Of a DNA stretch of 64,000 bases, positions 1 through 64,000 are shown piece after piece. Position numbers and translations under genes: made by a program. The stretch is from contig NZ_CP021421.1 in assembly GCF_002201515.1 (NCBI RefSeq), forward strand, positions 2,356,001 through 2,420,000. The letters run 5' to 3'. The DNA comes from Muribaculum intestinale (GTDB lineage: Bacteria; Bacteroidota; Bacteroidia; Bacteroidales; Muribaculaceae). Position 1 is the stretch's first letter, and the number at the start of each line of letters is the position of its first letter. The notes under the pieces are model-generated. The model ran no database searches. It was not told where the DNA came from and worked only from the letters and a program-made list of their open reading frames with translations.

Positions 1-617
1 GCAATCCTCACGCCATCGTTGAACGATGTGAGCATCCACTCTCCATAGATGTCGATATATGCCGAAAACGCATTGCGCGGAAAGGTTATTATCCCCTCCT
101 CCAGCTTGCCATACCCCTTGGAGGCATCCTCGCTCCATCCGTTCTCAGGCACGGTATGGCTCATAAGGAAATAGTCATACGGAGCAAAGTCCTTGGCCAC
201 CACCTTCTCCGGATCGGTTGCGTCGATATAGATGTAGTTCCAGTCGGCCTCCCAGTTGAGCTCGGCTATTATTGTGCCCTCATAGTAGGGCAGTATGCGG
301 TAGTAGCCCGGCACGGTCTCGCTCTCCTCGATGTCTACCTGCCAGTTGGTGCCGGTGGCGTCCATAAAGTCCTCGTAGGCACAGAGGAGGTCCTCATACC
401 ACATGCCCTTGCCGATATTCTTCCATCCGCCTTTTACTATGGCCTCGTCGACCTCGCCCGGTTTCTTGGCGGCCTCGTCGGCACGTGAGGGAGACGCAGG
501 CACCACGGCAGCGGGCGACGCGCCGACAGCAAGTTGCACGGGACTTAGCTCCGCGCTCACGGTAAATGCCGCAACAGACAATGCGACAGACGACAACGTT
601 GTGTAGATTCTATTCAT
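1..617 (-). CDS. Secreted protein of unknown function, C-terminus outside window
   Basis: The reading frame starts at the ATG at 615-617 and is still open at base 1, so about 205 N-terminal residues are visible. It opens with MNRIYTTLSSVALSVAAFTV followed by an Ala-rich stretch, a typical Sec signal peptide without a lipobox Cys. The mature part is rich in Trp, Tyr and acidic residues (for example WKNIGKGMWYED), as in Bacteroidales exported beta-sandwich proteins. I do not recognise a family. A TAAATTTG box at 654-647 with TTG 20 bp upstream gives a leader of about 20 nt and supports this start. It is divergent from the binding lipoprotein at 811. Coding character is clear; function is not known. 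Confidence 0.75.
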   Translation of the reverse strand, partial: MNRIYTTLSSVALSVAAFTVSAELSPVQLAVGASPAAVVPASPSRADEAAKKPGEVDEAIVKGGWKNIGKGMWYEDLLCAYEDFMDATGTNWQVDIEESETVPGYYRILPYYEGTIIAELNWEADWNYIYIDATDPEKVVAKDFAPYDYFLMSHTVPENGWSEDASKGYGKLEEGIITFPRNAFSAYIDIYGEWMLTSFNDGVRI

Positions 618-646
618 TCGGTTAGATTAAAGAAGTTAAAATTTAT

Positions 647-677
647 CAAATTTAATCAAATGCGCATCATTATGCAA
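647..677 (-). promoter_or_regulatory. Bacteroidetes-type promoter for the partial secreted protein
   Basis: On the minus strand TTG (677-675), a 20-bp spacer, then TAAATTTG (654-647). Transcription would begin near 640, about 23 nt before the ATG at 617. Confidence 0.5.
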
Positions 678-759
678 CTGCATGAGCGGTTTTGTTTGCA
701 TTTTGTCCGATTCACCCGATATAATCGTGAGTTGTGGCATACAAAACAATGAGTTTTGC

Positions 760-767
760 TACCTTTG
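760..767 (+). promoter_or_regulatory. -7 box (TACCTTTG) for the binding lipoprotein gene
   Basis: TACCTTTG matches the TAnnTTTG -7 element of the Bacteroidetes primary sigma factor and lies 43 bp before the ATG at 811. No good -33 element sits at the usual distance; the nearest TTG (732-734) is about 25 bp upstream. Confidence 0.45.
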
Positions 768-810
768 CAGCATAATCAAGATATGCTCATAACAACATCA
801 TAACCGTCAT

Positions 811-1956
811 ATGAGATTTACGATACTCAGCGCCTCTCTCTTTCTTCTGTTTACCATGGCCTCGTGCGGCAGCCGTAACGCCTCTGCCGTGTCCGATGTC
901 CTGACCACCGAGATGTATACTCCGGAATATGCCGGAGGATTCCGCATACTCGGCGACTCGGCCCACGAGAGTGTGATAATCGAGTCGGTCAACCCCTGGC
1001 AGGGAGCCGACAGCATAGTGCGCCGCCTCTTCATAGAGCGTGGCGGAGAAAAGGCTCCGGCGGATTTCGACGGGCAGGTAATCAGCGGCAACGCACGGCG
1101 CATCGTCACCATGTCGTCGACCCAGATTGCCATGCTCGATGCCATCGGAGCTACTGGCAGAGTCTGCGGAGTGTCGGGCATCGACTATATCTACAACCCC
1201 GCCATACAATCGCGCCGCGACAGCATAGCCGACGTAGGCTTTGAGGGTGCCGTAGACTACGAGCGTCTGACAGGCGCCGGCCCCGACCTGGTGATGCTCT
1301 ATGGGGTCAACGGTCCCAATCCGATGGAGAGCAAACTGCGCGAGCTCGGCATCCCCTACATATACATCGGCGACTATCTCGAGGAGTCGCCTTTAGGCAA
1401 GGCCGAATGGGTGGTGGCACTGGCTGAGATAACCGGGCAACGCCAGAAGGGCGAGAGCGTATTCATCGGGATACCACAAAGATACAACGACCTCAAGGCA
1501 CGCGTTGACTCCACCGTCGGTGAAGCTCCGACGGTGATGCTCAACATGCCCTACGGCGACTCATGGTTCATGCCCTCGACCGACAACTATACCGTGCGCC
1601 TCATAGCCGACGCCGGAGGCGACTACATATACAAGAAAAACAGCGGCAACGCTTCGCGCCCTATTGACCTTGAGGAGGCATATATGCTCACATCCTCGGC
1701 CGACATGTGGATCAACACCGGCACCGCCACCACTCTCGCCCAGGTAAAGGCGGCATGCCCAAAGTTTACCGACACGAGATGCTACCGCAACGCACAGGTC
1801 TACAACAACAACCTGCGCACTACCAAGGCCGGAGGCAACGACTACTACGAGTCGGGCATAATGCACCCCGACCTCATACTCCGCGACCTCATCACCATAT
1901 TCCACCCCGGCATATTGCCCGCCGACTCCCTCGTGTATTACCGGCGTCTTCAATAG
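811..1956 (+). CDS. ABC transporter substrate-binding lipoprotein (siderophore/heme/cobalamin type)
   Basis: A 381-residue protein of the COG0614 (FepB/BtuF/FhuD) binding-protein class. The N-terminus has a lipoprotein signal with lipobox-like MASC (Cys about residue 19), so it is probably a membrane-anchored lipoprotein. The segment RRIVTMSSTQIAMLDAIG, then GPDLVMLYG, IPYIYIGDYLEESPLGKAEW and late GIMHPDLILRDL are hallmarks of the family: the two-lobed fold with the I..Y.G....PLG.aEW hinge segment and the C-terminal P(D/E)lil.Dl helix. The substrate cannot be read from sequence; metal chelates or corrinoids are usual. No permease or ATPase gene is adjacent. It lies 109 bp upstream of feoAB on the same strand, which suggests, but does not prove, a role in iron supply; B12-dependent metH further downstream makes a corrinoid an alternative. 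Confidence 0.8.
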   Translation: MRFTILSASLFLLFTMASCGSRNASAVSDVLTTEMYTPEYAGGFRILGDSAHESVIIESVNPWQGADSIVRRLFIERGGEKAPADFDGQVISGNARRIVTMSSTQIAMLDAIGATGRVCGVSGIDYIYNPAIQSRRDSIADVGFEGAVDYERLTGAGPDLVMLYGVNGPNPMESKLRELGIPYIYIGDYLEESPLGKAEWVVALAEITGQRQKGESVFIGIPQRYNDLKARVDSTVGEAPTVMLNMPYGDSWFMPSTDNYTVRLIADAGGDYIYKKNSGNASRPIDLEEAYMLTSSADMWINTGTATTLAQVKAACPKFTDTRCYRNAQVYNNNLRTTKAGGNDYYESGIMHPDLILRDLITIFHPGILPADSLVYYRRLQ

Positions 1957-2065
1957 TGTCTGCTGTTAAATAATGTTATTATTTATACTGGTTTTAAATA
2001 ATATCCCTCTCTGCCGGATGAGAATTGAAATGAATTTCGGAACTTTGCGGTAACCAACTGAGAAT

Positions 2066-4501
2066 ATGCGTCTATCTGAATTAAAGACCGGCGAGACCGG
2101 AGTGGTAGTAAAGATATTGGGCCATGGTGCATTCCGCAAACGCGTGATGGAGATGGGCTTCGTCAAAGGGCAGGAAATAAAATCGCTGCTCAACGCGCCA
2201 TTGAACGACCCCATAAAATACAGCATCATGGGCTACGAGCTGTCGCTGCGCCGCAGCGAGGCCGACCTGGTGGAGGTGGTGAGGCTCAAAGCATGCGACA
2301 TGGATGCAAGGCCGCGTGCGCAGCAGGGCGCCGACATGTCCGAATCCATGCAGGAGGATACCGACGGCTCTGCCGCCGCCGACCCGCATGAACATGCAAG
2401 GCGCACCCAGCGCACCATCAACATAGCCCTTGTGGGCAACCCCAACTGCGGCAAGACGTCGCTGTTCAACATCGCCTCAGGAGCCAAGGAGCATGTGGGC
2501 AACTACAGCGGAGTGACTGTCGACGCCAAGCGCGGCCACTTCAGCTACGGAGGCTACCGCTTCAATATCGTAGACCTCCCCGGCACATACTCCCTCGCAT
2601 GCTATTCGCCCGAAGAGCTGTATGTGCGACGCTATCTGCGCGACGAGATGCCCGACATAGTGGTCAACGTAGTGGTGGCCTCCAACCTTGAGCGCAACCT
2701 CTACCTTACCACCGAGCTTATCGACATGGACCGTTCGATGGTAATCGCCCTCAACATGTACGACGAACTGGAGCACTCTGGTGCCACTCTCGACTACCGC
2801 ATGCTCGGCGAGATGATCGGAGTGCCGATGGTGCCCACAGTGTCGCGCACGGGCGAGGGCCTTCACAATCTTTTCGACACCATAATACGGGTATACGAAG
2901 GGAAAGAGCAGGTAGTGCGCCATGTGCATGTGAATCTCGGCCCGGAAATCGAGCCGAGCGTCACCATGGTAAAGGACGCCATCAAGGCCGACCCTGCTAT
3001 CGGGGTGCACTTCTCGCCGCGCTATCTTGCCATAAAGCTCCTTGAGCATGACTCGGAGGTAGAGGCAATCGTAAAGGAGTCGCCCGACCACAAGAAGCTG
3101 TTGGAACTGCGCGACCGGTGCGACGCCCTCATCGAGAAACGTACAGGCGACGACGTGTCGGCCATCATAGCGAGCGAGAAGTACGGATTTATCGACGGAG
3201 CGCTGGCCGAGACATTTGTCGACTCAACCAAAGAGAAAGCCAAGACCACACATATCATCGACGCCTTTGTCACCAACCGTCTGTTTGGCTTCCCGATATT
3301 CCTCGCCATCATGCTCTTCATGTTCTGGTGCACATTCGAGATAGGCTCATATCCCATGGCATGGATAGAGAGCGCCGTGGCGTGGATAGCCGCCCTGGTG
3401 GAGACATACATGCCCGAAGGACCGCTGAAAGACCTCGTGGCCGACGGCATAATCGGCGGTGTAGGCGGTGTCATCGTGTTCCTGCCCAATATCCTCATCC
3501 TCTATTTCTTCATATCGTTTATGGAGGACTCTGGCTACATGGCCCGCGCGGCGTTCATCATGGATAAGCTAATGCACCGCATCGGCCTCCACGGCAAGTC
3601 GTTCATACCCCTGGTGATGGGATTCGGCTGCAACGTGCCCGCCATCATGGCCGCCCGTGCCATCGAGAGCCGTTCAAGCCGCATCATCACCGTGCTCATC
3701 AATCCGTTCATGTCATGCTCGGCGCGCCTGCCGGTATATGTGCTGCTCGTAGGCACATTCTTCTCAAAGCATGCGGCATTGGTGTTCCTGTCGCTGTATC
3801 TGCTAGGGATACTCGTGGCCGTAGTCACCGCCCGACTGCTGCGCCGCTTCTGGTTCAAGACCGATGAGACTCCGTTTGTAATGGAGCTGCCGCCATACCG
3901 TCTGCCAACCATGAAGTCGTCGCTGCGCCATATGTGGGGCAAAGGAGAGCAGTATCTGAAAAAGATGGGCGGCATCATACTGGTGGCGAGCATCATCGTG
4001 TGGGTGCTCAACTATTTCCCGATTCACGACGCTCCGGCAGCCGACACCACCGTGCAGCTCGCTCCCGGCGACGATTCGCGCATTGACCCCGACCGCGACT
4101 CCTACCTGCAGATGCTCGGCAAGGCCGTCAACCCCGTGATGGAACCTCTTGGCTTCCATTGGCGCTCTACAGTGGCCGTGCTTGCGGGTGCTCCCGCCAA
4201 AGAGATTGTGGTGTCGACCCTCGGAGTGCTGTACACCGGCGACGAGGAGATTGACGACACAGCGCTGTCGGCCCGTCTCACAGCCCCCAATTGCGCCACC
4301 GGCCGCCCCGACTTCAACGCCGCCAACGCCCTCAGCCTGATGGTGTTCGTGCTGCTCTACTTCCCCTGCATGGCCACTGTGGTGGCTATCGTCAGAGAGA
4401 CAGGCTCATGGCGCTATGGGGCATTCTCCATCATCTACAACACTATGGTGGCGTGGCTGGTGGCATTCCTGGTATATCAGGGAGCATCGTTTATCATATA
4501 A
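2066..4501 (+). CDS. feoB: Fused FeoA-FeoB ferrous iron transporter
   Basis: An 811-residue inner-membrane Fe(II) transporter in which the small SH3-like FeoA domain (about residues 1-75, MRLSELKTGETGVVVKI) is fused to FeoB through a hydrophilic linker (about 76-117). The GTPase domain shows G1 GNPNCGKTS (124-132), the switch segment with GNYSGVTVD, G3 DLPG (170-173) and G4-like NMYD. The membrane part holds the two Gate motifs with conserved Cys (PLVMGFGCNVPA and INPFMSCSARLPVY) and the late hydrophobic helices ending AFLVYQGASFII. The fusion is common in Bacteroidetes. The preceding region 1957-2065 has only a weak -7-like GAACTTTG at 2040-2047. The YigZ gene follows after 31 bp and may be co-transcribed. 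Confidence 0.95.
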   Translation: MRLSELKTGETGVVVKILGHGAFRKRVMEMGFVKGQEIKSLLNAPLNDPIKYSIMGYELSLRRSEADLVEVVRLKACDMDARPRAQQGADMSESMQEDTDGSAAADPHEHARRTQRTINIALVGNPNCGKTSLFNIASGAKEHVGNYSGVTVDAKRGHFSYGGYRFNIVDLPGTYSLACYSPEELYVRRYLRDEMPDIVVNVVVASNLERNLYLTTELIDMDRSMVIALNMYDELEHSGATLDYRMLGEMIGVPMVPTVSRTGEGLHNLFDTIIRVYEGKEQVVRHVHVNLGPEIEPSVTMVKDAIKADPAIGVHFSPRYLAIKLLEHDSEVEAIVKESPDHKKLLELRDRCDALIEKRTGDDVSAIIASEKYGFIDGALAETFVDSTKEKAKTTHIIDAFVTNRLFGFPIFLAIMLFMFWCTFEIGSYPMAWIESAVAWIAALVETYMPEGPLKDLVADGIIGGVGGVIVFLPNILILYFFISFMEDSGYMARAAFIMDKLMHRIGLHGKSFIPLVMGFGCNVPAIMAARAIESRSSRIITVLINPFMSCSARLPVYVLLVGTFFSKHAALVFLSLYLLGILVAVVTARLLRRFWFKTDETPFVMELPPYRLPTMKSSLRHMWGKGEQYLKKMGGIILVASIIVWVLNYFPIHDAPAADTTVQLAPGDDSRIDPDRDSYLQMLGKAVNPVMEPLGFHWRSTVAVLAGAPAKEIVVSTLGVLYTGDEEIDDTALSARLTAPNCATGRPDFNAANALSLMVFVLLYFPCMATVVAIVRETGSWRYGAFSIIYNTMVAWLVAFLVYQGASFII

Positions 4502-4532
4502 TCAACGCTTTAACGAAGACCCCCACACATAT

Positions 4533-5117
4533 ATGGACTACCTCACCCTGGCCGAGCCTTCCGAAGCAAAATATACCGAGAAAATGAGCAAATTTCTCGC
4601 CTTTGCCCATCCCGTGGAGAGCACCGAGGAAGCCAAGGCCGTGATTGCCGGATACGCCCGTAAGTACCACGACGCACGCCATGTGTGCTGGGCCTATATG
4701 CTCGACGCACGGCGTCTCGACTATCAGAGCAACGACAACGGCGAGCCATCGGGCACCGCCGGCAAGCCTATACTCGGGCAGATCAACTCGTTTGGCCTCA
4801 CCGATGTGGTGATTGTGGTGGTGCGCTATTTCGGCGGCATCAAGCTCGGCACCTCAGGGCTTATCGCGGCCTATCGCGAGGCGGCCAGAGAGGCAATAGA
4901 GGCCGGGAGCATAATACAGCGGAGCGAAATGGCACAGCTGTCGTTTACCTTTCCCTACCTGTCGATGAACGATGTGATGCGTCTGGTAAAGGATACCGGC
5001 GTAAAGGTAGTGAGCCAGGAGTTTGACAATGCATGCTCGATGACCGTGGCCATGCCCTCCGACGATATGGAGCGGTTCACCGCCCGTTTGCTCGACATCG
5101 ACGGCACATCCTTGTGA
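4533..5117 (+). CDS. YigZ/IMPACT family protein
   Basis: The 194-residue protein starts at MDYLTLAEPSEAKYTEKMSK; a longer upstream reading in the same frame overlaps the feoAB end and lacks family similarity. It carries the UPF0029 (IMPACT N-terminal) signature: KFLAFAHPVESTEEAKA, then DARHVCWAYML, NDNGEPSGTAGKPIL and VVVVRYFGGIKLG, followed by a DUF1949-type C-terminal domain (about 135-194). Family members are implicated in translation or stress control, but a defined reaction is not established. It lies 31 bp after feoAB on the same strand. Confidence 0.9.
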   Translation: MDYLTLAEPSEAKYTEKMSKFLAFAHPVESTEEAKAVIAGYARKYHDARHVCWAYMLDARRLDYQSNDNGEPSGTAGKPILGQINSFGLTDVVIVVVRYFGGIKLGTSGLIAAYREAAREAIEAGSIIQRSEMAQLSFTFPYLSMNDVMRLVKDTGVKVVSQEFDNACSMTVAMPSDDMERFTARLLDIDGTSL

Positions 5118-5175
5118 CTCCCGCCATGTGTGGTGTGTCGCATCATTTCGGTCCATCATGCCCTGAATCACCGTC

Positions 5176-5267
5176 TGTCCTGTCCTAAAACTATGTGGAC
5201 AATTGTGGACACTGTCCCGGTTTTGTCCAACTGTCCGGGTTTGTCCACACAGTTTTAGGACAGGACA
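5176..5267. repeat. 27-bp near-perfect inverted repeat with TGTCC-rich loop
   Basis: Arms at 5176-5202 and 5241-5267 match at 26 of 27 positions; the intervening 38 bp are 5203-5240. The arms and loop are built from the pentamer TGTCC and its complement GGACA, about ten copies in 92 bp, including the palindrome GGACACTGTCC (5207-5217) and a smaller CCCGG/CCGGG pair (5216-5220, 5235-5239). There is no T-run after the stem, so it is not an ordinary intrinsic terminator, although it does sit just downstream of the YigZ gene and upstream of metH. It could be an operator array, an RNA structure or a small palindromic repeat. Confidence 0.85.
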
Positions 5268-5320
5268 CTCTCCAACCACCCGGCGACAAAACATCATACC
5301 AACCTGCCTCGGCGATTGAA

Positions 5321-5352
5321 TCGGCAACATTTATGATTAGACAGTTTCTTAA
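5321..5352. repeat. Degenerate end fragment of the dispersed repeat family
   Basis: The stretch reads TCGGCAACATTTATGATTAG followed by ACAGTTTCTTAA. It resembles the right terminus of repeat element A (21180-21211), which has the same order CGGCAACATTTAT.ATTA.ACA..CT.CTTA with several substitutions. It overlaps the position of the metH -33 element. Confidence 0.5.
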
Positions 5353-5375
5353 TTCGTGGCAAAGGTGTAACTTTG
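5345..5375 (+). promoter_or_regulatory. Promoter of metH
   Basis: TTTC (5345-5348), 19 bp, then TAACTTTG (5368-5375), a strong -7 box. Transcription should start near 5382. The ATG at 5383 would then be essentially leaderless, while the ATG at 5407 has a leader of about 25 nt, so this site bears on the start choice. Confidence 0.65.
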
Positions 5376-5406
5376 TGGTGTTATGGCATATATAGACAGC
5401 TTGAAA

Positions 5407-8400
5407 ATGAAAGATGCCTCAGCGAGGCTTGTTGCTTCAGTTAAGGAAAGAATAATAGTGCTTGATGGCGCAATGGGCACTATGATTCAGGATTATGCGC
5501 TGACCGAGAGCGACTTCCGCGGACAGGAGTGGGCCGACAGCCCGGTCAATCTCAAAGGGTGCAACGACATCCTGTGTGTGACCCGCCCCGATGTCATCAG
5601 CGAAATACACACGGCATATCTCGATGCCGGAGCAAGGATTATAGAGACAAACTCGTTTAACTCCAATGCGATATCCTTGTCGGAATACGGATTGCAAGGT
5701 GAGGCGGCACGTATCAGTCTGGCGGCCGCACGGCTTGCGCGTGATGCAGCCGACCGCTTCATGCAGCAGAATCCAGGCCAAGAGGTATGGGTGGGGGGCA
5801 GTGTAGGCCCCACGAGCAAGTCGCTGTCGATGGCACAGTCGATTGGCGATGCCGACACGGATTTTGACTGGGACGTGCTTGCCGCCGCCTACTTCGACCA
5901 GATGAAAGCGTTGATAGAGGGTGGGGTAGACATCCTTGTCATAGAGACCATATTCGACGCTCTCAACGCCAAAGCGGCTATATTCGCCTCGCGCCGTGCC
6001 ATGGAGGCAACTGCTGTGCGTGTTCCTCTCATCATATCTGTCACGCTTACCGAGAGCGGACGCACCCTGTCGGGGCAGACTCTGGAGGCATTTGTCGCCA
6101 CTGTGGCCCATGCCGACCCTATTGCCCTGGGGCTTAACTGCGGGTTTGGAGCAGAAGGGATGATGCCCTATCTTGAGTCATTGTCGCGCTATCCGTTTGC
6201 CGTGTCGGTATATCCCAATGCCGGTCTGCCAAACGAAATGGGGCTGTACGACGAGACTCCCCAGGTGATGGCGCCAAAGGTGCGCCGCATGATGGAGCGC
6301 GGGCTGGTCAATATCGTGGGCGGTTGCTGCGGCACTACCCCCGACCATATCCGTGAGTTTGCCCGTACGGCGGCATCTTATCGGCCACGCCCCATACCGC
6401 ACGATGGCGGCGTGATGACTCTTGCCGGACTTGAGCCTCTTGAGGTAAGCCGCGAGCGCAATTTCCTGAATGTAGGCGAGCGGTGCAACGTGGCCGGAAG
6501 CCGTAAGTTTCTCAGGCTTATAAAGGAAGGCTCGATACAGGAAGCTGTCGACATAGCGCGCTCTCAGGTGGGGAAAGGCGCCCAGGTGATTGATGTGAAC
6601 ATGGACGACGGCATGCTTGACACTCCTCAGGAGATGGCCCGCTTCATCAGCCGGCTCGGCGCCGAGCCCGATGTGGCCCGGGTGCCGGTCATGGTCGACT
6701 CATCGTCATGGGAGGCGATAATGTCGGGACTCAAGCGCATACAGGGACGCCCTGTCGTAAACTCCATAAGCCTTAAAGAGGGCGAGGAGGCATTTCTGGC
6801 TCATGCCCGCGACGTGCGCGACATGGGTGCCGCCGTAGTGGTGATGGCATTCGACGAGAATGGCCAGGCTGTGACATTCCAGCGCCGTACCGAGGTGTGT
6901 GCTCGGGCCTACCGTCTGCTTGTGGATAAGGCGGGGATACGGCCCCACGACATAATTTTCGACCCCAACGTGCTCGCTGTGGGCGCGGTGGTCGACAGCG
7001 GCGATGGCTCTACCGATGCCGACGAGCTGATGCAGAGCCGACGCTCGGCCCTCGACTTCCTGCGCACGGTAGAGTGGATAAAGACCAATCTCCCCGGAGC
7101 TAAGGTGAGCGGCGGCATAAGCAATCTGTCGTACGCTTTTCGCGCCAACAAGTATGTGCGCAAGGCAATGCACAGCATATTCCTGCACCATGCCATACGG
7201 CTGGGGATGGACATGGCCATTGTGAACGCCGCCGAGGCTATCCCTGTCGACGACATTCCGGCTCCCCTCCGCGAGGCTATCGACGACCTCTTGCTGTGCA
7301 GGCGCGACGATGCCACCGAAAGACTTATGGAGATTGCGGCCCGGATGATGGAGCCGCAGGCGACATCCGGCGCCACTGCCGCGGAAAAGGAGGATGCCGC
7401 CGCTGTGCAGACCCCTTCGCAGAAGTTGCAGAAAATGGTGGAGCGCGGAATGACAGAGGGCATCGACGAGGTGCTTGCCGAAGTGCTTGCCGAGTGTGGC
7501 GGCAGTCCGTCAGCAGTCATTGACGGCCCGCTGATGAAGGGTATGGACCGCGTGGGCACAATGTTCGGCGAGGGACGCATGTTCCTGCCCCAGGTAGTCA
7601 AGAGCGCCCATGCCATGAAGCGTGCCGTAGAGTGGCTTACTCCCTATATCGAATCGGAGTCGAAAGAGGCCTCCGGTCAATCCGACACCGCTGTATCCGC
7701 CCGTCAGACCATGGTGATTGCGACTGTAAAGGGCGACGTGCACGACATCGGAAAGAATATCGTGGCTACCGTGTTGCGCTGCAACGGACTGGAGATAACC
7801 GACCTTGGAGTAATGGTTCCGGCGCAGGATATCGTAGACCGCGCTATTGCCGACTCAGCTGTGATGATAGGTTTGAGCGGACTTATCACCCCCTCGCTTG
7901 AGGAGATGTGCGGTGTCGCACGCCTTATGGAGGAGTGTGGTCTGACAATTCCGTTGCTCATAGGTGGCGCCACCACATCGGCTGTGCATACGGCGGTGAA
8001 GATAGCGCCATGCTATTCCGGGCCGGTAGTCTACACCCGCGATGCCGCTATGCTTCCGTCGGTGGTAAAGTCGCTGCTGAATGAATCCACGTGTGCCTCT
8101 TTTGTCAATGAGAATGCCGAGGCGCAGCGACGACTGCGTGAGGAGTACGAGGCCGAGCAGCTGAGGCGTCGCTCGAAAGCATCCGGTATTACGCTCTCTC
8201 CCGATAAAGCACTGGAGATGCGCCCTGTATGGGATTTCCCTATCGAGAAACCCTCATGCCCGGGCCTTACCGACGTAAGGATTCCTGTGGCGGAAGCGCG
8301 CCGCCTCATCAACTGGCGTGCATTCATGACGGCCTGGGGGCTCGACGCATCGTTGTCGGCTGTCGCCGAGATTCAAGGTTGCGATCATTGCCGTGCTCAG

Positions 8401-9189
8401 TGGCTCGCATCCGTACCGCAGCAACGTGTGGCTAAAGCCGCCGAGGCCATGCAGCTCGCCAAGGAGGCACGTGTGGCTCTCGATTATATAGAGCGCACAT
8501 TGCTCCCTGATGGCATTGCGGCGCGTGTGGCACTCCTTCCCGCCGGAAGCCGCGGTGATGACATCATAATCGGACGCGGTGATGAAGCGCTGACCTTCCC
8601 GACACTGCGCCGTGTGCCGTCGACACCGGGCGACACCTCTATGGCCCTATCCGACTTTGTCGCCCCGCTTTCCCCGGATGGACACCCTGTGGATTATGCC
8701 GGTCTCTTTGCTGTCACCACCGGAAATAAAGTGGAGGCGCGGGCCGCAATGCTTAAGGAGCGCGGCGATGACTACCATTCGCTGCTCTACCGCACACTCG
8801 CCGACCGTCTCGCAGAAGCAGCCACTGAATGGCTTCACTGGCATGTGCGCACAACCCTGTGGGGATACGCTCCCGACGAGGCTATGCCCAAGGGCGCTCT
8901 TGCCGACAACTCCTACCGCGGCATCCGCCCGGCATTCGGCTATCCGAGTCTCCCCGACCAGTCGTTGATTTTCATTGCCGACAATGTGCTCGACTATGCG
9001 TCTATGGGCATAACTCTCACGGAGAATGGAGCGATGCACCCTGCCGCCTCGACTTCAGGACTGCTGTTCTCCCATCCCGGGAGCCACTACTTTGTGGTCG
9101 GGCATGTCGACGCCGTGCGCCTGTCGGACTATGCCTCCCGCCGTGGCGTTGCTCCCGCCGAGCTGTCGCGTTTTCTTCCGGGAGTGTAA
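5407..9189 (+). CDS. metH: Cobalamin-dependent methionine synthase
   Basis: About 1260 residues with all modules of MetH, which transfers a methyl group from methyltetrahydrofolate to homocysteine through cobalamin. In order: homocysteine domain with zinc ligands in GLNCGFG and GGCC (Cys about 307-308); pterin domain beginning FLNVGERCNVAGSRKF (about 350-620); cap domain; B12 domain with the axial His in GDVHDIGKN (about residue 779), GLSGLITPSL and LLIGGATTS; and reactivation domain with RPAFGYPSLPDQ. Length is close to that of E. coli MetH. I chose the ATG at 5407 because the N-terminus then aligns with MetH and leaves a normal leader; an in-frame ATG at 5383 adds eight residues. No cobalamin riboswitch is evident in the leader. 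The gene is monocistronic, ending at a hairpin. Confidence 0.97.
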   Translation: MKDASARLVASVKERIIVLDGAMGTMIQDYALTESDFRGQEWADSPVNLKGCNDILCVTRPDVISEIHTAYLDAGARIIETNSFNSNAISLSEYGLQGEAARISLAAARLARDAADRFMQQNPGQEVWVGGSVGPTSKSLSMAQSIGDADTDFDWDVLAAAYFDQMKALIEGGVDILVIETIFDALNAKAAIFASRRAMEATAVRVPLIISVTLTESGRTLSGQTLEAFVATVAHADPIALGLNCGFGAEGMMPYLESLSRYPFAVSVYPNAGLPNEMGLYDETPQVMAPKVRRMMERGLVNIVGGCCGTTPDHIREFARTAASYRPRPIPHDGGVMTLAGLEPLEVSRERNFLNVGERCNVAGSRKFLRLIKEGSIQEAVDIARSQVGKGAQVIDVNMDDGMLDTPQEMARFISRLGAEPDVARVPVMVDSSSWEAIMSGLKRIQGRPVVNSISLKEGEEAFLAHARDVRDMGAAVVVMAFDENGQAVTFQRRTEVCARAYRLLVDKAGIRPHDIIFDPNVLAVGAVVDSGDGSTDADELMQSRRSALDFLRTVEWIKTNLPGAKVSGGISNLSYAFRANKYVRKAMHSIFLHHAIRLGMDMAIVNAAEAIPVDDIPAPLREAIDDLLLCRRDDATERLMEIAARMMEPQATSGATAAEKEDAAAVQTPSQKLQKMVERGMTEGIDEVLAEVLAECGGSPSAVIDGPLMKGMDRVGTMFGEGRMFLPQVVKSAHAMKRAVEWLTPYIESESKEASGQSDTAVSARQTMVIATVKGDVHDIGKNIVATVLRCNGLEITDLGVMVPAQDIVDRAIADSAVMIGLSGLITPSLEEMCGVARLMEECGLTIPLLIGGATTSAVHTAVKIAPCYSGPVVYTRDAAMLPSVVKSLLNESTCASFVNENAEAQRRLREEYEAEQLRRRSKASGITLSPDKALEMRPVWDFPIEKPSCPGLTDVRIPVAEARRLINWRAFMTAWGLDASLSAVAEIQGCDHCRAQWLASVPQQRVAKAAEAMQLAKEARVALDYIERTLLPDGIAARVALLPAGSRGDDIIIGRGDEALTFPTLRRVPSTPGDTSMALSDFVAPLSPDGHPVDYAGLFAVTTGNKVEARAAMLKERGDDYHSLLYRTLADRLAEAATEWLHWHVRTTLWGYAPDEAMPKGALADNSYRGIRPAFGYPSLPDQSLIFIADNVLDYASMGITLTENGAMHPAASTSGLLFSHPGSHYFVVGHVDAVRLSDYASRRGVAPAELSRFLPGV

Positions 9190-9211
9190 CCCTGAGCAAT
9201 AGCAAAAGAAA

Positions 9212-9253
9212 TACCCGGGCTTGCAGCCTGCACTTAGGCTTGCAACCCGGGTA
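9212..9253. terminator. Hairpin between convergent metH and kdsA
   Basis: TACCCGGGCTTGCAGCCT (9212-9229) pairs with 9236-9253 around a 6-nt loop with two offset bulges. It lies between the stop codons of the converging genes and probably terminates both. Confidence 0.7.
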
Positions 9254-9289
9254 AATGTGTATATCTTAGAATGAATTCTTATGATGAGC

Positions 9290-10105
9290 TCAGAATCCGT
9301 TGATTGCAGCGCGTATCACCGAGAGGCGGCGCAGAAGGGTGGGGAGCTGGGCCAGAGGCAGCATGTTGGCGCCGTCGCTCTTGGCGCATGACGGATTGCG
9401 GTGGGTCTCGATGAACAGACCGTCGACACCGGTGGCTATGCCTGCGCGGGCGATAGTCTCGATGAGGTCGGGACGTCCGCCGGTGACTCCCGCCGGCTGG
9501 TTGGGCTGCTGCAGGGAGTGGGTGGCGTCGAGTATTACCGGCACACCGAACTTCTGCATCGCAGGTATGCCGCGATAGTCGACAATAAGGTCCTGATAGC
9601 CGAATGTGGTGCCACGCTCGGTCACGGCCACCATGTCATTGCCTGCGTCGCGAATCTTGGTCACGGCATGCTCCATGGCTTCGGGAGAGAGAAACTGGCC
9701 TTTCTTGATGTTAACCATACGGCCTGTCTTTGCTGCGGCTACAAGCAGGTCGGTCTGTCGGCACAGAAACGCCGGAATCTGGAGTATATCCACATATTCG
9801 GCTGCCATTTCAGCCTCTTCGGCAGTGTGTATGTCGGTCACTACCGGCACACCGAAGGTGTCGCGTACTTTTCGCAGGATACGTAGAGCCTTTTCGTCGC
9901 CTATGCCGGTAAACGAGTCGATGCGCGAGCGGTTGGCCTTGCGGTAAGAGCCTTTGAACACGTAGGGTATGTTGAGTTCCGAAGTAATTGCGCATATGTT
10001 CTCGGCAATGTCGAGAGCCATCTCCTCGCCTTCTATCACACAAGGGCCTGCGAGCAGGAAGAAATTGTCGGACGATGAGGATTTGAGGTATTCTAAAGTA
10101 TTCAT
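9290..10105 (-). CDS. kdsA: 3-deoxy-8-phosphooctulonate synthase (KDO8P synthase)
   Basis: The 271-residue protein condenses phosphoenolpyruvate with arabinose 5-phosphate in the KDO pathway for lipopolysaccharide. Diagnostic segments include FFLLAGPCVIEGEEMALDIA, the substrate site FKGSYRKANRSR, DIHTAEEAE, the lysine region NIKKGQFLSPEAM, TERGTTFGYQDLIVDYR, and ATHSLQQPN with GLFIETHRNPSCAKSDG near the end. Length is normal. The ATG at 10105 overlaps the stop codon of rsmE (TAATG arrangement), so the two are translationally coupled at the end of a minus-strand operon. Confidence 0.97.
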   Translation of the reverse strand: MNTLEYLKSSSSDNFFLLAGPCVIEGEEMALDIAENICAITSELNIPYVFKGSYRKANRSRIDSFTGIGDEKALRILRKVRDTFGVPVVTDIHTAEEAEMAAEYVDILQIPAFLCRQTDLLVAAAKTGRMVNIKKGQFLSPEAMEHAVTKIRDAGNDMVAVTERGTTFGYQDLIVDYRGIPAMQKFGVPVILDATHSLQQPNQPAGVTGGRPDLIETIARAGIATGVDGLFIETHRNPSCAKSDGANMLPLAQLPTLLRRLSVIRAAINGF

Positions 10106-10830
10106 TATTTCTGTTGGGTTTCTGACAATTGATTGAGAATATGGATTGTGTCGACGGCGACAAGTGCGGCGGTCTCGGTGCGGAGTCGGTTGTCGCCGAG
10201 TGTCACGGGGCGGAAGCCGGCGTCAAGAGCGCTCTTCACTTCCACAGGGTCGAAGTCGCCCTCAGGGCCGATAAGCACCGTAGCGCTGCGTGCCTGCGGA
10301 GTGTAGGCCCTTACCAGCGGCACCCGCTCGATATAGTCGTCGCAATAGCATATGAACCGGCTGTCGGCTCTCTCAGCCGCGATAAACTCGCCTATGGGAG
10401 TGAGTGGAGCAATCACCGGCAACGTGGCTTTCAGCGACTGTTTCATGGCCGACACCGCAATCCGCTCAAGACGGTCGGTCTTCATCACCTTACGCTCCGA
10501 ATGGCGGCAGAGCAGCGGCACGATTCTGTTGACTCCGATTTCAACTACCTTCTCGATAAGCCACTCCATCCGGTCGGCATTTTTAGTCGGGGCTACAGCC
10601 AGGGTTATATCGGTGTGCCATACCGGCGGCTGAGGCTCGGTCGAGATGATTTCGATATCGGCGTGGCGCGGATTGTCTGACAGAAGGCGGCATGTATAGC
10701 GCATGCCCCGTCCGTCGACTATTGTGAGTATATCTCCGGGATGTGAGCGCAACACCTTTATGGCATGGCGCGCCTCCTCCTCCGGAAGCATTTGGGTGGA
10801 CGCTATGTCGGGCGCGAAAAACTGTATCAT
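10105..10830 (-). CDS. rsmE: 16S rRNA m3U1498 methyltransferase
   Basis: The start MIQFFAPDIASTQMLPEEEA at 10830 matches the family; the upstream extension of the frame to 10974 runs into the neighbouring permease gene and is not credible. The 241-residue protein has the N-terminal PUA-like RNA-binding part (EARHAIKVLRSHPGDILTIV) and the SPOUT domain with LIGPEGDFDPVEV and VTLGDNRLRTETAA, which form the S-adenosylmethionine knot. It modifies the small-subunit rRNA. It lies 8 bp after the permease gene and overlaps kdsA. Confidence 0.95.
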   Translation of the reverse strand: MIQFFAPDIASTQMLPEEEARHAIKVLRSHPGDILTIVDGRGMRYTCRLLSDNPRHADIEIISTEPQPPVWHTDITLAVAPTKNADRMEWLIEKVVEIGVNRIVPLLCRHSERKVMKTDRLERIAVSAMKQSLKATLPVIAPLTPIGEFIAAERADSRFICYCDDYIERVPLVRAYTPQARSATVLIGPEGDFDPVEVKSALDAGFRPVTLGDNRLRTETAALVAVDTIHILNQLSETQQK

Positions 10831-10838
10831 GATTCTGT

Positions 10839-12149
10839 TTACAGGGCTGCTGAGTCCTCGGCTTCGATTATGTCGCGTTTGGTCACTTTCTCCTTCGAGT
10901 CGCGGAAGATGAATATGAACAACAGGGCTACCACAAGAGCATATGCGGCAAATATATACCATGACTCCCGCCATCCCTCAAGCTGTTGCAGGGGTGTCAG
11001 GCCGTCGGCGAGCGCAAGACGGTTGACAACATATTTGCCGGCAATGAATGTGCCGACGGTAGCTCCGATGCCGTTGGTCATAATCATAAACAGGCCCTGG
11101 GCGCTTGACCGGATTGACGGATCGGTCTCTTTGTCTACAAACAGGCCTCCCGACACGTTGAAGAAGTCAAAGGCCACACCATAGACTATGCATGACAGCA
11201 CGAGCAGCCATACACCGTCGCCTGTGTCGCCAAGACCGAAGAAGGCGAAACGCAACACCCAGGCAAACATCGATATGAGCATCACTCCCTTTATTCCGAA
11301 ACGCTTCAGACAGAACGGTATGAGCAGGATACACAGAGTTTCGCTTATCTGCGATATGGAGATGATGGCTGTAGCATTGCGTACACCCCAGTCGCCGGCA
11401 AACTCCGGTATGAGGCCGAAACTGTTGATAAACGATGTGCCGTAGCTGTTGGTAATCTGCAGCGACACGCCCAGAAGCATGCTGAAAATGAAGAATATGG
11501 CCATGCGGCGCTGTTTGAACAGACGGAAAGCCTTTAGCCCGAGCATATCGCTCACAGAGCGTGACTCACCTTTGTTGACCGGACATTGCGGCATTCCGAG
11601 GGCATACATGGCCAGTATGATGCCTATTGCTCCGGACGTGAAAAACTGATTGTAGTCCATCTGGAACTGTGTGAAGTTGACAAACAGCATCGCACAGATA
11701 AAGCCGACGGTGCCGAACACCCTGATTGGAGGGAAGTGGGTCACGGTATCAAGGCCCGCTTTAGTGAGGGCATTGAAAGCTACTGAATTGGCCAGTCCGA
11801 TTGTTGGCATGAAGAATGCCACTGATATTGTGTACAGCGCAAACAGATGGGCAAACTGAGGCGTGGGCATCATCATGCAGTAAATGCCGCATGCAATCAT
11901 AGCAGCCCCGGCAAGTGTGTGGCATAGCGAAAGCATACGCTGGGCCTGTATCCATCGGTCGGCCACAATGCCCACTACGGCCGGCATGAACAGGCTTACT
12001 ATTCCCTGTACGGCGTAGAACCAGAATATGTCTTGACCCATCCCGATGTTGGCCAGATACTGGCCGAGCGAAATCAGGTAGCTGCCCCATACGGCAAACT
12101 CAAGGAAATTGAGTATCGCCAGGCGCACTTTTAATGTTGATGTATTCAT
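10839..12149 (-). CDS. MFS permease, nucleoside:H+ symporter type
   Basis: The 436-residue protein has about 12 hydrophobic segments and begins LAILNFLEFAVWGSYLISLG, the pattern of the NupG/XapB nucleoside symporter branch of the major facilitator superfamily. The loop GIVADRWIQAQRMLSLCH between segments 2 and 3 fits the MFS signature. A nucleoside substrate is inferred from resemblance only; some related proteins in Bacteroidetes may carry sugars. It lies in the minus-strand operon between the bifunctional nuclease (40 bp upstream) and rsmE (8 bp downstream). Confidence 0.82.
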   Translation of the reverse strand: MNTSTLKVRLAILNFLEFAVWGSYLISLGQYLANIGMGQDIFWFYAVQGIVSLFMPAVVGIVADRWIQAQRMLSLCHTLAGAAMIACGIYCMMMPTPQFAHLFALYTISVAFFMPTIGLANSVAFNALTKAGLDTVTHFPPIRVFGTVGFICAMLFVNFTQFQMDYNQFFTSGAIGIILAMYALGMPQCPVNKGESRSVSDMLGLKAFRLFKQRRMAIFFIFSMLLGVSLQITNSYGTSFINSFGLIPEFAGDWGVRNATAIISISQISETLCILLIPFCLKRFGIKGVMLISMFAWVLRFAFFGLGDTGDGVWLLVLSCIVYGVAFDFFNVSGGLFVDKETDPSIRSSAQGLFMIMTNGIGATVGTFIAGKYVVNRLALADGLTPLQQLEGWRESWYIFAAYALVVALLFIFIFRDSKEKVTKRDIIEAEDSAAL

Positions 12150-12189
12150 TGCAAGTATTTTGACTTAAAGTTTTTGTTTCATTGGTCTG

Positions 12190-12834
12190 CTACATCTTGT
12201 CGTTCTCTCTCTTCGACGCGATGATTTTTGAGATTCTTGCGGCCTCTTCGTAGTTTTCCTGTTCGATAAGGCGAGCGAGGGTCTTCTCGAGTTCTTCAAT
12301 GGAATATTGTTCTACACGGGGCTCTTTGAACATAGGGCTTTCATCGCTCTCCTCCTCATGATTACGCTCTGACGGCGGAGTGCTGTCGTCAGTTGTGTCG
12401 GAGTCGGAGGCAGAAGTCTCTTCCATGATGAATCCGGTCTCGTCAAGTATTGACCGTGTAGTGAATATGGGCGACTTCGTGCGCATTGCGATGGCTATGG
12501 CATCGGAAGTGCGCGAGTCAAGCACCACCTCCCTCTCTCCGTCGGTAAAAGTAAGTTCCGACGAGAATATACCATCCTCAAACTTATAGATGAACACCTC
12601 TTTCAGCTTTACCCCGAATGCGTGGGCGAAACTCACGAAAAGGTCATGGGTCATCGGGCGTGGCGGGATTATCCCTTCCATGCGTATGGCGATGGACTGA
12701 GCCTCGCTCGCACCGATTACTACCGGTATGCGGTATGGCCCGTCGGCCTGGGCGAGTATGAGTGCGTATGCCCCCGACTGTATCTGGCTATAGGATATGC
12801 CGAGCACCTTTAATCTTATCTTCTCGCTTTCCAT
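12190..12834 (-). CDS. Bifunctional nuclease family protein (DUF151) with UVR motif
   Basis: The 214-residue protein has an N-terminal DUF151 domain (about residues 1-135), seen in RIPVVIGASEAQSIAIRMEG, RPMTHDLFVSFAHAFGVKL, and LDSRTSDAIAIAMRTKSPIF. After an acidic Ser/Thr-rich linker there is a UvrB/UvrC-like motif (EELEKTLARLIEQENYEEAA) near residues 175-205. Plant and Thermotoga homologues have been described as nucleases or structural proteins; the bacterial role is not settled. It is transcribed with mnmA upstream and the permease downstream, with gaps of about 40 bp. Confidence 0.9.
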   Translation of the reverse strand: MESEKIRLKVLGISYSQIQSGAYALILAQADGPYRIPVVIGASEAQSIAIRMEGIIPPRPMTHDLFVSFAHAFGVKLKEVFIYKFEDGIFSSELTFTDGEREVVLDSRTSDAIAIAMRTKSPIFTTRSILDETGFIMEETSASDSDTTDDSTPPSERNHEEESDESPMFKEPRVEQYSIEELEKTLARLIEQENYEEAARISKIIASKRENDKM

Positions 12835-12873
12835 TGTAGTCTTTTTATCTGTATGGTGGGGATTGCCAGGCGT

Positions 12874-13953
12874 CTATATGATTACATTCTGACCGGTAAT
12901 GATGCCGCTCCCGTAGCACAGCCGTGACGACGCATCGTATATGGCGGCGAACTGCCCCGGGGCTATGCCCTGCACCTTGCTTTCCGATTCGATTACATAT
13001 TCTCTTTCGTTAAGGCGGGTGAGCGTGCCTGACAGAAATTCCGGCATATGACGGTTCTTGAATGTAATCCTTACGGGCGACGATACATCTTCCCACGGAT
13101 TGCCCGATATGAAGTGCATCTCGTCGAGATGAAGCGTGCGGCCATATTGCTTTTCGGTGGAATAGCCTTGCGACACATACACTACATTGTCGTGCACATT
13201 CTTCTTTACCACATACCATGGGCCTCCGCTCAGGCCGAGCCCTTTGCGCTGGCCGATTGTGTGAAACCAGAATCCGTTGTGCTCGCCCAGTTTGCGGCCT
13301 GTCTCCAGCTCGATGATAGCTCCTTTCCTGATGCCGAGATGGCGCTTGATAAAATCGTTGTAATTGATTTTGCCGAGGAAGCATATCCCTTGGCTGTCTT
13401 TTCTGAAAGCATTGGGAAGGCGTGCCTCGATGGCTGTCTCGCGCACCTTGGCCTTGGGCATAGTGCCGAGCGGAAACATCAGGTGCGACAGCTGGCTGTA
13501 GGATATGCGGGCGAGAAAGTCGGTCTGGTCTTTTACCGGGTCGACTGCCGTTGCAAGATATTTGGTGCCTCCGATTACTTCGGTCGAGGCATAGTGGCCT
13601 GTGGCGGTCTGGTCGAATTCGTGGCCCCAGCGCTCTTCGAAGAATCCGAATTTAATCATCTTGTTGCACATGATATCGGGATTGGGAGTAAGCCCTTCGC
13701 GCACTGTGCGGAGCGCATATTCCATAACATTGTCCCAATACTCCTGATGTAGCGACACTACATCGAAAGGCAGTCCGTACTGACGTGCGATAAGGCGGCA
13801 CATCTCTATATCTTCTTCGGCCGAGCAGTCGCCTGAGCCGTCGTCAAGTCCTATGCGTATATAAAAAAGGTGAAGGTCGTGCCCTTCTTCCTTCAGGCGG
13901 TGCACAACCACGGCGCTGTCTACGCCGCCGGAAATCAACACTGCGATATTCAT
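12874..13953 (-). CDS. mnmA: tRNA-specific 2-thiouridylase
   Basis: A 359-residue enzyme that adds sulfur to U34 of tRNA-Lys, -Glu and -Gln. The PP-loop SGGVDSAV is at residues 8-15. The catalytic cysteines are in NPDIMCNK (Cys96) and GICFLG (Cys191), and FHTIGQRKGLGLSGGPWYV marks the central domain. The C-terminal beta domain ends with GIAPGQFAAIYD. Length is normal and the ATG begins directly at MNIAVLISGG. It follows the DoxX gene by 45 bp in the same operon. Confidence 0.97.
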   Translation of the reverse strand: MNIAVLISGGVDSAVVVHRLKEEGHDLHLFYIRIGLDDGSGDCSAEEDIEMCRLIARQYGLPFDVVSLHQEYWDNVMEYALRTVREGLTPNPDIMCNKMIKFGFFEERWGHEFDQTATGHYASTEVIGGTKYLATAVDPVKDQTDFLARISYSQLSHLMFPLGTMPKAKVRETAIEARLPNAFRKDSQGICFLGKINYNDFIKRHLGIRKGAIIELETGRKLGEHNGFWFHTIGQRKGLGLSGGPWYVVKKNVHDNVVYVSQGYSTEKQYGRTLHLDEMHFISGNPWEDVSSPVRITFKNRHMPEFLSGTLTRLNEREYVIESESKVQGIAPGQFAAIYDASSRLCYGSGIITGQNVII

Positions 13954-13998
13954 CGTCGGAGGTGGATTTTCTATATTTGATTGGTTATGGGATTATGG

Positions 13999-14505
13999 TT
14001 ATACTTCTTCAAGCTCTTCTGTCTGGGTGTCGTCTTTGCCTCTTGTCGACACTATATACAGCGATATGAAATAGTCAAGCGATATTTTGCCGGGACCGGC
14101 AAGCGCAAGAAACAGGTATATGCCGATAAACATCAGTGGCAGATATCCCGGCTGGGTGCTTGATATGGTATATATGTTGGTGTCTGGCATAAGCACATTG
14201 AGTATATGGCACTCGGCTATCACCATGGCCACCAATGGTGGTATCAGCGAAAGGCGCGTAAGGAATCCCACCATTATGCATAGTGAGCATATCACCTCGA
14301 TACAAATCATCACTATAAGCGCAGTCTCGCTATCCATACCCAGGGCGTTGGGAAATGTGGTGCGCAGCATATCGAAGTTGATAAGATGGCGTATGCCGAA
14401 CTGCAGTAGCATCACTCCTACAAAAAGACGCATGAACAGGCGTGCCATGTTTGTGTAGGTGTAGCCGGTGCCGCAAAGAAACAGAGACTCGAAAAAGCGC
14501 TTCAT
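13999..14505 (-). CDS. DoxX family membrane protein
   Basis: The ATG at 14505 gives 168 residues (MKRFFESLFLCGTGYTYTNM). An upstream TTG at 14514 is less likely. Four hydrophobic segments are visible, including LFMRLFVGVMLLQFGIRHL and ALIVMICIEVICSLCIMVGF, the second having the E..(C/G) pattern typical of DoxX. The C-terminal tail is charged. DoxX proteins are linked to thiol or oxidative stress and quinone chemistry in several bacteria, with no single assigned reaction. It lies 90 bp downstream of the exported thioredoxin-like DUF5106 gene and 45 bp before mnmA. Confidence 0.85.
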   Translation of the reverse strand: MKRFFESLFLCGTGYTYTNMARLFMRLFVGVMLLQFGIRHLINFDMLRTTFPNALGMDSETALIVMICIEVICSLCIMVGFLTRLSLIPPLVAMVIAECHILNVLMPDTNIYTISSTQPGYLPLMFIGIYLFLALAGPGKISLDYFISLYIVSTRGKDDTQTEELEEV

Positions 14506-14604
14506 AATAGGCAATATTGTTGACGTTGGATTGAAATAATAAATGTATGGGGCGCGGTGGTGTAAATCGGCCTCCGGACATACATATTAACTTCTTGTTG
14601 ACGG

Positions 14605-15579
14605 TTATTGTTCGGCCCCGGCACCCTTTGCATCAGTGCGGTCGCCGTCGGGGTTCAGTACCTGGTTATGGTTGATGGTTGCCATAAGCCCGATCAGCTG
14701 GTTGATGTCAAGACGTTTTGCTATGATATGAAAATCCTTGTCAAGCAGATAGGTGGCGGGGAGCACTCGTATGTCGACAAGGTCGCCTACATTGGGCGCA
14801 CTGCCGATTTCCCATTCATACGGATAGCCTTCCATGTCTTTGCGCCATCCTGCCGTAGGCTCTTCGGGGTTGATCAGCACGATTTTTACTGTGCCGTTTT
14901 TCACCAGACGTGTGGTAGCCGCATCGGCATTCAGTCGCAGACGGCTCATCGAGCAGTCGCTACAGCTCTCGGGCTGGAACATCACTACTACGTACTCTGC
15001 CTTGTTGTCGTAGAGAGCGTGTTTCGCACCGTGGCGGGTAGTGTAGTCGAATGCAGACATGTTGCTTCCGGGCTGCGAGGAGTTGAGCATGCGTATCTGT
15101 GTGAGATATTTCTCCTTTTCAGCCGGCTTTATCTTTTTGTGGCTTAAAAGCGGACGCAGGAACATCAGGTAGCAGTCTTCGCTCCAGAACTCCGCCTGCG
15201 GGCCGAAAAGTGTACGCTCGGCCTCCGAGGCAATCAGCGACAGGGCTTTCGGGTCATTGGCATATCGTCCGGTAAGAGACGAGATGGAACTGCGCACACT
15301 GTCCTTTGAGGCATATGGGATGAAGCCTACGAAATCGGAAAACGCTTTATGGAATTTTGCTGTGTCGGCCATTATCTTCTTCATGTCGGCCTTGTCCCAG
15401 AAGTGGGTCATGACGTAGCTCGTGCGTGCTTCAAGCGAATTGAGCGTGTCGGGAGCCTGCGGATACTCAAACGGTGTAGCCGGCATTCGGTGGCTGTTGT
15501 CGTTGTTTTCCGCGGCGGCGCTGATATATCCTGCGGCTGTTGCGGCAATAAAAACAAGAGTATATAGTATTCGGCGCAT
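14605..15579 (-). CDS. Exported DUF5106 protein with thioredoxin-like domain
   Basis: The -7 box at 15608-15601 places the transcript start near 15594, so the ATG at 15579 (MRRILYTLVFIAATAAGYIS) is the best start; upstream in-frame ATGs at 15603 and 15588 are too close to or before it. The product has a signal peptide, an alpha-helical N-terminal part of the DUF5106 type (about residues 40-170) and a thioredoxin fold with CSDC in VVVMFQPESCSDCSMSRLRL, then IRVLPATYLLDKDFHII with the cis-Pro. It is probably a periplasmic thiol-disulfide or structural thioredoxin-like protein; the substrate is unknown. It heads the minus-strand run to kdsA. Confidence 0.8.
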   Translation of the reverse strand: MRRILYTLVFIAATAAGYISAAAENNDNSHRMPATPFEYPQAPDTLNSLEARTSYVMTHFWDKADMKKIMADTAKFHKAFSDFVGFIPYASKDSVRSSISSLTGRYANDPKALSLIASEAERTLFGPQAEFWSEDCYLMFLRPLLSHKKIKPAEKEKYLTQIRMLNSSQPGSNMSAFDYTTRHGAKHALYDNKAEYVVVMFQPESCSDCSMSRLRLNADAATTRLVKNGTVKIVLINPEEPTAGWRKDMEGYPYEWEIGSAPNVGDLVDIRVLPATYLLDKDFHIIAKRLDINQLIGLMATINHNQVLNPDGDRTDAKGAGAEQ

Positions 15580-15600
15580 AATTGGCATGATTTTTGAAAA

Positions 15601-15608
15601 CAAAGATA
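15601..15608 (-). promoter_or_regulatory. -7 box (TATCTTTG) for the DUF5106 gene
   Basis: The minus strand reads TATCTTTG at 15608-15601. It gives a leader of about 15 nt to the ATG at 15579 and excludes the ATG at 15603. Confidence 0.6.
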
Positions 15609-15685
15609 CGAAACTTCATACAAACGGCAAAACACCCCCATCGTGGCGCCATTAAAAAATACTGTTAAAATTTAAAACACTCTCT

Positions 15686-15693
15686 TAACTTTA
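15686..15693 (+). promoter_or_regulatory. Possible -7 box (TAACTTTA) for clpB
   Basis: TAACTTTA is one base from the consensus TAnnTTTG and lies 64 bp upstream of the ATG at 15757. No -33 element is obvious. A stress-specific element may exist but I see none. Confidence 0.35.
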
Positions 15694-15756
15694 TAAAGGA
15701 GTGGCTTGTTAATAAAACAGAATCATAAAACAATACATTCATATTATCCTGTAATT

Positions 15757-18345
15757 ATGAATTTCAATAACTTCACAATCAAATCGCAAGAGGCTATCCA
15801 AAAAGCCGTCGAGATTGCCAAAGGGGCAGGAAACCAGGCCATAGAACCGGTACATCTGCTGAAAGGAATCCTTACGGAAGGCGATTCGCTGCTTACCTTC
15901 ATATTCCAGAAGGTAGGTGCCAATGCATCGCAGGTGGCAGGCTCGATTGACAGGTCTATCGAAAGTGAACCCAAAGTGTCGGGCGGCGAACCTTATCTGA
16001 GCCGTACCTCGAACGATGTTCTCCAGAAAGCACTTGATGTCGCTAAAAAGCAGGGCGACCAGTATGTCACAATAGAGGCTATACTTCTTGGCATATTCCT
16101 GGTGAAGAGTTCAGCCTCGCAGATACTTAAGGATGCCGGACTTACCGAGCATGAGCTTACCGCAGCGATAGAGGAACTGCGCAAAGGCAAGAAAGCCACC
16201 GACCAAAGTGCGGAGGACACCTACAATGCGCTCAGTAAATACGCTATAAACCTTAACGAACGCGCACGTTCCGGCAAACTTGATCCGGTCATAGGACGTG
16301 ACGACGAGATACGCCGCGTGTTGCAGATTCTAAGCCGCCGCACAAAGAACAATCCTATGCTGATTGGTGAGCCGGGTACCGGAAAGACCGCTATTGCCGA
16401 GGGGCTTGCCCATCGTATAGTGCGTGGCGATGTGCCTGAGAATCTGAAAGACAAGCAGATTTACTCTCTGGATATGGGAGCGCTTGTGGCCGGTGCAAAA
16501 TATAAAGGTGAATTTGAAGAACGTCTCAAGGCCATCGTGAATGAAGTCACACAGGCCGACGGCGACATTATATTGTTTATTGACGAAATCCATACTCTCG
16601 TAGGTGCAGGAAAAGGCGAGGGAGCCATGGATGCCGCCAATATTCTTAAGCCGGCTCTTGCCCGCGGCGAGTTGCGCAGTATCGGCGCCACCACGCTCGA
16701 CGAGTATCAGAAATATTTTGAGAAAGATAAGGCTCTTGAACGTCGTTTCCAGAAAGTAATGGTAAACGAGCCTGACGAACTGAGTGCCATATCCATACTC
16801 CGTGGCCTTAAGGAACGCTACGAAAACCATCATCAGGTGAGAATACGCGATGAGGCGATTATTGCAGCCGTGCAGCTCTCCGAGCGATATATTACCGACC
16901 GTTTCCTCCCCGACAAGGCTATCGACCTTATCGACGAGGCCGCCTCAAAGCTGCGTCTGGAGCGCGACAGTGTGCCTCAGGCTCTTGACGAAATCACACG
17001 CAAGATTGCCCAGCTTGAAATTGAGCGTGAGGCCATCAAGCGCGAGGGTGACAAGGAGAAGGTAAAGACTCTTGAAAAAGAGCTTGCCGACCTGCGCGAC
17101 ACTGAGAAGGAGTTTAAGGCAAAATGGCAGTCGCAGAAAGAACTGATCAATCGCATTCAGCAGAATAAGATTGATATCGAGCAGCTTAAATTTGAAGCCG
17201 ACAGGGCCGAGCGTGAAGGCGACTATGCCAAAGTGGCAGAAATCCGTTACTCTAAGATTCAGCAGAAAGAAAAAGAGAACGCCGATGTGCAGGAGCAGCT
17301 GAAATCCATGCAGGGCGAGAAGTCGCTCATAAAGGAGGAGGTCGATGCCGATGATATCGCCGACGTTGTATCGCGATGGACCGGTATCCCAGTGACCAAG
17401 ATGGCGCGCAGCGAGCAGGAGAAACTGCTACATCTTGAGGAGGAACTTCATCGCAGAGTGGTCGGACAGAACGAGGCTATAGCAGCCATTGCCGATGCGG
17501 TGCGCCGTAGCCGTGCCGGACTTAATGACCCGCGACGGCCTATTGGATCATTCATATTTCTTGGAACCACCGGTGTAGGAAAGACCGAGTTGGCCAAGGC
17601 TCTCGCCGAATACCTCTTTGACGATGAGAATATGATGACGCGTATCGACATGAGCGAGTATCAGGAGAAGCATACCGTGAGCAGGCTTGTCGGAGCGCCT
17701 CCGGGATATGTAGGTTATGACGAAGGCGGTCAGCTTACGGAAGCCGTGCGCCGCAAGCCTTATTCGGTCGTATTGTTCGACGAGATAGAGAAGGCACATC
17801 CCGATGTATTCAACATCCTGCTTCAGGTACTCGACGATGGCCGTCTTACCGACAACAAGGGACGTCTGGTCAACTTCAAGAATACGATTATAATCATGAC
17901 CTCAAACATGGGCTCCAATGTGATACGTGAGAACTTCGCGTCGATTACCGACGGAAACCACGATGAGGTCGTTGAGAAAACAAAAGAGCAGGTGCTCGAA
18001 ATGCTTAAGAGTACAATACGCCCTGAATTCCTCAACCGTATCGACGAGATTATAATGTTTACCCCGCTCAACGAGCGAGAGATTCAGGATATCGTTGGTA
18101 TTCAGGTGAATTCTATAAAGAAGATGCTGGCTACCAACGGTGTAAACCTTGAAGTCACACCGTCGGCTCTGAGCTATCTGGCAAAAGAGGGGTATAACCC
18201 TGAATTTGGCGCCCGTCCGGTCAAACGTGTTCTGCAGCGTATGGTGCTCAACCGCTTGTCGAAGGATATACTTGCACAGAAGGTGGATCGCGAACATCCT
18301 ATCATTATTGATGCCAAGGATGACGAACTGATTTTCCGCAACTGA
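15757..18345 (+). CDS. clpB: ATP-dependent disaggregase ClpB
   Basis: The start [20 protein letters not shown] gives 862 residues, the usual ClpB length; the frame is open upstream to 15706 but that part is not conserved. The N-terminal Clp repeat domain (1-145) is followed by AAA1 with Walker [10 protein letters not shown] (Lys210) and [20 protein letters not shown], the coiled-coil middle domain (about 400-525, very rich in Lys, Glu and Gln) and AAA2 with Walker [10 protein letters not shown] (Lys609) and [20 protein letters not shown]. It rescues aggregated proteins with DnaK in the cytoplasm. The gene stands alone and ends at a strong terminator. Confidence 0.98.
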
Positions 18346-18367
18346 CAAAATCCGCATATAGAGAATG

Positions 18368-18418
18368 AAGCCCGTCCACCCGTGTGCAAGCCGCATAGGT
18401 GGACGGCCTTATTTTTTT
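18368..18418 (+). terminator. Intrinsic terminator after clpB
   Basis: CCGTCCACC (18372-18380) pairs with GGTGGACGG (18398-18406), and the T-rich run TTATTTTTTT follows. It is 23 bp beyond the clpB stop. Confidence 0.88.
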
Positions 18419-18440
18419 ACTCAAGGATGGAGATATAAGA

Positions 18441-18474
18441 AATCCCGAAGACTGCACTGACAGCCTCCGGGACT
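18441..18474 (-). terminator. Probable terminator of the sulfatase gene
   Basis: On the minus strand AGTCCCG-G-AG-G-CT pairs with AG-T-CT-T-CGGGATT, a stem with two mismatches, followed by TTTCTTATAT. It lies about 55 bp after the sulfatase stop. Confidence 0.5.
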
Positions 18475-18527
18475 TGGAGCTTGTTGAAAAAAACTCTTAT
18501 TATAGTTGATTGAAACCCTCGGTATTA

Positions 18528-20102
18528 TTATTCGCCTGCTGCTGTTTTGGCAATAGGGGCGCTCATGGGCGAGGAGTAGCTTTTTGCGTAGTATTGGTGG
18601 AGCTTCTTTTTGAGATTCTTCACTACTGACGCATATGCCGGGTCGTTGGCTACGTTGTGGCGTTCCTCTGGGTCCTTGTTGTAGTCATAAAGCTCATAGG
18701 CCACTACCTTCGATTCGTCAAAAGGCATATAGGTCTTGAATCCTTTGGTCCATTCTACAAGGCGGTAGCGGGAGTCACGCAATGCGTATCCTGTGATGTC
18801 TTCTTCAAGTTCCTTGGCTTTACCTTTCAAATCGGTGTCGGTCGATATGGTATAATTCTCGGTGCAGCTTCGCGAGAACTGGCTGATGGCATAATCCTTG
18901 GTCTTCGCTTTCGGATTTTTAAGGATAGGCACGAGGCTCTTTCCGTCGAGCTGCTGTGGATGTTCTGTCTTTGTAAGTTCACACACAGTAGGGAATATGT
19001 CGAGAAACTCTACTATGGCATCCGACTTCACGCCCTTCTTCATGCCCGGAGCCGATACAATTAGTGGCACGTGGGTCGACTGCTCGAAGTCGGATAGTTT
19101 GTTCCACATACCGTGGTCGCCAAGGTGGTATCCGTGGTCGCCAAACATGATTACGATAGTGTTGTCGGCCAGACCTTCTTTTTCAAGCGCTTCAAGCACC
19201 TTGCCTATCTGGGCGTCGGTATATGATATGCATGCGTAATATGCATGGAGAAGACGTTTCTGAGTCTCGGTGTCAAGATGTTTGGTGTCGACGAAGCTCT
19301 CAAACGGGGGTATGTCGGAGTATCCTTTCAGCTCCAGTGAATTATGATAGGCATATTCCACCGGGTCGGTCGACATCTCCTGGAACTCGGCCACCGGCAT
19401 CGACTCGCGGTCATACATGTCCCAGTATTTTTTCGGAGCGCAGAATGGCAGGTGGGGCTTTTTGAAGCCGACACCCAGGAAAAACGGCTTGTCACTGTTC
19501 TTTAGCTTTCCAAGGGCTTTCACGGCCTCTTCGGCAATCACTCCGTCGACATAGCCGTTGTCGGGCACGTCGGCGCATTCGGTGGCTACGCGGCCGTTGG
19601 AGAGGGCATATTGCGACCCCGAAGTCTTTATATAAGGCAGGCTCCATGATATGGGGTCATCTTTTACCTCCTTGTCTTTTAGAGGATGGTACACCTTGCC
19701 TACACCGACTGTCTCATAGCCGTTGTCTTTCAGCGCCTGAGGCATGGTCACGATGTCAGGGTTGTTCTTGCGGAATGAGCCCATGAGCCACCATACTCCC
19801 GTATGGTCGGGATTTAGGCCTGTCAGAAGCGACGAACGTGTAGGCCCGCTGAGCGATACCTGGCAATAAGCGTTGTTGAATGTAGTGGCTCGAGATGCCA
19901 GTGCGTCCATTGCAGGTGTCTTGGCGATAGGGTCACCGTAAGGGCCAATCCATGGCTTCATATCGTCGATGGCGATAAGAAGTACATTGGGCCGGTCATC
20001 GGCCTTTTTTGTGTCGGCCGGCTTGGCATCGGCTACGGCCGGCACCATGGCTGCTACATTGACTCCGCAAAGCAATCGGTTTAAATTTTTTCTGTAATTC
20101 AT
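18528..20102 (-). CDS. Serine-type sulfatase, iduronate-2-sulfatase-like
   Basis: The 524-residue exported sulfatase starts with a signal peptide ending near ADAKPADTKKA. The alkaline phosphatase fold is evident from PNVLLIAIDDMKPWIG (metal Asp-Asp) and IVIMFGDHGYHLGDHGMWNK. The active-site signature is SGPTR with Ser85 as the residue to become formylglycine, so activation needs an anaerobic maturase (anSME); none lies in this window. Sulfatases of this shape remove sulfate from uronic acids, N-acetylglucosamine or choline in host glycans; the exact substrate cannot be told. There is no susCD pair or glycan lyase nearby. Its promoter overlaps that of the divergent gene at 20207. Confidence 0.9.
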   Translation of the reverse strand: MNYRKNLNRLLCGVNVAAMVPAVADAKPADTKKADDRPNVLLIAIDDMKPWIGPYGDPIAKTPAMDALASRATTFNNAYCQVSLSGPTRSSLLTGLNPDHTGVWWLMGSFRKNNPDIVTMPQALKDNGYETVGVGKVYHPLKDKEVKDDPISWSLPYIKTSGSQYALSNGRVATECADVPDNGYVDGVIAEEAVKALGKLKNSDKPFFLGVGFKKPHLPFCAPKKYWDMYDRESMPVAEFQEMSTDPVEYAYHNSLELKGYSDIPPFESFVDTKHLDTETQKRLLHAYYACISYTDAQIGKVLEALEKEGLADNTIVIMFGDHGYHLGDHGMWNKLSDFEQSTHVPLIVSAPGMKKGVKSDAIVEFLDIFPTVCELTKTEHPQQLDGKSLVPILKNPKAKTKDYAISQFSRSCTENYTISTDTDLKGKAKELEEDITGYALRDSRYRLVEWTKGFKTYMPFDESKVVAYELYDYNKDPEERHNVANDPAYASVVKNLKKKLHQYYAKSYSSPMSAPIAKTAAGE

Positions 20103-20144
20103 GATTAGGCGCTAAAATTTTTTGAATTTATTAACCCTTTTTGC

Positions 20145-20162
20145 TAATTTTGCACAAAGATA
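20145..20162. promoter_or_regulatory. Two divergent -7 boxes, back to back
   Basis: Plus strand: TTTG (20121-20124), 20 bp, TAATTTTG (20145-20152), for the gene at 20207. Minus strand: TATCTTTG (20162-20155), for the sulfatase starting at 20102. The two -7 boxes are separated by two bases only, so polymerase could occupy just one at a time. Confidence 0.65.
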
Positions 20163-20206
20163 CAATTTTTCTTCAAAACATAACATTATTAGCTGTAATT
20201 TTAGTC

Positions 20207-20839
20207 ATGACGAAATTTAAAGCCATCATTTCGACATTGGTATTAATCTGTGCCACCTCTGTCTCTGCGCAGACTCTCGACACAAAGGCTCTTGCGGAAT
20301 TCTCCCCTGCTACTATGCGCCAGACATTTGATGTGTGCAGGTATGTGAAACTTACACCCGAGCAGCAGGTGAAACTTGCCAAAGCCATAGAAAAGGAAAA
20401 TGCCTTTTTTATCAAGGCGATTAATGATAATGAAGGTGTGCTTACAACAAAGGGCAACAATCAACTCGGAAAGATGCGCGACAACACTCTGAAATCAATT
20501 CTTGACGATGAGCAGATTCAGCAATATTGGCGTGGTGTATACAATGCCGAGGCAATGGCCGAAGGAGCTGCTATCGCAAATACTCTTCAGAAGAAGTATG
20601 GACTTACCGACCAGAACTGGAAATTTATCAATGTCGCGTTCTATAAAATAGCTCTTGACACACGCATGTTGAAGAAAGTGATGGCCGACCAGCCGAAGAA
20701 AGCAGCCAAAATGATTGCCGAGCTTCGCGACGAGCAGCTGAAAAGTATCGAGGAAAAAGGTGGCATTCGTGTGAATCTTGACAAAATGACCGTCAAGGTA
20801 GTGCGGGAGTTCGACCCCAACGCCTTGATTAAAGAGTAA
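20207..20839 (+). CDS. Small exported protein of unknown function
   Basis: The promoter at 20145-20152 rules out the upstream ATG at 20141, leaving MTKFKAIISTLVLICATSVS as N-terminus of a 210-residue protein with a clear signal peptide ending at VSAQ. The mature part is helical and charged, with a repeated motif style (LTPEQQVKLAKAIEKENAFF and LTDQNWKFINVAFYKIALDT), reminiscent of Spy/CpxP-like or Bacteroidetes periplasmic helical proteins, but I cannot assign a family. The stop codon lies inside a solo end fragment of the dispersed repeat, which is followed by repeat element A. Confidence 0.8.
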   Translation: MTKFKAIISTLVLICATSVSAQTLDTKALAEFSPATMRQTFDVCRYVKLTPEQQVKLAKAIEKENAFFIKAINDNEGVLTTKGNNQLGKMRDNTLKSILDDEQIQQYWRGVYNAEAMAEGAAIANTLQKKYGLTDQNWKFINVAFYKIALDTRMLKKVMADQPKKAAKMIAELRDEQLKSIEEKGGIRVNLDKMTVKVVREFDPNALIKE

Positions 20840-20859
20840 TATTGGGGAACGGGGTCTTA
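20838..20859. repeat. Solo end fragment of variant II, abutting element A
   Basis: AATATTGGGGAACGGGGTCT plus TA is identical to the right end of the element at 61813-61834. The last bases merge with the first bases of element A. The TAA stop codon of the upstream gene (20837-20839) reaches into it. Confidence 0.7.
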
Positions 20860-21211
20860 GAGCTTGTTTAATAATAAATGTTACCGTCAGGGCGGTCAGT
20901 CGTCGGACAGATTTTCGCTTGTGATGAGGGAGTTATGGGGCTCCATAACGACCGAAGAGCGGGCGGAAATATGCCGGCGAATGGCCGACGGGAGGTAATT
21001 TGTTTCATATAGTTGATATATTTTTGCATTTACCTTACAAGCAGCCAAGAGATTGTATAGGTTATAAAGTTACCTTTTGTCTCGTATATCTTGGCCGCTT
21101 TTCGCCCTATTCCTCAGTCATGTACATAAAGTACACTCCTTCGTCACATGTCGAAAATCGCCTCAAGCTATACGACCCTGTCGGCAACATTTATTATTAA
21201 ACAAGCTCTTA
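20857..21211. repeat. Dispersed repeat element A (two-hairpin, terminal inverted repeats)
   Basis: A 355-bp element with ends in inverted orientation: the right end read on the minus strand begins TAAGAGCTTGTTTAATAATA, and the left end starts (C)TTAGAGCTTGTTTAATAAT. Left module 20893-20987 folds into a long imperfect hairpin whose apex is GTTATGG-GGCT-CCATAAC (20932-20949). Right module 21083-21174 has outer arms CGTATATCTTG/CAAGCTATACG and apex TGTAC-ATAAA-GTACA (21121-21135). The AT-rich spacer runs about 20993-21075 and is bordered by GGTAATT and AGTTACC. No convincing open reading frame is present. Element B at 45208 is an inverted copy. Confidence 0.85.
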
Positions 21212-21221
21212 GTTTTACGAA

Positions 21222-21264
21222 TAAAAAGCGCATCGCAGTGGAGCATTGTCCCGGCGGTGCGCTT
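21222..21264 (-). terminator. Intrinsic terminator of radA
   Basis: On the minus strand AAGCGCACCGC pairs with GCGATGCGCTT (one mismatch) and is followed by a TTTTTATT run. It is 38 bp past the radA stop. Confidence 0.8.
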
Positions 21265-21301
21265 CTGTTATTGCCTAATGTAGGTCGTATAGTATAGAGT
21301 G

Positions 21302-22675
21302 TCATGCAAACAGTGCACGGAAAGCCTCCTCGACTTTCGCCACTTCGGTAATCTGTATCTTGAGTTTCGACGTATCGAATCCCTTGAGATTATGGCGAGG
21401 CACTATGATGTTGCTGAACCCGAGTTTTTCGGCTTCAAGTATGCGCTGTTCGATACGGGTGATAGGTCGTATCTCCCCCGTAAGGCCCACTTCGCCCGAC
21501 ATGCATACATCGCGTGCTATAGCCATATCTACGTTTGATGACAATATGGCGCATATTACACTGAGGTCGAGCGCCGGATCATTGACTTTAAGGCCGCCTG
21601 CAATGTTGAGAAACACATCTTTCTGGGCCAGTTTGAATCCGACACGCTTCTCGAGCACAGCGAGCAGCATGTTCATCCGTTTGGCATCAAAGCCTGTTAC
21701 CGAACGCTGTGGGGTACCGTATGCGGCCGTCGACACAAGAGCCTGGGTCTCGATGAGGAACGGGCGCACGCCTTCGAGCGTGACGCCGATGGCCGTTCCC
21801 GACAATACCCCTTCGCCCGATTGCGATACAAGCAGTTCTGACGGGTTGGTCACTTCCCGCAGACCACGTTGCACCATCTCGTATATGCCGAGTTCAGATG
21901 TCGATCCGAACCGGTTTTTAATAGACCGGAGTATGCGGTACATATAATGCCGGTCGCCTTCAAACTGCAACACGGCGTCGACGATATGTTCCAGCACTTT
22001 GGGTCCTGCGATAGAGCCTTCCTTGTTTATGTGGCCGATAAGGAGCACAGGCGTACCTGTCGATTTGGCAAATCGCAGCAGTTGTGCCGCGCATTCCCTC
22101 ACCTGGCTTACGCTTCCGGCCGACGACTCAATGGAATCTGAAGCTATGGTCTGTATCGAGTCGACCACCATGATTTCCGGATTGAGCGACTCGGCGTGTC
22201 CGAGGATATTCTCAAGCGAGGTGTCGCACACTATGTAGCAATTATCGCTTAGCCGCCCTATGCGGTCGGCACGCATCTTAAGCTGGCTTGTGCTCTCTTC
22301 GCCGCTTACATACAATATGCGCTTGCCGCGTATCGATAATATGTTTTGTAATACAAGTGTCGATTTTCCGATGCCCGGCTCGCCGCCTATCAGCACTATC
22401 GAGCCTGCTACAAGCCCTCCGCCAAGCACACGGTTGAGTTCTTCGCTTGGCATGTGTATGCGTGTCTCGCTTACAGTCTCTACCTGCGAGATGGGTTTCG
22501 GCACGCTTTTTCGCGACGGGTCGAAAGTCGCACTTTTGCTTTTGGAGCCGCCCGCCGGCAGTTTTTCCTCAATCATGGTGTTCCATTCACCGCATCCCGG
22601 GCAGCGTCCCACCCATTTGGGCGATTCGGTGCCGCAGTTGTTGCAGAACCATGCCGTTTTCTGTTGTTTGGCCAT
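21302..22675 (-). CDS. radA: DNA repair protein RadA (Sms)
   Basis: The start MAKQQKTAWFCNNCGTESPK at 22675 fits the family; 457 residues. The N-terminal zinc finger has two CxxC pairs (CNNC and CPGC), followed by a RecA-like ATPase with Walker A GGEPGIGKST, Walker B and the RadA motif KNRFG, and a Lon-protease-like C-terminal domain (from about 290, with LAQKDVFLNIAGGLKVNDPA). RadA acts in branch migration during homologous recombination. The SpoU methyltransferase gene ends 22 bp upstream of its start, so they are probably one transcript. Confidence 0.97.
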   Translation of the reverse strand: MAKQQKTAWFCNNCGTESPKWVGRCPGCGEWNTMIEEKLPAGGSKSKSATFDPSRKSVPKPISQVETVSETRIHMPSEELNRVLGGGLVAGSIVLIGGEPGIGKSTLVLQNILSIRGKRILYVSGEESTSQLKMRADRIGRLSDNCYIVCDTSLENILGHAESLNPEIMVVDSIQTIASDSIESSAGSVSQVRECAAQLLRFAKSTGTPVLLIGHINKEGSIAGPKVLEHIVDAVLQFEGDRHYMYRILRSIKNRFGSTSELGIYEMVQRGLREVTNPSELLVSQSGEGVLSGTAIGVTLEGVRPFLIETQALVSTAAYGTPQRSVTGFDAKRMNMLLAVLEKRVGFKLAQKDVFLNIAGGLKVNDPALDLSVICAILSSNVDMAIARDVCMSGEVGLTGEIRPITRIEQRILEAEKLGFSNIIVPRHNLKGFDTSKLKIQITEVAKVEEAFRALFA

Positions 22676-22697
22676 AAATGGTAAGGTTTCTTGATTA

Positions 22698-23462
22698 TTA
22701 TTCAAGCAGGTTACGGCGGAATTCGCTCAATGTTATGGCTGTAGCCATACCGACATTAAGCGATTCGCTTGTCGGGGCGCCGGGAGGGTAGGAGGGTATC
22801 AGCAGACGTCGCGACACGGCTTGCTCTACTTCCGGTGATATCCCCTGGCCTTCATTGCCCATTACTATCATTGCCGTTTCGGTAAGGCGGCATGAGTATA
22901 TGTTGTCTCCGTCAAGAAATGTCCCGTACACCGGTATGCCCCGGTGCTCGCTTATAAAATCAGGCAGCGGAGTGTAATGGCATTTCACCCTGGATATTGC
23001 TCCCATTGTCGACTGCACGACTTTTGGACCCCATACATCGGTTGTGTCCGGCGAGCAGATAATCTGGCGCACTCCATACCAGTCGGCAATCCGTATGATT
23101 GTGCCCAGATTACCCGGGTCCTGCACTCGGTCGAGCAGCAGTGTGATGCCGGGCGACAGCATCTCTGTGTCTATGGTGTACTGTGGAATGCGGTATATCG
23201 CTACCACTTCAGGTGCGGTAGAGAGATGGCTCATGCGTTCGAGTTCATTACGCTTTACCGTAATAATCTCTACTTGATGTGGAATTTCGTGTCCGTGAAT
23301 GGCAAGCCATTTATCTGTGGCGCACAGCGACCGTACCTCGAAATGGCCGATGGTATCGAGCACACACTTTGTGCCTTCAGCCATGAAGAGTCCGTGTTCA
23401 CGGCGTGTTTTGGCTCTGTCGAGGTCGGCATACAGCTTGCGGTCGTTGTTGGTGAGCGGCAT
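22698..23462 (-). CDS. SpoU/TrmH-family RNA methyltransferase
   Basis: With the ATG at 23462 (MPLTNNDRKLYADLDRAKTR) the protein has 254 residues. The N-terminal substrate-binding part (to about 100) contains HGLFMAEGTKCVLD, and the SPOUT knot shows LLLDRVQDPGNLGTIIRIAD, IVMGNEGQGISPEVE and IPSYPPGAPTSESLNVGMA. It methylates a ribose 2'-OH in rRNA or tRNA; the target base is not predictable. It is one of three SpoU-type genes in this window (others at 37102 and 57591). Likely cotranscribed with radA. Confidence 0.9.
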   Translation of the reverse strand: MPLTNNDRKLYADLDRAKTRREHGLFMAEGTKCVLDTIGHFEVRSLCATDKWLAIHGHEIPHQVEIITVKRNELERMSHLSTAPEVVAIYRIPQYTIDTEMLSPGITLLLDRVQDPGNLGTIIRIADWYGVRQIICSPDTTDVWGPKVVQSTMGAISRVKCHYTPLPDFISEHRGIPVYGTFLDGDNIYSCRLTETAMIVMGNEGQGISPEVEQAVSRRLLIPSYPPGAPTSESLNVGMATAITLSEFRRNLLE

Positions 23463-23481
23463 AATATATTGAGAGAAAAAG

Positions 23482-23512
23482 CAAAGGAGGCGGGTATCGG
23501 CCACCTCCTTTG
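23482..23512 (-). terminator. Intrinsic terminator of the TPR protein gene
   Basis: On the minus strand CAAAGGAGGTGG pairs with CCGCCTCCTTTG (one G-U pair), followed by CTTTTTC. It separates the TPR gene (stop at 23543) from the methyltransferase gene. Confidence 0.8.
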
Positions 23513-23542
23513 TAATATGTATAAACGGTTTCGGGGTATTTA

Positions 23543-24823
23543 TTACATCGACTCGATGCGCTTGAGGTTTGCTTCGTCCTCAAGGCTGTAGTAGATGCTG
23601 CGGAGCAGACGGCGGGCCTCCTGTTCTGTCGACTCGTTCTTGAGGGCGTTCTCCAGATAGGGGATTGACTCGCGGAGCAGGGGATCTACTTTCTCTTTGC
23701 GGATTTTGGCGTATTCCGCGTTGGGAAGTGTGGCCGAAGCCTCGTCGATTTTTGCACCCTGTGCGTATATCACGCGGCCCATGTCAAGCTGGCCTTTGGG
23801 GAAAGTGGGGTCGATGGTGACGGCCTTGGTCAGATACTCCTGAGCTTTGTCGAGTTCGTTCTGGCTCTGATAGAGGATACCGAGCACATCGTAAAGTTCG
23901 GCATTGTTGGGCGATACGGAGATAGCTTTTTCAAGAAGTTCCTTGGCCTCGTCGTATTTGCGGTTGTTGATTTTGTCGTTGATGATGATGTTGAGATACT
24001 TCACGGTAGTGTCACCGCAAGCCTTGTTGCCGAGGTCGGCATAGTATACAACCTTGCGGTTGGCTTTTTCCTGTGCTACGCTGTCGGTCTCGGCGGCTGC
24101 TTTCTGGGCTGCTACAGATACTGCGTAGTCATACAGGTCGCTCTTGTTGTACCCTTTGCTCAGAGCATAGTCAAAAGCATTGAGGGCGGCGTCGAGTTTC
24201 TCAGCCTGCCATGCGGCGAGGGCCTGGAAATAAGAGATTTCGGCCGATACACTGTCGGGAAGGGCTGCGGGAGCATCGTTTCCGAGCATCTTGTTGGATG
24301 GCATGTTAAGATAGATATCCCATGCACGATATGCGCCGTCGAAATCTTTGGCATCCCACAGATACTGTCCGGCCGATACATAGTCCTGATGGTGTGCGGC
24401 CATTTTCTTGACCATATACTTAGAGTATTTGGTCTTGATTTTCTTGCTGCCGTCCTTGTTGAGCTTGGGAGCGCCGGTCTTGTCGGTCTCTACGATAGAG
24501 TCGAGAGGAAGGGCTTTCATGAAGTAGTCGTAGCCGAGCAGCAGGTCGTTGCCCATTATCTGGCCGTCTGCGTTCTGGCCTACGGCTTTCTTGCCGAGCA
24601 GATTGTCATAGTCGCCGTATTCGATAGTGCCGGCTACATACCATGTCTGAGCGTCGTTGGCGGTTTCCGGATTGGTCATGGCGGGCTTCAGCATGTCGCG
24701 TGCTGCCGCGAAGTCGGCGTTAAAGCCTTTGGCCTTTCCTTCTACCTCTTTTACAAGGCTTTTCTGGGCCGATGCGGAAAGCGCGGCCACAAGGCACAGA
24801 CCTAAGATACTTAATTTTTTCAT
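23543..24823 (-). CDS. Exported TPR-repeat protein
   Basis: The start MKKLSILGLCLVAALSASAQ at 24823 gives 426 residues with a clear signal peptide. The frame is open further upstream but this extension precedes the -7 box. The mature protein has tetratricopeptide repeats, best seen in EAKELLEKAISVSPNNAELY and ELDKAQEYLTKAVTIDPTFP, and Asp/Lys/Ala-rich helices before them. Such proteins in Bacteroidetes serve as periplasmic or envelope scaffolds; partner unknown. It stands alone between an IS30 element inserted upstream of its promoter and its own terminator. Confidence 0.85.
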   Translation of the reverse strand: MKKLSILGLCLVAALSASAQKSLVKEVEGKAKGFNADFAAARDMLKPAMTNPETANDAQTWYVAGTIEYGDYDNLLGKKAVGQNADGQIMGNDLLLGYDYFMKALPLDSIVETDKTGAPKLNKDGSKKIKTKYSKYMVKKMAAHHQDYVSAGQYLWDAKDFDGAYRAWDIYLNMPSNKMLGNDAPAALPDSVSAEISYFQALAAWQAEKLDAALNAFDYALSKGYNKSDLYDYAVSVAAQKAAAETDSVAQEKANRKVVYYADLGNKACGDTTVKYLNIIINDKINNRKYDEAKELLEKAISVSPNNAELYDVLGILYQSQNELDKAQEYLTKAVTIDPTFPKGQLDMGRVIYAQGAKIDEASATLPNAEYAKIRKEKVDPLLRESIPYLENALKNESTEQEARRLLRSIYYSLEDEANLKRIESM

Positions 24824-24922
24824 ATTTAATGACGTATGGTTATTGGTTGATTTTTGATTTTCATTCGGTAAAATGGCGCGTACCATATGCCTGATTATGG
24901 CGACCCGCCGTAATTCAACGTG

Positions 24923-24930
24923 CAAATATA
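24923..24930 (-). promoter_or_regulatory. -7 box (TATATTTG) for the TPR protein gene
   Basis: The minus strand reads TATATTTG at 24930-24923, giving a leader of about 93 nt. The IS30 copy begins about 70 bp upstream, so it probably left the promoter intact. Confidence 0.5.
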
Positions 24931-25006
24931 GCTGTTAAATGTGGAAGCACAAAATTAATGATAGTTAATTTAATGTCAGTTATGGCTGTCCGCCTGATAC
25001 GCAGGT

Positions 25007-25990
25007 TCAACTGGCAAGTGCAAAATTAGCGATTTGTTTGAAGAACTCGGTTTTCGGGTTTGAAAAACCGAGTTTTTTCCGTGGTCTGAGGTTTAGTTTC
25101 TTTGCGACATTCTTGATGTATAGGTCAGTGAAATCATTGAAATTTGACTTTTTGGGGATGTATTGACGGATGAGTTTGTTGATGTTTTCGACCGCTCCTT
25201 TCTGCCATGAGCAGTAGCTGTCGGCAAAGTAAACAGTCACATCATCGAGACCTTTGATGCGTAATCCGGCGGTTATGTCGAGGTGTGCCGCGAACTCGCT
25301 GCCGTTGTCAGTAGTGATGGTTTTAAGATATTTACGGTATGCGTACAGCATTCTCACGACAGTCTTTGACAATGGCTTGGCTCTTTTTCCGTAAGGTAGT
25401 TTCTCCATCATCACAAAGCCAGTCATGCGTTCAAGCAGCACTAGAATCGCGTGCCCGTAGGCATCAACAATAAGATCCATCTCAAAATCGCCAAAGCGTT
25501 TGCCGTCGGCCTCGGCCGGTCTGTCGTGTATGCTTGTGCGGTTTGGTATGTTGGTGGCTTTAGTGGGTTTGCGTTCGCCTTTTGGTCGTCGTCGGAAGTC
25601 GGGATGTCTGCGGTGACGGCGCAGTTCTCCGCTTTCATCAGCGTTTATAATGTTGTAAATGGTCTGTATGGATACGGAAACACCTTCCTTGGCCAACACG
25701 CCACGAATTTGTTCTGGTGACCATTGGTGGTCAATAATCATCTGTTTTATACGCCACACCAACACGCTGTCGAGCTTCTTGTTGGATGTGGTGCGCTTTC
25801 TGCGTTCAAGGGCTTTGGCATGAGCCTTTTCCCACAGATAGTGGCCTTTGGTTGTGGAATTGCGCTTCAGTTCACGACAAAGCGTTGACTGACTGCACCC
25901 TACTATGAGGGCAATTTCTTCTCTCGAAGTTTTTCTTTGCAGTAAGGCGAAAATTTGCGACCTTTGCTGCGAGGTTAATTGTCTGTACAT
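25007..25990 (-). CDS. IS30-family transposase
   Basis: The start at 25990 gives 327 residues beginning MYRQLTSQQRSQIFALLQRK. An N-terminal helix-turn-helix (TSREEIALIVGCSQSTLCRE) is followed by the DDE catalytic core: FEMDLIVDA (first Asp), TTDNGSEFAAH (second Asp), and QKGAVENINKLIRQYIPKK (Glu), as in IS30. The frame is intact, so the element could be active. A longer upstream frame to 26569 leaves the element and is not credible. A TAATTTTG box at 26006-25999 would make the mRNA nearly leaderless. Confidence 0.93.
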   Translation of the reverse strand: MYRQLTSQQRSQIFALLQRKTSREEIALIVGCSQSTLCRELKRNSTTKGHYLWEKAHAKALERRKRTTSNKKLDSVLVWRIKQMIIDHQWSPEQIRGVLAKEGVSVSIQTIYNIINADESGELRRHRRHPDFRRRPKGERKPTKATNIPNRTSIHDRPAEADGKRFGDFEMDLIVDAYGHAILVLLERMTGFVMMEKLPYGKRAKPLSKTVVRMLYAYRKYLKTITTDNGSEFAAHLDITAGLRIKGLDDVTVYFADSYCSWQKGAVENINKLIRQYIPKKSNFNDFTDLYIKNVAKKLNLRPRKKLGFSNPKTEFFKQIANFALAS

Positions 25991-26015
25991 AAGCAATACA
26001 AAATTAGTTAATCTC

Positions 26016-26043
26016 AGGGAGACTTCGGTCTCCCTTTTTATTT
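26016..26043 (+). terminator. Terminator-like hairpin in the IS30 upstream region
   Basis: AGGGAGAC-TTCG-GTCTCCCT (26016-26035) is a perfect stem with a UUCG loop followed by TTTTTATTTT on the plus strand. It lies 26 bp upstream of the transposase start on the opposite strand. Confidence 0.85.
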
Positions 26044-26078
26044 TGTATTGCCAGTATGTTCTGCTGCTGTTCGCTCTT

Positions 26079-26100
26079 GGGGGCGGTTTAGGCCGCCCCC
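26079..26100. other. GC-rich hairpin near the right end of IS30
   Basis: GGGGGCGG (26079-26086) pairs with CCGCCCCC (26093-26100). With the terminator at 26016 it may insulate the transposase from transcription entering the element. Confidence 0.6.
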
Positions 26101-26245
26101 GCCGCTTGGGCATCCCCTCGCCAGAAGGAGAGAGGAGAATGACTAATGCCCATCTCAAAGTTTTGCACTTCGATTTGGAATCTTCACTGTCCGCCTGATA
26201 TATCCAGTCAATCATCCCTGCTGAAGGCATATCGGTGAAAATGAT

Positions 26246-26253
26246 TATCTTTG
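26246..26253 (+). promoter_or_regulatory. -7 box (TATCTTTG) for gluQ
   Basis: TATCTTTG 50 bp before the ATG at 26303, outside the IS30 duplication, so the insertion did not remove it. Confidence 0.5.
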
Positions 26254-26302
26254 CTCCCCGGCTATTCTGTAGTAGCCGTGATAAATTGAGAAATTGACTG
26301 GA

Positions 26303-27217
26303 ATGCTTGATATACTCTGTAATACTGCTGTTTCTGCCGGATGCGGACGTTGGAAAGGCCGCTTTGCGCCTTCTCCCTCCGGGCGGATGCATCTCGGCAA
26401 TGTCTATGCCGCTTTGATGTCGTATGTGTCGGCCAAAGCTAAGGGCGGAAGCTGGCTTCTGCGCATAGAGGATATTGACCGTCAGCGTTCGCGGCAGATG
26501 TGGGCCGATATGATAATGTCTGATCTCGACTGGCTTGGACTGGGCTGGGATGAGGGTCCGATATATCAAAGTGCACGCGATGACGCATATATGTCATATC
26601 TTGAGCGCCTTGCGGGGATGGGACTTGTATATCCATGTGTATGCACGCGCGCCGACCTGATGGCATCGAGGGCTCCACATGCTTCCGACGGACATGTGGC
26701 TTACTCCGGGCGTTGTCGCCCGTCGACGCCATGCTATGGTGCTGTCGCCGCAGAGGCGAATCTACGTCTCATGGTGCCCCCCTGTCCGGGCGGGCCGGAT
26801 AGTGATGAGGTGTCATTTGACGATTTGATTTGTGGGCGTCAGAATGTGGCGCTGTCCTGTTATTTCGGCGATTTTGTGCTCCGGCGCAAGGGAGGTGACT
26901 GGGCGTATCAGTTTGCCGTGGCTGTCGACGATGCCGATATGGGTGTCACGGAGGTGGTGCGTGGAGATGATTTGCTTATGTCTACAGCCCCTCAGCGTTA
27001 TGTCATGTCATTGCTGGAACTGCCGGAGCCTGTGGTATACGCTCATCTTCCACTTCTTAAAAATTCCGATGGCGTGAGGCTGTCCAAGCGCGACAGAGCC
27101 TTGTCAATGGAATGGCTGCGGGCCAATTGCTATCCTCGCGATGTGATTGTAGCTGTATGCAGAGCTGCCGCGGTCAATCCGGAAGAGATGCTGTCGGTGC
27201 TTGAACGGCTGAGGTAA
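26303..27217 (+). CDS. gluQ: Glutamyl-Q tRNA(Asp) synthetase
   Basis: The 304-residue protein is a shortened glutamyl-tRNA synthetase catalytic domain without an anticodon-binding part, which charges glutamate onto queuosine in tRNA-Asp. Visible are RFAPSPSGRMHLGNVYAA (HIGH-type motif), LRIEDIDRQRS, a zinc site with CVC and later Tyr/Cys ligands in the SGRCRPS region, and the KMSKS-type motif RLSKRDRA. I chose the ATG at 26303; a TTG three codons upstream is an alternative. It stands alone between IS30 and ugd. Confidence 0.92.
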   Translation: MLDILCNTAVSAGCGRWKGRFAPSPSGRMHLGNVYAALMSYVSAKAKGGSWLLRIEDIDRQRSRQMWADMIMSDLDWLGLGWDEGPIYQSARDDAYMSYLERLAGMGLVYPCVCTRADLMASRAPHASDGHVAYSGRCRPSTPCYGAVAAEANLRLMVPPCPGGPDSDEVSFDDLICGRQNVALSCYFGDFVLRRKGGDWAYQFAVAVDDADMGVTEVVRGDDLLMSTAPQRYVMSLLELPEPVVYAHLPLLKNSDGVRLSKRDRALSMEWLRANCYPRDVIVAVCRAAAVNPEEMLSVLERLR

Positions 27218-27270
27218 ACGCTGTTGTACGGACATATCTGCTTGAAATAGTGTGATAGAATTCCTTAAAA

Positions 27271-27302
27271 TTTGCACAAGTGCGGCATAATTGGTAATTT
27301 TG
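27271..27302 (+). promoter_or_regulatory. Promoter of ugd, with 5' UTR hairpin
   Basis: TTTG (27271-27274), 20 bp, TAATTTTG (27295-27302) is a full match to the Bacteroidetes consensus. The leader of about 100 nt contains GATGCC/GGCATC (27331-27336, 27344-27349), a small hairpin with an AT loop. Confidence 0.75.
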
Positions 27303-27409
27303 TCGTCGTTACCTCTCGGATAGGGGTTCGGATGCCTTTTTATGGCATCATGTTGCGACTCTTATCTTGGAGAATTTGTGCTGTAGGATTTGAATAGACA
27401 ATTATTGTA

Positions 27410-28747
27410 ATGAATATAGCGATAGTCGGAACAGGTTATGTCGGTCTTGTCTCGGGAGCATGTTTTTCCGAGATGGGGGTTGATGTGACATGTGTCGACA
27501 TAGATACTGAAAAGATAGCGCGGCTTAATGCCGGTGAGATACCTATCTACGAGCCGGGGCTCAGGGAGCTTGTGTGTCGTAATGTAGAGGCCGGACGCCT
27601 CCATTTCGTCACCTCGCTTGCCGAATGTCTCGACAATGTGGAGGTGGTGTTTTCCGCGGTAGGCACCCCTCCCGACGAGGATGGAGGCGCCGACCTGAGC
27701 TACGTCCTTGATGTAGCCCGTACATTCGGACGCCACATCAACCGATACACTCTGCTTGTCACCAAGTCGACTGTACCGGTTGGCACCGCTGCAAAGATTA
27801 AGGCCGAGATAGCCGCTCGGCTTGCCGAGAGAGGCGTAGATATAGATTTCGAGGTTGCAAGCAATCCCGAGTTTCTCAAGGAGGGAGCCGCTATCAAGGA
27901 TTTCATGTCGCCCGACAGAGTGGTTGTCGGTGTGGAGAGCGAGCGGGCAAAAGCTGTTATGACAAAACTTTACCGTCCTTTCCTTACCAACAATTTCCGT
28001 GTCTACTTCATGGATATTCCCTCGGCCGAAATGACAAAGTATGCGGCCAATGCGATGCTCGCTACCCGCATTTCCTTTATGAACGATATTGCCAATCTGT
28101 GCGACCGTGTGGGCGCCGATGTCAATATGGTGCGCAAAGGTATCGGTACCGACGCTCGCATCGGTGGCAAGTTCTTGTACTCCGGCTGTGGCTATGGAGG
28201 GTCGTGCTTCCCTAAGGATGTAAAGGCTCTCGCCCGCACGGCGCGCGAAAACGGATGCGTGATGCGTGTGGTCGAGGCTGTCGAGGCCACCAACGAGGCT
28301 CAGAAAAAAGTCGTTTTTGAAAAGCTCAGTTCTGCGCTCGGTACTGAGTTGGCCGGGATGACCGTGGCCGTATGGGGTCTTGCTTTCAAACCGGAGACCG
28401 ACGATATGCGCGAGGCGCCATCTCTGGTGGTGATTGAAAGCCTTGTCGCAGCTGGTTCGATTGTCCGTGTATATGATCCGGTAGCTATGGCTGAATGCTG
28501 TCGGCGTCTGGGTGATGGATGTTCTCTGCCTGGCGACGGGCGTATCGAATATGCATCCGATATGTATGATGCCGCTCTTGGAGCCGGTGCTTTGCTGTTG
28601 CTTACCGAATGGAAACAGTTCCGCATGCCTTCGTGGCCTGTATTGCGCCGTGTTATGACAAATCCGTTGATTGTCGATGGCCGTAACATATATGACCGTT
28701 CCGAAGTCGAATCGGAAGGCTTTATATATTATGGTATCGGCCGGTGA
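27410..28747 (+). CDS. ugd: UDP-glucose 6-dehydrogenase
   Basis: A 445-residue enzyme that oxidises UDP-glucose to UDP-glucuronate with two NAD+. The NAD-binding loop is IAIVGTGYVGLVSGACF at the N-terminus; catalytic Cys266 is in YSGCGYGGSCFPKD; SNPEFLKEGAAIKDFMSPDR and the C-terminal domain (WGLAFKPETDDMREAPS) are all present. It supplies precursors for capsule or envelope glycans. The WecA-like transferase gene follows after 81 bp on the same strand, consistent with a shared role in surface polysaccharide. Confidence 0.96.
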   Translation: MNIAIVGTGYVGLVSGACFSEMGVDVTCVDIDTEKIARLNAGEIPIYEPGLRELVCRNVEAGRLHFVTSLAECLDNVEVVFSAVGTPPDEDGGADLSYVLDVARTFGRHINRYTLLVTKSTVPVGTAAKIKAEIAARLAERGVDIDFEVASNPEFLKEGAAIKDFMSPDRVVVGVESERAKAVMTKLYRPFLTNNFRVYFMDIPSAEMTKYAANAMLATRISFMNDIANLCDRVGADVNMVRKGIGTDARIGGKFLYSGCGYGGSCFPKDVKALARTARENGCVMRVVEAVEATNEAQKKVVFEKLSSALGTELAGMTVAVWGLAFKPETDDMREAPSLVVIESLVAAGSIVRVYDPVAMAECCRRLGDGCSLPGDGRIEYASDMYDAALGAGALLLLTEWKQFRMPSWPVLRRVMTNPLIVDGRNIYDRSEVESEGFIYYGIGR

Positions 28748-28828
28748 TTTTTAAATTGATGTTTTACCCACAGTAAAAAGTTAATATAGATTCAACTTTA
28801 CTAATTAATAATACTACACACTAATGTT

Positions 28829-29956
28829 ATGAATTTCTGGTTACTATGTAATTTTGTCGTATTTGTACTTTGCGTGATGTTTGCGGGTATATTTATTCCG
28901 CAGATTTTGCTTGTCGCTTTCAAGAAAGATCTTTTCGATATGCCTGATGAGCGCAAGATCCACAAGGGTATCGTGCCTCGGCTCGGAGGCATCGCATTCA
29001 CTCCTGTGATATGTTTTACCGTATCGCTCATTCTGGGCATTACTATGCTTGTTGGCGACTCCAGGCTCATGTCGCTTGTCGAGGCGCAGACTCTTCCCCT
29101 CTCAATGGGATTCTGCTCCCTGTTCCTAATGTATATTGTCGGAGTAGGCGATGACCTTGTCGGAGTGCGCTATCGTGCCAAGTTTGTGGCTCAGATACTT
29201 TGTGCCGTATTTATCATCATGGGCGGCTTCTGGATTAACTCGTTCCATGGATTTTTATGGATAGATTCCATTCCTGCATGGCTCGGGTGGCCTCTGACCG
29301 TGCTGTATATCGTATTCGTATGCAATGCTCTTAATCTTATCGACGGAATCGACGGTCTCGCTTCCGGTCTGGCAATGACAGGCTTCATTATCTATGGCGT
29401 CACATTCTATCTTTTGGGACAGTATGTATATGCCATGCTTTCGTTTGCTTCGCTCGGAGTGCTTGTGCCGTTCTTCTATTACAACGTATTCGGCAACCCT
29501 GCAAAGCGTAAGAAAATATTTATGGGCGATGCCGGCTCTCTTACTGTAGGCCTCCTGCTCTCATTCCTGAGCCTGCATCTGTTTACAGCCCCGACGCTCA
29601 ATCTCGAAGGATTCTACTGCAACTCGTTCGTTGTAGCCGTGTCTCCGCTTATCGTGCCTTGCTTCGATGTAGTGCGTGTGTTTATCGGACGTGTGCGCAA
29701 AGGCAACAATCCGTTCCTCCCCGACCGTACCCACATCCATCATAAACTCCTTTCTTTAGGCATGCCTTCGCGCAGAGCTATGGTTACAATCGTTGGAGTA
29801 GCACTGTTTTTCTCGGTGGCTAACATTTGTCTTGCCAATATGCTCAACATCACTCTTCTGATTATTCTCGACATCGCATTCTGGGCGCTTGCCAATATGG
29901 CTCTTTCCCGTGCGGTGAAGAGTTGCGACAAGAATAAAGTTTCAGTGCCCGCCTGA
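28829..29956 (+). CDS. WecA/MraY-like polyprenyl-phosphate sugar-1-phosphate transferase
   Basis: The 375-residue protein has about 10-11 hydrophobic segments and the family motifs: GVGDDLVGVRYR (catalytic Asp-Asp), NALNLIDGIDGLASG, FMGDAGSLTVGLLLSF and the HIHHKLLSLG loop near residue 305. Lacking the muramyl-peptide features of MraY, it is more like WecA/TagO, moving a HexNAc-1-phosphate onto undecaprenyl phosphate to start O-antigen or other surface glycan synthesis. The exact sugar is unknown. It follows ugd and ends at a 19-bp stem hairpin. Confidence 0.9.
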   Translation: MNFWLLCNFVVFVLCVMFAGIFIPQILLVAFKKDLFDMPDERKIHKGIVPRLGGIAFTPVICFTVSLILGITMLVGDSRLMSLVEAQTLPLSMGFCSLFLMYIVGVGDDLVGVRYRAKFVAQILCAVFIIMGGFWINSFHGFLWIDSIPAWLGWPLTVLYIVFVCNALNLIDGIDGLASGLAMTGFIIYGVTFYLLGQYVYAMLSFASLGVLVPFFYYNVFGNPAKRKKIFMGDAGSLTVGLLLSFLSLHLFTAPTLNLEGFYCNSFVVAVSPLIVPCFDVVRVFIGRVRKGNNPFLPDRTHIHHKLLSLGMPSRRAMVTIVGVALFFSVANICLANMLNITLLIILDIAFWALANMALSRAVKSCDKNKVSVPA

Positions 29957-29974
29957 TTAAGTTAGAATATAATA

Positions 29975-30015
29975 CATCGCGCCCCTGCATGGACTGTCCA
30001 TGCAGGGGCGCGATG
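29975..30015. terminator. Bidirectional hairpin between convergent genes
   Basis: A perfect 19-bp stem (29975-29993 with 29997-30015) and 3-nt loop, core CGCGCCCCTGCATGG. It lies between the stops of the WecA-like gene and the YqgE gene. The T-run after it is short (TTTGT), but the stem is very stable. Confidence 0.8.
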
Positions 30016-30048
30016 TTTGTGATGATGTGACTCTGTTGCGGCGCATGG

Positions 30049-30651
30049 TCAGTTGAGCGACGGATATTGTGGGTGATAAAGCCATCCGCGGTATTTCGCA
30101 CCCATTGTACGCACCTGGCCGTGCCAGTATCCGTCCTCCGAACCCTGAAGTATTGTATCGGCATCCTTCATGCTGGTTACAGCCCACACGTTGTTTTTCA
30201 GCTCGTCGTCAAGCTGCCCCACATCCCAGCCGCTGTAGCCCAGACAGAACCGTACGAATCCCTCCAGCGGATACCCTGCGTTGACATAGTCTATCATGCA
30301 GTCGAAATCTCCGCCTATATACATCCCGTCGGCTATATGCTTGGCTCCGGGAATTATGTCACCGAGGCGATGTATGAAATAAAGCCTGTCGCCCGAAAGC
30401 GGCCCACCGCAGTATACCGGTACCGGTTCGCGGCGCGTCACATTATTCAATAAATCCGACAGCAGATAGTTGGTAGTCTTGTTCATGACAATACCCATCG
30501 ATGACTCTCCGTCGCCGTAATCTACGAGGTATATTACCGCATGGTTGAAATAGCTTTCGCGTAAAAAAGGCTCGGCCACAAGTAAGGCTCCTGACGAGGG
30601 GTTGATGCGCGGCAGATCTATGCGGTTGAGAAATTGGTCGAGATCCTTCAT
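30049..30651 (-). CDS. YqgE/AlgH family protein
   Basis: With the ATG at 30651 (MKDLDQFLNRIDLPRINPSS) the product has 200 residues; earlier in-frame starts at 30693 and 30711 add an unconserved extension. Typical UPF0301 segments are SGALLVAEPFLRESYFNHAV, GIVMNKTTNYLLSDLL, VYCGGPLSGDRLYFIHRLG and FVRFCLGYSGWDVGQLDDEL. The family is cytoplasmic with no firm biochemical role. It is alone and convergent with the WecA-like gene. Confidence 0.92.
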   Translation of the reverse strand: MKDLDQFLNRIDLPRINPSSGALLVAEPFLRESYFNHAVIYLVDYGDGESSMGIVMNKTTNYLLSDLLNNVTRREPVPVYCGGPLSGDRLYFIHRLGDIIPGAKHIADGMYIGGDFDCMIDYVNAGYPLEGFVRFCLGYSGWDVGQLDDELKNNVWAVTSMKDADTILQGSEDGYWHGQVRTMGAKYRGWLYHPQYPSLN

Positions 30652-30741
30652 AGCTGTATACTTTCCTTTTATAAAACGATTCACTAAGGGCATGTTTGAA
30701 AATAAATGCAAATTTCATCCTGTTGGATTTTTACAAAAATA

Positions 30742-31047
30742 TGGCAGGAATGAGATAATTATTCATAAAGCATATTCATGGGCAAAATAAAATATGTTAT
30801 AATGCATTCTTCAGTTCGCATTTATGATTAAACAAGTTCTAAATATGCTCTAAGTTACAGATATTTTTTGAAAATAGCCAAATGCTATTGGCTTAATCTC
30901 GGGTTATTGATATGTAAATAATGTTAACGGAGCCATTTGGCTGTTATTTACCTATGGAGTGAAGGCACTGTTAGAAAGAGAAAAATCAAAATTGGCTATT
31001 AGTATTATTTAACGTTGTAGTGCCGATTTGTTGCACAGGTGTCTGTG
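30742..31047. other. AT-rich intergenic region without genes
   Basis: No frame with coding character is seen here. It contains the repeat remnant at 30819-30842 and a small hairpin AGCCAA/TTGGCT (30876-30893). It ends at the promoter of the Thr leader. Confidence 0.6.
30819..30842. repeat. Solo end fragment of the dispersed repeat
   Basis: CATTTATGATTAAACAAGTT plus CTA differs at two positions from the terminal sequence of elements A and B (CATTTATTATTAAACAAGCT then CTTA). No hairpin module accompanies it. Confidence 0.6.
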
Positions 31048-31055
31048 TACCTTTG
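31048..31055 (+). promoter_or_regulatory. -7 box (TACCTTTG) of the Thr leader transcript
   Basis: TACCTTTG with TTTG 17 bp upstream (31027-31030). Transcription would start near 31062, about 23 nt before the small reading frame at 31085. Confidence 0.5.
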
Positions 31056-31084
31056 TGGAAAACAAAAGTTAATATCATCTGACT

Positions 31085-31135
31085 ATGACTACACACACCA
31101 CTACCACCGTGAACTGCCGGGACAGACCGGTCTGA
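31085..31135 (+). CDS. Threonine-rich leader peptide, orphan
   Basis: A 16-codon frame encodes MTTHTTTTVNCRDRPV; six of the first eight residues are Thr. It is directly preceded by a -7 box and its 3' part overlaps the left arm of a stable hairpin, the arrangement of ribosome-mediated attenuators of threonine biosynthesis operons. No thr gene lies downstream; the next gene is dnaN at 31316 with its own promoter. It may be a relic or may control read-through into dnaN. Too short to judge coding statistics. Confidence 0.6.
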   Translation: MTTHTTTTVNCRDRPV

Positions 31136-31151
31136 CTGCTATGTCCCGGCA
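31115..31151 (+). promoter_or_regulatory. Attenuator-like hairpin after the Thr leader
   Basis: TGCCGGGACA (31115-31124) pairs perfectly with TGTCCCGGCA (31142-31151). The loop contains the palindrome GACCGGTC and the leader stop codon. A T-run is missing; the following bases are rich in TTCCCG, so termination may be weak or lost. Confidence 0.6.
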
Positions 31152-31233
31152 TCGTTCCCGTTCCCCGTTCCCGTGATGACTGCCGCATATGATAAAACTG
31201 CCCGGCGTATATGGATTTGTGCCGGAAAAGGTG

Positions 31234-31241
31234 TATCTTTG
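31234..31241 (+). promoter_or_regulatory. -7 box (TATCTTTG) for dnaN
   Basis: TATCTTTG 74 bp before the dnaN ATG. The -33 region is poor (TTTG only 14 bp upstream). Confidence 0.5.
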
Positions 31242-31315
31242 TAGGTTGGTTAATTTAACCGCAATAGTTCTATACTATCACATACTGAATAAAAAAATCA
31301 ACTAAATACCGCCTC

Positions 31316-32449
31316 ATGAAATTTAATGTTTCCAGCAAGACACTCTACACATTTGTGTCAGCCGTCAGCAAGGTGATTAATTCGAAGAATGCGTTGACTA
31401 TCCTCAATAATTTCCTCTTCGAATTATCCGGTGACACACTTACTGTCACAGCCTCCGACCTCGAAAATACTCTCGTAGCCCATATGGAAGTTATGGACGC
31501 TGAGGGCGAGGGTCGTTTCTGTGTCGACGCACGCCGTCTGGTCGACCTCCTCAAAGAGATGCCTGACCAGGGGCTGGAATTCAACATCAATGATCAGAAT
31601 CTTTCCGTAGAACTGACTTATGCCACCGGCAATTACAGTTTTATCGCTCTCAACGGCTCGGAATATCCCTCCAACGAAGCCGATGCCGAGGCTTCCGATG
31701 CCAACTTCTCGTTTGTATGTCCTACCGAGCAGGTGCTGAAAGGCATCGACAACACTCTGTTTGCAGTAGGCAACGATGACCTGCGTCCGCAGATGATGGG
31801 TATCCTCTGGGATATCAAGCCTGATGGAATCGTATTTGTGTCAACCGACACACGCAAGCTCGTGCGCTATCGCAACAACATGTCAGAGCCCGGACAGGAA
31901 GGCTCGTTTATATTGCCCGTAAAGCCTGCCACGGTAATCAAGAATGTGTTTGCCAAGGAAGAGGCTATCAAAATTACGGTAGAGCCCAAGAGCGTTACTT
32001 TCGAAAGCCCCTCATATCGCTTCAACTGCCGATTTATCAAAGGCAACTTCCCCGATTACAACCGAGTGATACCTCAGAACAATCCTTATGTTGTCACTCT
32101 CGACCGTCAGCAGTTCCTTACCGCAATACGCCGTGTGGCTGTATTCGTTGACCAGGGCCACGGTCTGGTAAAGTTCCGTATCAACGCCGACAAGCTCACA
32201 ATGAAGGCTACCGACAACAACTTCTGCACTTCAGCCCGCGAGGAGGTGCCCTGCGACTTTACAGGCAGTGATATGGTAATCGGATTCAGCGCGCCATATC
32301 TGATAGAGATTATCAATACAATCTCTACCGAAAATGTGCTTCTCAAGCTCTCCGACCCGAGCCGTCCCGGTGTGTTTGTTCCCGCAGAACAGAGCGCCGA
32401 CTCCGACTTGCTAATGTTGCTCATGCCAATGACTGTTTCTGAATTCTAA
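31316..32449 (+). CDS. dnaN: DNA polymerase III beta subunit (sliding clamp)
   Basis: The 377-residue clamp starts MKFNVSSKTLYTFVSAVSKV and contains three clamp domains of about 120 residues each. Characteristic parts are NALTILNNFLFELSGDTLTV, CRFIKGNFPDYNRVIP in the second domain and the C-terminal LLMLLMPM, equivalent to the usual MPMR end near the peptide-binding groove. It tethers DNA polymerase to DNA. It heads a gene run with an exonuclease, coaBC, DUF4835 and recN that is conserved in Bacteroidetes. No dnaA gene or clear DnaA box cluster is beside it. Confidence 0.97.
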   Translation: MKFNVSSKTLYTFVSAVSKVINSKNALTILNNFLFELSGDTLTVTASDLENTLVAHMEVMDAEGEGRFCVDARRLVDLLKEMPDQGLEFNINDQNLSVELTYATGNYSFIALNGSEYPSNEADAEASDANFSFVCPTEQVLKGIDNTLFAVGNDDLRPQMMGILWDIKPDGIVFVSTDTRKLVRYRNNMSEPGQEGSFILPVKPATVIKNVFAKEEAIKITVEPKSVTFESPSYRFNCRFIKGNFPDYNRVIPQNNPYVVTLDRQQFLTAIRRVAVFVDQGHGLVKFRINADKLTMKATDNNFCTSAREEVPCDFTGSDMVIGFSAPYLIEIINTISTENVLLKLSDPSRPGVFVPAEQSADSDLLMLLMPMTVSEF

Positions 32450-32452
32450 GAA

Positions 32453-33214
32453 ATGAATCTTGTACTTACCCGCCCGATAGTATTTTTCGACCTCGAGACC
32501 ACAGGCACGAGCATCATGCGCGACCGCATTGTGGAGATTTCGATTATAAAGGTCATGCCCGACGGCTCGGAGATAGAACGTACCCTCCGTGTGAATCCGG
32601 GTATGCCAATTCCGGCCGAAGCTACCGCCATACACCACATTACTGACGCCGATGTGGCCGATGCTCCTACCTTCAGCATGATTGCCGCCGAACTTATGGA
32701 GCTTTTTGCCGACGCGGATATCGCCGGATTCAATTCCAACCGCTTCGATGTGCCTCTCCTTACCGAGGAATTCCTGCGTGCCGGAATTGCGTTCGACCTG
32801 TCAAAACGCCGTTTTATCGACGTGCAGACGATATTCCACAAAATGGAGCAGCGCACACTTGTCGCCGCATACAAATTTTATTGTGGAAAGGATCTCACCG
32901 AAGCCCATTCCGCAAATGCCGATACACGGGCCACATACGAAGTGCTGAAGGCTCAGCTCGACTGTTACGACACGCTGAAAAACGATGTAGCATATCTTGC
33001 CGAGTTCTCCACACAAAACAGGAATGTGGATCTTATGGGACGCATAATCCGTAATGACGCAGGCACCGAGGTGTTCAATTTCGGAAAATACAAGGGACAG
33101 CCTGTCGAAGAAGTGTTTCGCCGCGATATCGGATATTATTCCTGGATGATGCAGGGCGAGTTTCCTGCCAATACCAAACAGGTGATTACTGCTATAAAAA
33201 TGCGCCTAAAATAA
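32453..33214 (+). CDS. DEDDh 3'-5' exonuclease (DNA polymerase III epsilon-like)
   Basis: A 253-residue protein with the RNase T/epsilon exonuclease fold. ExoI is FFDLETTGTS (catalytic Asp-Glu), ExoII includes FNSNRFDVPLL and ExoIII is HSANADTRATYEVL with His and Asp. The C-terminal part (about 190-250; FGKYKGQPVEEVFRRDIGYY) resembles the small nucleic-acid-binding domain found on exonucleases of this type. It starts 3 bp after dnaN and its stop overlaps the coaBC start (TAATG). Proofreading or repair role inferred from family and position. Confidence 0.92.
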   Translation: MNLVLTRPIVFFDLETTGTSIMRDRIVEISIIKVMPDGSEIERTLRVNPGMPIPAEATAIHHITDADVADAPTFSMIAAELMELFADADIAGFNSNRFDVPLLTEEFLRAGIAFDLSKRRFIDVQTIFHKMEQRTLVAAYKFYCGKDLTEAHSANADTRATYEVLKAQLDCYDTLKNDVAYLAEFSTQNRNVDLMGRIIRNDAGTEVFNFGKYKGQPVEEVFRRDIGYYSWMMQGEFPANTKQVITAIKMRLK

Positions 33215-34422
33215 TGACACACCCTCTAAAAGGCAAGCATATCATACTCGGCATCACCGGGGGCATAGCCGCCTACAAGTCGGCCATGCTTTTGCGACTG
33301 CTGGTCAAGGCCGGAGCGGAAGTGCAGGTGGTGATGACTCCCAATGCAAAAGAGTTTATCACGCCTGTCACATTGTCGACACTCAGCGGAAAGCCGGTAA
33401 TAAGCGAGTTCTTTACCGCCAACACCGGTGAGTGGCACAGCCATGTCGACCTCGGTCTGTGGGCCGACGCTATGGTCATAGCCCCCGCTACCGCATCGAC
33501 AATAGGAAAGATGGCCAACGGTGTGGCCGACAATATGCTCGTGACCACATATCTCTCGTCGAAGGCTCCTGTATTCGTGGCGCCTGCGATGGATCTCGAT
33601 ATGATGGCCCATCCATCGACAACTCGCAATCTCGCGCTGCTAAGTTCGTATGGCAATCATATCATCGAGGCCAGAGCCGGAGAGCTGGCGAGCCACCTTA
33701 CAGGCAAGGGCCGCATGGAAGAGCCTGAGCGTATAGTCGAGGTGCTTGACCGTTTCTTCGGGAAGAGTCTCGACCTGGCGGGTAAGCACATACTGATTAC
33801 TGCCGGTCCTACCTACGAACGTATCGACCCTGTGCGTTTTATCGGCAATTACAGCTCCGGAAAGATGGGATATGCTCTTGCCGAAGAGGCCGCGGCGCGT
33901 GGTGCCCGGGTCACTCTGGTGAGTGGCCACGTAAGTATCGCGCATGATTTCAGCCCGTCGGTCGATGTAGTACGCGTGGAGTCGGCCCGTCAGATGCTTG
34001 ATGCCTGCGAGGCGGCTTTTGCCGATGCCGATGCGGCCATCATGTGTGCGGCTGTGGCCGACTATGCGCCCGCCGCCCCTTCGGATACAAAGATTAAGCG
34101 TGAAGGCAATGAGCCTCCGGTGATAAGGCTTGTAAAGAATCCGGATATCGCCCGCACTCTTGGTGAGCGTAAACGCTCCGGACAGATACTTGTAGGATTT
34201 GCCCTGGAGACAGACCATGAAGGTGACAACGCCATATCCAAGCTGAAATCCAAGAATCTTGATATGATTGTCCTTAACTCATTGCGTGATGCCGGCGCAG
34301 GTTTTTCGACAGATACCAACAAGATTACGATATATACTGCCGACGGACGCACTGTTCCATTCCCGCTGAAGGACAAGCGCGAGGTCGCCGACGATATTCT
34401 TGATATAATGCTTACGCTCTGA
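33214..34422 (+). CDS. coaBC: Phosphopantothenoylcysteine decarboxylase/synthetase
   Basis: The 402-residue bifunctional enzyme makes 4'-phosphopantetheine in coenzyme A synthesis. The FMN-binding CoaC half (1-190) shows ITGGIAAYKSAMLLRLLVKA, the catalytic His region WHSHVDLGLWADAMVIAPAT, and PAMDLDMMAHPSTTRN. The CoaB half starts near ITAGPTYERIDPVRFIGNYS and contains NPDIARTLG and GFALETD. Its ATG overlaps the exonuclease stop, so it is translationally coupled. Confidence 0.97.
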   Translation: MTHPLKGKHIILGITGGIAAYKSAMLLRLLVKAGAEVQVVMTPNAKEFITPVTLSTLSGKPVISEFFTANTGEWHSHVDLGLWADAMVIAPATASTIGKMANGVADNMLVTTYLSSKAPVFVAPAMDLDMMAHPSTTRNLALLSSYGNHIIEARAGELASHLTGKGRMEEPERIVEVLDRFFGKSLDLAGKHILITAGPTYERIDPVRFIGNYSSGKMGYALAEEAAARGARVTLVSGHVSIAHDFSPSVDVVRVESARQMLDACEAAFADADAAIMCAAVADYAPAAPSDTKIKREGNEPPVIRLVKNPDIARTLGERKRSGQILVGFALETDHEGDNAISKLKSKNLDMIVLNSLRDAGAGFSTDTNKITIYTADGRTVPFPLKDKREVADDILDIMLTL

Positions 34423-34425
34423 CAT

Positions 34426-35349
34426 ATGAAGTGTGTTCTCCTCGTTTTACGCTATGTTATGGCTGTTGCCATGCTGTCGGCAGCCTCGCTGTCGGCTGCA
34501 GCCCAGGAACTCAACTGTAAGGTCGAGATTGACTATTCGCAGGTGGCAGGTACAAATACCGCGGTGTTTTCAACTCTTCAGGACGCCTTGTCGGAATATA
34601 TCAATACCCGCAAGTGGACCAATGCCCAGTTTTCGACAAACGAAAAGATAGAGTGCAAGCTCTTCCTTACTGTCAAGACCTATGAGGACCCGCATATCAC
34701 CGGCGAACTTCAGATACAGTCGTCGCGACCTGTCTACAACAGCAACTATACCACTACGTTAATCAATTTCAAGGACACAAAAATTGAATTTGACTATTCG
34801 CAGGGCGAGCCGCTGATTTTCTCTGAAAACACGATGGAGAGCAATCTTACCGCTATAATAAACTACTATGTCTATCTGATTCTCGCTATCGACTTCGACA
34901 GTTTCTCACCACGTGGCGGCGACCAATACTGGGAGATGCTCAAGAATGTGGTGCAGATGGCACAGTCGGCCGGAGAAAGCGGATGGAAGGCATTCGAGGA
35001 TACAAAGAACCGTGCCGCGGTGCTCAACGCGTTTACCGAACCCTCGACACAGAAGTTGCGCGACATGGTGTATGCCTACCATCGCACAGGTCTTGACGAG
35101 ATGTCGGTAAGCCCCGACAAAGGACGCCAGCGCATCACTCAGTCGCTTGATATCCTTTCTGATGTAAGCCGGGTGGCTCCGATGTCGGTAGGGATATCCA
35201 TGTTCAAGGACGCTAAGCTCGACGAGCTGGTAAATGTCTACTCCAAGGCACCTCAGGATGAGCGCGACCGTGTATACGAGTTGCTTTACAGTCTCTATCC
35301 TACCGAGGGTAAGCGCCTGGACCAGATTAAGAAGGGTAAAAACAAATAG
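34426..35349 (+). CDS. Exported DUF4835 family protein
   Basis: A 307-residue protein with signal peptide (MLSAASLSAAAQELNCKVEI) starting 3 bp after coaBC. Mature-part features such as CKVEIDYSQVAGTN, FKDTKIEFDYSQGEPLIFSE, YYVYLILAIDFDSFSPRGGD and the NVVQMAQ segment fit DUF4835, a Bacteroidetes-specific family regularly placed between coaBC and recN. Its role is unknown; a periplasmic or outer-membrane location is likely. Confidence 0.9.
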   Translation: MKCVLLVLRYVMAVAMLSAASLSAAAQELNCKVEIDYSQVAGTNTAVFSTLQDALSEYINTRKWTNAQFSTNEKIECKLFLTVKTYEDPHITGELQIQSSRPVYNSNYTTTLINFKDTKIEFDYSQGEPLIFSENTMESNLTAIINYYVYLILAIDFDSFSPRGGDQYWEMLKNVVQMAQSAGESGWKAFEDTKNRAAVLNAFTEPSTQKLRDMVYAYHRTGLDEMSVSPDKGRQRITQSLDILSDVSRVAPMSVGISMFKDAKLDELVNVYSKAPQDERDRVYELLYSLYPTEGKRLDQIKKGKNK

Positions 35350-35387
35350 AGCCGCGTCACAGCGACTGACTTAGAAGACCCAACGTT

Positions 35388-37055
35388 ATGTTAAGATCTC
35401 TTCATATATCAAACTACGCTCTTATCGACACTGTCGATATCACATTCCACAATGGGCTCAACATAATCACCGGAGAGACCGGCGCCGGTAAGTCAATCAT
35501 GCTCGGCGCTCTGTCGCTCATACTTGGCGAGAGGGCCGACCTGAAAGCTGTGCGCGATTCGGGTCGCAAATCGGTAATCGAGGCCACTTTCGAACTTCAC
35601 GACTACAAGCGGCTGAAAGAGTACTGTGTGGCAAATGATATCGAGTGGGATGATAATGTCTGTATCCTGCGCCGGGAGATTGCCCCTGCCGGACGCTCGC
35701 GGGCCTTCATCAACGACTCGCCGGTGACGCTCGACCTCCTCTCCCACGTGGCCATGCTTCTGGTAGATATCCATTCCCAGCATAACAACCGTCTGCTTGC
35801 GTCGCCGGAGTTTCAGCTTAGCATTATCGACACTCTTGCAGGAAATGAACAGCTGCTTGCCGACTACTCGCGGCGCTTTGTCGCCTATAGGCGCGCATTG
35901 AAGCGCTTGCGTGATACAAAGAAACTTATCGAGCAGAACCGTCAGGACGAGGACTTCACCCGCTTCCAGCTTGAACAGCTCGATGCAATGAATCTTGAGG
36001 CAGGCGAGCAGGATCAGCTTGAAAAGGACCGCGACGTGCTCGCCAATATCACCGAGATAAAGTCGACACTTGGCGGTGCTCTCGATTCTCTCTCCAACGG
36101 TACCAGCAATGCCATTGCCCTTCTTGGCGATGCTATGGAATATTGCGAGCAGCTTTCTCAGGTGCTCGACGATGCCGACAATATCGTGGAGCGGCTTAAT
36201 ACAGTTCATATCGAGCTACGCGACATAGCAGATACCCTGTCTGATTTCGACCGCGACCTCAATGCCGACCCCGACGAGCTCGAGGCCGTGGAGCAGCGTC
36301 TCAACGACATATATTCCCTGCAGTCGAAGCATCATGTCAGTTCAGTCGAAGCCCTTATCGAGCTGCGCGAGAATTTCAGGATAAAGCTCTCCTCGCTCGA
36401 AAACAGTTCTTATACCATCGAGGAGCTGGAGAAGGAAGCTCGGCGCGCCAAGGCTGCGGCCAAGGAGATTGCCGCCGAGCTTACACGCCGTCGTACTGAA
36501 GAGGCCCGCCGCTTCGAGAAGCTGCTGTGTGACACTGCCTCTCCGCTCGGCATGAAGAATCTGCGCGCACAAGTGGAGATTACCACAGGCGACATGTCAT
36601 CGACCGGTATGGATACTGTCGAGTTTAAGTTTGCGTTCAACAAGAACCAGCCGCTTATGCCTGTTGGTTCGACTGCGTCGGGCGGCGAGATTTCCCGTCT
36701 GATGCTGTCGGTAAAGAGCATTATCGCAAGCCGCATGCAGTTGCCGTCGATTATTTTTGATGAAATCGACACTGGCGTGTCGGGCGATGTGGCCAACCGC
36801 ATGGGTCTTATGATGCGCGATATCTCACGCTCTATCCAGGTGATGGCTATCACACATCTGCCTCAGGTGGCTGCTTTGGGCAATGCGCATTATAAGGTGT
36901 ATAAGATTGACGACGAGGACGCGACCCATACCCATATACGCCAGCTCGACCGCGAGCAGCGTATCGATGAGATTGCCGTAATGCTGAGTGGGTCTACCGT
37001 CGATGCTGCCGCCCGTGCCAACGCCCTCTCTCTGTTAAGTGCAAGCAATAACTAA
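35388..37055 (+). CDS. recN: DNA repair protein RecN
   Basis: The 555-residue SMC-like ATPase starts MLRSLHISNYALIDTVDITF. Walker A GETGAGKSIMLG lies at about residues 29-40, the coiled-coil core runs roughly 160-360 (rich in Glu, Arg, Leu), the ABC signature is TASGGEISRLMLSVKSI and Walker B is SIIFDEIDTGVSGDVANRMG, followed by the His switch ITHLPQVAALG. It acts in double-strand break repair. It follows DUF4835 by 38 bp and ends 46 bp before rlmB. Confidence 0.97.
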   Translation: MLRSLHISNYALIDTVDITFHNGLNIITGETGAGKSIMLGALSLILGERADLKAVRDSGRKSVIEATFELHDYKRLKEYCVANDIEWDDNVCILRREIAPAGRSRAFINDSPVTLDLLSHVAMLLVDIHSQHNNRLLASPEFQLSIIDTLAGNEQLLADYSRRFVAYRRALKRLRDTKKLIEQNRQDEDFTRFQLEQLDAMNLEAGEQDQLEKDRDVLANITEIKSTLGGALDSLSNGTSNAIALLGDAMEYCEQLSQVLDDADNIVERLNTVHIELRDIADTLSDFDRDLNADPDELEAVEQRLNDIYSLQSKHHVSSVEALIELRENFRIKLSSLENSSYTIEELEKEARRAKAAAKEIAAELTRRRTEEARRFEKLLCDTASPLGMKNLRAQVEITTGDMSSTGMDTVEFKFAFNKNQPLMPVGSTASGGEISRLMLSVKSIIASRMQLPSIIFDEIDTGVSGDVANRMGLMMRDISRSIQVMAITHLPQVAALGNAHYKVYKIDDEDATHTHIRQLDREQRIDEIAVMLSGSTVDAAARANALSLLSASNN

Positions 37056-37101
37056 GAAACAGTTTATAAGAGCATGTTATAACTGTCTAACAAAAAATAT
37101 A

Positions 37102-37860
37102 ATGGAATCAACCGACTATATATTCGGCATACGCGCCGTAATCGAGGCCATAGAGGCCGGAAAAGAAATTGACAAGGTATTTATCCGCAAGGATCTCCAG
37201 GGGGAGGCCCTTCTCAAAGAGTTGCTCGACAAGTTGCACCGGAGCCGTGTGCCGGTGCAGCGAGTGCCGGTCGAGCGCATCAACCGTATAACAAGGAAAA
37301 ACCATCAGGGTGTGCTCGCGATGCTGTCGGCTGTCACATATCATCGTCTTGACCATATAGTGCCTGCATTGTATGAGGATGGCGTGCTTCCTTTTGTGGT
37401 AGTGCTTGACGGCATTACTGATGTGCGCAACTTCGGAGCGATAGCCCGCACATGCGAGTGTGCCGGAGTCGATGCTATCGTGATTCCCGAGCGCGGGAGT
37501 GTGAGTGTCGGAGGCGACGCTGTTAAGACCTCTGCCGGCGCGCTGCTTCATATCCCTGTATGCCGCGAGCGTTCCGCCGCGGGAGCCGTGCGTTTCCTCA
37601 AGGATAACGGCTACAAAATTGTAGCTGCGTCGGAGAAGGCCGATATCAATTACACCCAGGCCGATTATACCGGTCCGGTAGCCATCGTGATGGGTGCCGA
37701 GGATGTTGGCATATCGCCTGAGGTGCTCAAACAGTGCGACACATTTGTAAGCATACCACAGTTCGGGCATATCGGCTCGCTCAATGTGTCGGTGGCGGCC
37801 GGTGTCATCATATATGAAGTAGTGCGCCAGCGACTTGCCGGCAATCTTGAAGTGATATGA
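37102..37860 (+). CDS. rlmB: 23S rRNA Gm2251-type 2'-O-methyltransferase (RlmB/TrmH family)
   Basis: With the ATG at 37102 the protein begins MESTDYIFGIRAVIEAIEAG and has 252 residues. The N-terminal L30e-like domain (to about 90) includes NRITRKNHQGVLAMLSAV; the SPOUT domain has VVLDGITDVRNFGAIARTCE, IVMGAEDVGISPEVLKQCD and IPQFGHIGSLNVSVAAGVI. The closest named group is RlmB. The frame extends upstream to 37039 over the recN end without conserved sequence. The stop overlaps the helicase start by 4 bp (ATGA). Confidence 0.92.
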   Translation: MESTDYIFGIRAVIEAIEAGKEIDKVFIRKDLQGEALLKELLDKLHRSRVPVQRVPVERINRITRKNHQGVLAMLSAVTYHRLDHIVPALYEDGVLPFVVVLDGITDVRNFGAIARTCECAGVDAIVIPERGSVSVGGDAVKTSAGALLHIPVCRERSAAGAVRFLKDNGYKIVAASEKADINYTQADYTGPVAIVMGAEDVGISPEVLKQCDTFVSIPQFGHIGSLNVSVAAGVIIYEVVRQRLAGNLEVI

Positions 37861-40214
37861 CCAAAGAAGATGACTATCTTTTGCAGCTGAATGACCAGCA
37901 GCGCGACGCCGTAGTCTACAATGATGGCCCGCAGTTGGTAATCGCCGGTGCCGGGTCGGGCAAGACACGTGTGCTCACATATAAGATTGTACATCTGCTG
38001 CACCATGGCTATGAGCCATGGCGTATATTGGCTCTTACATTTACCAACAAGGCCGCCAAAGAGATGCGGGAGCGCATCCAGCAGATGGTCGGCCCTGCTG
38101 TGGCCTCGCAGCTGTGGATGGGGACATTCCACAGTATTTTCGCCAGACTGCTGCGCTTCAACGCCGACCTTATCGGGTTTAAGAGCAGTTTTACGATATA
38201 TGATGCGGCCGACACCAAATCGTTGGTAAAGACTATACTGCGTGATATGGAGCTTGACGACAAGGTATACAAGCCTGCCACCGTTATCGCTGCCATATCC
38301 AATGCGAAAAACGCGCTGATATCGCCGGACATGTATATTGCCGATTCCGCTCAGATGTCGGCCGACGAGAGAGCGAAGCGCCCGGCGCTCGGTGCTATAT
38401 ACCGTGCATACTGCGCGCGTTGCCGCCATGCCGGAGCCATGGATTTTGACGACCTGCTGTATTACACGAACGTGCTGCTGCGTGATAATCCGGATATCCG
38501 CAGGAAATATCAGGAGTATTTCAGATATGTGCTTGTCGACGAGTATCAGGACACCAACTTTGCCCAGCATGTCATCATACGTCAGCTTTGCGAGGAGTCA
38601 AAGGCCCTGTGTGTTGTGGGCGATGACGCTCAGAGCATATACTCGTTTCGTGGAGCCAATATCAGCAACATACTCAATCTGCATAAGTCGTTTCCGGCAT
38701 TGCGCACATTCAAACTTGAGCAGAACTATCGCTCGACCCAGAATATCATAAATGCCGCCAACACTCTGATTGCAAAAAACAAGGAGCAGATACCCAAGCA
38801 GGTATTCTCGCGCAACGATGTCGGCTCGCGCATAGAGGTCGTGCAGGCCTACAGCGACTATGAGGAGGCCATACTTGTGGCCAACAAGGTGTCGCAGATG
38901 CAGATGCGTAGCCACGACCCTTATAATGAGTTTGCCATTCTTTACCGTACCAATTCTCAGTCGCGACGCCTTGAGGAGTCGCTGCGTAACCGCAATATCC
39001 CTTACCGTATCTACGGCGGCCTGTCATTCTATCAGCGCAAGGAAGTGAAGGATATCGTGGCATACATGCGTCTGGCTGTCAATCCTGATGACGACGAGGC
39101 TTTCAAGCGGGTTATAAACACTCCTGCCCGAGGCATAGGGGACACGACCGTAAACAGGCTGATACATACAGCCATGCACTGTGGCGTGAGTATGTGGAAT
39201 GTGGCTACATCGCTCGATTGCTACGATACCGGACTGAAATCGGCTGCAATCAAGAAGGTGACGGGTTTTGTCGAACTGGTGCAGAAATTCGTCGGAATGA
39301 TCACTGCCAACGCCTCGGCTTACGATGTTGCCCGCAGTATCGTCGAGGATACCCGCATGCTTGCCTCCCTCATACATGACAATACTCCGGAAAGTATCTC
39401 GAAGCAGGAGAACATTCTTGAGCTCCTGCAAGGCATATCGGAGTTTGTCGGCGAGCGCATGGAACAGTCTGCACAGGAGACGACTCTTGTCGATTTCCTT
39501 GCCAACGTGTCGCTTTCCTCCGACCAGGATATGAGCGACAGCAACGGTGAGGCTGTCACACTGATGACTGTCCATGCCGCGAAAGGTCTGGAGTTCAACA
39601 ATGTGATTGTAGTAGGAGTTGAAGAGGAACTATTCCCCTCGGCAATGAGCTGCGACACATTGCGCGGTATAGAGGAGGAGCGCCGGCTATTGTACGTAGC
39701 GATAACTCGTGCGCGCCGCCATTGTGTGATTACATATGCCGCGAGCCGCTACCGCAACGGGCAGACAGCCCCGACACGCCCTTCAAGATTCATAGGAGAC
39801 ATAGACCGGGGATATCTGTATATTTCGCCCGGCAGTGAGTTCTCCCGCTCTGACAGTGTAATAAATCCTCTCGACAATTACCGAGATTCGATGGGGGGCA
39901 GAATGGCTGACGACCGTCGCCGTTCGTTCCGCCACCCGCTTGTCGATGACGAGCCGGCAAGGTCAAATATCCATCCTGTAAATCTGTCATCAAATCCTGT
40001 CGGTAGCAGTGGCGGGACTCAGGCTGATGGCGGCACCCACGATGTGGCAGACATAAAAGTAGGCATGCGTATCGAGCACTCGCGCTTTGGAGTCGGCACT
40101 ATCTCGGCCGTCACATCAAATGCACCAAGTCCGACGATTACCGTTGCATTCAATGTCGTAGGCGAGAAGAAACTCCTTCTGAAGTTCGCCAGATTTACTA
40201 TACTCGACAGCTGA
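37857..40214 (+). CDS. UvrD/PcrA-type superfamily 1 helicase
   Basis: 785 residues, starting MTKEDDYLLQLNDQQRDAVV. Helicase motifs appear in order: Q motif LNDQQRDAV, Walker A GAGSGKTRVL, Ia TFTNKAAKEMRERI, II DEYQDTN, III VGDDAQSIYSFRGA, IV EQNYRST, V MTVHAAKGLEFNNV, and VI RRLLYVAITRAR. The C-terminal tail (VGMRIEHSRFGVGTISAV) is the Tudor-like domain that in PcrA binds RNA polymerase. It unwinds DNA 3'-5' in repair and replication conflicts. Translationally coupled to rlmB. Confidence 0.95.
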   Translation: MTKEDDYLLQLNDQQRDAVVYNDGPQLVIAGAGSGKTRVLTYKIVHLLHHGYEPWRILALTFTNKAAKEMRERIQQMVGPAVASQLWMGTFHSIFARLLRFNADLIGFKSSFTIYDAADTKSLVKTILRDMELDDKVYKPATVIAAISNAKNALISPDMYIADSAQMSADERAKRPALGAIYRAYCARCRHAGAMDFDDLLYYTNVLLRDNPDIRRKYQEYFRYVLVDEYQDTNFAQHVIIRQLCEESKALCVVGDDAQSIYSFRGANISNILNLHKSFPALRTFKLEQNYRSTQNIINAANTLIAKNKEQIPKQVFSRNDVGSRIEVVQAYSDYEEAILVANKVSQMQMRSHDPYNEFAILYRTNSQSRRLEESLRNRNIPYRIYGGLSFYQRKEVKDIVAYMRLAVNPDDDEAFKRVINTPARGIGDTTVNRLIHTAMHCGVSMWNVATSLDCYDTGLKSAAIKKVTGFVELVQKFVGMITANASAYDVARSIVEDTRMLASLIHDNTPESISKQENILELLQGISEFVGERMEQSAQETTLVDFLANVSLSSDQDMSDSNGEAVTLMTVHAAKGLEFNNVIVVGVEEELFPSAMSCDTLRGIEEERRLLYVAITRARRHCVITYAASRYRNGQTAPTRPSRFIGDIDRGYLYISPGSEFSRSDSVINPLDNYRDSMGGRMADDRRRSFRHPLVDDEPARSNIHPVNLSSNPVGSSGGTQADGGTHDVADIKVGMRIEHSRFGVGTISAVTSNAPSPTITVAFNVVGEKKLLLKFARFTILDS

Positions 40215-40256
40215 ACCAGGTAAGTGATAACTCAAAATAAAAGTATATAAGTATAT

Positions 40257-41408
40257 ATGAAAGCCACTGAGCTCACCACACCATATTATATAGTATATGA
40301 AGACCGTATACGCCGCAATCTTGAATTGATTACCTCGGTTGCGCGCGATGCCGGTGTAGAGATAATAATGGCATTCAAGGCCAATGCCCTCTGGCGTACA
40401 TTCCCTGTAGTGCGCGAGTATGTGCGTGACTCCACGGCGAGCTCTCTCAACGAGATGCGTCTCGGCAACGATGAGCTTGGCGGAGAGGTACACACTTATT
40501 GTCCGGCCTATACCCCCGACACTATCGGTAAATTTCTGGCGGGGAGCACCCATCTTACATTCAACTCACTCTCTCAGTGGGAGCGGTTTCGCAAGGATGT
40601 GGAGGAGTATAGCGCCGCGCATCCCGACAAGCGTGTCAGCCCCGGACTGAGGGTCAATCCCATGTGTTCGGTAATCGAGACAGACATATACAATCCGGCT
40701 GTTCCCGGCTCCAGATTCGGAGCTACAGCCGAGCAGATTGGCGATTCTCTTCCGGAGGGTATCGAGGGGCTGCATTTCCATGCTCTGTGCGAGTCTACCT
40801 CACATGATCTTGAAAAGGTGCTCGAAGCATTTGAGAAACAGTTCGGAAAGTATCTGCCGCAGGTTAAATGGGTAAACATGGGTGGCGGTCATCTTATGAC
40901 CCGCGAGGGGTATGACACAAAGCATCTTGTCGGACTCCTGCGTGCATTTCGTGAGCGCTATCCCTGGCTGAAGGTAATCCTTGAGCCGGGAAGTGCGTTT
41001 ATGTGGCGTACCGGCGATCTGATTACTTCAGTTGTTGACGTCGTGGAGAACCAGGGAGTAAAGACCGCGATTATCGATGCTTCATTCGCGTGTCATATGC
41101 CCGACTGTCTGGAGATGCCCTACAAGCCGGCTATAACAGAGAGTGTGGAGACGTGCGAAGGGATGCCTTCTTACCGTCTCGGGGGCAATTCCTGTCTGAG
41201 CGGTGATTTTGTCGGTGAGTGGACTTTTCCTAAGCCTCTGAAAATAGGAGATATTCTTACCCTGGAGGATATGAACCACTACACGACAGTAAAGACCACG
41301 ATGTTCAACGGGATACAGCATCCCGATATCGTATGGTGCGACGCCGGCGGTGAATGTTCGGTCCTGCGCCATTTCACTTACGAGGACTATAAGAATCGCA
41401 TGGACTGA
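40257..41408 (+). CDS. nspC: Carboxynorspermidine decarboxylase
   Basis: A 383-residue PLP enzyme of the alanine racemase-like fold (type III) that forms norspermidine or spermidine from the carboxy precursor. The PLP lysine lies in IIMAFKANALW (about residue 42); other conserved parts are GLRVNPMCS, HFHALCES, NMGGGHLMTREGYD, LEPGSAFMW, and the second-half Cys/Asp segment VWCDAGGECSVLRHF. The matching dehydrogenase gene is not in this window. It follows the helicase by 42 bp. Confidence 0.93.
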   Translation: MKATELTTPYYIVYEDRIRRNLELITSVARDAGVEIIMAFKANALWRTFPVVREYVRDSTASSLNEMRLGNDELGGEVHTYCPAYTPDTIGKFLAGSTHLTFNSLSQWERFRKDVEEYSAAHPDKRVSPGLRVNPMCSVIETDIYNPAVPGSRFGATAEQIGDSLPEGIEGLHFHALCESTSHDLEKVLEAFEKQFGKYLPQVKWVNMGGGHLMTREGYDTKHLVGLLRAFRERYPWLKVILEPGSAFMWRTGDLITSVVDVVENQGVKTAIIDASFACHMPDCLEMPYKPAITESVETCEGMPSYRLGGNSCLSGDFVGEWTFPKPLKIGDILTLEDMNHYTTVKTTMFNGIQHPDIVWCDAGGECSVLRHFTYEDYKNRMD

Positions 41409-41477
41409 GCCTGACACCAATCCGGAGATGCCGTAGCCTGCAACCTGAATACCAGATATTGACTTTTACCATACACA

Positions 41478-42476
41478 ATGCCTAAATATTCTGTAATCAT
41501 ACCGGTATACAATCGTATTGACGAGGTCGACGATTTGCTTAAAAGCCTTTCGCAACAGACGTTTGCCGACTTTGAGGTAATAATTGTGGAAGACGGTTCG
41601 TCGCAGCCGTGTGACGGGGTGGTAAAACGCTATGCCGACAGCGTTGATGTGAAATACTTTTACAAATCAAATGAGGGGCGTTCGATTGCGCGCAACTACG
41701 GAATGGACCGCGCATCGGGTGAATATTTTATATTTTTCGATTCCGATTGTGTGATTCCTCCGGGATACTTCGAGCATCTCGACAAGGCATTGGGAGAGCG
41801 TCCTCTCGACTGCTTCGGCGGTCCGGATGCCGCTCACGACTCGTTTACTCCTACCCAGAAGGCAATCAATCATTCGATGACATCGTTCCTTACCACAGGA
41901 GGCATACGTGGCGGGAAGATAAGTCTGGAAAAGTTTACTCCGCGTACGTTCAATATGGGATATTCGCGCAAGGTTTACGAGCGGATAGGGGGATTCCGTG
42001 AGATGTTCTCCGAGGATATCGACATGAGTACCCGTATACGCAATGCCGGGTTTTCGATAGGCCTGATACATGATGCACCGGTATATCATAAGCGACGTGT
42101 CGATTTCCGCAAGTTCATGCGTCAGGTATACGTGTTCGGAATGTCGCGTATCACACTGTATCTTCTGTATCCCGACTCGCTCAAACTCGTGCACTGGCTC
42201 CCTGCGGTGGCTGTGGCAGGTGGCATGACTCTGTTGCTGCTCGGTATATTGGTGTCGCCATGGTTCCTGCTTCCGTTGGCCCTTTATCTGCTTGCGATAT
42301 GGGTGGCCGCTCTTGTGTCGACGCATTCGGTGAAAATCGCCACGCTTGCTGTCCCCGCAAGCATAATACAGCTTGGGGGATACGGATGTGGTTTCCTTAA
42401 GGCATACACTACAAAGATATTGCTCGGCCGCGGGCGTAATATCGCGGAAGAAATCGACATGCGCCGCGGCAAATAG
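41478..42476 (+). CDS. Glycosyltransferase family 2
   Basis: The 332-residue protein begins KYSVIIPVYNRIDEVDDLL with the GT-A nucleotide-sugar fold; the metal-binding DxD-like FFDSDCVIPPG is near residue 90 and SEDIDMSTRIRNAGF is the acceptor ED motif. Two hydrophobic segments near the C-terminus (about 240-285) suggest membrane attachment. Donor and acceptor sugars cannot be read. Upstream gap is 69 bp and radC follows at about 45 bp. Confidence 0.9.
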   Translation: MPKYSVIIPVYNRIDEVDDLLKSLSQQTFADFEVIIVEDGSSQPCDGVVKRYADSVDVKYFYKSNEGRSIARNYGMDRASGEYFIFFDSDCVIPPGYFEHLDKALGERPLDCFGGPDAAHDSFTPTQKAINHSMTSFLTTGGIRGGKISLEKFTPRTFNMGYSRKVYERIGGFREMFSEDIDMSTRIRNAGFSIGLIHDAPVYHKRRVDFRKFMRQVYVFGMSRITLYLLYPDSLKLVHWLPAVAVAGGMTLLLLGILVSPWFLLPLALYLLAIWVAALVSTHSVKIATLAVPASIIQLGGYGCGFLKAYTTKILLGRGRNIAEEIDMRRGK

Positions 42477-42521
42477 CCGTGTATCTGCATGTCGGTAATA
42501 ACATCAAAAACTTTCTTGAAC

Positions 42522-43241
42522 ATGGAATCTCCTCAACCCGAAGTGCGCGACTATATCCTTATCGAGGATATCGCGCCGTCCGACCGCCCGCGTGAAAAGG
42601 CCATGCGCGACGGTATCGGTTCATTGTCGACCGCCGAGCTTGTAGCCATAATCTTCGGCAACGGCATGCGTGGAAAATCGGTCCTGACAATGAGTCAGGA
42701 GTTGCTGCGCCGTTACGGCAGTCAGCTGTCGGATATCGCCTCGCGCTCTGTGCGTGAGATTGTGCGAGATAATCCCGGTGTCGGCCCGGCCAAGGCAATC
42801 AGTCTCCTTGCCGCATTCGAGCTGGGCATGCGGTGTCGCGACGAGGAAGTTGAGCGCAAGCCTGTGATAAAGGGGAGCGACACAGTGTATGCCCTTATGC
42901 GCCGGCAGCTACAGCATATTCATCATGAGGAATTCTGGATAGTAATGCTGTCGCGCAACAACAGTGTCATTGACCGCGTGCAGATAAGCAGCGGCGGCAC
43001 AGCCGCTACGGTAGTGGATCCGAAAATTATATTCAAGCGGGTGATGGAGCGCGGCGACATGGTGGCGGGAATCATACTCGTGCATAACCATCCCTCGGGC
43101 AATCTGCGACCCAGTCAGGAGGATGATGCGCTCACACGTCGGTTGCGAGATGGAGGCGCATTGCTCGACATAAGGGTGCTTGACCATATAATAATCACCC
43201 ATGGAGGATATTTTTCTTATTGTGACGAGGGTAAAATGTAA
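42522..43241 (+). CDS. radC: RadC-like JAB-domain protein
   Basis: With the ATG at 42522 the protein begins MESPQPEVRDYILIEDIAPS and has 239 residues; an ATG at 42489 adds 11 residues and cannot be excluded. The N-terminal UPF0758 domain has DRPREKAMRDGIGSLSTAEL and a helix-hairpin-helix (NPGVGPAKAISLLAAFELG); the C-terminal MPN domain has the JAMM metal site HNHPSGNLRPSQED. The family was once linked to radiation repair; its true role is open. Confidence 0.92.
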   Translation: MESPQPEVRDYILIEDIAPSDRPREKAMRDGIGSLSTAELVAIIFGNGMRGKSVLTMSQELLRRYGSQLSDIASRSVREIVRDNPGVGPAKAISLLAAFELGMRCRDEEVERKPVIKGSDTVYALMRRQLQHIHHEEFWIVMLSRNNSVIDRVQISSGGTAATVVDPKIIFKRVMERGDMVAGIILVHNHPSGNLRPSQEDDALTRRLRDGGALLDIRVLDHIIITHGGYFSYCDEGKM

Positions 43242-43290
43242 AATTACCTGTAAATCGAGATAATATTTTGTAATTATCATCATCTTTTTC

Positions 43291-43321
43291 TTGCGAAAGT
43301 TGGCGCGAAACGTTACCTTTG
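43291..43321 (+). promoter_or_regulatory. Promoter of the phosphoglucomutase gene
   Basis: TTG (43291-43293), 20 bp, TACCTTTG (43314-43321). The start site would be near 43328. Confidence 0.7.
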
Positions 43322-43379
43322 TGAAATACCTCTCTTAACAGAATTGTCCAAATACCTTAATACCAAAAAATTTCAAGAT

Positions 43380-45131
43380 ATGGAAAATGAAAACCTCATC
43401 AAGATGGTGACCGAAAAAGCCCAAGGATGGCTCGCCGACGGTTACGATGAAGAAACTCGTGCCGAGGTGCGTCGCATGCTTGACGCCGACGACAAAACCG
43501 AACTTATCGACAGTTTCTATCGTGACCTCGAATTCGGTACCGGCGGTCTGCGCGGTATCATGGGTGCCGGCACAAACCGTATGAACATCTATACGGTAGG
43601 AGCCGCCACACAGGGGCTTGCCAACTATCTTAAGGTCGCTTTCAAGGATGAGCCCCAGATATCTGTAGTCGTAGGCCACGATGTGCGCAACAACTCGCGC
43701 AAGTTTGCCGAAATTGTCGCCGACATATTCTCGGCCAACGGAATCAAGGTCTATCTCTTCGACAGTTTCCGTCCCACTCCCGAGCTGTCGTTCGCTATCC
43801 GCGAGCTCGGCTGTCAGAGCGGCGTTAATATCACCGCTTCCCACAACCCCAAGGAATACAACGGTTACAAGGCTTACTGGAGCGACGGCGCACAGTTTAT
43901 CGCTCCTCACGATGTAAACGTAATCGAATATGTAAACCGCATCAGCGGTATCGGTGAAATCAAGTTCAAGGGCAATCCCGAGCTTATCACCATCATCGGC
44001 GATGAGATGGACCAGAAGTTCCTGGCCGCCATCAAGGGCCTTCAGCTCAGTCCGGAAGCCGTAAAGCAGTTCCACGACCTCAAACTCGTGTACACTCCTA
44101 TCCACGGCACCGGTGTGAAGCTCATCCCCGACTCGCTTCGCAACTATGGCTTCACCAACATCATCAACGTGCCTGAGCAGGATGTAACTTCCGGTGATTT
44201 CCCGACCGTGGCTTCTCCCAACCCCGAGGTTCCATCGGCTATGGCAATGGCTATCGCCAAGGCCAAGGAGGTGGACGCCGACCTTATTCTTGCTTCCGAC
44301 CCCGATGCCGACCGTATCGGATGTGTGCTCCGCGACGACAACGGCGAGTACGTGCTGATTAACGGCAATCAGATTGTGATGATTCTCCTCAATTACATCA
44401 TGACCCGTAATAAGGAGCTTGGCCGTATCACAGGCAATGAGTATATCGTAAAGACCATCGTTACTACCGAGACCATCAAGTCGATTGCCGACAAGAATGG
44501 TTTCAAGATGTACGACTGCTACACAGGCTTCAAGTGGATTGCCGCTGTAATCCGTGAGAACGAGGGTACCGGTCGTTATCTCGGCGGTGGCGAGGAGAGC
44601 TACGGTTTCCTTGCCGAGGATTTCTGCCGCGACAAGGATGCTGTAAGCGCCATCTCACTTATGGCCGAGGCGCTCGCATGGGCCAAGACAAAGAATATGA
44701 ATTTCCTCCAGATGCTGAAGGATATCTATATGACTTACGGATTCTCGCGTGAGGCAGGTATCTCTCTGGTGCGCAAAGGCAAGACCGGTGCTGAAGAGAT
44801 TATCGCCATCATGAAGAATTTCCGTGCCAATCCGCCCAAGCAGCTTGCCGGCAGCCCCATTGTGACTATCAAGGATTACGCCGACCTCAACCTCACCGAC
44901 GTGACTACAGGCAATGTATCGAAGATGGATATGCCTGTTACCTCCAACGTGCTCCAGTATTTCACTGCCGACGGTACAAAGGTCAGTGTGCGTCCTTCAG
45001 GCACAGAGCCTAAGATTAAGTTCTACGTTGAGGTGCGCGGAAAGATGGAGAAGCCCGAGGACTACGGCAAGGCTATCGAAGAGGCCGATGCAAAAATCGA
45101 GGCTATCAAGAAAGATCTCGGTATCGACTGA
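43380..45131 (+). CDS. Phosphoglucomutase/phosphomannomutase (phospho-sugar mutase)
   Basis: With the start MENENLIKMVTEKAQGWLAD the enzyme has 583 residues; an in-frame ATG at 43344 adds 12. The alpha-D-phosphohexomutase domains are all visible: phosphoserine loop TASHNPKEYNGYKAYW (Ser154), metal loop DPDADRIG, sugar loop GGGEESYGF and phosphate loop RPSGTEPKIKFY. Length is that of PGM2-like phosphoglucomutases. It interconverts glucose 1- and 6-phosphate, feeding UDP-glucose supply. It has its own promoter and terminator. Confidence 0.95.
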   Translation: MENENLIKMVTEKAQGWLADGYDEETRAEVRRMLDADDKTELIDSFYRDLEFGTGGLRGIMGAGTNRMNIYTVGAATQGLANYLKVAFKDEPQISVVVGHDVRNNSRKFAEIVADIFSANGIKVYLFDSFRPTPELSFAIRELGCQSGVNITASHNPKEYNGYKAYWSDGAQFIAPHDVNVIEYVNRISGIGEIKFKGNPELITIIGDEMDQKFLAAIKGLQLSPEAVKQFHDLKLVYTPIHGTGVKLIPDSLRNYGFTNIINVPEQDVTSGDFPTVASPNPEVPSAMAMAIAKAKEVDADLILASDPDADRIGCVLRDDNGEYVLINGNQIVMILLNYIMTRNKELGRITGNEYIVKTIVTTETIKSIADKNGFKMYDCYTGFKWIAAVIRENEGTGRYLGGGEESYGFLAEDFCRDKDAVSAISLMAEALAWAKTKNMNFLQMLKDIYMTYGFSREAGISLVRKGKTGAEEIIAIMKNFRANPPKQLAGSPIVTIKDYADLNLTDVTTGNVSKMDMPVTSNVLQYFTADGTKVSVRPSGTEPKIKFYVEVRGKMEKPEDYGKAIEEADAKIEAIKKDLGID

Positions 45132-45162
45132 TGATATCACTATAGCGTTATAGATAATATTC

Positions 45163-45204
45163 AGCGGAGACGCGCCCAACATGTGTATTGGATGCGTCTC
45201 CGCT
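45163..45204 (+). terminator. Terminator of the phosphoglucomutase gene
   Basis: AGCGGAGACGC (45163-45173) pairs perfectly with GCGTCTCCGCT (45194-45204), followed by TTATTA. Repeat element B begins directly after it. Confidence 0.8.
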
Positions 45205-45207
45205 TTA

Positions 45208-45570
45208 TTAGAGCTTGTTTAATAATAAATGTTGCCGCCAGGGTCGTATAGCTTGAGTCGATTTTCGACATGTGCCGAAGGAGTGTACTTTATGTACATG
45301 ACTGAGGGTCATGGCGAAAAGCGGCCAAGATATACGAGACAAAAGGTAGCTTTATAACCATTCAATCTCTTGCCTGCTTTAAAGCAAATGTAAAAATATA
45401 TTAACAATATGGAACAAATTACTTCCAGTCGGTCATTCGCCGGCATATTTCCACCCGCTCTTCGGTCGTTATGGAGCCCCATAACTCCCTCATCACAAGC
45501 GAAATCTGCTCGCCGACTGACCGCCCTGACGGTAACATTTATTATTAAACAAGCTCTTAAACAAGCTCTA
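45208..45570. repeat. Dispersed repeat element B, inverted copy of A
   Basis: 45208-45559 is a copy of element A (20857-21211) in the opposite orientation. First module 45245-45336 has apex TGTAC-TTTAT-GTACA (45284-45298); second module about 45430-45522 has apex GTTATGG-AGCC-CCATAAC (45468-45485). The ends again are TTAGAGCTTGTTTAATAATA and its complement. After the right end an extra copy of the last 12 bases (AACAAGCTCTAA) is attached to about 45570. The RluA-type gene starts 14 bp later. Confidence 0.85.
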
Positions 45571-45583
45571 AGTAAGTTTTGAA

Positions 45584-46261
45584 ATGGAAGTAGTCTACGA
45601 GGATAACCATCTGCTTGTGGTCAACAAGGCCCCGGGCGAGATTGTACAGGGCGACAAGACCGGTGACGAGCCGCTTGTCGAGACTCTGAAGCGCTGGCTT
45701 AAGGAGAAGTATGACAAGCCCGGCAATGTATTCTGCGGTGTGGTGCATCGTCTTGACCGACCTGTCGGGGGCCTGGTCGTGTTTGCCAAGACATCCAAGG
45801 CTCTCACTCGCATGAACGATCTATTCCGCAAAGGCGAAGTTGAGAAAACCTACTGGGCCATCACCCGCAATGTTCCTCCTGAGCCGGAGGGCACGCTTGT
45901 CCACTATATCACCTCGGTAGAGCGCAATAATAAATCGTATGCGTCGCTGCAGCCAAAGGAGGGCGCCCAAAAGGCTGTGCTCAAATACCGGCATATTGCT
46001 TCATCGGACCGTTATCATCTGCTGGAAGTGCGCTTGCTTACCGGACGCAAGCATCAGATACGTGTGCAGCTTTCTTCAATCGGATGTCCGATAAAGGGCG
46101 ATTTGAAATATGGTGACAAGCGCTCCAATCCCGACGGCAGCATCTCGCTCCAGAGCCATCACATACGCTTCATTCATCCGGTAAGCGGCAATTCAATCGA
46201 TATAACCGCACCGGTGCCCCATGACAACCTCTGGCAGGCTCTTGCCGGAGAAGTCAGGTAG
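45584..46261 (+). CDS. RluA-family pseudouridine synthase
   Basis: The 225-residue enzyme lacks an S4 domain. It begins MEVVYEDNHLLVVNKAPGEI, and the catalytic motif is HRLDRPVGGLVVFAKTSKA (Asp within HRLD), followed by LLTGRKHQIRVQLSSIGCPI. It converts uridine to pseudouridine in rRNA or tRNA; the site is not predictable. The gene starts 14 bp after repeat element B, so its promoter must be within or before the repeat; no clear TAnnTTTG is seen in the gap. Confidence 0.92.
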   Translation: MEVVYEDNHLLVVNKAPGEIVQGDKTGDEPLVETLKRWLKEKYDKPGNVFCGVVHRLDRPVGGLVVFAKTSKALTRMNDLFRKGEVEKTYWAITRNVPPEPEGTLVHYITSVERNNKSYASLQPKEGAQKAVLKYRHIASSDRYHLLEVRLLTGRKHQIRVQLSSIGCPIKGDLKYGDKRSNPDGSISLQSHHIRFIHPVSGNSIDITAPVPHDNLWQALAGEVR

Positions 46262-46288
46262 TGTGCTTGTCATGAATATATAAAAAAC

Positions 46289-46320
46289 AGTCAGAGCGTC
46301 ATGTCAATGACGCTCTGACT
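46289..46320. terminator. Bidirectional terminator
   Basis: AGTCAGAGCGTCAT (46289-46302) pairs perfectly with 46307-46320 around GTCA. On the minus strand it is followed by a six-T run (GTTTTTT), suited to the M18 gene; on the plus strand it follows the RluA-type gene. Confidence 0.85.
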
Positions 46321-46345
46321 CGTTTACAGTGATGCTGTTGGGGTG

Positions 46346-47674
46346 TCAGCATGTGTAGAATTGGGTGAATGCACGGATTATGTGGGCATTGTCGGCAGCG
46401 GACGCAGTCTCGCGCACGGAATGCATTGCCCAGATTGCAGCGCCCATATCCACACCTCTGAGATCAATCTTGGATGTTAGGATATTGCCGAGGGTCGAGC
46501 CGCCGGCTACGTCGCTGTGGTTGACGAAATACTGGTATGGCACTTCAGCCTGCTCGCATATGGCGCGGAACACGGCCGACGAGTCGGCATCGGTCATGTA
46601 CTTGCAGTTTGCGTTTATTTTGATTACCGGACCTCCGCCTACTACGGGATGGTTGGTAGGGTCATGTTTCTCGACGTAGTTGGGATGTACGGCATGAGCA
46701 TTGTCGGCCGATATCATGAATGACTCCGCAACAGCCCGCGAGAAGTCTTCGAATGTGCCACCGAATGCCTCGACTATGCGCATCATGATAGTGTGCAGTA
46801 TTGGGGAAGCTGCTCCCTGCTTTGTGCCTGAGCCGGTCTCTTCGTTGTCGAATATTGCCATTACCCTTACTGTCGGCTCGGGTTTGATGGTATCGGTAGA
46901 GAGCAGCATGGCTCGCATGGCGGCATATGCCATCGACAGGTCGTCGAGACGACCGGAGGATATGAATTCGCCGTTGGAGCCCCAGCGTTGTGCCGGAGTG
47001 GTGTCGTAGAGCGACAAATCGCAGTCGAGTATCTGTTCTGGGTCGACTGCGAGTCGGTCGGCAACCATGCGCAGCACCATCCCTGCGGCGTTGGTCTGCC
47101 GGTCGATGATGCCTATCACCGGGAGCATGTCTTTCTGCTTCGACAAGGGGTTGCCTTCGTTGACAGAGCGGTTGAAGTGGATGGCGAGATGAGGTATTGT
47201 CAGCATCGGGTCATCAAATCTCACAAGGCGTGTGGCTGGATGGAGCGGGTCGATGCCGCGCAACATCACGCGTCCGGCTACCGATAGCGGACGGTCGAAC
47301 CATGTATACAGAATCGGGCCACCGTAGACCTCGGTGTTGAGTTTTACCACACCGCCGTCGCATTTCATTTCCGGAGCCGGCTTGATGCGGAATCCGGGAG
47401 AATCGCTATGAGCGGAGATTATGCGGAAGCTGCTTGACGGAGTGCCGTCGCCGATTCTGAACGCGAAGATTGCCGAACTGTTTTTGACGACAAAGTAGCG
47501 GCCTTCAGGCTTAAGTTTTCCGCTCCACGAGTCGGCCATGTCGAGTTCGGTATATCCGTTGTCGGCGAGTATGCGCCGTATGGTGTCTACAGCCCAGAAG
47601 TTGCAGGGGGATGCGTTGAGAAAGTCTATCAGTCCTTCTGCTTCACGGGCAGTCATGTCTGAGAAATCCATCAT
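46346..47674 (-). CDS. M18 family aminopeptidase (aspartyl aminopeptidase type)
   Basis: The 442-residue protein (MMDFSDMTAREAEGLIDFLN; the second Met is an equal start) contains the M18 metal ligands: HSDSPGFRIKP, DLSMAYA, IFDNEETGSGTKQGA with the catalytic Glu pair, SADNAHAVHPNY and the late HSVRETAS. It is a cytoplasmic zinc aminopeptidase, often with preference for N-terminal acidic residues. The gene is alone and ends at the hairpin at 46289. Confidence 0.94.
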   Translation of the reverse strand: MMDFSDMTAREAEGLIDFLNASPCNFWAVDTIRRILADNGYTELDMADSWSGKLKPEGRYFVVKNSSAIFAFRIGDGTPSSSFRIISAHSDSPGFRIKPAPEMKCDGGVVKLNTEVYGGPILYTWFDRPLSVAGRVMLRGIDPLHPATRLVRFDDPMLTIPHLAIHFNRSVNEGNPLSKQKDMLPVIGIIDRQTNAAGMVLRMVADRLAVDPEQILDCDLSLYDTTPAQRWGSNGEFISSGRLDDLSMAYAAMRAMLLSTDTIKPEPTVRVMAIFDNEETGSGTKQGAASPILHTIMMRIVEAFGGTFEDFSRAVAESFMISADNAHAVHPNYVEKHDPTNHPVVGGGPVIKINANCKYMTDADSSAVFRAICEQAEVPYQYFVNHSDVAGGSTLGNILTSKIDLRGVDMGAAIWAMHSVRETASAADNAHIIRAFTQFYTC

Positions 47675-47733
47675 ATGTGGGTTGTAATTATTGTTTGTGG
47701 TCAGGATTCGGTGTATTGTCTTTCGCTATGCCC

Positions 47734-48519
47734 TTAGAATATGTAGTTGAATCCAAGATTGGCATAGATGGGGTATAGGGGGAAGTTTACAGTCTTGAAT
47801 GAACCTTTGAAGATGTTGTTGAATCCCCAGCTGAGGTTAGCACGCAGGGCAAGGTGCTTGAATGCGCGCCATGAAACTCCGCCCTGCAGTCCGTACTGGA
47901 ATGAGCGCAGGTCGCTGTTGAATTCGTATGGAGCGCTGGCTTCTCCTTCGAATTCCACTTTTTCGCCTGTGGGGTCACCTTCTCTGAGGTATCCGTCATG
48001 TACATTTCCGGAGAATTCATGGTTGAGGCTTACGCCGATGTAGGGACCAAGATGGAAGTTCCATTGGGATGACGGTCGCCAACGTGCAAGCACGGGGAAT
48101 GTTATCAGCGACGCCTGATATTTTGTGTCTACGCGTCCAGTCCAGTTTCCGGCTATGCGCGAGCCGTCCTGTATGATTTCCATTCCATAGTTCTTTACCG
48201 TCGATTTGGTATCCATTCCTTTGTTCTCAAAGCAGATGCCGATTGAGAATCCCCATTTCGGTGCGGTGTCAATCCATTTTGTGACATTGCCTCCGATGGC
48301 GAGGTTCAGCATAGGATTGTATCCGTTGATTTTTCTGATTTCCGAGGGTAGAGGTATGGGTGCCGTACCTCCGATGTTTACACCGGCGTAAATTTCATAT
48401 TCCAGTCCATGGAGTATTGACCATTCAAGCGCATGGGTTGTCTCTTTCTGGGCTTGAGCCTGGATTGGAGCTATTATGGCCAGGACCGCTATAAGTATGG
48501 CGTTTATCTTGAATTTCAT
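47734..48519 (-). CDS. Outer membrane beta-barrel protein
   Basis: A 261-residue protein with signal peptide (AVLAIIAPIQAQAQ). The mature part alternates hydrophobic and polar residues in strands, including LNLAIGGNVTKWIDTAPKWG, FPVLARWRPSSQWNFHLGPY and the last strand YPIYANLGFNYIF, which ends in aromatic Phe as barrels do. It resembles PorT-like small barrels. It follows the PCMD lipoprotein gene by 6 bp, so the two probably work together at the outer membrane. Specific role unknown. Confidence 0.8.
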   Translation of the reverse strand: MKFKINAILIAVLAIIAPIQAQAQKETTHALEWSILHGLEYEIYAGVNIGGTAPIPLPSEIRKINGYNPMLNLAIGGNVTKWIDTAPKWGFSIGICFENKGMDTKSTVKNYGMEIIQDGSRIAGNWTGRVDTKYQASLITFPVLARWRPSSQWNFHLGPYIGVSLNHEFSGNVHDGYLREGDPTGEKVEFEGEASAPYEFNSDLRSFQYGLQGGVSWRAFKHLALRANLSWGFNNIFKGSFKTVNFPLYPIYANLGFNYIF

Positions 48520-48525
48520 TTTAGA

Positions 48526-49641
48526 CTATTCTTCACAGGTTAATACGACTTGGTCGACCATCAAGGTACTTCCCGGGGCTCCTGAGAAGAGGTCGCCGTC
48601 GATACTTGATGACATTACAATCGATATGGAGTATTGGCCATTCTCGAGTTTCTCCATATCAATCTCCTTAAGGTAGACAAACGGCAGCGAGAATGTGCGC
48701 CATGTTTCTGTTGGAATCCTTTCGCCGTCGTTGAATCGTGCAAGCGCCACAACGTTGGGCGATGTCTGAACGTTGGTGCCATTAAGGTATTCCACATCTG
48801 CTGTACGTTCAAACATGACTCCGTATATGTTGAATTCGTCAATTTTTCCAGGGACGGCTTCGAGTTTGTTTGACAGAGATTCGTTCAGTTTGTAATACAT
48901 TTCGCCGGGAGTATACCGATAATATCCTGACAGGCGCAACGGCTTGCGGTCGAACGGACGGCCGAATCGGGTTGACAGCAGCGTATTGGAAAGATTTACT
49001 TTGAACTCACCTATAAAGAGGCTTCCTGCGGCGAGTGGTGAATTGCGTAGATTTCCGAAGAGTCCGGTAATGCGTGTGGTCATTGCCGCACATTTGCCAT
49101 CGATTCCGTTGTCGGACTGGTAGGTGGGGAATGAAGCGGGGTCAGATGAGCCTTGGCCTGTCATTGCATATCCGGCATTTCCGCTTGCCCATGAGAAACT
49201 CTCATTTCCGTCGGGTCCTATCTCGTAAAAAATATCGTAGCTATATCGGCTGGACTGTTGCTGTCTGACATGCTCGAAATCATAGGAGAGTGTTATGCCG
49301 GGCTCGTTGACCCATACGGTATACGTTTTCTGCCAGATTTTATCTTCGGCTGTAACGGTGTATCGCTGGGGTACGTCAAAGTTGCGTACTGTGCCGCTTG
49401 GCGGGTCGATAGTGGCTCCCTCGGTGAGTATGAATTCAGGAGCGAGGGCGCTTTTGTCGGTTCCCTTCTTTACAAAAAGGGTCACTTCAGAGTTGCGTAT
49501 CGCAGCGTTCTGCGACATCACGTCTCCAGGGAGTGTCGCCGCAATTATATCGCATTCGGCGTTGAGCGGCTCTTTGCGTATGCATCCGGTTGTGACCATA
49601 GCAATCGCAGCAATCAGAAATGTATGAGTGATTGGTTTCAT
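48526..49641 (-). CDS. PCMD-domain lipoprotein
   Basis: The ATG at 49641 (MKPITHTFLIAAIAMVTTGC) gives a lipoprotein signal with Cys20 and 371 residues in all. An N-terminal immunoglobulin-like domain (about 30-120; ends KIWQKTYTVWVNEPG) precedes a C-terminal PCMD domain (putative carbohydrate metabolism; PLRLSGYYRYTPGEMYY and the closing TLMVDQVVLTCEE). The predicted transcript start practically coincides with the ATG, suggesting a leaderless mRNA. It is followed by a barrel gene after 6 bp. Confidence 0.85.
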   Translation of the reverse strand: MKPITHTFLIAAIAMVTTGCIRKEPLNAECDIIAATLPGDVMSQNAAIRNSEVTLFVKKGTDKSALAPEFILTEGATIDPPSGTVRNFDVPQRYTVTAEDKIWQKTYTVWVNEPGITLSYDFEHVRQQQSSRYSYDIFYEIGPDGNESFSWASGNAGYAMTGQGSSDPASFPTYQSDNGIDGKCAAMTTRITGLFGNLRNSPLAAGSLFIGEFKVNLSNTLLSTRFGRPFDRKPLRLSGYYRYTPGEMYYKLNESLSNKLEAVPGKIDEFNIYGVMFERTADVEYLNGTNVQTSPNVVALARFNDGERIPTETWRTFSLPFVYLKEIDMEKLENGQYSISIVMSSSIDGDLFSGAPGSTLMVDQVVLTCEE

Positions 49642-49647
49642 TGCTTG

Positions 49648-49679
49648 CAAAGTTAAGCAATAATAGGATAATATTTCAA
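49648..49679 (-). promoter_or_regulatory. Promoter of the PCMD/barrel operon
   Basis: On the minus strand TTG (49679-49677), 21 bp, TAACTTTG (49655-49648). The start of transcription falls at about 49642-49641, the first base of the ATG. Confidence 0.65.
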
Positions 49680-49755
49680 TGAAACAAGCGAAAATGATTG
49701 GTTTATTGCCTGTGTTATTGCCCGCCCGAAGTTTAGGCGTATGGATGTTTTCGGG

Positions 49756-50373
49756 TCAGTCGCCGCAGCTGTCGAGGCCGAGCTGTTGCAATTCTTCGTC
49801 AGGGTCAGGCATGGCTGCACATTCCGGATGTTGCGGTATGCGTTTTATGAATCTGGCAGGATTGCCGGCGACGATGGTGTCGGCCTCGACATCCCTGGTC
49901 ACTATGCTGCCGGCTCCGACCACAGCATTTTCGCCGATTGTGACACCAGGCAGGATTGTCGCTCCAGCGCCAATCCATGCATTTTTTCCTATCCTGACCG
50001 GTTTGCAGGTTATGATATGGCGTTCGTAGAGGTCGTGGTTGTTGGATATAAGCTGAACGTTGGCGGCAATCATGGCACCGTCGTCGATTGATATGCCTCC
50101 GGCAGCCATCATCAGACATCCGGGCATTATCACTACGTTTTTCCCGATACTTACCATATGAGGGCGCACGGCGGTAACGGGGGAGTGGATAATGCTTGAT
50201 TTGCCCAGCGTGGGGAATATGTCGTGCATCAGCCGGTCATATTCTTCTGTGCCCGGCATGGTGTGGTTGAATTTGAAAATCAGTTGCGACTGTCGGGTGG
50301 CAAGAGCCAGTTCTTCGGGAGTCTGTCGGGTGACATCTATTCTTATCTCGGGAATATCGGTTTTATTTTCCAT
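49756..50373 (-). CDS. Sugar O-acetyltransferase (left-handed beta-helix)
   Basis: The 205-residue protein has hexapeptide repeats between about 75 and 180 (VSIGKNVVIMPGCLMMAAGG, WIGAGATILPGVTIGENAVV) and the catalytic His region ISNNHDLYERHI, like maltose, galactoside and nodulation acetyltransferases. The end AGNPARFIKRIP is typical. It transfers acetyl from acetyl-CoA to a sugar or related alcohol; the acceptor is unknown. Monocistronic, upstream of the PCMD promoter. Confidence 0.9.
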   Translation of the reverse strand: MENKTDIPEIRIDVTRQTPEELALATRQSQLIFKFNHTMPGTEEYDRLMHDIFPTLGKSSIIHSPVTAVRPHMVSIGKNVVIMPGCLMMAAGGISIDDGAMIAANVQLISNNHDLYERHIITCKPVRIGKNAWIGAGATILPGVTIGENAVVGAGSIVTRDVEADTIVAGNPARFIKRIPQHPECAAMPDPDEELQQLGLDSCGD

Positions 50374-50414
50374 ATATTATTGTGGGGTAAAATCGTTGGT
50401 ATGAATTATGCAAG

Positions 50415-50750
50415 TCATTCGCCTCTTGTTTCGGATATGAAGTGGCGTATGGCAGATATGGGGTGGATGAAAAGCATGCGAGGCCCGACATACCTCATTA
50501 TCTTTTTTATTTTGTCGCGGTATGCGGGTGAATAGCAGTGGATTGTGCATCTCCTGCAACTTGAATGCGTGGCCGGCGTTCTCGGACATTTATCAAGTCT
50601 GGAGCAAGCATAAGCGAGCATGTCGGCACACTCGGGACAGAGTGTGCGGCCGGCGGTGCCATGGTGTTTGTGGCAATATATGGCTATCATTTGTGATATC
50701 ACACGCTTCTTTTCAGATGTAACAGCGGATAGTGTCGACGACTTTGCCAT
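50415..50750 (-). CDS. YgbA_NO family protein (nitrous/nitric-oxide-stimulated type)
   Basis: The 111-residue cysteine-rich protein matches the YgbA_NO pattern: VISQMIAIYCHKHHG, LCPECADMLAYACSRLDKCP, CRRCTIHCYSPAYRDKIKKI and MRYVGPRMLFIHPISAIRHF. Eight Cys in CxxC-type arrangement suggest a metal site. E. coli YgbA is induced by nitrosative stress; its function is not settled. Repeat C lies 12 bp upstream of its ATG, so its promoter would be inside or beyond the repeat. Confidence 0.88.
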   Translation of the reverse strand: MAKSSTLSAVTSEKKRVISQMIAIYCHKHHGTAGRTLCPECADMLAYACSRLDKCPRTPATHSSCRRCTIHCYSPAYRDKIKKIMRYVGPRMLFIHPISAIRHFISETRGE

Positions 50751-50762
50751 TGTAGGGATGCT

Positions 50763-50862
50763 CTAAGATCTTGTTTAATAATAAATGTTACCGTCAGGGC
50801 GGTCAGTAATTTGTTTCATATCGTTGATATATTTTGCATTTACCTTTACCTTACAAGCTCTA
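50763..50862. repeat. Dispersed repeat element C, hairpin modules missing
   Basis: The left end (TAAGATCTTGTTTAATAATA, then ATGTTACCGTCAGGGCGGTCAG) matches element A through position 20900 of A. It then continues without a gap in the A spacer from TAATTTGTTTCATAT to CTTACAAG, and ends CAAGCTCTAA. Both palindromic modules are absent. Confidence 0.8.
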
Positions 50863-50871
50863 ACTTTCTTT

Positions 50872-50985
50872 TTATGAATTGCCGGTAGCATTGTTTTGGT
50901 GTTGGGCTGCTTTCAGTTCAATTGCTTCTTTGCCTGTCATGCCGGATATGTCAATTTTCGTTCCATAATTGTTGTGGGTAAGTAT
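50872..50985 (-). pseudogene. Possible remnant of a small coding region
   Basis: Between repeat C and the HxlR gene the minus strand is open and reads like protein to a TAA at 50872 (end ...GKEAIELKAAQHQNNATGNS). No ATG starts this frame; a TTG near 50985 is the only candidate. It may be the tail of a gene cut by rearrangement at the repeat, or a chance frame of about 38 codons. Family not recognised. Confidence 0.25.
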
Positions 50986-50998
50986 GGGCAAATAACTG

Positions 50999-51373
50999 TT
51001 ATTTCTTATTACCGATAATTTCGTCGAAATGTTCGATTGCCCAGCCTACGAGTCCGGAGATATGTGGCATGAGACTTTTGCCGAGCGTCGATAGCGAGTA
51101 TTCTACCCGTGGGGGTATCTCCGGATAGAGCCGGCGCACAATCAGTCCGTCGTTTTCAAGATTTTTCAAAGTTTCGGTAAGCACTTTAGGAGAAATGTCG
51201 GGCAGGGCTTTACCTATGGCGTTGAAGCGTGTGGCTTCGTTGTCGGCGAGCACGCACAGAATGAGCATCGACCATTTTCCGGAGAATCGCGAAATCACAT
51301 TCCTTACCGGGCATGAATCTATACCGGTATATTTTTCAAAATTTTCTTTCAACGGCAACTTGTTCATTTTCAA
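50999..51373 (-). CDS. HxlR-family transcriptional regulator
   Basis: 124 residues of winged helix-turn-helix fold. Cys21 in GIDSCPVRNVISRFSGKWSM sits where HypR and YodB carry their redox-sensing cysteine. The recognition part is LPDISPKVLTETLKNLENDG, followed by the wing YPEIPPRVEYSLSTLGKSL. It is divergent from the cupin gene at 51513, with two inverted repeats in between, so it likely controls that promoter and its own. Confidence 0.93.
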   Translation of the reverse strand: MKMNKLPLKENFEKYTGIDSCPVRNVISRFSGKWSMLILCVLADNEATRFNAIGKALPDISPKVLTETLKNLENDGLIVRRLYPEIPPRVEYSLSTLGKSLMPHISGLVGWAIEHFDEIIGNKK

Positions 51374-51379
51374 AAATAG

Positions 51380-51412
51380 TTACTGGCAGGTAAGTGCGTT
51401 ACTTTGGTGTAA
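51380..51412. promoter_or_regulatory. Two TTAC-N6-GTAA inverted repeats (candidate HxlR operators)
   Basis: TTAC...GTAA pairs lie at 51380-51393 and 51399-51412, each with a 6-bp gap; centres are 19 bp apart. The second extends to CGTTAC/GTAACG (51397-51414). They are immediately before the -33 element of the cupin promoter. Confidence 0.6.
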
Positions 51413-51416
51413 CGTC

Positions 51417-51447
51417 TTGTATGCGTGGAATGTACGTGTTAACTTTG
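51417..51447 (+). promoter_or_regulatory. Promoter of the cupin gene
   Basis: TTG (51417-51419), 20 bp, TAACTTTG (51440-51447). Start near 51454, leader about 59 nt. Confidence 0.75.
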
Positions 51448-51512
51448 CGTCACTGAAATAAACGCGGCTTACGGCTGCAAAGATAATGAATACTTTCCAA
51501 AGAAATTAGATT

Positions 51513-51923
51513 ATGAATGAATTAAAGACAATCGCCTGTGGTGATAAGTATGCTCATGTATCGGTAGGCGACCTACACACACACGTGGGGAAACAGTTTG
51601 TAAAGGATGCCAGTGCAGCTACATCATGTGAGATTTCATTTGGTACTCTTCTTGCGGGAGAGTCTGTGCCGTTTTTCCACAGTCATAAGGAGAATGAGGA
51701 GAACTACATAATTCTCTCCGGGAAAGGCCGATTCCAGGTCGACGGCGATGTGTTTGATATCGCTGAGGGTTCGGTGGTCAGGGTAGCTACGGGCTGTGAC
51801 CGCAATCTTAAATGCTCATCCGCCGAGCCGATGACTTACATCTGCATTCAGGCTAAGGAGGGTAGCCTTGGCGGCTATACCATGACCGACGCCGAGATTA
51901 CCCAACGTGACAACAAGCTCTAA
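51513..51923 (+). CDS. Cupin-domain protein
   Basis: A 136-residue single cupin. Motif 1 is FHSHKENEENYIILSGKGRF with two His and Glu, motif 2 is DIAEGSVVRVATGCDRNLKC. It could bind a metal; its substrate is unknown. It is divergent from an HxlR regulator that carries a conserved Cys, suggesting induction by oxidants or electrophiles. The last codons (Asn-Lys-Leu-stop) are identical to the repeat end AACAAGCTCTAA, so the 3' end may be derived from that repeat. Confidence 0.88.
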   Translation: MNELKTIACGDKYAHVSVGDLHTHVGKQFVKDASAATSCEISFGTLLAGESVPFFHSHKENEENYIILSGKGRFQVDGDVFDIAEGSVVRVATGCDRNLKCSSAEPMTYICIQAKEGSLGGYTMTDAEITQRDNKL

Positions 51924-51957
51924 GCTATCTCTTAACAAATATTGGGGAACGAGAGCT
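51912..51957. repeat. Cluster of solo repeat end fragments after the cupin gene
   Basis: AACAAGCTCTAAG (overlapping the cupin stop), then TTAACAAATATTGGGGAACG (51932-51951, identical to the end of variant II), then AGAGCTTG like the start of variant I. No hairpin module is present. Confidence 0.55.
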
Positions 51958-51965
51958 TGAATTTT

Positions 51966-52031
51966 AACGGCAACGCGTGTCACAGTCGGTTTTCACTATT
52001 CCTTTGTGATATGCGTTGCCGTTTTATTATC
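51966..52031. terminator. Terminator between convergent cupin and T9SS cargo genes
   Basis: AACGGCAACGC (51966-51976) pairs perfectly with GCGTTGCCGTT (52013-52023), followed by TTTTATTATC on the plus strand. The loop has an inner GTCACA/TGTGAT pairing. Confidence 0.75.
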
Positions 52032-53454
52032 GAATTATTATTTTACAACTTTCGATATTTCTGCCATTCTCTGTCAATGTGAAAATGTACATTCCCGGGG
52101 TGAATCCTTGTGTCGGGATTGAAATTCTATCTGCATCGGGATTGATAGCCCGGTTATATACGTTGACTCCATTTAATGATGTGACTGATATGGCGCGCGA
52201 GCCCTTATCGGCGTTTGGAACGGTTATTACGACAGGAACTCCGTGGACAGCCGGGTTGGGTGATGCCGATATGCGATTTTCGTCACGTATAACATCGGCT
52301 ACACCTGATGACTTATCCATGCGGTAAAATCGTGTAGTTTTTAAATATTCATTATTCTCGTTGTACCAGCTGAATTCGGCTTGTGCGAGAATACTGTTGT
52401 CAGATTTAAAGAATTCGATTGACGCATCCCCTTCGCAATTGTCGGGAATATGGAATGAATAGATGGTATTGTTGTCTTCTGAAACGATTTCAAGTCCGGT
52501 ATAATGAACTCCGTAATGTTTCTGTCGGAAATCTTCTTCACCGTCTCCATCACGGTCAGATGCTGTGATGCCAAACAGATATTCAGCGGCGTCAGGATTT
52601 GATGTATTAATAATGTCACCACCAACAGCGCCGTCATCTTCACGTACCTCAGCTATGTATCTTACATACTCAAATTTTGAGTCTTCATTGAAAAACGTCT
52701 GTGAGAATGGCAGGTATATACCAACATTCATGCTTGCCACGTCTATGCAGCGGGGAGTGCATAAAGTGCTGACGGGGACATCATACCATGTTATCCTGAC
52801 CCATTCTCCATCATATTTAGGTACTTGTGTAGAATAGGTATATATGAAACCCCACATGTCGGAGGAGTCAATATAAGTCTCGATTTTAGTCAGATACTCG
52901 GAGTATTCGTAATAACCTTCCGGTTGGATTTGCAGAGAGATATAGATTGTGGTGCCGTCAATATAGCAATTAGACGTGAGACTTTCAATAGAAAGTGTCG
53001 AATCCAGATATTTGTTGTGCTCGTAAAACCAATTTATGAAATGTGATTTTCGGGACTCCATATCAGCCGTAGACGGAAGTTCATTCGTATCTGATATTGG
53101 AGGTACTATATCTGACAATTGCATGCGTTCTTCTTTTATGACTTTGGTCTTTACTACAGAGCCGGTCGATTCACGCTTTTCTGTTACTGTGTATGGATGA
53201 AGTATCTGGAAATTAAAAGATTTCAATGGATTTAAATCAAAGTCGAATATCTGGGCCTCATATCCATTATATCCATGTCGGGAGCTATATTCATCATCAT
53301 CGGAAAAATAGATGGCAGCTTTTCCGTTTTTCATAAATGCACCGGGGATAAATCGGGTGTGCGCATTGTCCATTTCCTTAACCATAGTCTGTGCGTCGGC
53401 AGTGATGGCAAGTGTTAAAGTGATGAGTGGTAATGAAATGGTTTGATATTTCAT
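52027..53454 (-). CDS. Secreted protein with type IX sorting domain
   Basis: With the ATG at 53454 (MKYQTISLPLITLTLAITAD) there are 475 residues: signal peptide, a long acidic and Tyr-rich region of unknown fold, and a C-terminal T9SS type A sorting domain (about 400-475) with SPNPAVHGVPVVITV, ISIPTQGFTPGMYIFTLT and final Lys/Ile/Arg strand. The product should leave the cell through the type IX system. Base composition is more AT-rich than in the neighbours, suggesting acquisition. The box at 53479-53472 excludes an upstream start at 53508. Confidence 0.85.
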   Translation of the reverse strand: MKYQTISLPLITLTLAITADAQTMVKEMDNAHTRFIPGAFMKNGKAAIYFSDDDEYSSRHGYNGYEAQIFDFDLNPLKSFNFQILHPYTVTEKRESTGSVVKTKVIKEERMQLSDIVPPISDTNELPSTADMESRKSHFINWFYEHNKYLDSTLSIESLTSNCYIDGTTIYISLQIQPEGYYEYSEYLTKIETYIDSSDMWGFIYTYSTQVPKYDGEWVRITWYDVPVSTLCTPRCIDVASMNVGIYLPFSQTFFNEDSKFEYVRYIAEVREDDGAVGGDIINTSNPDAAEYLFGITASDRDGDGEEDFRQKHYGVHYTGLEIVSEDNNTIYSFHIPDNCEGDASIEFFKSDNSILAQAEFSWYNENNEYLKTTRFYRMDKSSGVADVIRDENRISASPNPAVHGVPVVITVPNADKGSRAISVTSLNGVNVYNRAINPDADRISIPTQGFTPGMYIFTLTENGRNIESCKIIIR

Positions 53455-53471
53455 AGTTGTTGTGTTTTTTG

Positions 53472-53479
53472 CAAAGTTA
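53472..53479 (-). promoter_or_regulatory. -7 box (TAACTTTG) of the T9SS cargo gene
   Basis: Minus strand TAACTTTG at 53479-53472, giving a leader of roughly 12 nt. Confidence 0.55.
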
Positions 53480-53597
53480 GGCAAAAAGAATAATAAAGGC
53501 GTAAACAAATGTTGAATTTTTTTTACATATTCGTAGATTTATCATGTGGTGTAAAAAAGAACATGATTAGATTAAGATGTATTTGCATGAAATGTAA

Positions 53598-53624
53598 ATA
53601 AAAAAGGCAGCTGGAAGCTGCCTT
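53598..53624 (-). terminator. Terminator of tRNA-Arg
   Basis: On the minus strand AAGGCAGCT-TCC-AGCTGCCTT followed by a T-run, directly after the tRNA. Confidence 0.85.
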
Positions 53625-53626
53625 GG

Positions 53627-53698
53627 TACGCCCGTGGGGAGTCGAACCCCAATCGATGGAACCGGAATCCATTATTCTATCCATTGAACTACGGGCGC
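53627..53698 (-). tRNA. tRNA-Arg (anticodon CCG)
   Basis: The minus strand folds into a cloverleaf of 72 nt without encoded CCA. Acceptor arm GCGCCCG/CGGGCGT (first pair G-U), anticodon arm ATGGA-TTCCGGT-TCCAT with CCG, and T arm GTGGGGAGTCGAACCCC read on the plus strand. It stands alone with its own terminator. Confidence 0.93.
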
Positions 53699-53783
53699 AT
53701 AATTGCTGTGTTGATTTTGATGCAATTCCGCTTCGGGCGGATAGCGGTTTCTAAAATCTTCGACAAAACTACGAATTATTTTG

Positions 53784-53791
53784 TATATTTG
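53784..53791 (+). promoter_or_regulatory. -7 box (TATATTTG) for ung operon
   Basis: TATATTTG 42 bp upstream of the ung ATG. No clear -33 element. Confidence 0.5.
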
Positions 53792-53832
53792 CAAAAATAA
53801 ATTTGGCTACCTAATTAAAACGATACAGCTTG

Positions 53833-54507
53833 ATGGATGTAAAAATTGAACCTACATGGCGGGAAGAACTTTCCGGCGAATGGGAAAAGCCGTATTTTGT
53901 GGCTCTGACCGATTTTGTCAGGCATGAATACCGTAATGGCGCTGCGCCGGTATTCCCTCCTGCGGGTAAAATATTCGCAGCGTTCGACAGTTGTCCTTTC
54001 CCGGAGGTTAAGGTAGTGATTCTCGGTCAGGATCCTTATCATGGACCGGGGCAGGCCAACGGGCTGTGTTTTTCGGTGAATGCCGGTGTGCCGCTACCTC
54101 CTTCGCTGATAAATATATTTAAAGAGGTGAAGGATGATCTTGCGCTTGAGTCAGTGCCGGGCGATGGCGATTTATCGCGCTGGGCACGTCAGGGAGTTTT
54201 GCTGCTTAACTCTACTCTTACTGTGGAGGCGCATCGTGCTGCTTCGCACCAGGGGCGAGGCTGGGAGACGTTTACCGATGCTGTAGTTCATCGGCTGAAT
54301 GATGACCGCGACGGGCTTGTGTTCATTCTCTGGGGTAGCTATGCCATTAAGAAGGGTGCATTTATCGACCGTAGCCGTCATCTGGTGATTGAGTCGGCAC
54401 ATCCGTCTCCTCTGTCGGCTTACCGTGGATTTTTTGGCTCTCGCCCGTTCAGCCGCGCCAACGACTATCTTATAAAGCAGGGGAAGACACCTGTCGACTG
54501 GAGATAA
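53833..54507 (+). CDS. ung: Uracil-DNA glycosylase
   Basis: A 224-residue family 1 enzyme that removes uracil from DNA. The water-activating motif is GQDPYHGPGQANGLCFSV (Asp67) and the C-terminal HPSPLSAYRGFFGSRPF has the catalytic His. Length is normal. I took the ATG at 53833 rather than the TTG before it. It opens a run of six same-strand genes with short gaps or overlaps. Confidence 0.97.
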   Translation: MDVKIEPTWREELSGEWEKPYFVALTDFVRHEYRNGAAPVFPPAGKIFAAFDSCPFPEVKVVILGQDPYHGPGQANGLCFSVNAGVPLPPSLINIFKEVKDDLALESVPGDGDLSRWARQGVLLLNSTLTVEAHRAASHQGRGWETFTDAVVHRLNDDRDGLVFILWGSYAIKKGAFIDRSRHLVIESAHPSPLSAYRGFFGSRPFSRANDYLIKQGKTPVDWR

Positions 54508-54523
54508 ACCGGAAATAAAAAAG

Positions 54524-54934
54524 ATGAAGCATACACTTGAATCGCGCCTTGAGCGCGCCCGTGAATTGAGGAAACAGGGCTATACCTGTTCGCAATGTGT
54601 TGTCATGGTATTTGACGATGTGCACAATCTCTCAGAAGAAGCTGCCGCTGCCGTATCTATAGGTCTGGGTGGTGGAGTCGGAGGACAGCATCAGGCATGC
54701 GGCACTATAACCGGCATGGCTGTCGTAAGCGGATTTATGGTTGCAGGCAATCCGGCTGAAAAACAGAAAGTCTACGCCTCGATAAAAGATATGTGCTCGC
54801 GTTTTGCGGAGAGTAACGGCTCCATTGTATGTGGCGAGTTGCTTGCCGATAGGGCAAACCGTAAACCTTGCATGCAGTATATAGAGGACTCTGTGGCTAT
54901 ACTGCATAATGCTGTTGAAGCTGTCGGCAACTGA
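54524..54934 (+). CDS. C_GCAxxG_C_C family protein
   Basis: The 136-residue protein shows the spaced cysteines of this redox-type family: YTCSQCVVMVFDD, then LGGGVGGQHQACGTITG, then DMCSRFAESNGSIVCGELL, and KPCMQYIEDS. A metal cluster or disulfide function is suspected in the family but not proven. It starts 16 bp after ung, and its stop overlaps the ATG of the next gene (TGATG). Confidence 0.9.
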   Translation: MKHTLESRLERARELRKQGYTCSQCVVMVFDDVHNLSEEAAAAVSIGLGGGVGGQHQACGTITGMAVVSGFMVAGNPAEKQKVYASIKDMCSRFAESNGSIVCGELLADRANRKPCMQYIEDSVAILHNAVEAVGN

Positions 54935-56214
54935 TGTGGCGTGTAACACATTTTGCGTTTGCCGTGCTGGCTGTCATGCTGTCGGGATTGATGGCGTATG
55001 CCGATGATACCCGTACACGTGCATTTGACTCGCGTGTAGGTGCCTTGAAAGTCCATCCGTCCGGAGCCGATATGCTCCCTCCGGTAGTGAGACTTGGCAG
55101 CGGGCGCTCGATAGAAGTGTCGTTTGACATGATTGGCGATGACCGTCAGTATCTGCGTTACACTCTTGTGCATTGCAATGCCGACTGGCAGCCGGATGCG
55201 CTGGTGGGGAGCGAATATCTTGATGGATTCAATGACGCTGAGGTCGAGGACTGGGCGTTCTCAGGTGCCACTACGGTGCCTTATGTTCACTATCGTATAG
55301 TGATTCCCGACGGTAACATGAATCCTCTGCTTTCCGGTAATTATCTGCTGAAAGTATATGAGGACGGGAAGCCTGACGACATATTGCTCCAGGCACGGTT
55401 TGCAATCGAGGAGGGTGCTGTAGGTATTTCGGCCAAGGTGTCGGGTGTTACCGACATTGACTACATGCAGGCCCACCAGCAACTTGAAATCAGTGTCGAC
55501 GGTGGCGATATGCTCAATATGGAGGATATCAACAACCGTCTGATAGTGAAAGTGAGACAGAACGGCCGCGAGGATGATATACGTACCTTGCAGCGTCCGC
55601 AATATGTCGACGGTCGAGGGAGCAACGGTGGAGTATGCGCGCATTATACCCATATGCGTCCGCTGATATTCAGCGCCGGCAATGAATACCGAAGGTTTGA
55701 GACTGTGTCGGTCGACCATCCCAATATGGGAGTGGCCGAGGTGGTGTATGCCGATCCGTACTATCATTTCCGATTGACAGATGACTCGCCGCGGAGGGAA
55801 TATACCTACGACCGCACCCAACAGGGGCGCTATAGAGTGAGAGAAATAAATGCAGCCGAGCCGGAACTTGACGCCGACTATGTGGTGGTGCATTTCACTC
55901 TCGCCATGCCCGAACTTGCCGATAGCGAAATATATATCGACGGTGATCTTGCAAACCGTCGTCTTGACGCGACGTCGCGTATGCACTATGACAATGATGC
56001 CGGTGTGTATCGTCATGCCATGCTTCTTAAGCAGGGTAGCTACAACTACCAGTATGTAGTGGTGCCGCGCGGACAAAGTTCGGGGCTTACGGCTCCTGTC
56101 GAGGGCAATTTTGCCCAGACTGCCGACGAATACCGAATCGACGTATACTACCGTGCGCCGGGCTCTCGCTACGACCGTCTGCTCGGAAGCAGTACCGTAA
56201 TGTCAATACAATGA
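54934..56214 (+). CDS. Type IX secretion system plug-type protein (DUF5103)
   Basis: The 426-residue exported protein has a signal peptide (MWRVTHFAFAVLAVMLSGLM) and the DUF5103 pattern: VRLGSGRSIEVSFDMIGDDR, YRYTLVHCNADWQPD-like segment in LRYTLVHCNADWQPDALVGS, then SGNYLLKVYEDGKPDDILLQ and a C-terminal ELADSEIYIDGDLANR. The family includes the Plug protein that seals the SprA translocon in T9SS. A T9SS cargo gene lies 1.5 kb away on the other strand. It overlaps neighbours at both ends, implying translational coupling. Confidence 0.85.
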   Translation: MWRVTHFAFAVLAVMLSGLMAYADDTRTRAFDSRVGALKVHPSGADMLPPVVRLGSGRSIEVSFDMIGDDRQYLRYTLVHCNADWQPDALVGSEYLDGFNDAEVEDWAFSGATTVPYVHYRIVIPDGNMNPLLSGNYLLKVYEDGKPDDILLQARFAIEEGAVGISAKVSGVTDIDYMQAHQQLEISVDGGDMLNMEDINNRLIVKVRQNGREDDIRTLQRPQYVDGRGSNGGVCAHYTHMRPLIFSAGNEYRRFETVSVDHPNMGVAEVVYADPYYHFRLTDDSPRREYTYDRTQQGRYRVREINAAEPELDADYVVVHFTLAMPELADSEIYIDGDLANRRLDATSRMHYDNDAGVYRHAMLLKQGSYNYQYVVVPRGQSSGLTAPVEGNFAQTADEYRIDVYYRAPGSRYDRLLGSSTVMSIQ

Positions 56215-56825
56215 TGGAAACAAAAGAGGACGAAGTAATAATGCTACAGATTCAGGATACATTGGTGTCGCTTGACCTTGCAGAGCGTTTTTTCTGCTGC
56301 GATCTTTCGAAATGCATGGGTGAATGCTGCATCGAGGGCGATGCCGGAGCACCCATTACCCGCGAGGAATATGAGAAACTTAAGGAGGTGTTGCCGGTTG
56401 TAAGCGACGACCTTACTCCGGCCGGCCGCAAGGAGATTGAGGAGCGCGGTGTGGGTTATGTGGATGAGGAGGGCGACCTTGTCACTACGATTGTCAACGG
56501 ACGCGACTGCGCGTTCTGCACATACGGTCCCGGTGGCGTCTGTCTGTGTGCTGTCGAGAAGGCTTATCGCGAAGGCCGTATCAAGGATTTCCGCAAACCG
56601 GCGTCGTGTGCTCTGTATCCTGTGAGGCTCACCCGGTATCCGTCGTTTACCGCTGTGAATTATCATCGCTGGAAGGTGTGCCGTGCCGCCGAGGTGCTTG
56701 GCCGCAAAGAGGGGATACGCCTGTATCAGTTCCTCGAAGGGCCGCTTACAGAATATTTCGGAAAGGAGTGGTACGACGAACTGAAATTGGCCTGTGAGGC
56801 ATATCTTGATGAGTATGGCGGCTGA
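56211..56825 (+). CDS. DUF3109 family cysteine-rich protein
   Basis: A 204-residue protein starting ATGATG, overlapping the plug gene stop by 4 bp. Cysteines are clustered as FFCCDLSKCMGECCIEGDAG, GRDCAFCTYGPGGVCLCAVE and KPASCALYPVRL, a pattern resembling the zinc or iron-sulfur YkgJ/DUF3109 group. The function is unknown. Its last 11 bases overlap the pgeF start. Confidence 0.88.
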   Translation: MMETKEDEVIMLQIQDTLVSLDLAERFFCCDLSKCMGECCIEGDAGAPITREEYEKLKEVLPVVSDDLTPAGRKEIEERGVGYVDEEGDLVTTIVNGRDCAFCTYGPGGVCLCAVEKAYREGRIKDFRKPASCALYPVRLTRYPSFTAVNYHRWKVCRAAEVLGRKEGIRLYQFLEGPLTEYFGKEWYDELKLACEAYLDEYGG

Positions 56826-57594
56826 TTCCGTTGCTGTAACCTCTGTTCCGCTTGTGTCTCTTTACGATTCAGGCGAGGTGTATGCTGCAACTACTTTCCG
56901 TGGATTGAGCAAGGCTGATGATGCTTACTCCGGATTTTCGCTGTGCCACTATGTCGGTGATGAGGCATCGCACTGGCAGCAGTGTCGGGATGAGCTCGCG
57001 TCATGTCTCGGTATATCCGCTGATATGGTTGTGGTGCCAAGACAGACACACAGCGCGCGTGTGGCGGTGGTTGACAGTGTGCCTGTCGATAGCCGTGATA
57101 TTGATGGTGTCGATGCTGTGGTCACCGCATTGCAAGGAGTGGCTGTAGGTGTGAATACAGCCGACTGCCTGCCTCTGCTCCTTTGCGATGAGAAGGCAGG
57201 TGTGGTGTGTGCGGTGCATGCCGGATGGCGTGGTACTGTGGGCGGCGTCGTGGAAAATGCGGTAGACTGTATGGTGCGTGCCGGTGCGTCTGCCGGCGAT
57301 ATACATGGCTTTATCGCGCCTCATATCGGTGTGTGCTGTTTCGAGGTAGGCGACGAGGTGGCGTGCAGGTTTCATCCGGAAGATGTGGTGCATCTTGCAG
57401 ATGAGAAACCTCATGTAAACCTTTCTGCCGCGGTTGTGCGCATACTCGTGTCAAAGGGTGTGCCAAGAGAAAATATAACCGATATCGGAGAGTGTACGCG
57501 ATGCCGGAGCGACCGGTATTTTTCAGCCCGCGCTCTGGGTGTGGCTTCGGGTCGCAATTTCTCATTTATTATTAAACAAGCTCTAAATAGATGA
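56815..57594 (+). CDS. pgeF: Peptidoglycan editing factor / laccase-domain protein
   Basis: With the ATG at 56815 the protein has 259 residues. YfiH-type motifs: VPRQTHSARVAVVD (first His), GVNTADCLPLLLCDE (Cys), CAVHAGWRGTVGGVVENAVD (second His) and APHIGVCCFEVGDEV. Members act as purine nucleosidases/oxidases or hydrolyse L-Ser-containing muropeptides. The family end RNFSFI is followed by IKQALNR, which is encoded by a solo end fragment of the dispersed repeat (57564-57586); the native 3' end therefore seems replaced or extended. Stop overlaps the next start (ATGA). Confidence 0.9.
   Translation: MAADSVAVTSVPLVSLYDSGEVYAATTFRGLSKADDAYSGFSLCHYVGDEASHWQQCRDELASCLGISADMVVVPRQTHSARVAVVDSVPVDSRDIDGVDAVVTALQGVAVGVNTADCLPLLLCDEKAGVVCAVHAGWRGTVGGVVENAVDCMVRAGASAGDIHGFIAPHIGVCCFEVGDEVACRFHPEDVVHLADEKPHVNLSAAVVRILVSKGVPRENITDIGECTRCRSDRYFSARALGVASGRNFSFIIKQALNR
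57564..57586. repeat. Solo repeat end inside the pgeF 3' end
   Basis: ATTTATTATTAAACAAGCTC then TAA is identical to the last 23 bases of elements A/B apart from the final TTA/TAA. It lies inside the pgeF frame and encodes its last residues. Confidence 0.75.
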
Positions 57595-58394
57595 TAGTCA
57601 GAATCGATAGCCTTGACGCCGCCGGAGTGGAGGTGTTTGCTTCTCTTACCGAGGCACAGTTGCGCAATCGTCTTGACCCTGCGCAGGCGATGTTTATCGC
57701 AGAGAGTCCGAAGGTCATTGATGTAGCCTTGAACGCGGGTTATGAACCTGTGTCGCTGTTATGCGAGGAGCGGCATATCGCAGGAGATGCTGCGGGCATT
57801 ATAGCCCGATGTGGCGATGAGGTGCCGGTATACACCGGTAGCCGCGAGCTTCTTGCAGCCCTCACCGGATATACGCTTACACGCGGTGTGCTGTGCGCCA
57901 TGCGTCGCCCCGTAGAGAAGAGTGTGGGCGAGGTGTGTGATGGCGCGTCGCGTATAGTTGTCATCGACGGGGTGGTCGACACTACCAATATCGGCGCCAT
58001 ATTCAGGTCGGCGGCGGCCCTCGGTATCGACGGGGTGCTCCTTACCTCGACCTCGTGCGATCCGCTCAACCGTCGCTCGATACGTGTGTCGATGGGTTCG
58101 GTATTTCTTGTGCCGTGGGGCCGGCTCCCTGCCGAGGGCTATCGTAGCCTTCAGGAGATGGGATTCAAGACGGCGGCAATGGCGCTGAGCGACAACTCTG
58201 TCAGTATCGATGACGCGGAGTTGATGGCTGAGCCGCGTCTGGCCATAGTGATGGGCAGCGAGGGGGACGGCTTGCCACGCGATGTCATCGATAGCGCTGA
58301 TTATGTGGTAAAAATACCGATGCATCATTGTGTGGATTCGCTCAATGTAGCCGCTGCATCGGCCGTGGCTTTCTGGCAGTTGCGTAAGCGCTGA
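57591..58394 (+). CDS. SpoU/TrmH-family RNA methyltransferase
   Basis: The 267-residue protein has an N-terminal L30e-like part (AQAMFIAESPKVIDVALNAG) and the SPOUT knot: VVIDGVVDTTNIGAIFRSAA, IVMGSEGDGLPRDVIDSAD and IPMHHCVDSLNVAAASAVAF. It methylates a ribose in rRNA or tRNA of unknown identity. It ends the ung operon and lies 35 bp before the nested repeat/IS block. Confidence 0.92.
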   Translation: MIVRIDSLDAAGVEVFASLTEAQLRNRLDPAQAMFIAESPKVIDVALNAGYEPVSLLCEERHIAGDAAGIIARCGDEVPVYTGSRELLAALTGYTLTRGVLCAMRRPVEKSVGEVCDGASRIVVIDGVVDTTNIGAIFRSAAALGIDGVLLTSTSCDPLNRRSIRVSMGSVFLVPWGRLPAEGYRSLQEMGFKTAAMALSDNSVSIDDAELMAEPRLAIVMGSEGDGLPRDVIDSADYVVKIPMHHCVDSLNVAAASAVAFWQLRKR

Positions 58395-58959
58395 GGAGCG
58401 TATTATGCGACTGCAATCATGTGACGGGCTTAGACCCCGTTCCCCAATATTTGTTAACGCTGGGGCGGTCAAGCATCGAGCAGATGTGTTCGCGCAGTGA
58501 GGGAGCAATGCGGTTGCATTGTGACCGAAACAAGCGGACGCAGATGTATGACGATTGGCCGAGGCGAAGGTAATTTCTGCCACGGACAGCCGAGAATAAA
58601 TATGTCTGTGATGAACTCGGGATGAAGTTGAATTAAAGGAACCGCAACATAAACATTGCACACGCTGCCATCGCAATCGCGTTGGCGGTGTGAAGAATTT
58701 AATAGTCTGAAAGATTCAAGCCACGAGAAGGTACGTTCCACAACCCACCTGCCGCTAATCGGCTTGAATTCCGATGTGACGAAATTCGATTTCACACACT
58801 CCAATTCCACAAGCAATCCCTCTTTCAAGTTTTTTACTAAAGGTCCGCGATAGCCGTTGTCTGCCTTTAATAATCTGATCGTCGGATATTTGCAGGCCGT
58901 GTCAATTGCCAATCCAATCGCCCCCTTGCTGTCGTGGACATTTGCGCGTGATATAAATA

Positions 58960-60646
58960 GGGATATTCAGTTAATGGCTAACTGATTATTTGGCAGAGTT
59001 ATAGATATTTTGTAACTTTACAAAGAACCCCCGATGAACCCATCACGGGCTTATTCGGGGGTAATTCTTAAAAATAAATGTTCGTGAAGTTACGGAAAAT
59101 ATCTGAGATTACGGCCACGTTGCCGTTTACCGAGTTCGATTTTATGCAAAAATATCGCGAGAGTTTTGCCGTAAGCGAGCTCGGGCGCATCCATGCGCAA
59201 CTGCCATTGAAGGAGCTGGCAGAGAAAATCCGCTCGCATTTTCCCAAAACGCATCCTCAAGGCAACACGCCGATGTTCCCGCCGGAGGGAGAGGTGGCGC
59301 TGATGTTCCTCAAACCATATACCGGACAATCGGATGACGGCCTGATCGAGATGCTCAACGGCAACATACACATGCAGATGTTCTGCGGGGTGCTCATAGA
59401 TCCCGCCAAGCCCATAAAGAACGGCAAGATAGTCAGTGCTATCCGTCAGCGCATAGCCGGAGTTCTGGACATCAGAGAACTGCAGAAAATCCTGTATGGC
59501 AAATGGGGCGGCTCGCTGAGAAACAAGGATTTGTGTCTGACCGATGCCACCTGCTACGAGAGCCATCTGCGGTTCCCGACAGATGTAAAACTGTTGTGGG
59601 AATGCTGCGAGTGGCTTCAATCTCTAATTGCAAAGACCTGTAAGGCGCTGAAGGAACGGCTGCCGCGCAACAAGTATCGTGATATTGACCGCGCCAGACT
59701 CACCTATGCCAAGCATCGCAAACACAGCAGGGCGGCCACTGTCAAACTCCGCCGTCGATTGCTCGGCTTGCTTTCCAAACAGATAGGGCAATGGAACAGA
59801 ATCTGCAAGATACACACCGTTGACATCGCGCTCACCGCCGAGCAAAGCAAGCGTCTCTTCGCTCTTAAAGAGGTGTATCGACAGCAGAGAGCGCTTGCTC
59901 AGAAAAAGGAGGTGAAGAAACGCATCGTCAGCATAGACCGTCCGTACATCCGGCCCATCGTCAGAGGCAAGGAGAACAAGCGAGTGGAGTTCGGAGCCAA
60001 GGTCAACAACATCCAGATTGATGGAATATCATTCATCGAGCATCATTCCTTCGAAGCCTTCAACGAGGGCGTGAGATTACAGGAGTGTATTGAATATCAA
60101 CAGGAATTGACCGGAGTCAAAGTCGCCAAAGTCGGAGCTGACACCATCTATGCCAACAACGACAACCGGCGGTACTGTACCGAAAACGGCATAACGACAT
60201 GTTTTGTCCGCAAAGGCCCGAAGCCAAAGGATGAAAACACCGACATAAGCACAGCCCGACGAATAATCGGGACACTGCGCTCTACCGCCATGGAGGGCAG
60301 CTTCGGAAACCAGAAACAGCACTACGGTGTCAGCCGGATTGCTGCACGCAACTCCCGCAGCGAGACGCTGCTGCTCTTTTTCGGCATCCACATGGCAAAT
60401 GCCGCAACGCTTGCCGCCCGACAACTCGCCATCGAAGAAAAGAAGAAACAGCGAGCGTGAAAAATCATACTGTCACCTCACCTCCGAAACATATCGGAGG
60501 CGAATCAGTGTATCCCTATCTGTCCGAAATGTCATATTTTATGCGCCGAGAATTGAAAATTTGCCCTCATAATCAAAACAGCACCGCCATAGGGCGACCA
60601 CGCTCCATTTTCAGCTTGAAAAATCAAGCCATTAACTGAATATCCC
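58960..60646 (+). mobile_element. Complete insertion sequence (IS1182/ISNCY-like) inside the IS5 copy
   Basis: The 1687-bp element has perfect 20-bp inverted ends GGGATATTCAGTTAATGGCT (58960-58979 and, inverted, 60627-60646) and is flanked by the 6-bp direct repeat TAAATA (58954-58959, 60647-60652). One full-length transposase gene is inside. Removing it and one TAAATA restores the IS5 transposase frame locally. Confidence 0.9.
59078..60460 (+). CDS. DDE transposase (IS1182/ISNCY-like)
   Basis: The 460-residue protein begins MFVKLRKISEITATLPFTEF. The N-terminal domain (GEVALMFLKPYTGQSDDGLI, then LNGNIHMQMFCG) and the first catalytic Asp region CLTDATCYESHLRFPTDVKL are typical of large IS5-superfamily transposases such as IS1182 or the ISLbi1 group. 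The second Asp is in KVGADTIYANNDNR and the C-terminal MEGSFGNQKQHYGVSRIAAR holds the Glu. The frame is intact and ends match the element, so it may be active. Confidence 0.88.
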   Translation: MFVKLRKISEITATLPFTEFDFMQKYRESFAVSELGRIHAQLPLKELAEKIRSHFPKTHPQGNTPMFPPEGEVALMFLKPYTGQSDDGLIEMLNGNIHMQMFCGVLIDPAKPIKNGKIVSAIRQRIAGVLDIRELQKILYGKWGGSLRNKDLCLTDATCYESHLRFPTDVKLLWECCEWLQSLIAKTCKALKERLPRNKYRDIDRARLTYAKHRKHSRAATVKLRRRLLGLLSKQIGQWNRICKIHTVDIALTAEQSKRLFALKEVYRQQRALAQKKEVKKRIVSIDRPYIRPIVRGKENKRVEFGAKVNNIQIDGISFIEHHSFEAFNEGVRLQECIEYQQELTGVKVAKVGADTIYANNDNRRYCTENGITTCFVRKGPKPKDENTDISTARRIIGTLRSTAMEGSFGNQKQHYGVSRIAARNSRSETLLLFFGIHMANAATLAARQLAIEEKKKQRA

Positions 60647-60938
60647 TAAATATAGTCAGCGGGAATCCATTTAAATCTACGGCAAGATGTCTTTTTATAC
60701 CATTGATTTTCTTTCCTCCGTCTATTCCCTTTACTGATTGGTCCAGTCCGGTACGCACGCTTTGGCTGTCTATGACGGCAACAGTCGTTGAGCCGATTTT
60801 CTTAGCGAATCCCTTGCCGTGACATTCAATTCTTGGGTCAAACAGTCAAAAAATCCTATAGAAATCCACTTGCGGTAAAATTCATACACGGTACGCCATT
60901 TTGGAAAATCATTTGGCAGAAGTTTCCATTGACACCCT

Positions 60939-61480
60939 GAAGTCATCTTGACTTATTTTAAACATACAAAATACAATAAGGAGTGTTAAGTGTAATGATA
61001 AAAACACACCTAAACACTCCTTGAATTGATAGAACTCATAGATAAAGACACCATAAGAATGGAAATCCTGCCGTATCTGACAACCGTCAAACGAGGCTAC
61101 CCATGCAAGGGAGACCTTTGCGAGGTCATCCAGTGCATATTTAGCATGATGGATAACGCAGGAATTTCCATTGACGGCCTTTTCCTCAATGCCGATGCCG
61201 GATTTGATTGTCGCGATTTCAGAAAAAATGTGACAGTGCCGGAATCATTGCTAATGTAGATTCAACAATCATACCAAAAACGATGAGAAATATCTTTTGG
61301 ACAGAAAACTCCTGTCTCTCAGATATAGCATTGAGAGGACAAATGCCTGGATGGACTCTTTCCGATCCGTGCTCAATCGTTTCGACAAAACGGTTTCCAG
61401 CTGGAAAGGGTGGAATCTTCTGGCATTCCATGTGATATTTCTTAAACACATTAACAGACTCAAAAAGTCAAGATGACTTC
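60939..61480 (+). mobile_element. Internally deleted insertion sequence with intact ends
   Basis: Inverted ends GAAGTCATCTTGACTT (60939-60954 and, inverted, 61465-61480) enclose 542 bp; the triplet CCT is duplicated at 60936-60938 and 61481-61483. Just inside the left end is a hairpin GGAGTGTT.../...AACACTCC (60976-61020). It is inserted in the N-terminal part of the IS5 transposase. The interior holds only remnants of a transposase. Confidence 0.8.
61026..61478 (+). pseudogene. Transposase remnant of the deleted IS
   Basis: Starting near a TTG at 61026 the frame reads LIDKDTIRMEILPYLTTVKR, then GLFLNADAGFDCRDFRK; the remaining DDE part (AGIIANV, then YLLDRKLLSLRYSIERTNAW and WKGWNLLAFHVIFLKHINRL) is in other frames. 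Compared with full transposases a large central part is missing, and at least two frameshifts are present. Confidence 0.7.
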
Positions 61481-61831
61481 CCTGTTTTGATTAAGAAAAA
61501 CAAGGCATTAATAATCTTAAATATATCAGCCTTTGATTTCGTATTGAAAATTTCTGGAAATTTTTCTAAAATAAAGTTGCGCTGTCTAAGTGTCAAATCT
61601 GTAGTATATCCCAACCTAATCCAACAAGTTATAAATGCTTAAAATCATATAACTGAATTGGGGTGAAATTAATTGTGTGCTGATGTATAAAATTACCTTA
61701 TCATCGCATATCTCTGGCGCTTTTTGCCCTGTTCTTCAGTCACGTAGCTACGGCTACGCTCCTTCATCACAAGACAAAAATCACTCAGAGATATGCGACC
61801 CCAGCGTTAACAAATATTGGGGAACGGGGTC

Positions 61832-62383
61832 TTATTTTATGGGGCATTCGCCTCGCTGGGCGAAGTATTTCCATAGCGGAGCTGCCATAAGCGATTGCTT
61901 GATGCGGTCGTTGACGAGAAGGCGCTTTACTTCGTCGGGCTCGAGTACATGTACATTGATGTCTTCTGTCGGGTCGAGGTGTTGCTCGCCTATGAGTTCC
62001 ACGCCGGTGGCGATGTAGCAGTAATTTAGGTTGTTCATACTTGTGGGATTGGCGCTGAGCACCATACTTAGCTCCCATTCGCCACCTCCGAATCCTGTTT
62101 CCTCGGCCAGTTCGCGCTTTGCTGCGGCGAGGGGATCCTCTCCGGGTTCTACACAGCCTGCACATAATTCCATGAATATATCGTCGAGACCGTGGCGATA
62201 CTGTTCTACAAGCACCATCTTTCCATCGGTGGTGATTGCTATGATATTTACCCAGTCAGGATATTCGAGCACATAGAATTCATCCTTTATTTGCCCGTCG
62301 GGCATGCGCATTGTATCGCATCTGGCGGTGAGCCATGGCCGCTTTATTATGTAGCGGCTATCGGTAGTGGTCCATTTTTCCAT
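61832..62383 (-). CDS. NUDIX hydrolase (ADP-ribose pyrophosphatase type)
   Basis: The 183-residue protein carries the Nudix box GEDPLAAAKRELAEETGFGG within the usual fold, preceded by MVLVEQYRHGLDDIFMELCA, as in ADP-ribose or GDP-mannose pyrophosphatases (NudF-like). Substrate is not certain. Its stop codon TAA (61834-61832) is the outermost triplet of repeat element D, so the gene tail ends exactly at the repeat boundary. Confidence 0.92.
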   Translation of the reverse strand: MEKWTTTDSRYIIKRPWLTARCDTMRMPDGQIKDEFYVLEYPDWVNIIAITTDGKMVLVEQYRHGLDDIFMELCAGCVEPGEDPLAAAKRELAEETGFGGGEWELSMVLSANPTSMNNLNYCYIATGVELIGEQHLDPTEDINVHVLEPDEVKRLLVNDRIKQSLMAAPLWKYFAQRGECPIK

Positions 62384-62402
62384 GTCTGACTAACTATAGC
62401 AT

Positions 62403-62441
62403 GCGCAGCGACATCCCGGAAGAGTCCGTATGTCGCTGCGC
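62403..62441. terminator. Hairpin between lipoprotein and NUDIX genes
   Basis: GCGCAGCGACAT (62403-62414) pairs perfectly with ATGTCGCTGCGC (62430-62441). No T-run; probably terminates the minus-strand lipoprotein transcript. Confidence 0.6.
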
Positions 62442-62455
62442 GTAGTTTGTGTATG

Positions 62456-63334
62456 TTACTGTACGTTGTGTTCGCCGGCTGTGCGCGCCATCTGGTCGCG
62501 TGTGAGAGCCAGTTTACGTTCAAGAAAATCGCGTTTTACCGAGAGCATGCGGCGCTCTTTCATGAATGATGCAAGTTTCCAGCTTTCGGCAAGCGAACGT
62601 CGGTCGTTGGCTGCAAGCGGGGTGGAATAATTGCGCTCGCCTTTGAATATGAGCTTCACCGTGCCGGAAGTGGCTGAGTTGTTGAGCCAGTATCCGAGAG
62701 TGTCACAATCCGCGCCGATGAAGGTTATCATCTCGGTGCCTCCGGAGCGGTAGTTGCGTTCGCCGTCGTAGGGCACTGAGGCTGACGCGACTTCTCCTGC
62801 GGAGCCAGAGAGTGCAATCGATGTGTGTTTGACCGGCGATGCAGTGAGGGAAGAGAGTATCTTGTATTGTCCCGAGGGTTCTACGCGTCCCTCTACACCC
62901 GTGCGTGAAAATAGGTTGGACTTGGCATATTGCTTTATGACGTAGTAGTCGTAGTCTTCTCCGAGCGAAGGGTCATGTACGAGCTGAAACTGCGGCATAA
63001 TGGAGTCGATACGGTAAGCGATATATGCAGAGAGGGAGTCGGTCTGTTCGATTTCGCGTATGATGGCGCCCTCTTCTACTTTGGGCCGCAGAGCCATAGC
63101 TTGACGCTGGATATCAATCTGTGCGGGATATTTGCTTTTAATGGTGTCAAGCAGTTCAAGCGCAAGAGTGAAATCATGAGTTGTTGCGGCGCTGTCGGCC
63201 TGTTGCAGTAGGAGTGAGGCTTCCTTCTCTTCATTTGCCGAAGAGCCGGAGCATGATGTTGCCAATATCCCGGCCGATATTATGGCCGATGCGATGGTGG
63301 TAATGAATAGCGGTTTATTTGCTGCGTTGTACAT
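62456..63334 (-). CDS. Lipoprotein of unknown function
   Basis: 292 residues with a lipoprotein signal (SAIISAGILATSCSGSSANE; Cys28 in the lipobox). A helical repeat-like part follows (LLLQQADSAATTHDFTLALE), then a beta-rich domain and a C-terminal basic helix (MKERRMLSVKRDFLERKLAL). I do not recognise a family; the early part resembles one TPR unit. The start overlaps the end of the RelA/SpoT gene by 20 bp, implying coupling. Confidence 0.75.
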   Translation of the reverse strand: MYNAANKPLFITTIASAIISAGILATSCSGSSANEEKEASLLLQQADSAATTHDFTLALELLDTIKSKYPAQIDIQRQAMALRPKVEEGAIIREIEQTDSLSAYIAYRIDSIMPQFQLVHDPSLGEDYDYYVIKQYAKSNLFSRTGVEGRVEPSGQYKILSSLTASPVKHTSIALSGSAGEVASASVPYDGERNYRSGGTEMITFIGADCDTLGYWLNNSATSGTVKLIFKGERNYSTPLAANDRRSLAESWKLASFMKERRMLSVKRDFLERKLALTRDQMARTAGEHNVQ

Positions 63335-64000
63335 CTTTTACGCCTTTTACGGTTTTGAGTTTCTTTATTAAAGTGTTGAGAGCCGCTGTGTCTCTGACAC
63401 CGACTCCGAGAAATCCCTGGAAAATTCCGTCGTTGCTGTCGATGGATATGCTGCGCAGGGTGGTCGAGGATTCCTTGTTGATAATGGAGGTAATCGAGGT
63501 GACGATACCGATGTCGTCGTTTCCGATGATACGCAGTGTGGCTCCGAACTGCTCGCCCACTTTGCCTGACCAGCGGGTCGGTATGAGCCGGTAAGGGTAG
63601 CGCGAGCGTATGTTGGCTGCGTTGGGGCAGTCGTTGCGATGGATTTTGATGACGCCTTCGGAGGATATGAATCCGAACACCTCGTCGCCGTAAATGGGGT
63701 TGCAGCATTTCGACAGACGGTAGTTGACACCTTTTATACCCTCGCCGATTACGAGTACATCAGACGAGCCGCGTGTATCGTCTGGAGCTGTAGGCTGTAG
63801 CTGGAATTCTTCGGCCGATATCTTGTCGGGTGTGGTTTCTGTCGGGCGGTCGACAGCGACATATTGTTCGATTACCTCGTTGATGTCGAGTTGTTCGGCG
63901 GCAATGGCATTGAAGAAATCGGTCACGGTGCGGAAGCCCATCTTTTTGATGAGTTTCATCAGGGTGGCCTCCACAAGGTCGATTTTGCGGTTTTTCAGCC
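63315..64000 (-). CDS. RelA/SpoT (p)ppGpp synthetase/hydrolase, C-terminal part
   Basis: The frame runs off the right edge; about 228 C-terminal residues are visible. The conserved Cys domain is YRLSKCCNPIYGDEVFGFIS followed by SEGVIKIHRNDCPNAANIRS, and the C-terminal ACT domain is GNDDIGIVTSITSIINKESS to the end. The enzyme makes and/or degrades the stringent-response alarmone. Catalytic domains lie outside the window, so synthase and hydrolase activity cannot be judged. Confidence 0.93.
   Translation of the reverse strand, partial: LKNRKIDLVEATLMKLIKKMGFRTVTDFFNAIAAEQLDINEVIEQYVAVDRPTETTPDKISAEEFQLQPTAPDDTRGSSDVLVIGEGIKGVNYRLSKCCNPIYGDEVFGFISSEGVIKIHRNDCPNAANIRSRYPYRLIPTRWSGKVGEQFGATLRIIGNDDIGIVTSITSIINKESSTTLRSISIDSNDGIFQGFLGVGVRDTAALNTLIKKLKTVKGVKDVQRSK

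Follow-up and report, generated by a model that had tools for sequence, protein, structure and literature searches.

Positions 20,857 to 21,211 of the window (the whole 64,000-nucleotide stretch of the Muribaculum intestinale genome that was analysed) hold a short sequence with inverted repeats at its ends and two hairpins that face each other, and the locus raises the question of what kind of element this is and what the hairpins do for it. Our data show that this element (A) is a MITE of an IS5-type transposon group with TWA duplications, as is a second copy in the window (B), and that a third element (C) is a degenerate insertion sequence (IS) of the same group. In terms of function, we tentatively favour a role for the hairpin in the mobilisation of the elements that carry it.

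Two MITEs and a degenerate IS

The features are listed below, where bit scores are those of the hairpin model R1 and z compares the fold with dinucleotide shuffles.

20860..21208, plus strand: element A, a non-autonomous two-hairpin MITE of 349 bp (TIRs, TTA flanks, genome copies)
20860..20882, plus strand: left TIR of A, GAGCTTGTTTAATAATAAATGTT
20890..21001, plus strand: L-type hairpin module of A, inward-reading strand (107.4 bits; RNA MFE -55.1, z -6.5)
21067..21178, minus strand: R-type hairpin module of A, inward-reading strand (99.7 bits; RNA MFE -38.4, z -7.1)
21186..21208, minus strand: right TIR of A, reverse complement of the left end
45211..45556, minus strand: element B (L026), the second A-family copy in the window, between TTA at 45208-45210 and TTA at 45557-45559
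45241..45352, plus strand: R-type hairpin of B (98.6 bits; z -6.5)
45416..45526, minus strand: L-type hairpin of B (96.7 bits; z -6.1)
50767..50857 (end approximate), plus strand: hairpin-less truncated A-family remnant, matching A 1-41 and 136-177
58433..61831, minus strand: element C, a degenerate IS5-type IS split by two other ISs (matching ends; uninterrupted copy elsewhere)
58463..58576, plus strand: L-type hairpin of C, antisense at the 3' end of the transposase gene (98.0 bits; z -5.3)
58469..58912, minus strand: C-terminal piece of the C transposase (DDE_Tnp_1, E 1.4e-4; 22.2 bits, just missing the curated cutoff of 23)
61690..61801, minus strand: R-type hairpin of C, sense in the transposase leader (117.4 bits; z -11.7)

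Element A is bounded by TTA at 20857-20859 and at 21209-21211, and its TIRs are perfect over 23 bp. The original prediction of terminal inverted repeats around two facing hairpins was borne out by these TIRs and by the z scores of the folds, and so was the lack of a coding frame, as no ORF of 80 aa overlaps A and the longest ORF extending into it has 68 aa. A search of the genome (one contig of 3.31 Mb) with A returned fragments and 32 near-full-length copies of 336-350 bp, which are 93-97% like their own consensus. Exact 3-bp target duplications flank 28 of the 32 (TTA at 17, TAA at 11), while the other four lack an exact one. The copies are dispersed in the genome and do not derive from one recent local duplication, the case that had been named as fatal to the idea of a dispersed family. 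In two genomes of the same genus (G009 and G013), both flanks of window A were matched with A absent between them; the interval is filled with other sequence (about 200 bp and about 255 bp, respectively) and is not a clean empty site. No transposase was found between A-like ends in the genome stretches fetched, A had no blastn match in plasmids or phages, and the scan of the window with Rfam at the gathering cut-off returned one tRNA and nothing else.

Window A abuts the end of a C-type element, and a lone A-family end (GAGCTTGTTTAATAATAAATGAG) lies at 57561-57583, close to the end of a predicted gene. Two further loci of the genome, L042 (308784-308943) and L044 (1163541-1163700), are each 160 bp long and derive from A by deletion; their breakpoints differ, and both loci retain the two ends and the L hairpin alone. 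A-family remnants without hairpins were seen at L053, at L047 and at window position 50767.

The same architecture had been predicted at 45208-45559 and at 58430-61834. The former is an A-family copy, in the orientation opposite to A, whereas the latter has other ends and the relic of a transposase. A partial end of another element (AGAGCTTGTTTAA-type) lies at 45557-45572, directly beside B, and the same kind of adjacency was observed at L028, L052, L056, L057 and L059; it looks as if TTTAA in the element's own terminal repeat had served as the target.

Element C lies between TTA at 58430-58432 and TTA at 61832-61834, and its terminal repeats (GACCCCGTTCCCCAATATTTGTTA) are unlike those of A and B. 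A second copy elsewhere in the genome lacks the two inserts, measures 1182 bp with 34-bp TIRs, and encodes a degenerate DDE_Tnp_1 transposase (E 5.7e-19); in a relative in G008, the transposase frame is open over 279 aa. The transposase start could be projected for nine C-type loci, and in all of them the R-type hairpin lies upstream of it in the sense orientation, with 154 nt between the hairpin core and the start for the R-type hairpin of window C (L063); the coordinates at L138, L110 and L118 place it likewise. C is thus an IS5-type IS that bears both hairpin types of A; A and B are related to it but non-autonomous, and their ends are different. With its DDE transposase, TIRs and short target duplication, C is a member of the IS5 family. 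The TWA duplications would fit a place in the IS1031 subgroup, which duplicates TNA.

Of the two ISs inside C, one (about 58950-60650) has GGGATATTCAGTTAATGGCT-type ends and an ORF of 460 aa that matches DUF772 and DDE_Tnp_1_2 just below cutoff, and the second (about 60936-61480) is smaller and broken. Another IS5-type IS, of 898 bp, has four near-identical copies in the genome (49954, 85468, 1667053 and 2669752), in which no hairpin was found with the hairpin model.

A likeness to REP/BIME or MITE elements had also been proposed. MITE is the correct term, given the TIRs, the TWA duplications, the 32 copies and an IS5-type relative. A and B do resemble REP/BIME elements and their RAYT systems in that hairpins are dispersed between genes. 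However, REPs are short and are not known to have TIRs or target duplications, and that identity is not supported, given the TIRs, the target duplications and the 95-nt hairpins inside TIR-bounded units; the DDE relatives of IS5 type also set A and B apart from it.

The nearest known systems are the IS5-derived MITEs of Porphyromonas gingivalis, namely BrickBuilt, MITE239, MITE464/PgRS and MITE700 (PMC4596501, available part). Like A and B, these are short, multicopy elements of Bacteroidales with ends in common with IS5-family ISs, and the BrickBuilt repeats are predicted to form long stem-loops. Unlike A and B, BrickBuilt consists of 23-nt tandem repeats with target duplications of varying length, and the available part of that paper mentions no core like that of the hairpin described here.

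Fold, core and strand of the hairpin

The hairpin is about 95 nt long, adjoins the terminal repeat at each terminus and reads inwards from both ends, so that each module is a separate hairpin read from its own terminus. The L and R types differ in sequence, and A and C each carry both. The six hairpins of the window gave z scores of -5.3 to -11.7 relative to dinucleotide shuffles, and for each of them none of 200 shuffles folded as well. Five of the six modules have, with minor deviations, the flank pattern that had been proposed as common to them, and the left module of C follows it loosely.

Covariation supports the fold. Two-sided changes were found in 34 of the 36 pairs and 91.8% of the cells pair, in an alignment of 84 distinct rows that was fitted to the model and includes some weak or opposite-strand hits. 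The covariation score was 0.70, compared to 0.24 in shuffles and at most 0.14 when the alignment was slid; as R1 was built from sequences of the M. intestinale genome, the alignment (A2) is biased towards the structure. Forty hits aligned separately with MAFFT revealed the core 5'-GA-RG-GA-G ... U-GA-CY-GA-3', in which 11 of the 14 positions are alike in 38-40 of the 40 hits and the three others vary as R(/U), U/C and Y. This core consists of two tandem G.A motifs that are two base pairs apart. A third, outer tandem G.A is found in the A-type modules and is variable elsewhere. The sequence after the stems is of the GACGGGAGGTAATTT type, and an intrinsic terminator is ruled out because no U-tract directly follows the stem.

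No Rfam family matched the hairpins, either in the window at the gathering cut-off or at 11 further loci at E up to 1, and a known RNA family was rejected on these grounds for the loci scanned. The literature search found no published description of the hairpin or the elements. The statement that no named family resembles it holds with respect to Rfam and the literature, with one candidate exception. The Transposase-resistance RNA motif (Weinberg 2010) is listed for several phyla, has its RNA nature marked as ambiguous, and is linked to transposases by its name; judged by name and table row (PMC2864571, available part), the hairpin might be this motif.

On the inward strand, with a strand-symmetric aligner that scores G.T and A.C equally, G.T outnumbered A.C by 58:10 in R-type and 73:27 in L-type hairpins, and by 54:18 in Muribaculaceae hits made non-redundant at 80%, compared to a ratio of about 1.2 expected from base composition. 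The excess was modest in the non-redundant GTDB pattern set (100:62, among the matches listed) and not significant in the D family, the smallest units described below (15:9 in 8 sequences). These counts rest on a weak filter for long arms, which 73 of 77 sites pass and shuffled arms also pass in 33 of 77. The inward strand was also the more stable one in all of the 72 distinct sequences folded, whether RNA or DNA parameters were used. Taken together, our data show that the inward strand is the one that folds, and they do not separate RNA from single-stranded DNA.

Occurrence beyond the genome

The hairpin of the dispersed family that had been predicted extends beyond the 32 A copies to related Muribaculaceae. 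At least 101 R1 hairpin matches were found in the M. intestinale genome itself, where 150 of 1838 first-look candidates were scored. With 61 candidates scored per genome, so that counts are lower bounds and absences are soft, R1 matched in 21 of 61 genomes including this one, with 21 of 37 inside the family and 0 of 24 outside it. A broader model, R2, for which 15 candidates were scored per genome and the same reading of counts and absences applies, matched in 10 of 247 genomes of the order; seven of these, from six families, lie outside Muribaculaceae. The core with at most one mismatch was seen in the loci of two of the seven (G116 and G219, of the same family and genus), once exactly and twice with one mismatch. 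The fold is kept in G212 (E 1e-11) with the inner G.A motif altered. The remaining R2 hits outside the family are uncertain as members, and the core was not seen in their loci.

The core pattern was found in at least 120 stretches of GTDB genomes. About 61 of 80 loci among the matches listed have titles that name Bacteroidales taxa by a hand count (Muribaculaceae, Prevotella, Prevotellamassilia timonensis, Barnesiella, Paramuribaculum intestinale and others), some of which we presume to belong to that order. Other records among those listed name Sphingomonas, Sphingomonadales, a proteobacterium, Desulfocapsaceae, Chitinophagales and a methanotrophic symbiont; these taxa are taken from the record titles, and the names given to MAGs can be in error. 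Named isolates with the core pattern in their genomes include Paramuribaculum intestinale DSM 100749 and Prevotellamassilia timonensis. None of 394 further Bacteroidota genomes, drawn at random, matched the core pattern, and the element is therefore patchy in its distribution.

When the arms were shuffled with the core kept, 71 of the 77 full-arm sites among the matches listed folded better than all 60 shuffles. The distant loci with a long hairpin are L255 (Sphingomonas), L208, L235, L247 and L251, and two other Sphingomonas loci (L220 and L222) have the core and form a different outer stem. A Ruminococcus MAG locus (L212) was rejected as a chance match, with a fold no better than its arm shuffles; the same was true of the folds at L183, L193, L217 and L229, and L221 was beaten by one of its 60 shuffles.

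Of 90 GTDB sites among the matches listed, 50 are flanked by terminal repeats of 11 bp or more and 39 by repeats of 14 bp or more, whereas shuffled flanks gave 0-1 sites at the shorter length and none at the longer. These repeats belong to many different types. At 40 of the 90 sites, the stretch searched contained no terminal repeat of 11 bp, and flanks were cut at 20 sites. The same core and fold recur in small elements with differing terminal repeats, mainly in Bacteroidales and also in Sphingomonas, Desulfocapsaceae and other records. Carriage as phage or plasmid cargo was considered and rejected, the D family having no blastn match in phages and the Sphingomonas locus L255 none in plasmids; in viral contigs, the core pattern was found in 2 stretches, compared to 1 for a roughly reversed control.

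Apparent selection on the fold and a proposed role of the hairpin

Variants among the copies were divided into private ones, found in one copy, and shared ones, found in several. Among the 32 A copies, hairpins and spacer have the same density of private variants (0.18 and 0.19 per site, respectively). Shared variants, in contrast, are rarer in the hairpins (34 of 189 sites, compared to 31 of 94 in the spacer; p 0.007). Shared variants keep the pairing in 11 of 19 cases and private ones in 5 of 23 (p 0.026); when the pairing is read on the other strand, the counts are 5 of 19 and 9 of 23. A similar pattern was observed in G009, where 18 of the 20 copies fetched entered the count. Pairing is kept there by 8 of 10 shared and 12 of 33 private variants (p 0.028; 4 of 10 and 11 of 33 on the other strand), and shared variants are again rarer in the hairpins (24 of 189, compared to 31 of 94; p 1e-4). 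Read on the other strand, the difference in pairing between shared and private variants thus vanishes or is inverted in both genomes. Unlike in the M. intestinale genome, private variants in G009 are also rarer in the hairpins than in the spacer (p 0.007). These small counts from two genomes support selection of the fold in multiplying lineages more than in settled copies.

No orientation bias of the hairpins relative to host genes was detected (tandem sense 16, antisense 14, convergent 11, divergent 11) at the 52 of 90 GTDB sites, among the matches listed, that lie outside ORFs and have both neighbours called, with crude gene calls. Together with the variant patterns, this lack of bias makes a role in propagating the element more likely than a role for the host. 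A function at the level of the host was rejected on the same lack of bias and on the absence of slower decay of settled hairpins in the M. intestinale genome, G009 being less clear in this regard.

Because the fold is kept in elements without genes, we take the hairpin to be a cis-acting mobilisation module bound by a transposase or by a common host factor, a tentative choice that falls somewhat short of being probable. An effect on transposition, the binding and an RNA form of the hairpin are all inferred from the sequences. The inward strand would fold once it is single-stranded, most likely in a short nascent transcript that enters the element and less likely in exposed single-stranded DNA. 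The putative binder, whether transposase or common host factor, would recognise the G.A core, and a bound copy would be the better substrate for a transposase made elsewhere. Elements without a transposase could thereby compete with the parent IS despite its cis-preference, and their hairpin would persist as the terminal repeats are altered to match other active ISs. Within an IS, the leader hairpin may also damp translation of the transposase.

The main rival, which we regard as possible but unlikely, is that the hairpin shields the element by preventing outside RNA that enters it from being translated or elongated, such that no transposase is made from read-through mRNA, and that the MITEs merely inherited it. 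Such shielding is known from IS10, IS50 and IS200, which have structure in the leader near the transposase start. The inward direction of the hairpins fits this, as transcription from either side first meets a sense hairpin, and so does the sense R-type hairpin ahead of the transposase in the C-type loci. The ISPpu9 transposase, too, is restrained by a structured leader near its start (PMC8450116, available part). In contrast to the leaders of all four ISs, the core of the present hairpin is conserved across many ends and kept in elements without genes. Against the shield, the MITEs encode no transposase that it could protect, and the fold is nevertheless selected in their spreading lineages. 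The hairpin is also present in elements whose ends are of many kinds and, lacking a U-tract, is not an intrinsic terminator. A signal at the DNA level, in which the transposase would read a hairpin formed in single-stranded DNA, or a cruciform, at the time of replication or strand transfer, is distinctly less likely still. Transposases of the IS200/IS605 and REP/RAYT systems do read hairpins in single-stranded DNA, the greater stability of the inward strand holds with DNA parameters in all 72 sequences, and selection during propagation would suit a transposition signal. However, two-hairpin elements have their hairpins on opposite strands, unlike single-strand transposons, and DDE transposases cut duplex DNA, although neither point is decisive.

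It is improbable that the hairpin instead spares the host the harm of an insertion, for instance polarity, such that copies with a hairpin survive. Hairpins at both ends would serve either orientation, and the rarity of private variants in the G009 hairpins agrees with this. The equal density of private variants in the M. intestinale genome does not, nor does the indifference of the listed GTDB hairpins to the orientation of flanking genes. That the hairpin has no function and is a frozen piece of an ancestral IS carried along by recent bursts could account for the closeness of the A copies to their consensus, but hardly for a core that is invariant among module types or for covariation at 34 of 36 pairs, and this explanation is very improbable.

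The smallest units are those of the D family of the M. intestinale genome, which measure 161 bp and consist of a terminal repeat, one hairpin and a terminal repeat. Of 18 loci, 16 could be parsed, eight with GAGATTGTCTAAA ends, five with GAAACTGTTTAAA ends and three with others. Without the outer 15 bases, the bodies are 94.9% alike across the GAGATTGTCTAAA and GAAACTGTTTAAA sets (40 pairs), compared to 98.4% within the former (28 pairs) and 92.7% within the latter (10 pairs), and both termini match within an element. The sequences suggest an exchange of ends between D elements, with the two end types differing at only 3 of 13 positions. A multicopy IS of 870 bp has the same GAGATTGTCTAAA ends; no hairpin was found in it with the hairpin model, so its transposase does not need one. 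This speaks against the mobilisation module, as does the 898-bp IS, in which the model found none either.

In its broadest form, the proposal would be that several phyla share a mobile, structured module of nucleic acid. This double tandem-G.A hairpin would recruit DDE transposases in trans for elements without their own and let such elements pass from one transposase to another as their terminal repeats change, with the hairpin and not the ends as the lasting hereditary unit. We consider this rather unlikely, and the small difference between the D end types slightly lowers its standing. By the usual view, a DDE insertion sequence requires no more than its ends and a transposase. If true, a strand-specific structured module that is selected in gene-less elements and persists where the ends differ would be a third part, would help to account for the ability of MITEs to get round the cis-preference of bacterial transposases, and would provide a new protein-binding RNA or single-stranded DNA motif to seek across phyla.

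The 870-bp IS, which is of IS5 type, is joined to a D MITE at four loci (L129-L131 and L132, near 309, 2322, 2558 and 582 kb). L129-L131 have a common junction, with L129 forming a 1034-bp unit between TTA triplets, and L132 is arranged differently. Such a unit of IS plus D is a possible snapshot of an IS gaining a hairpin end.
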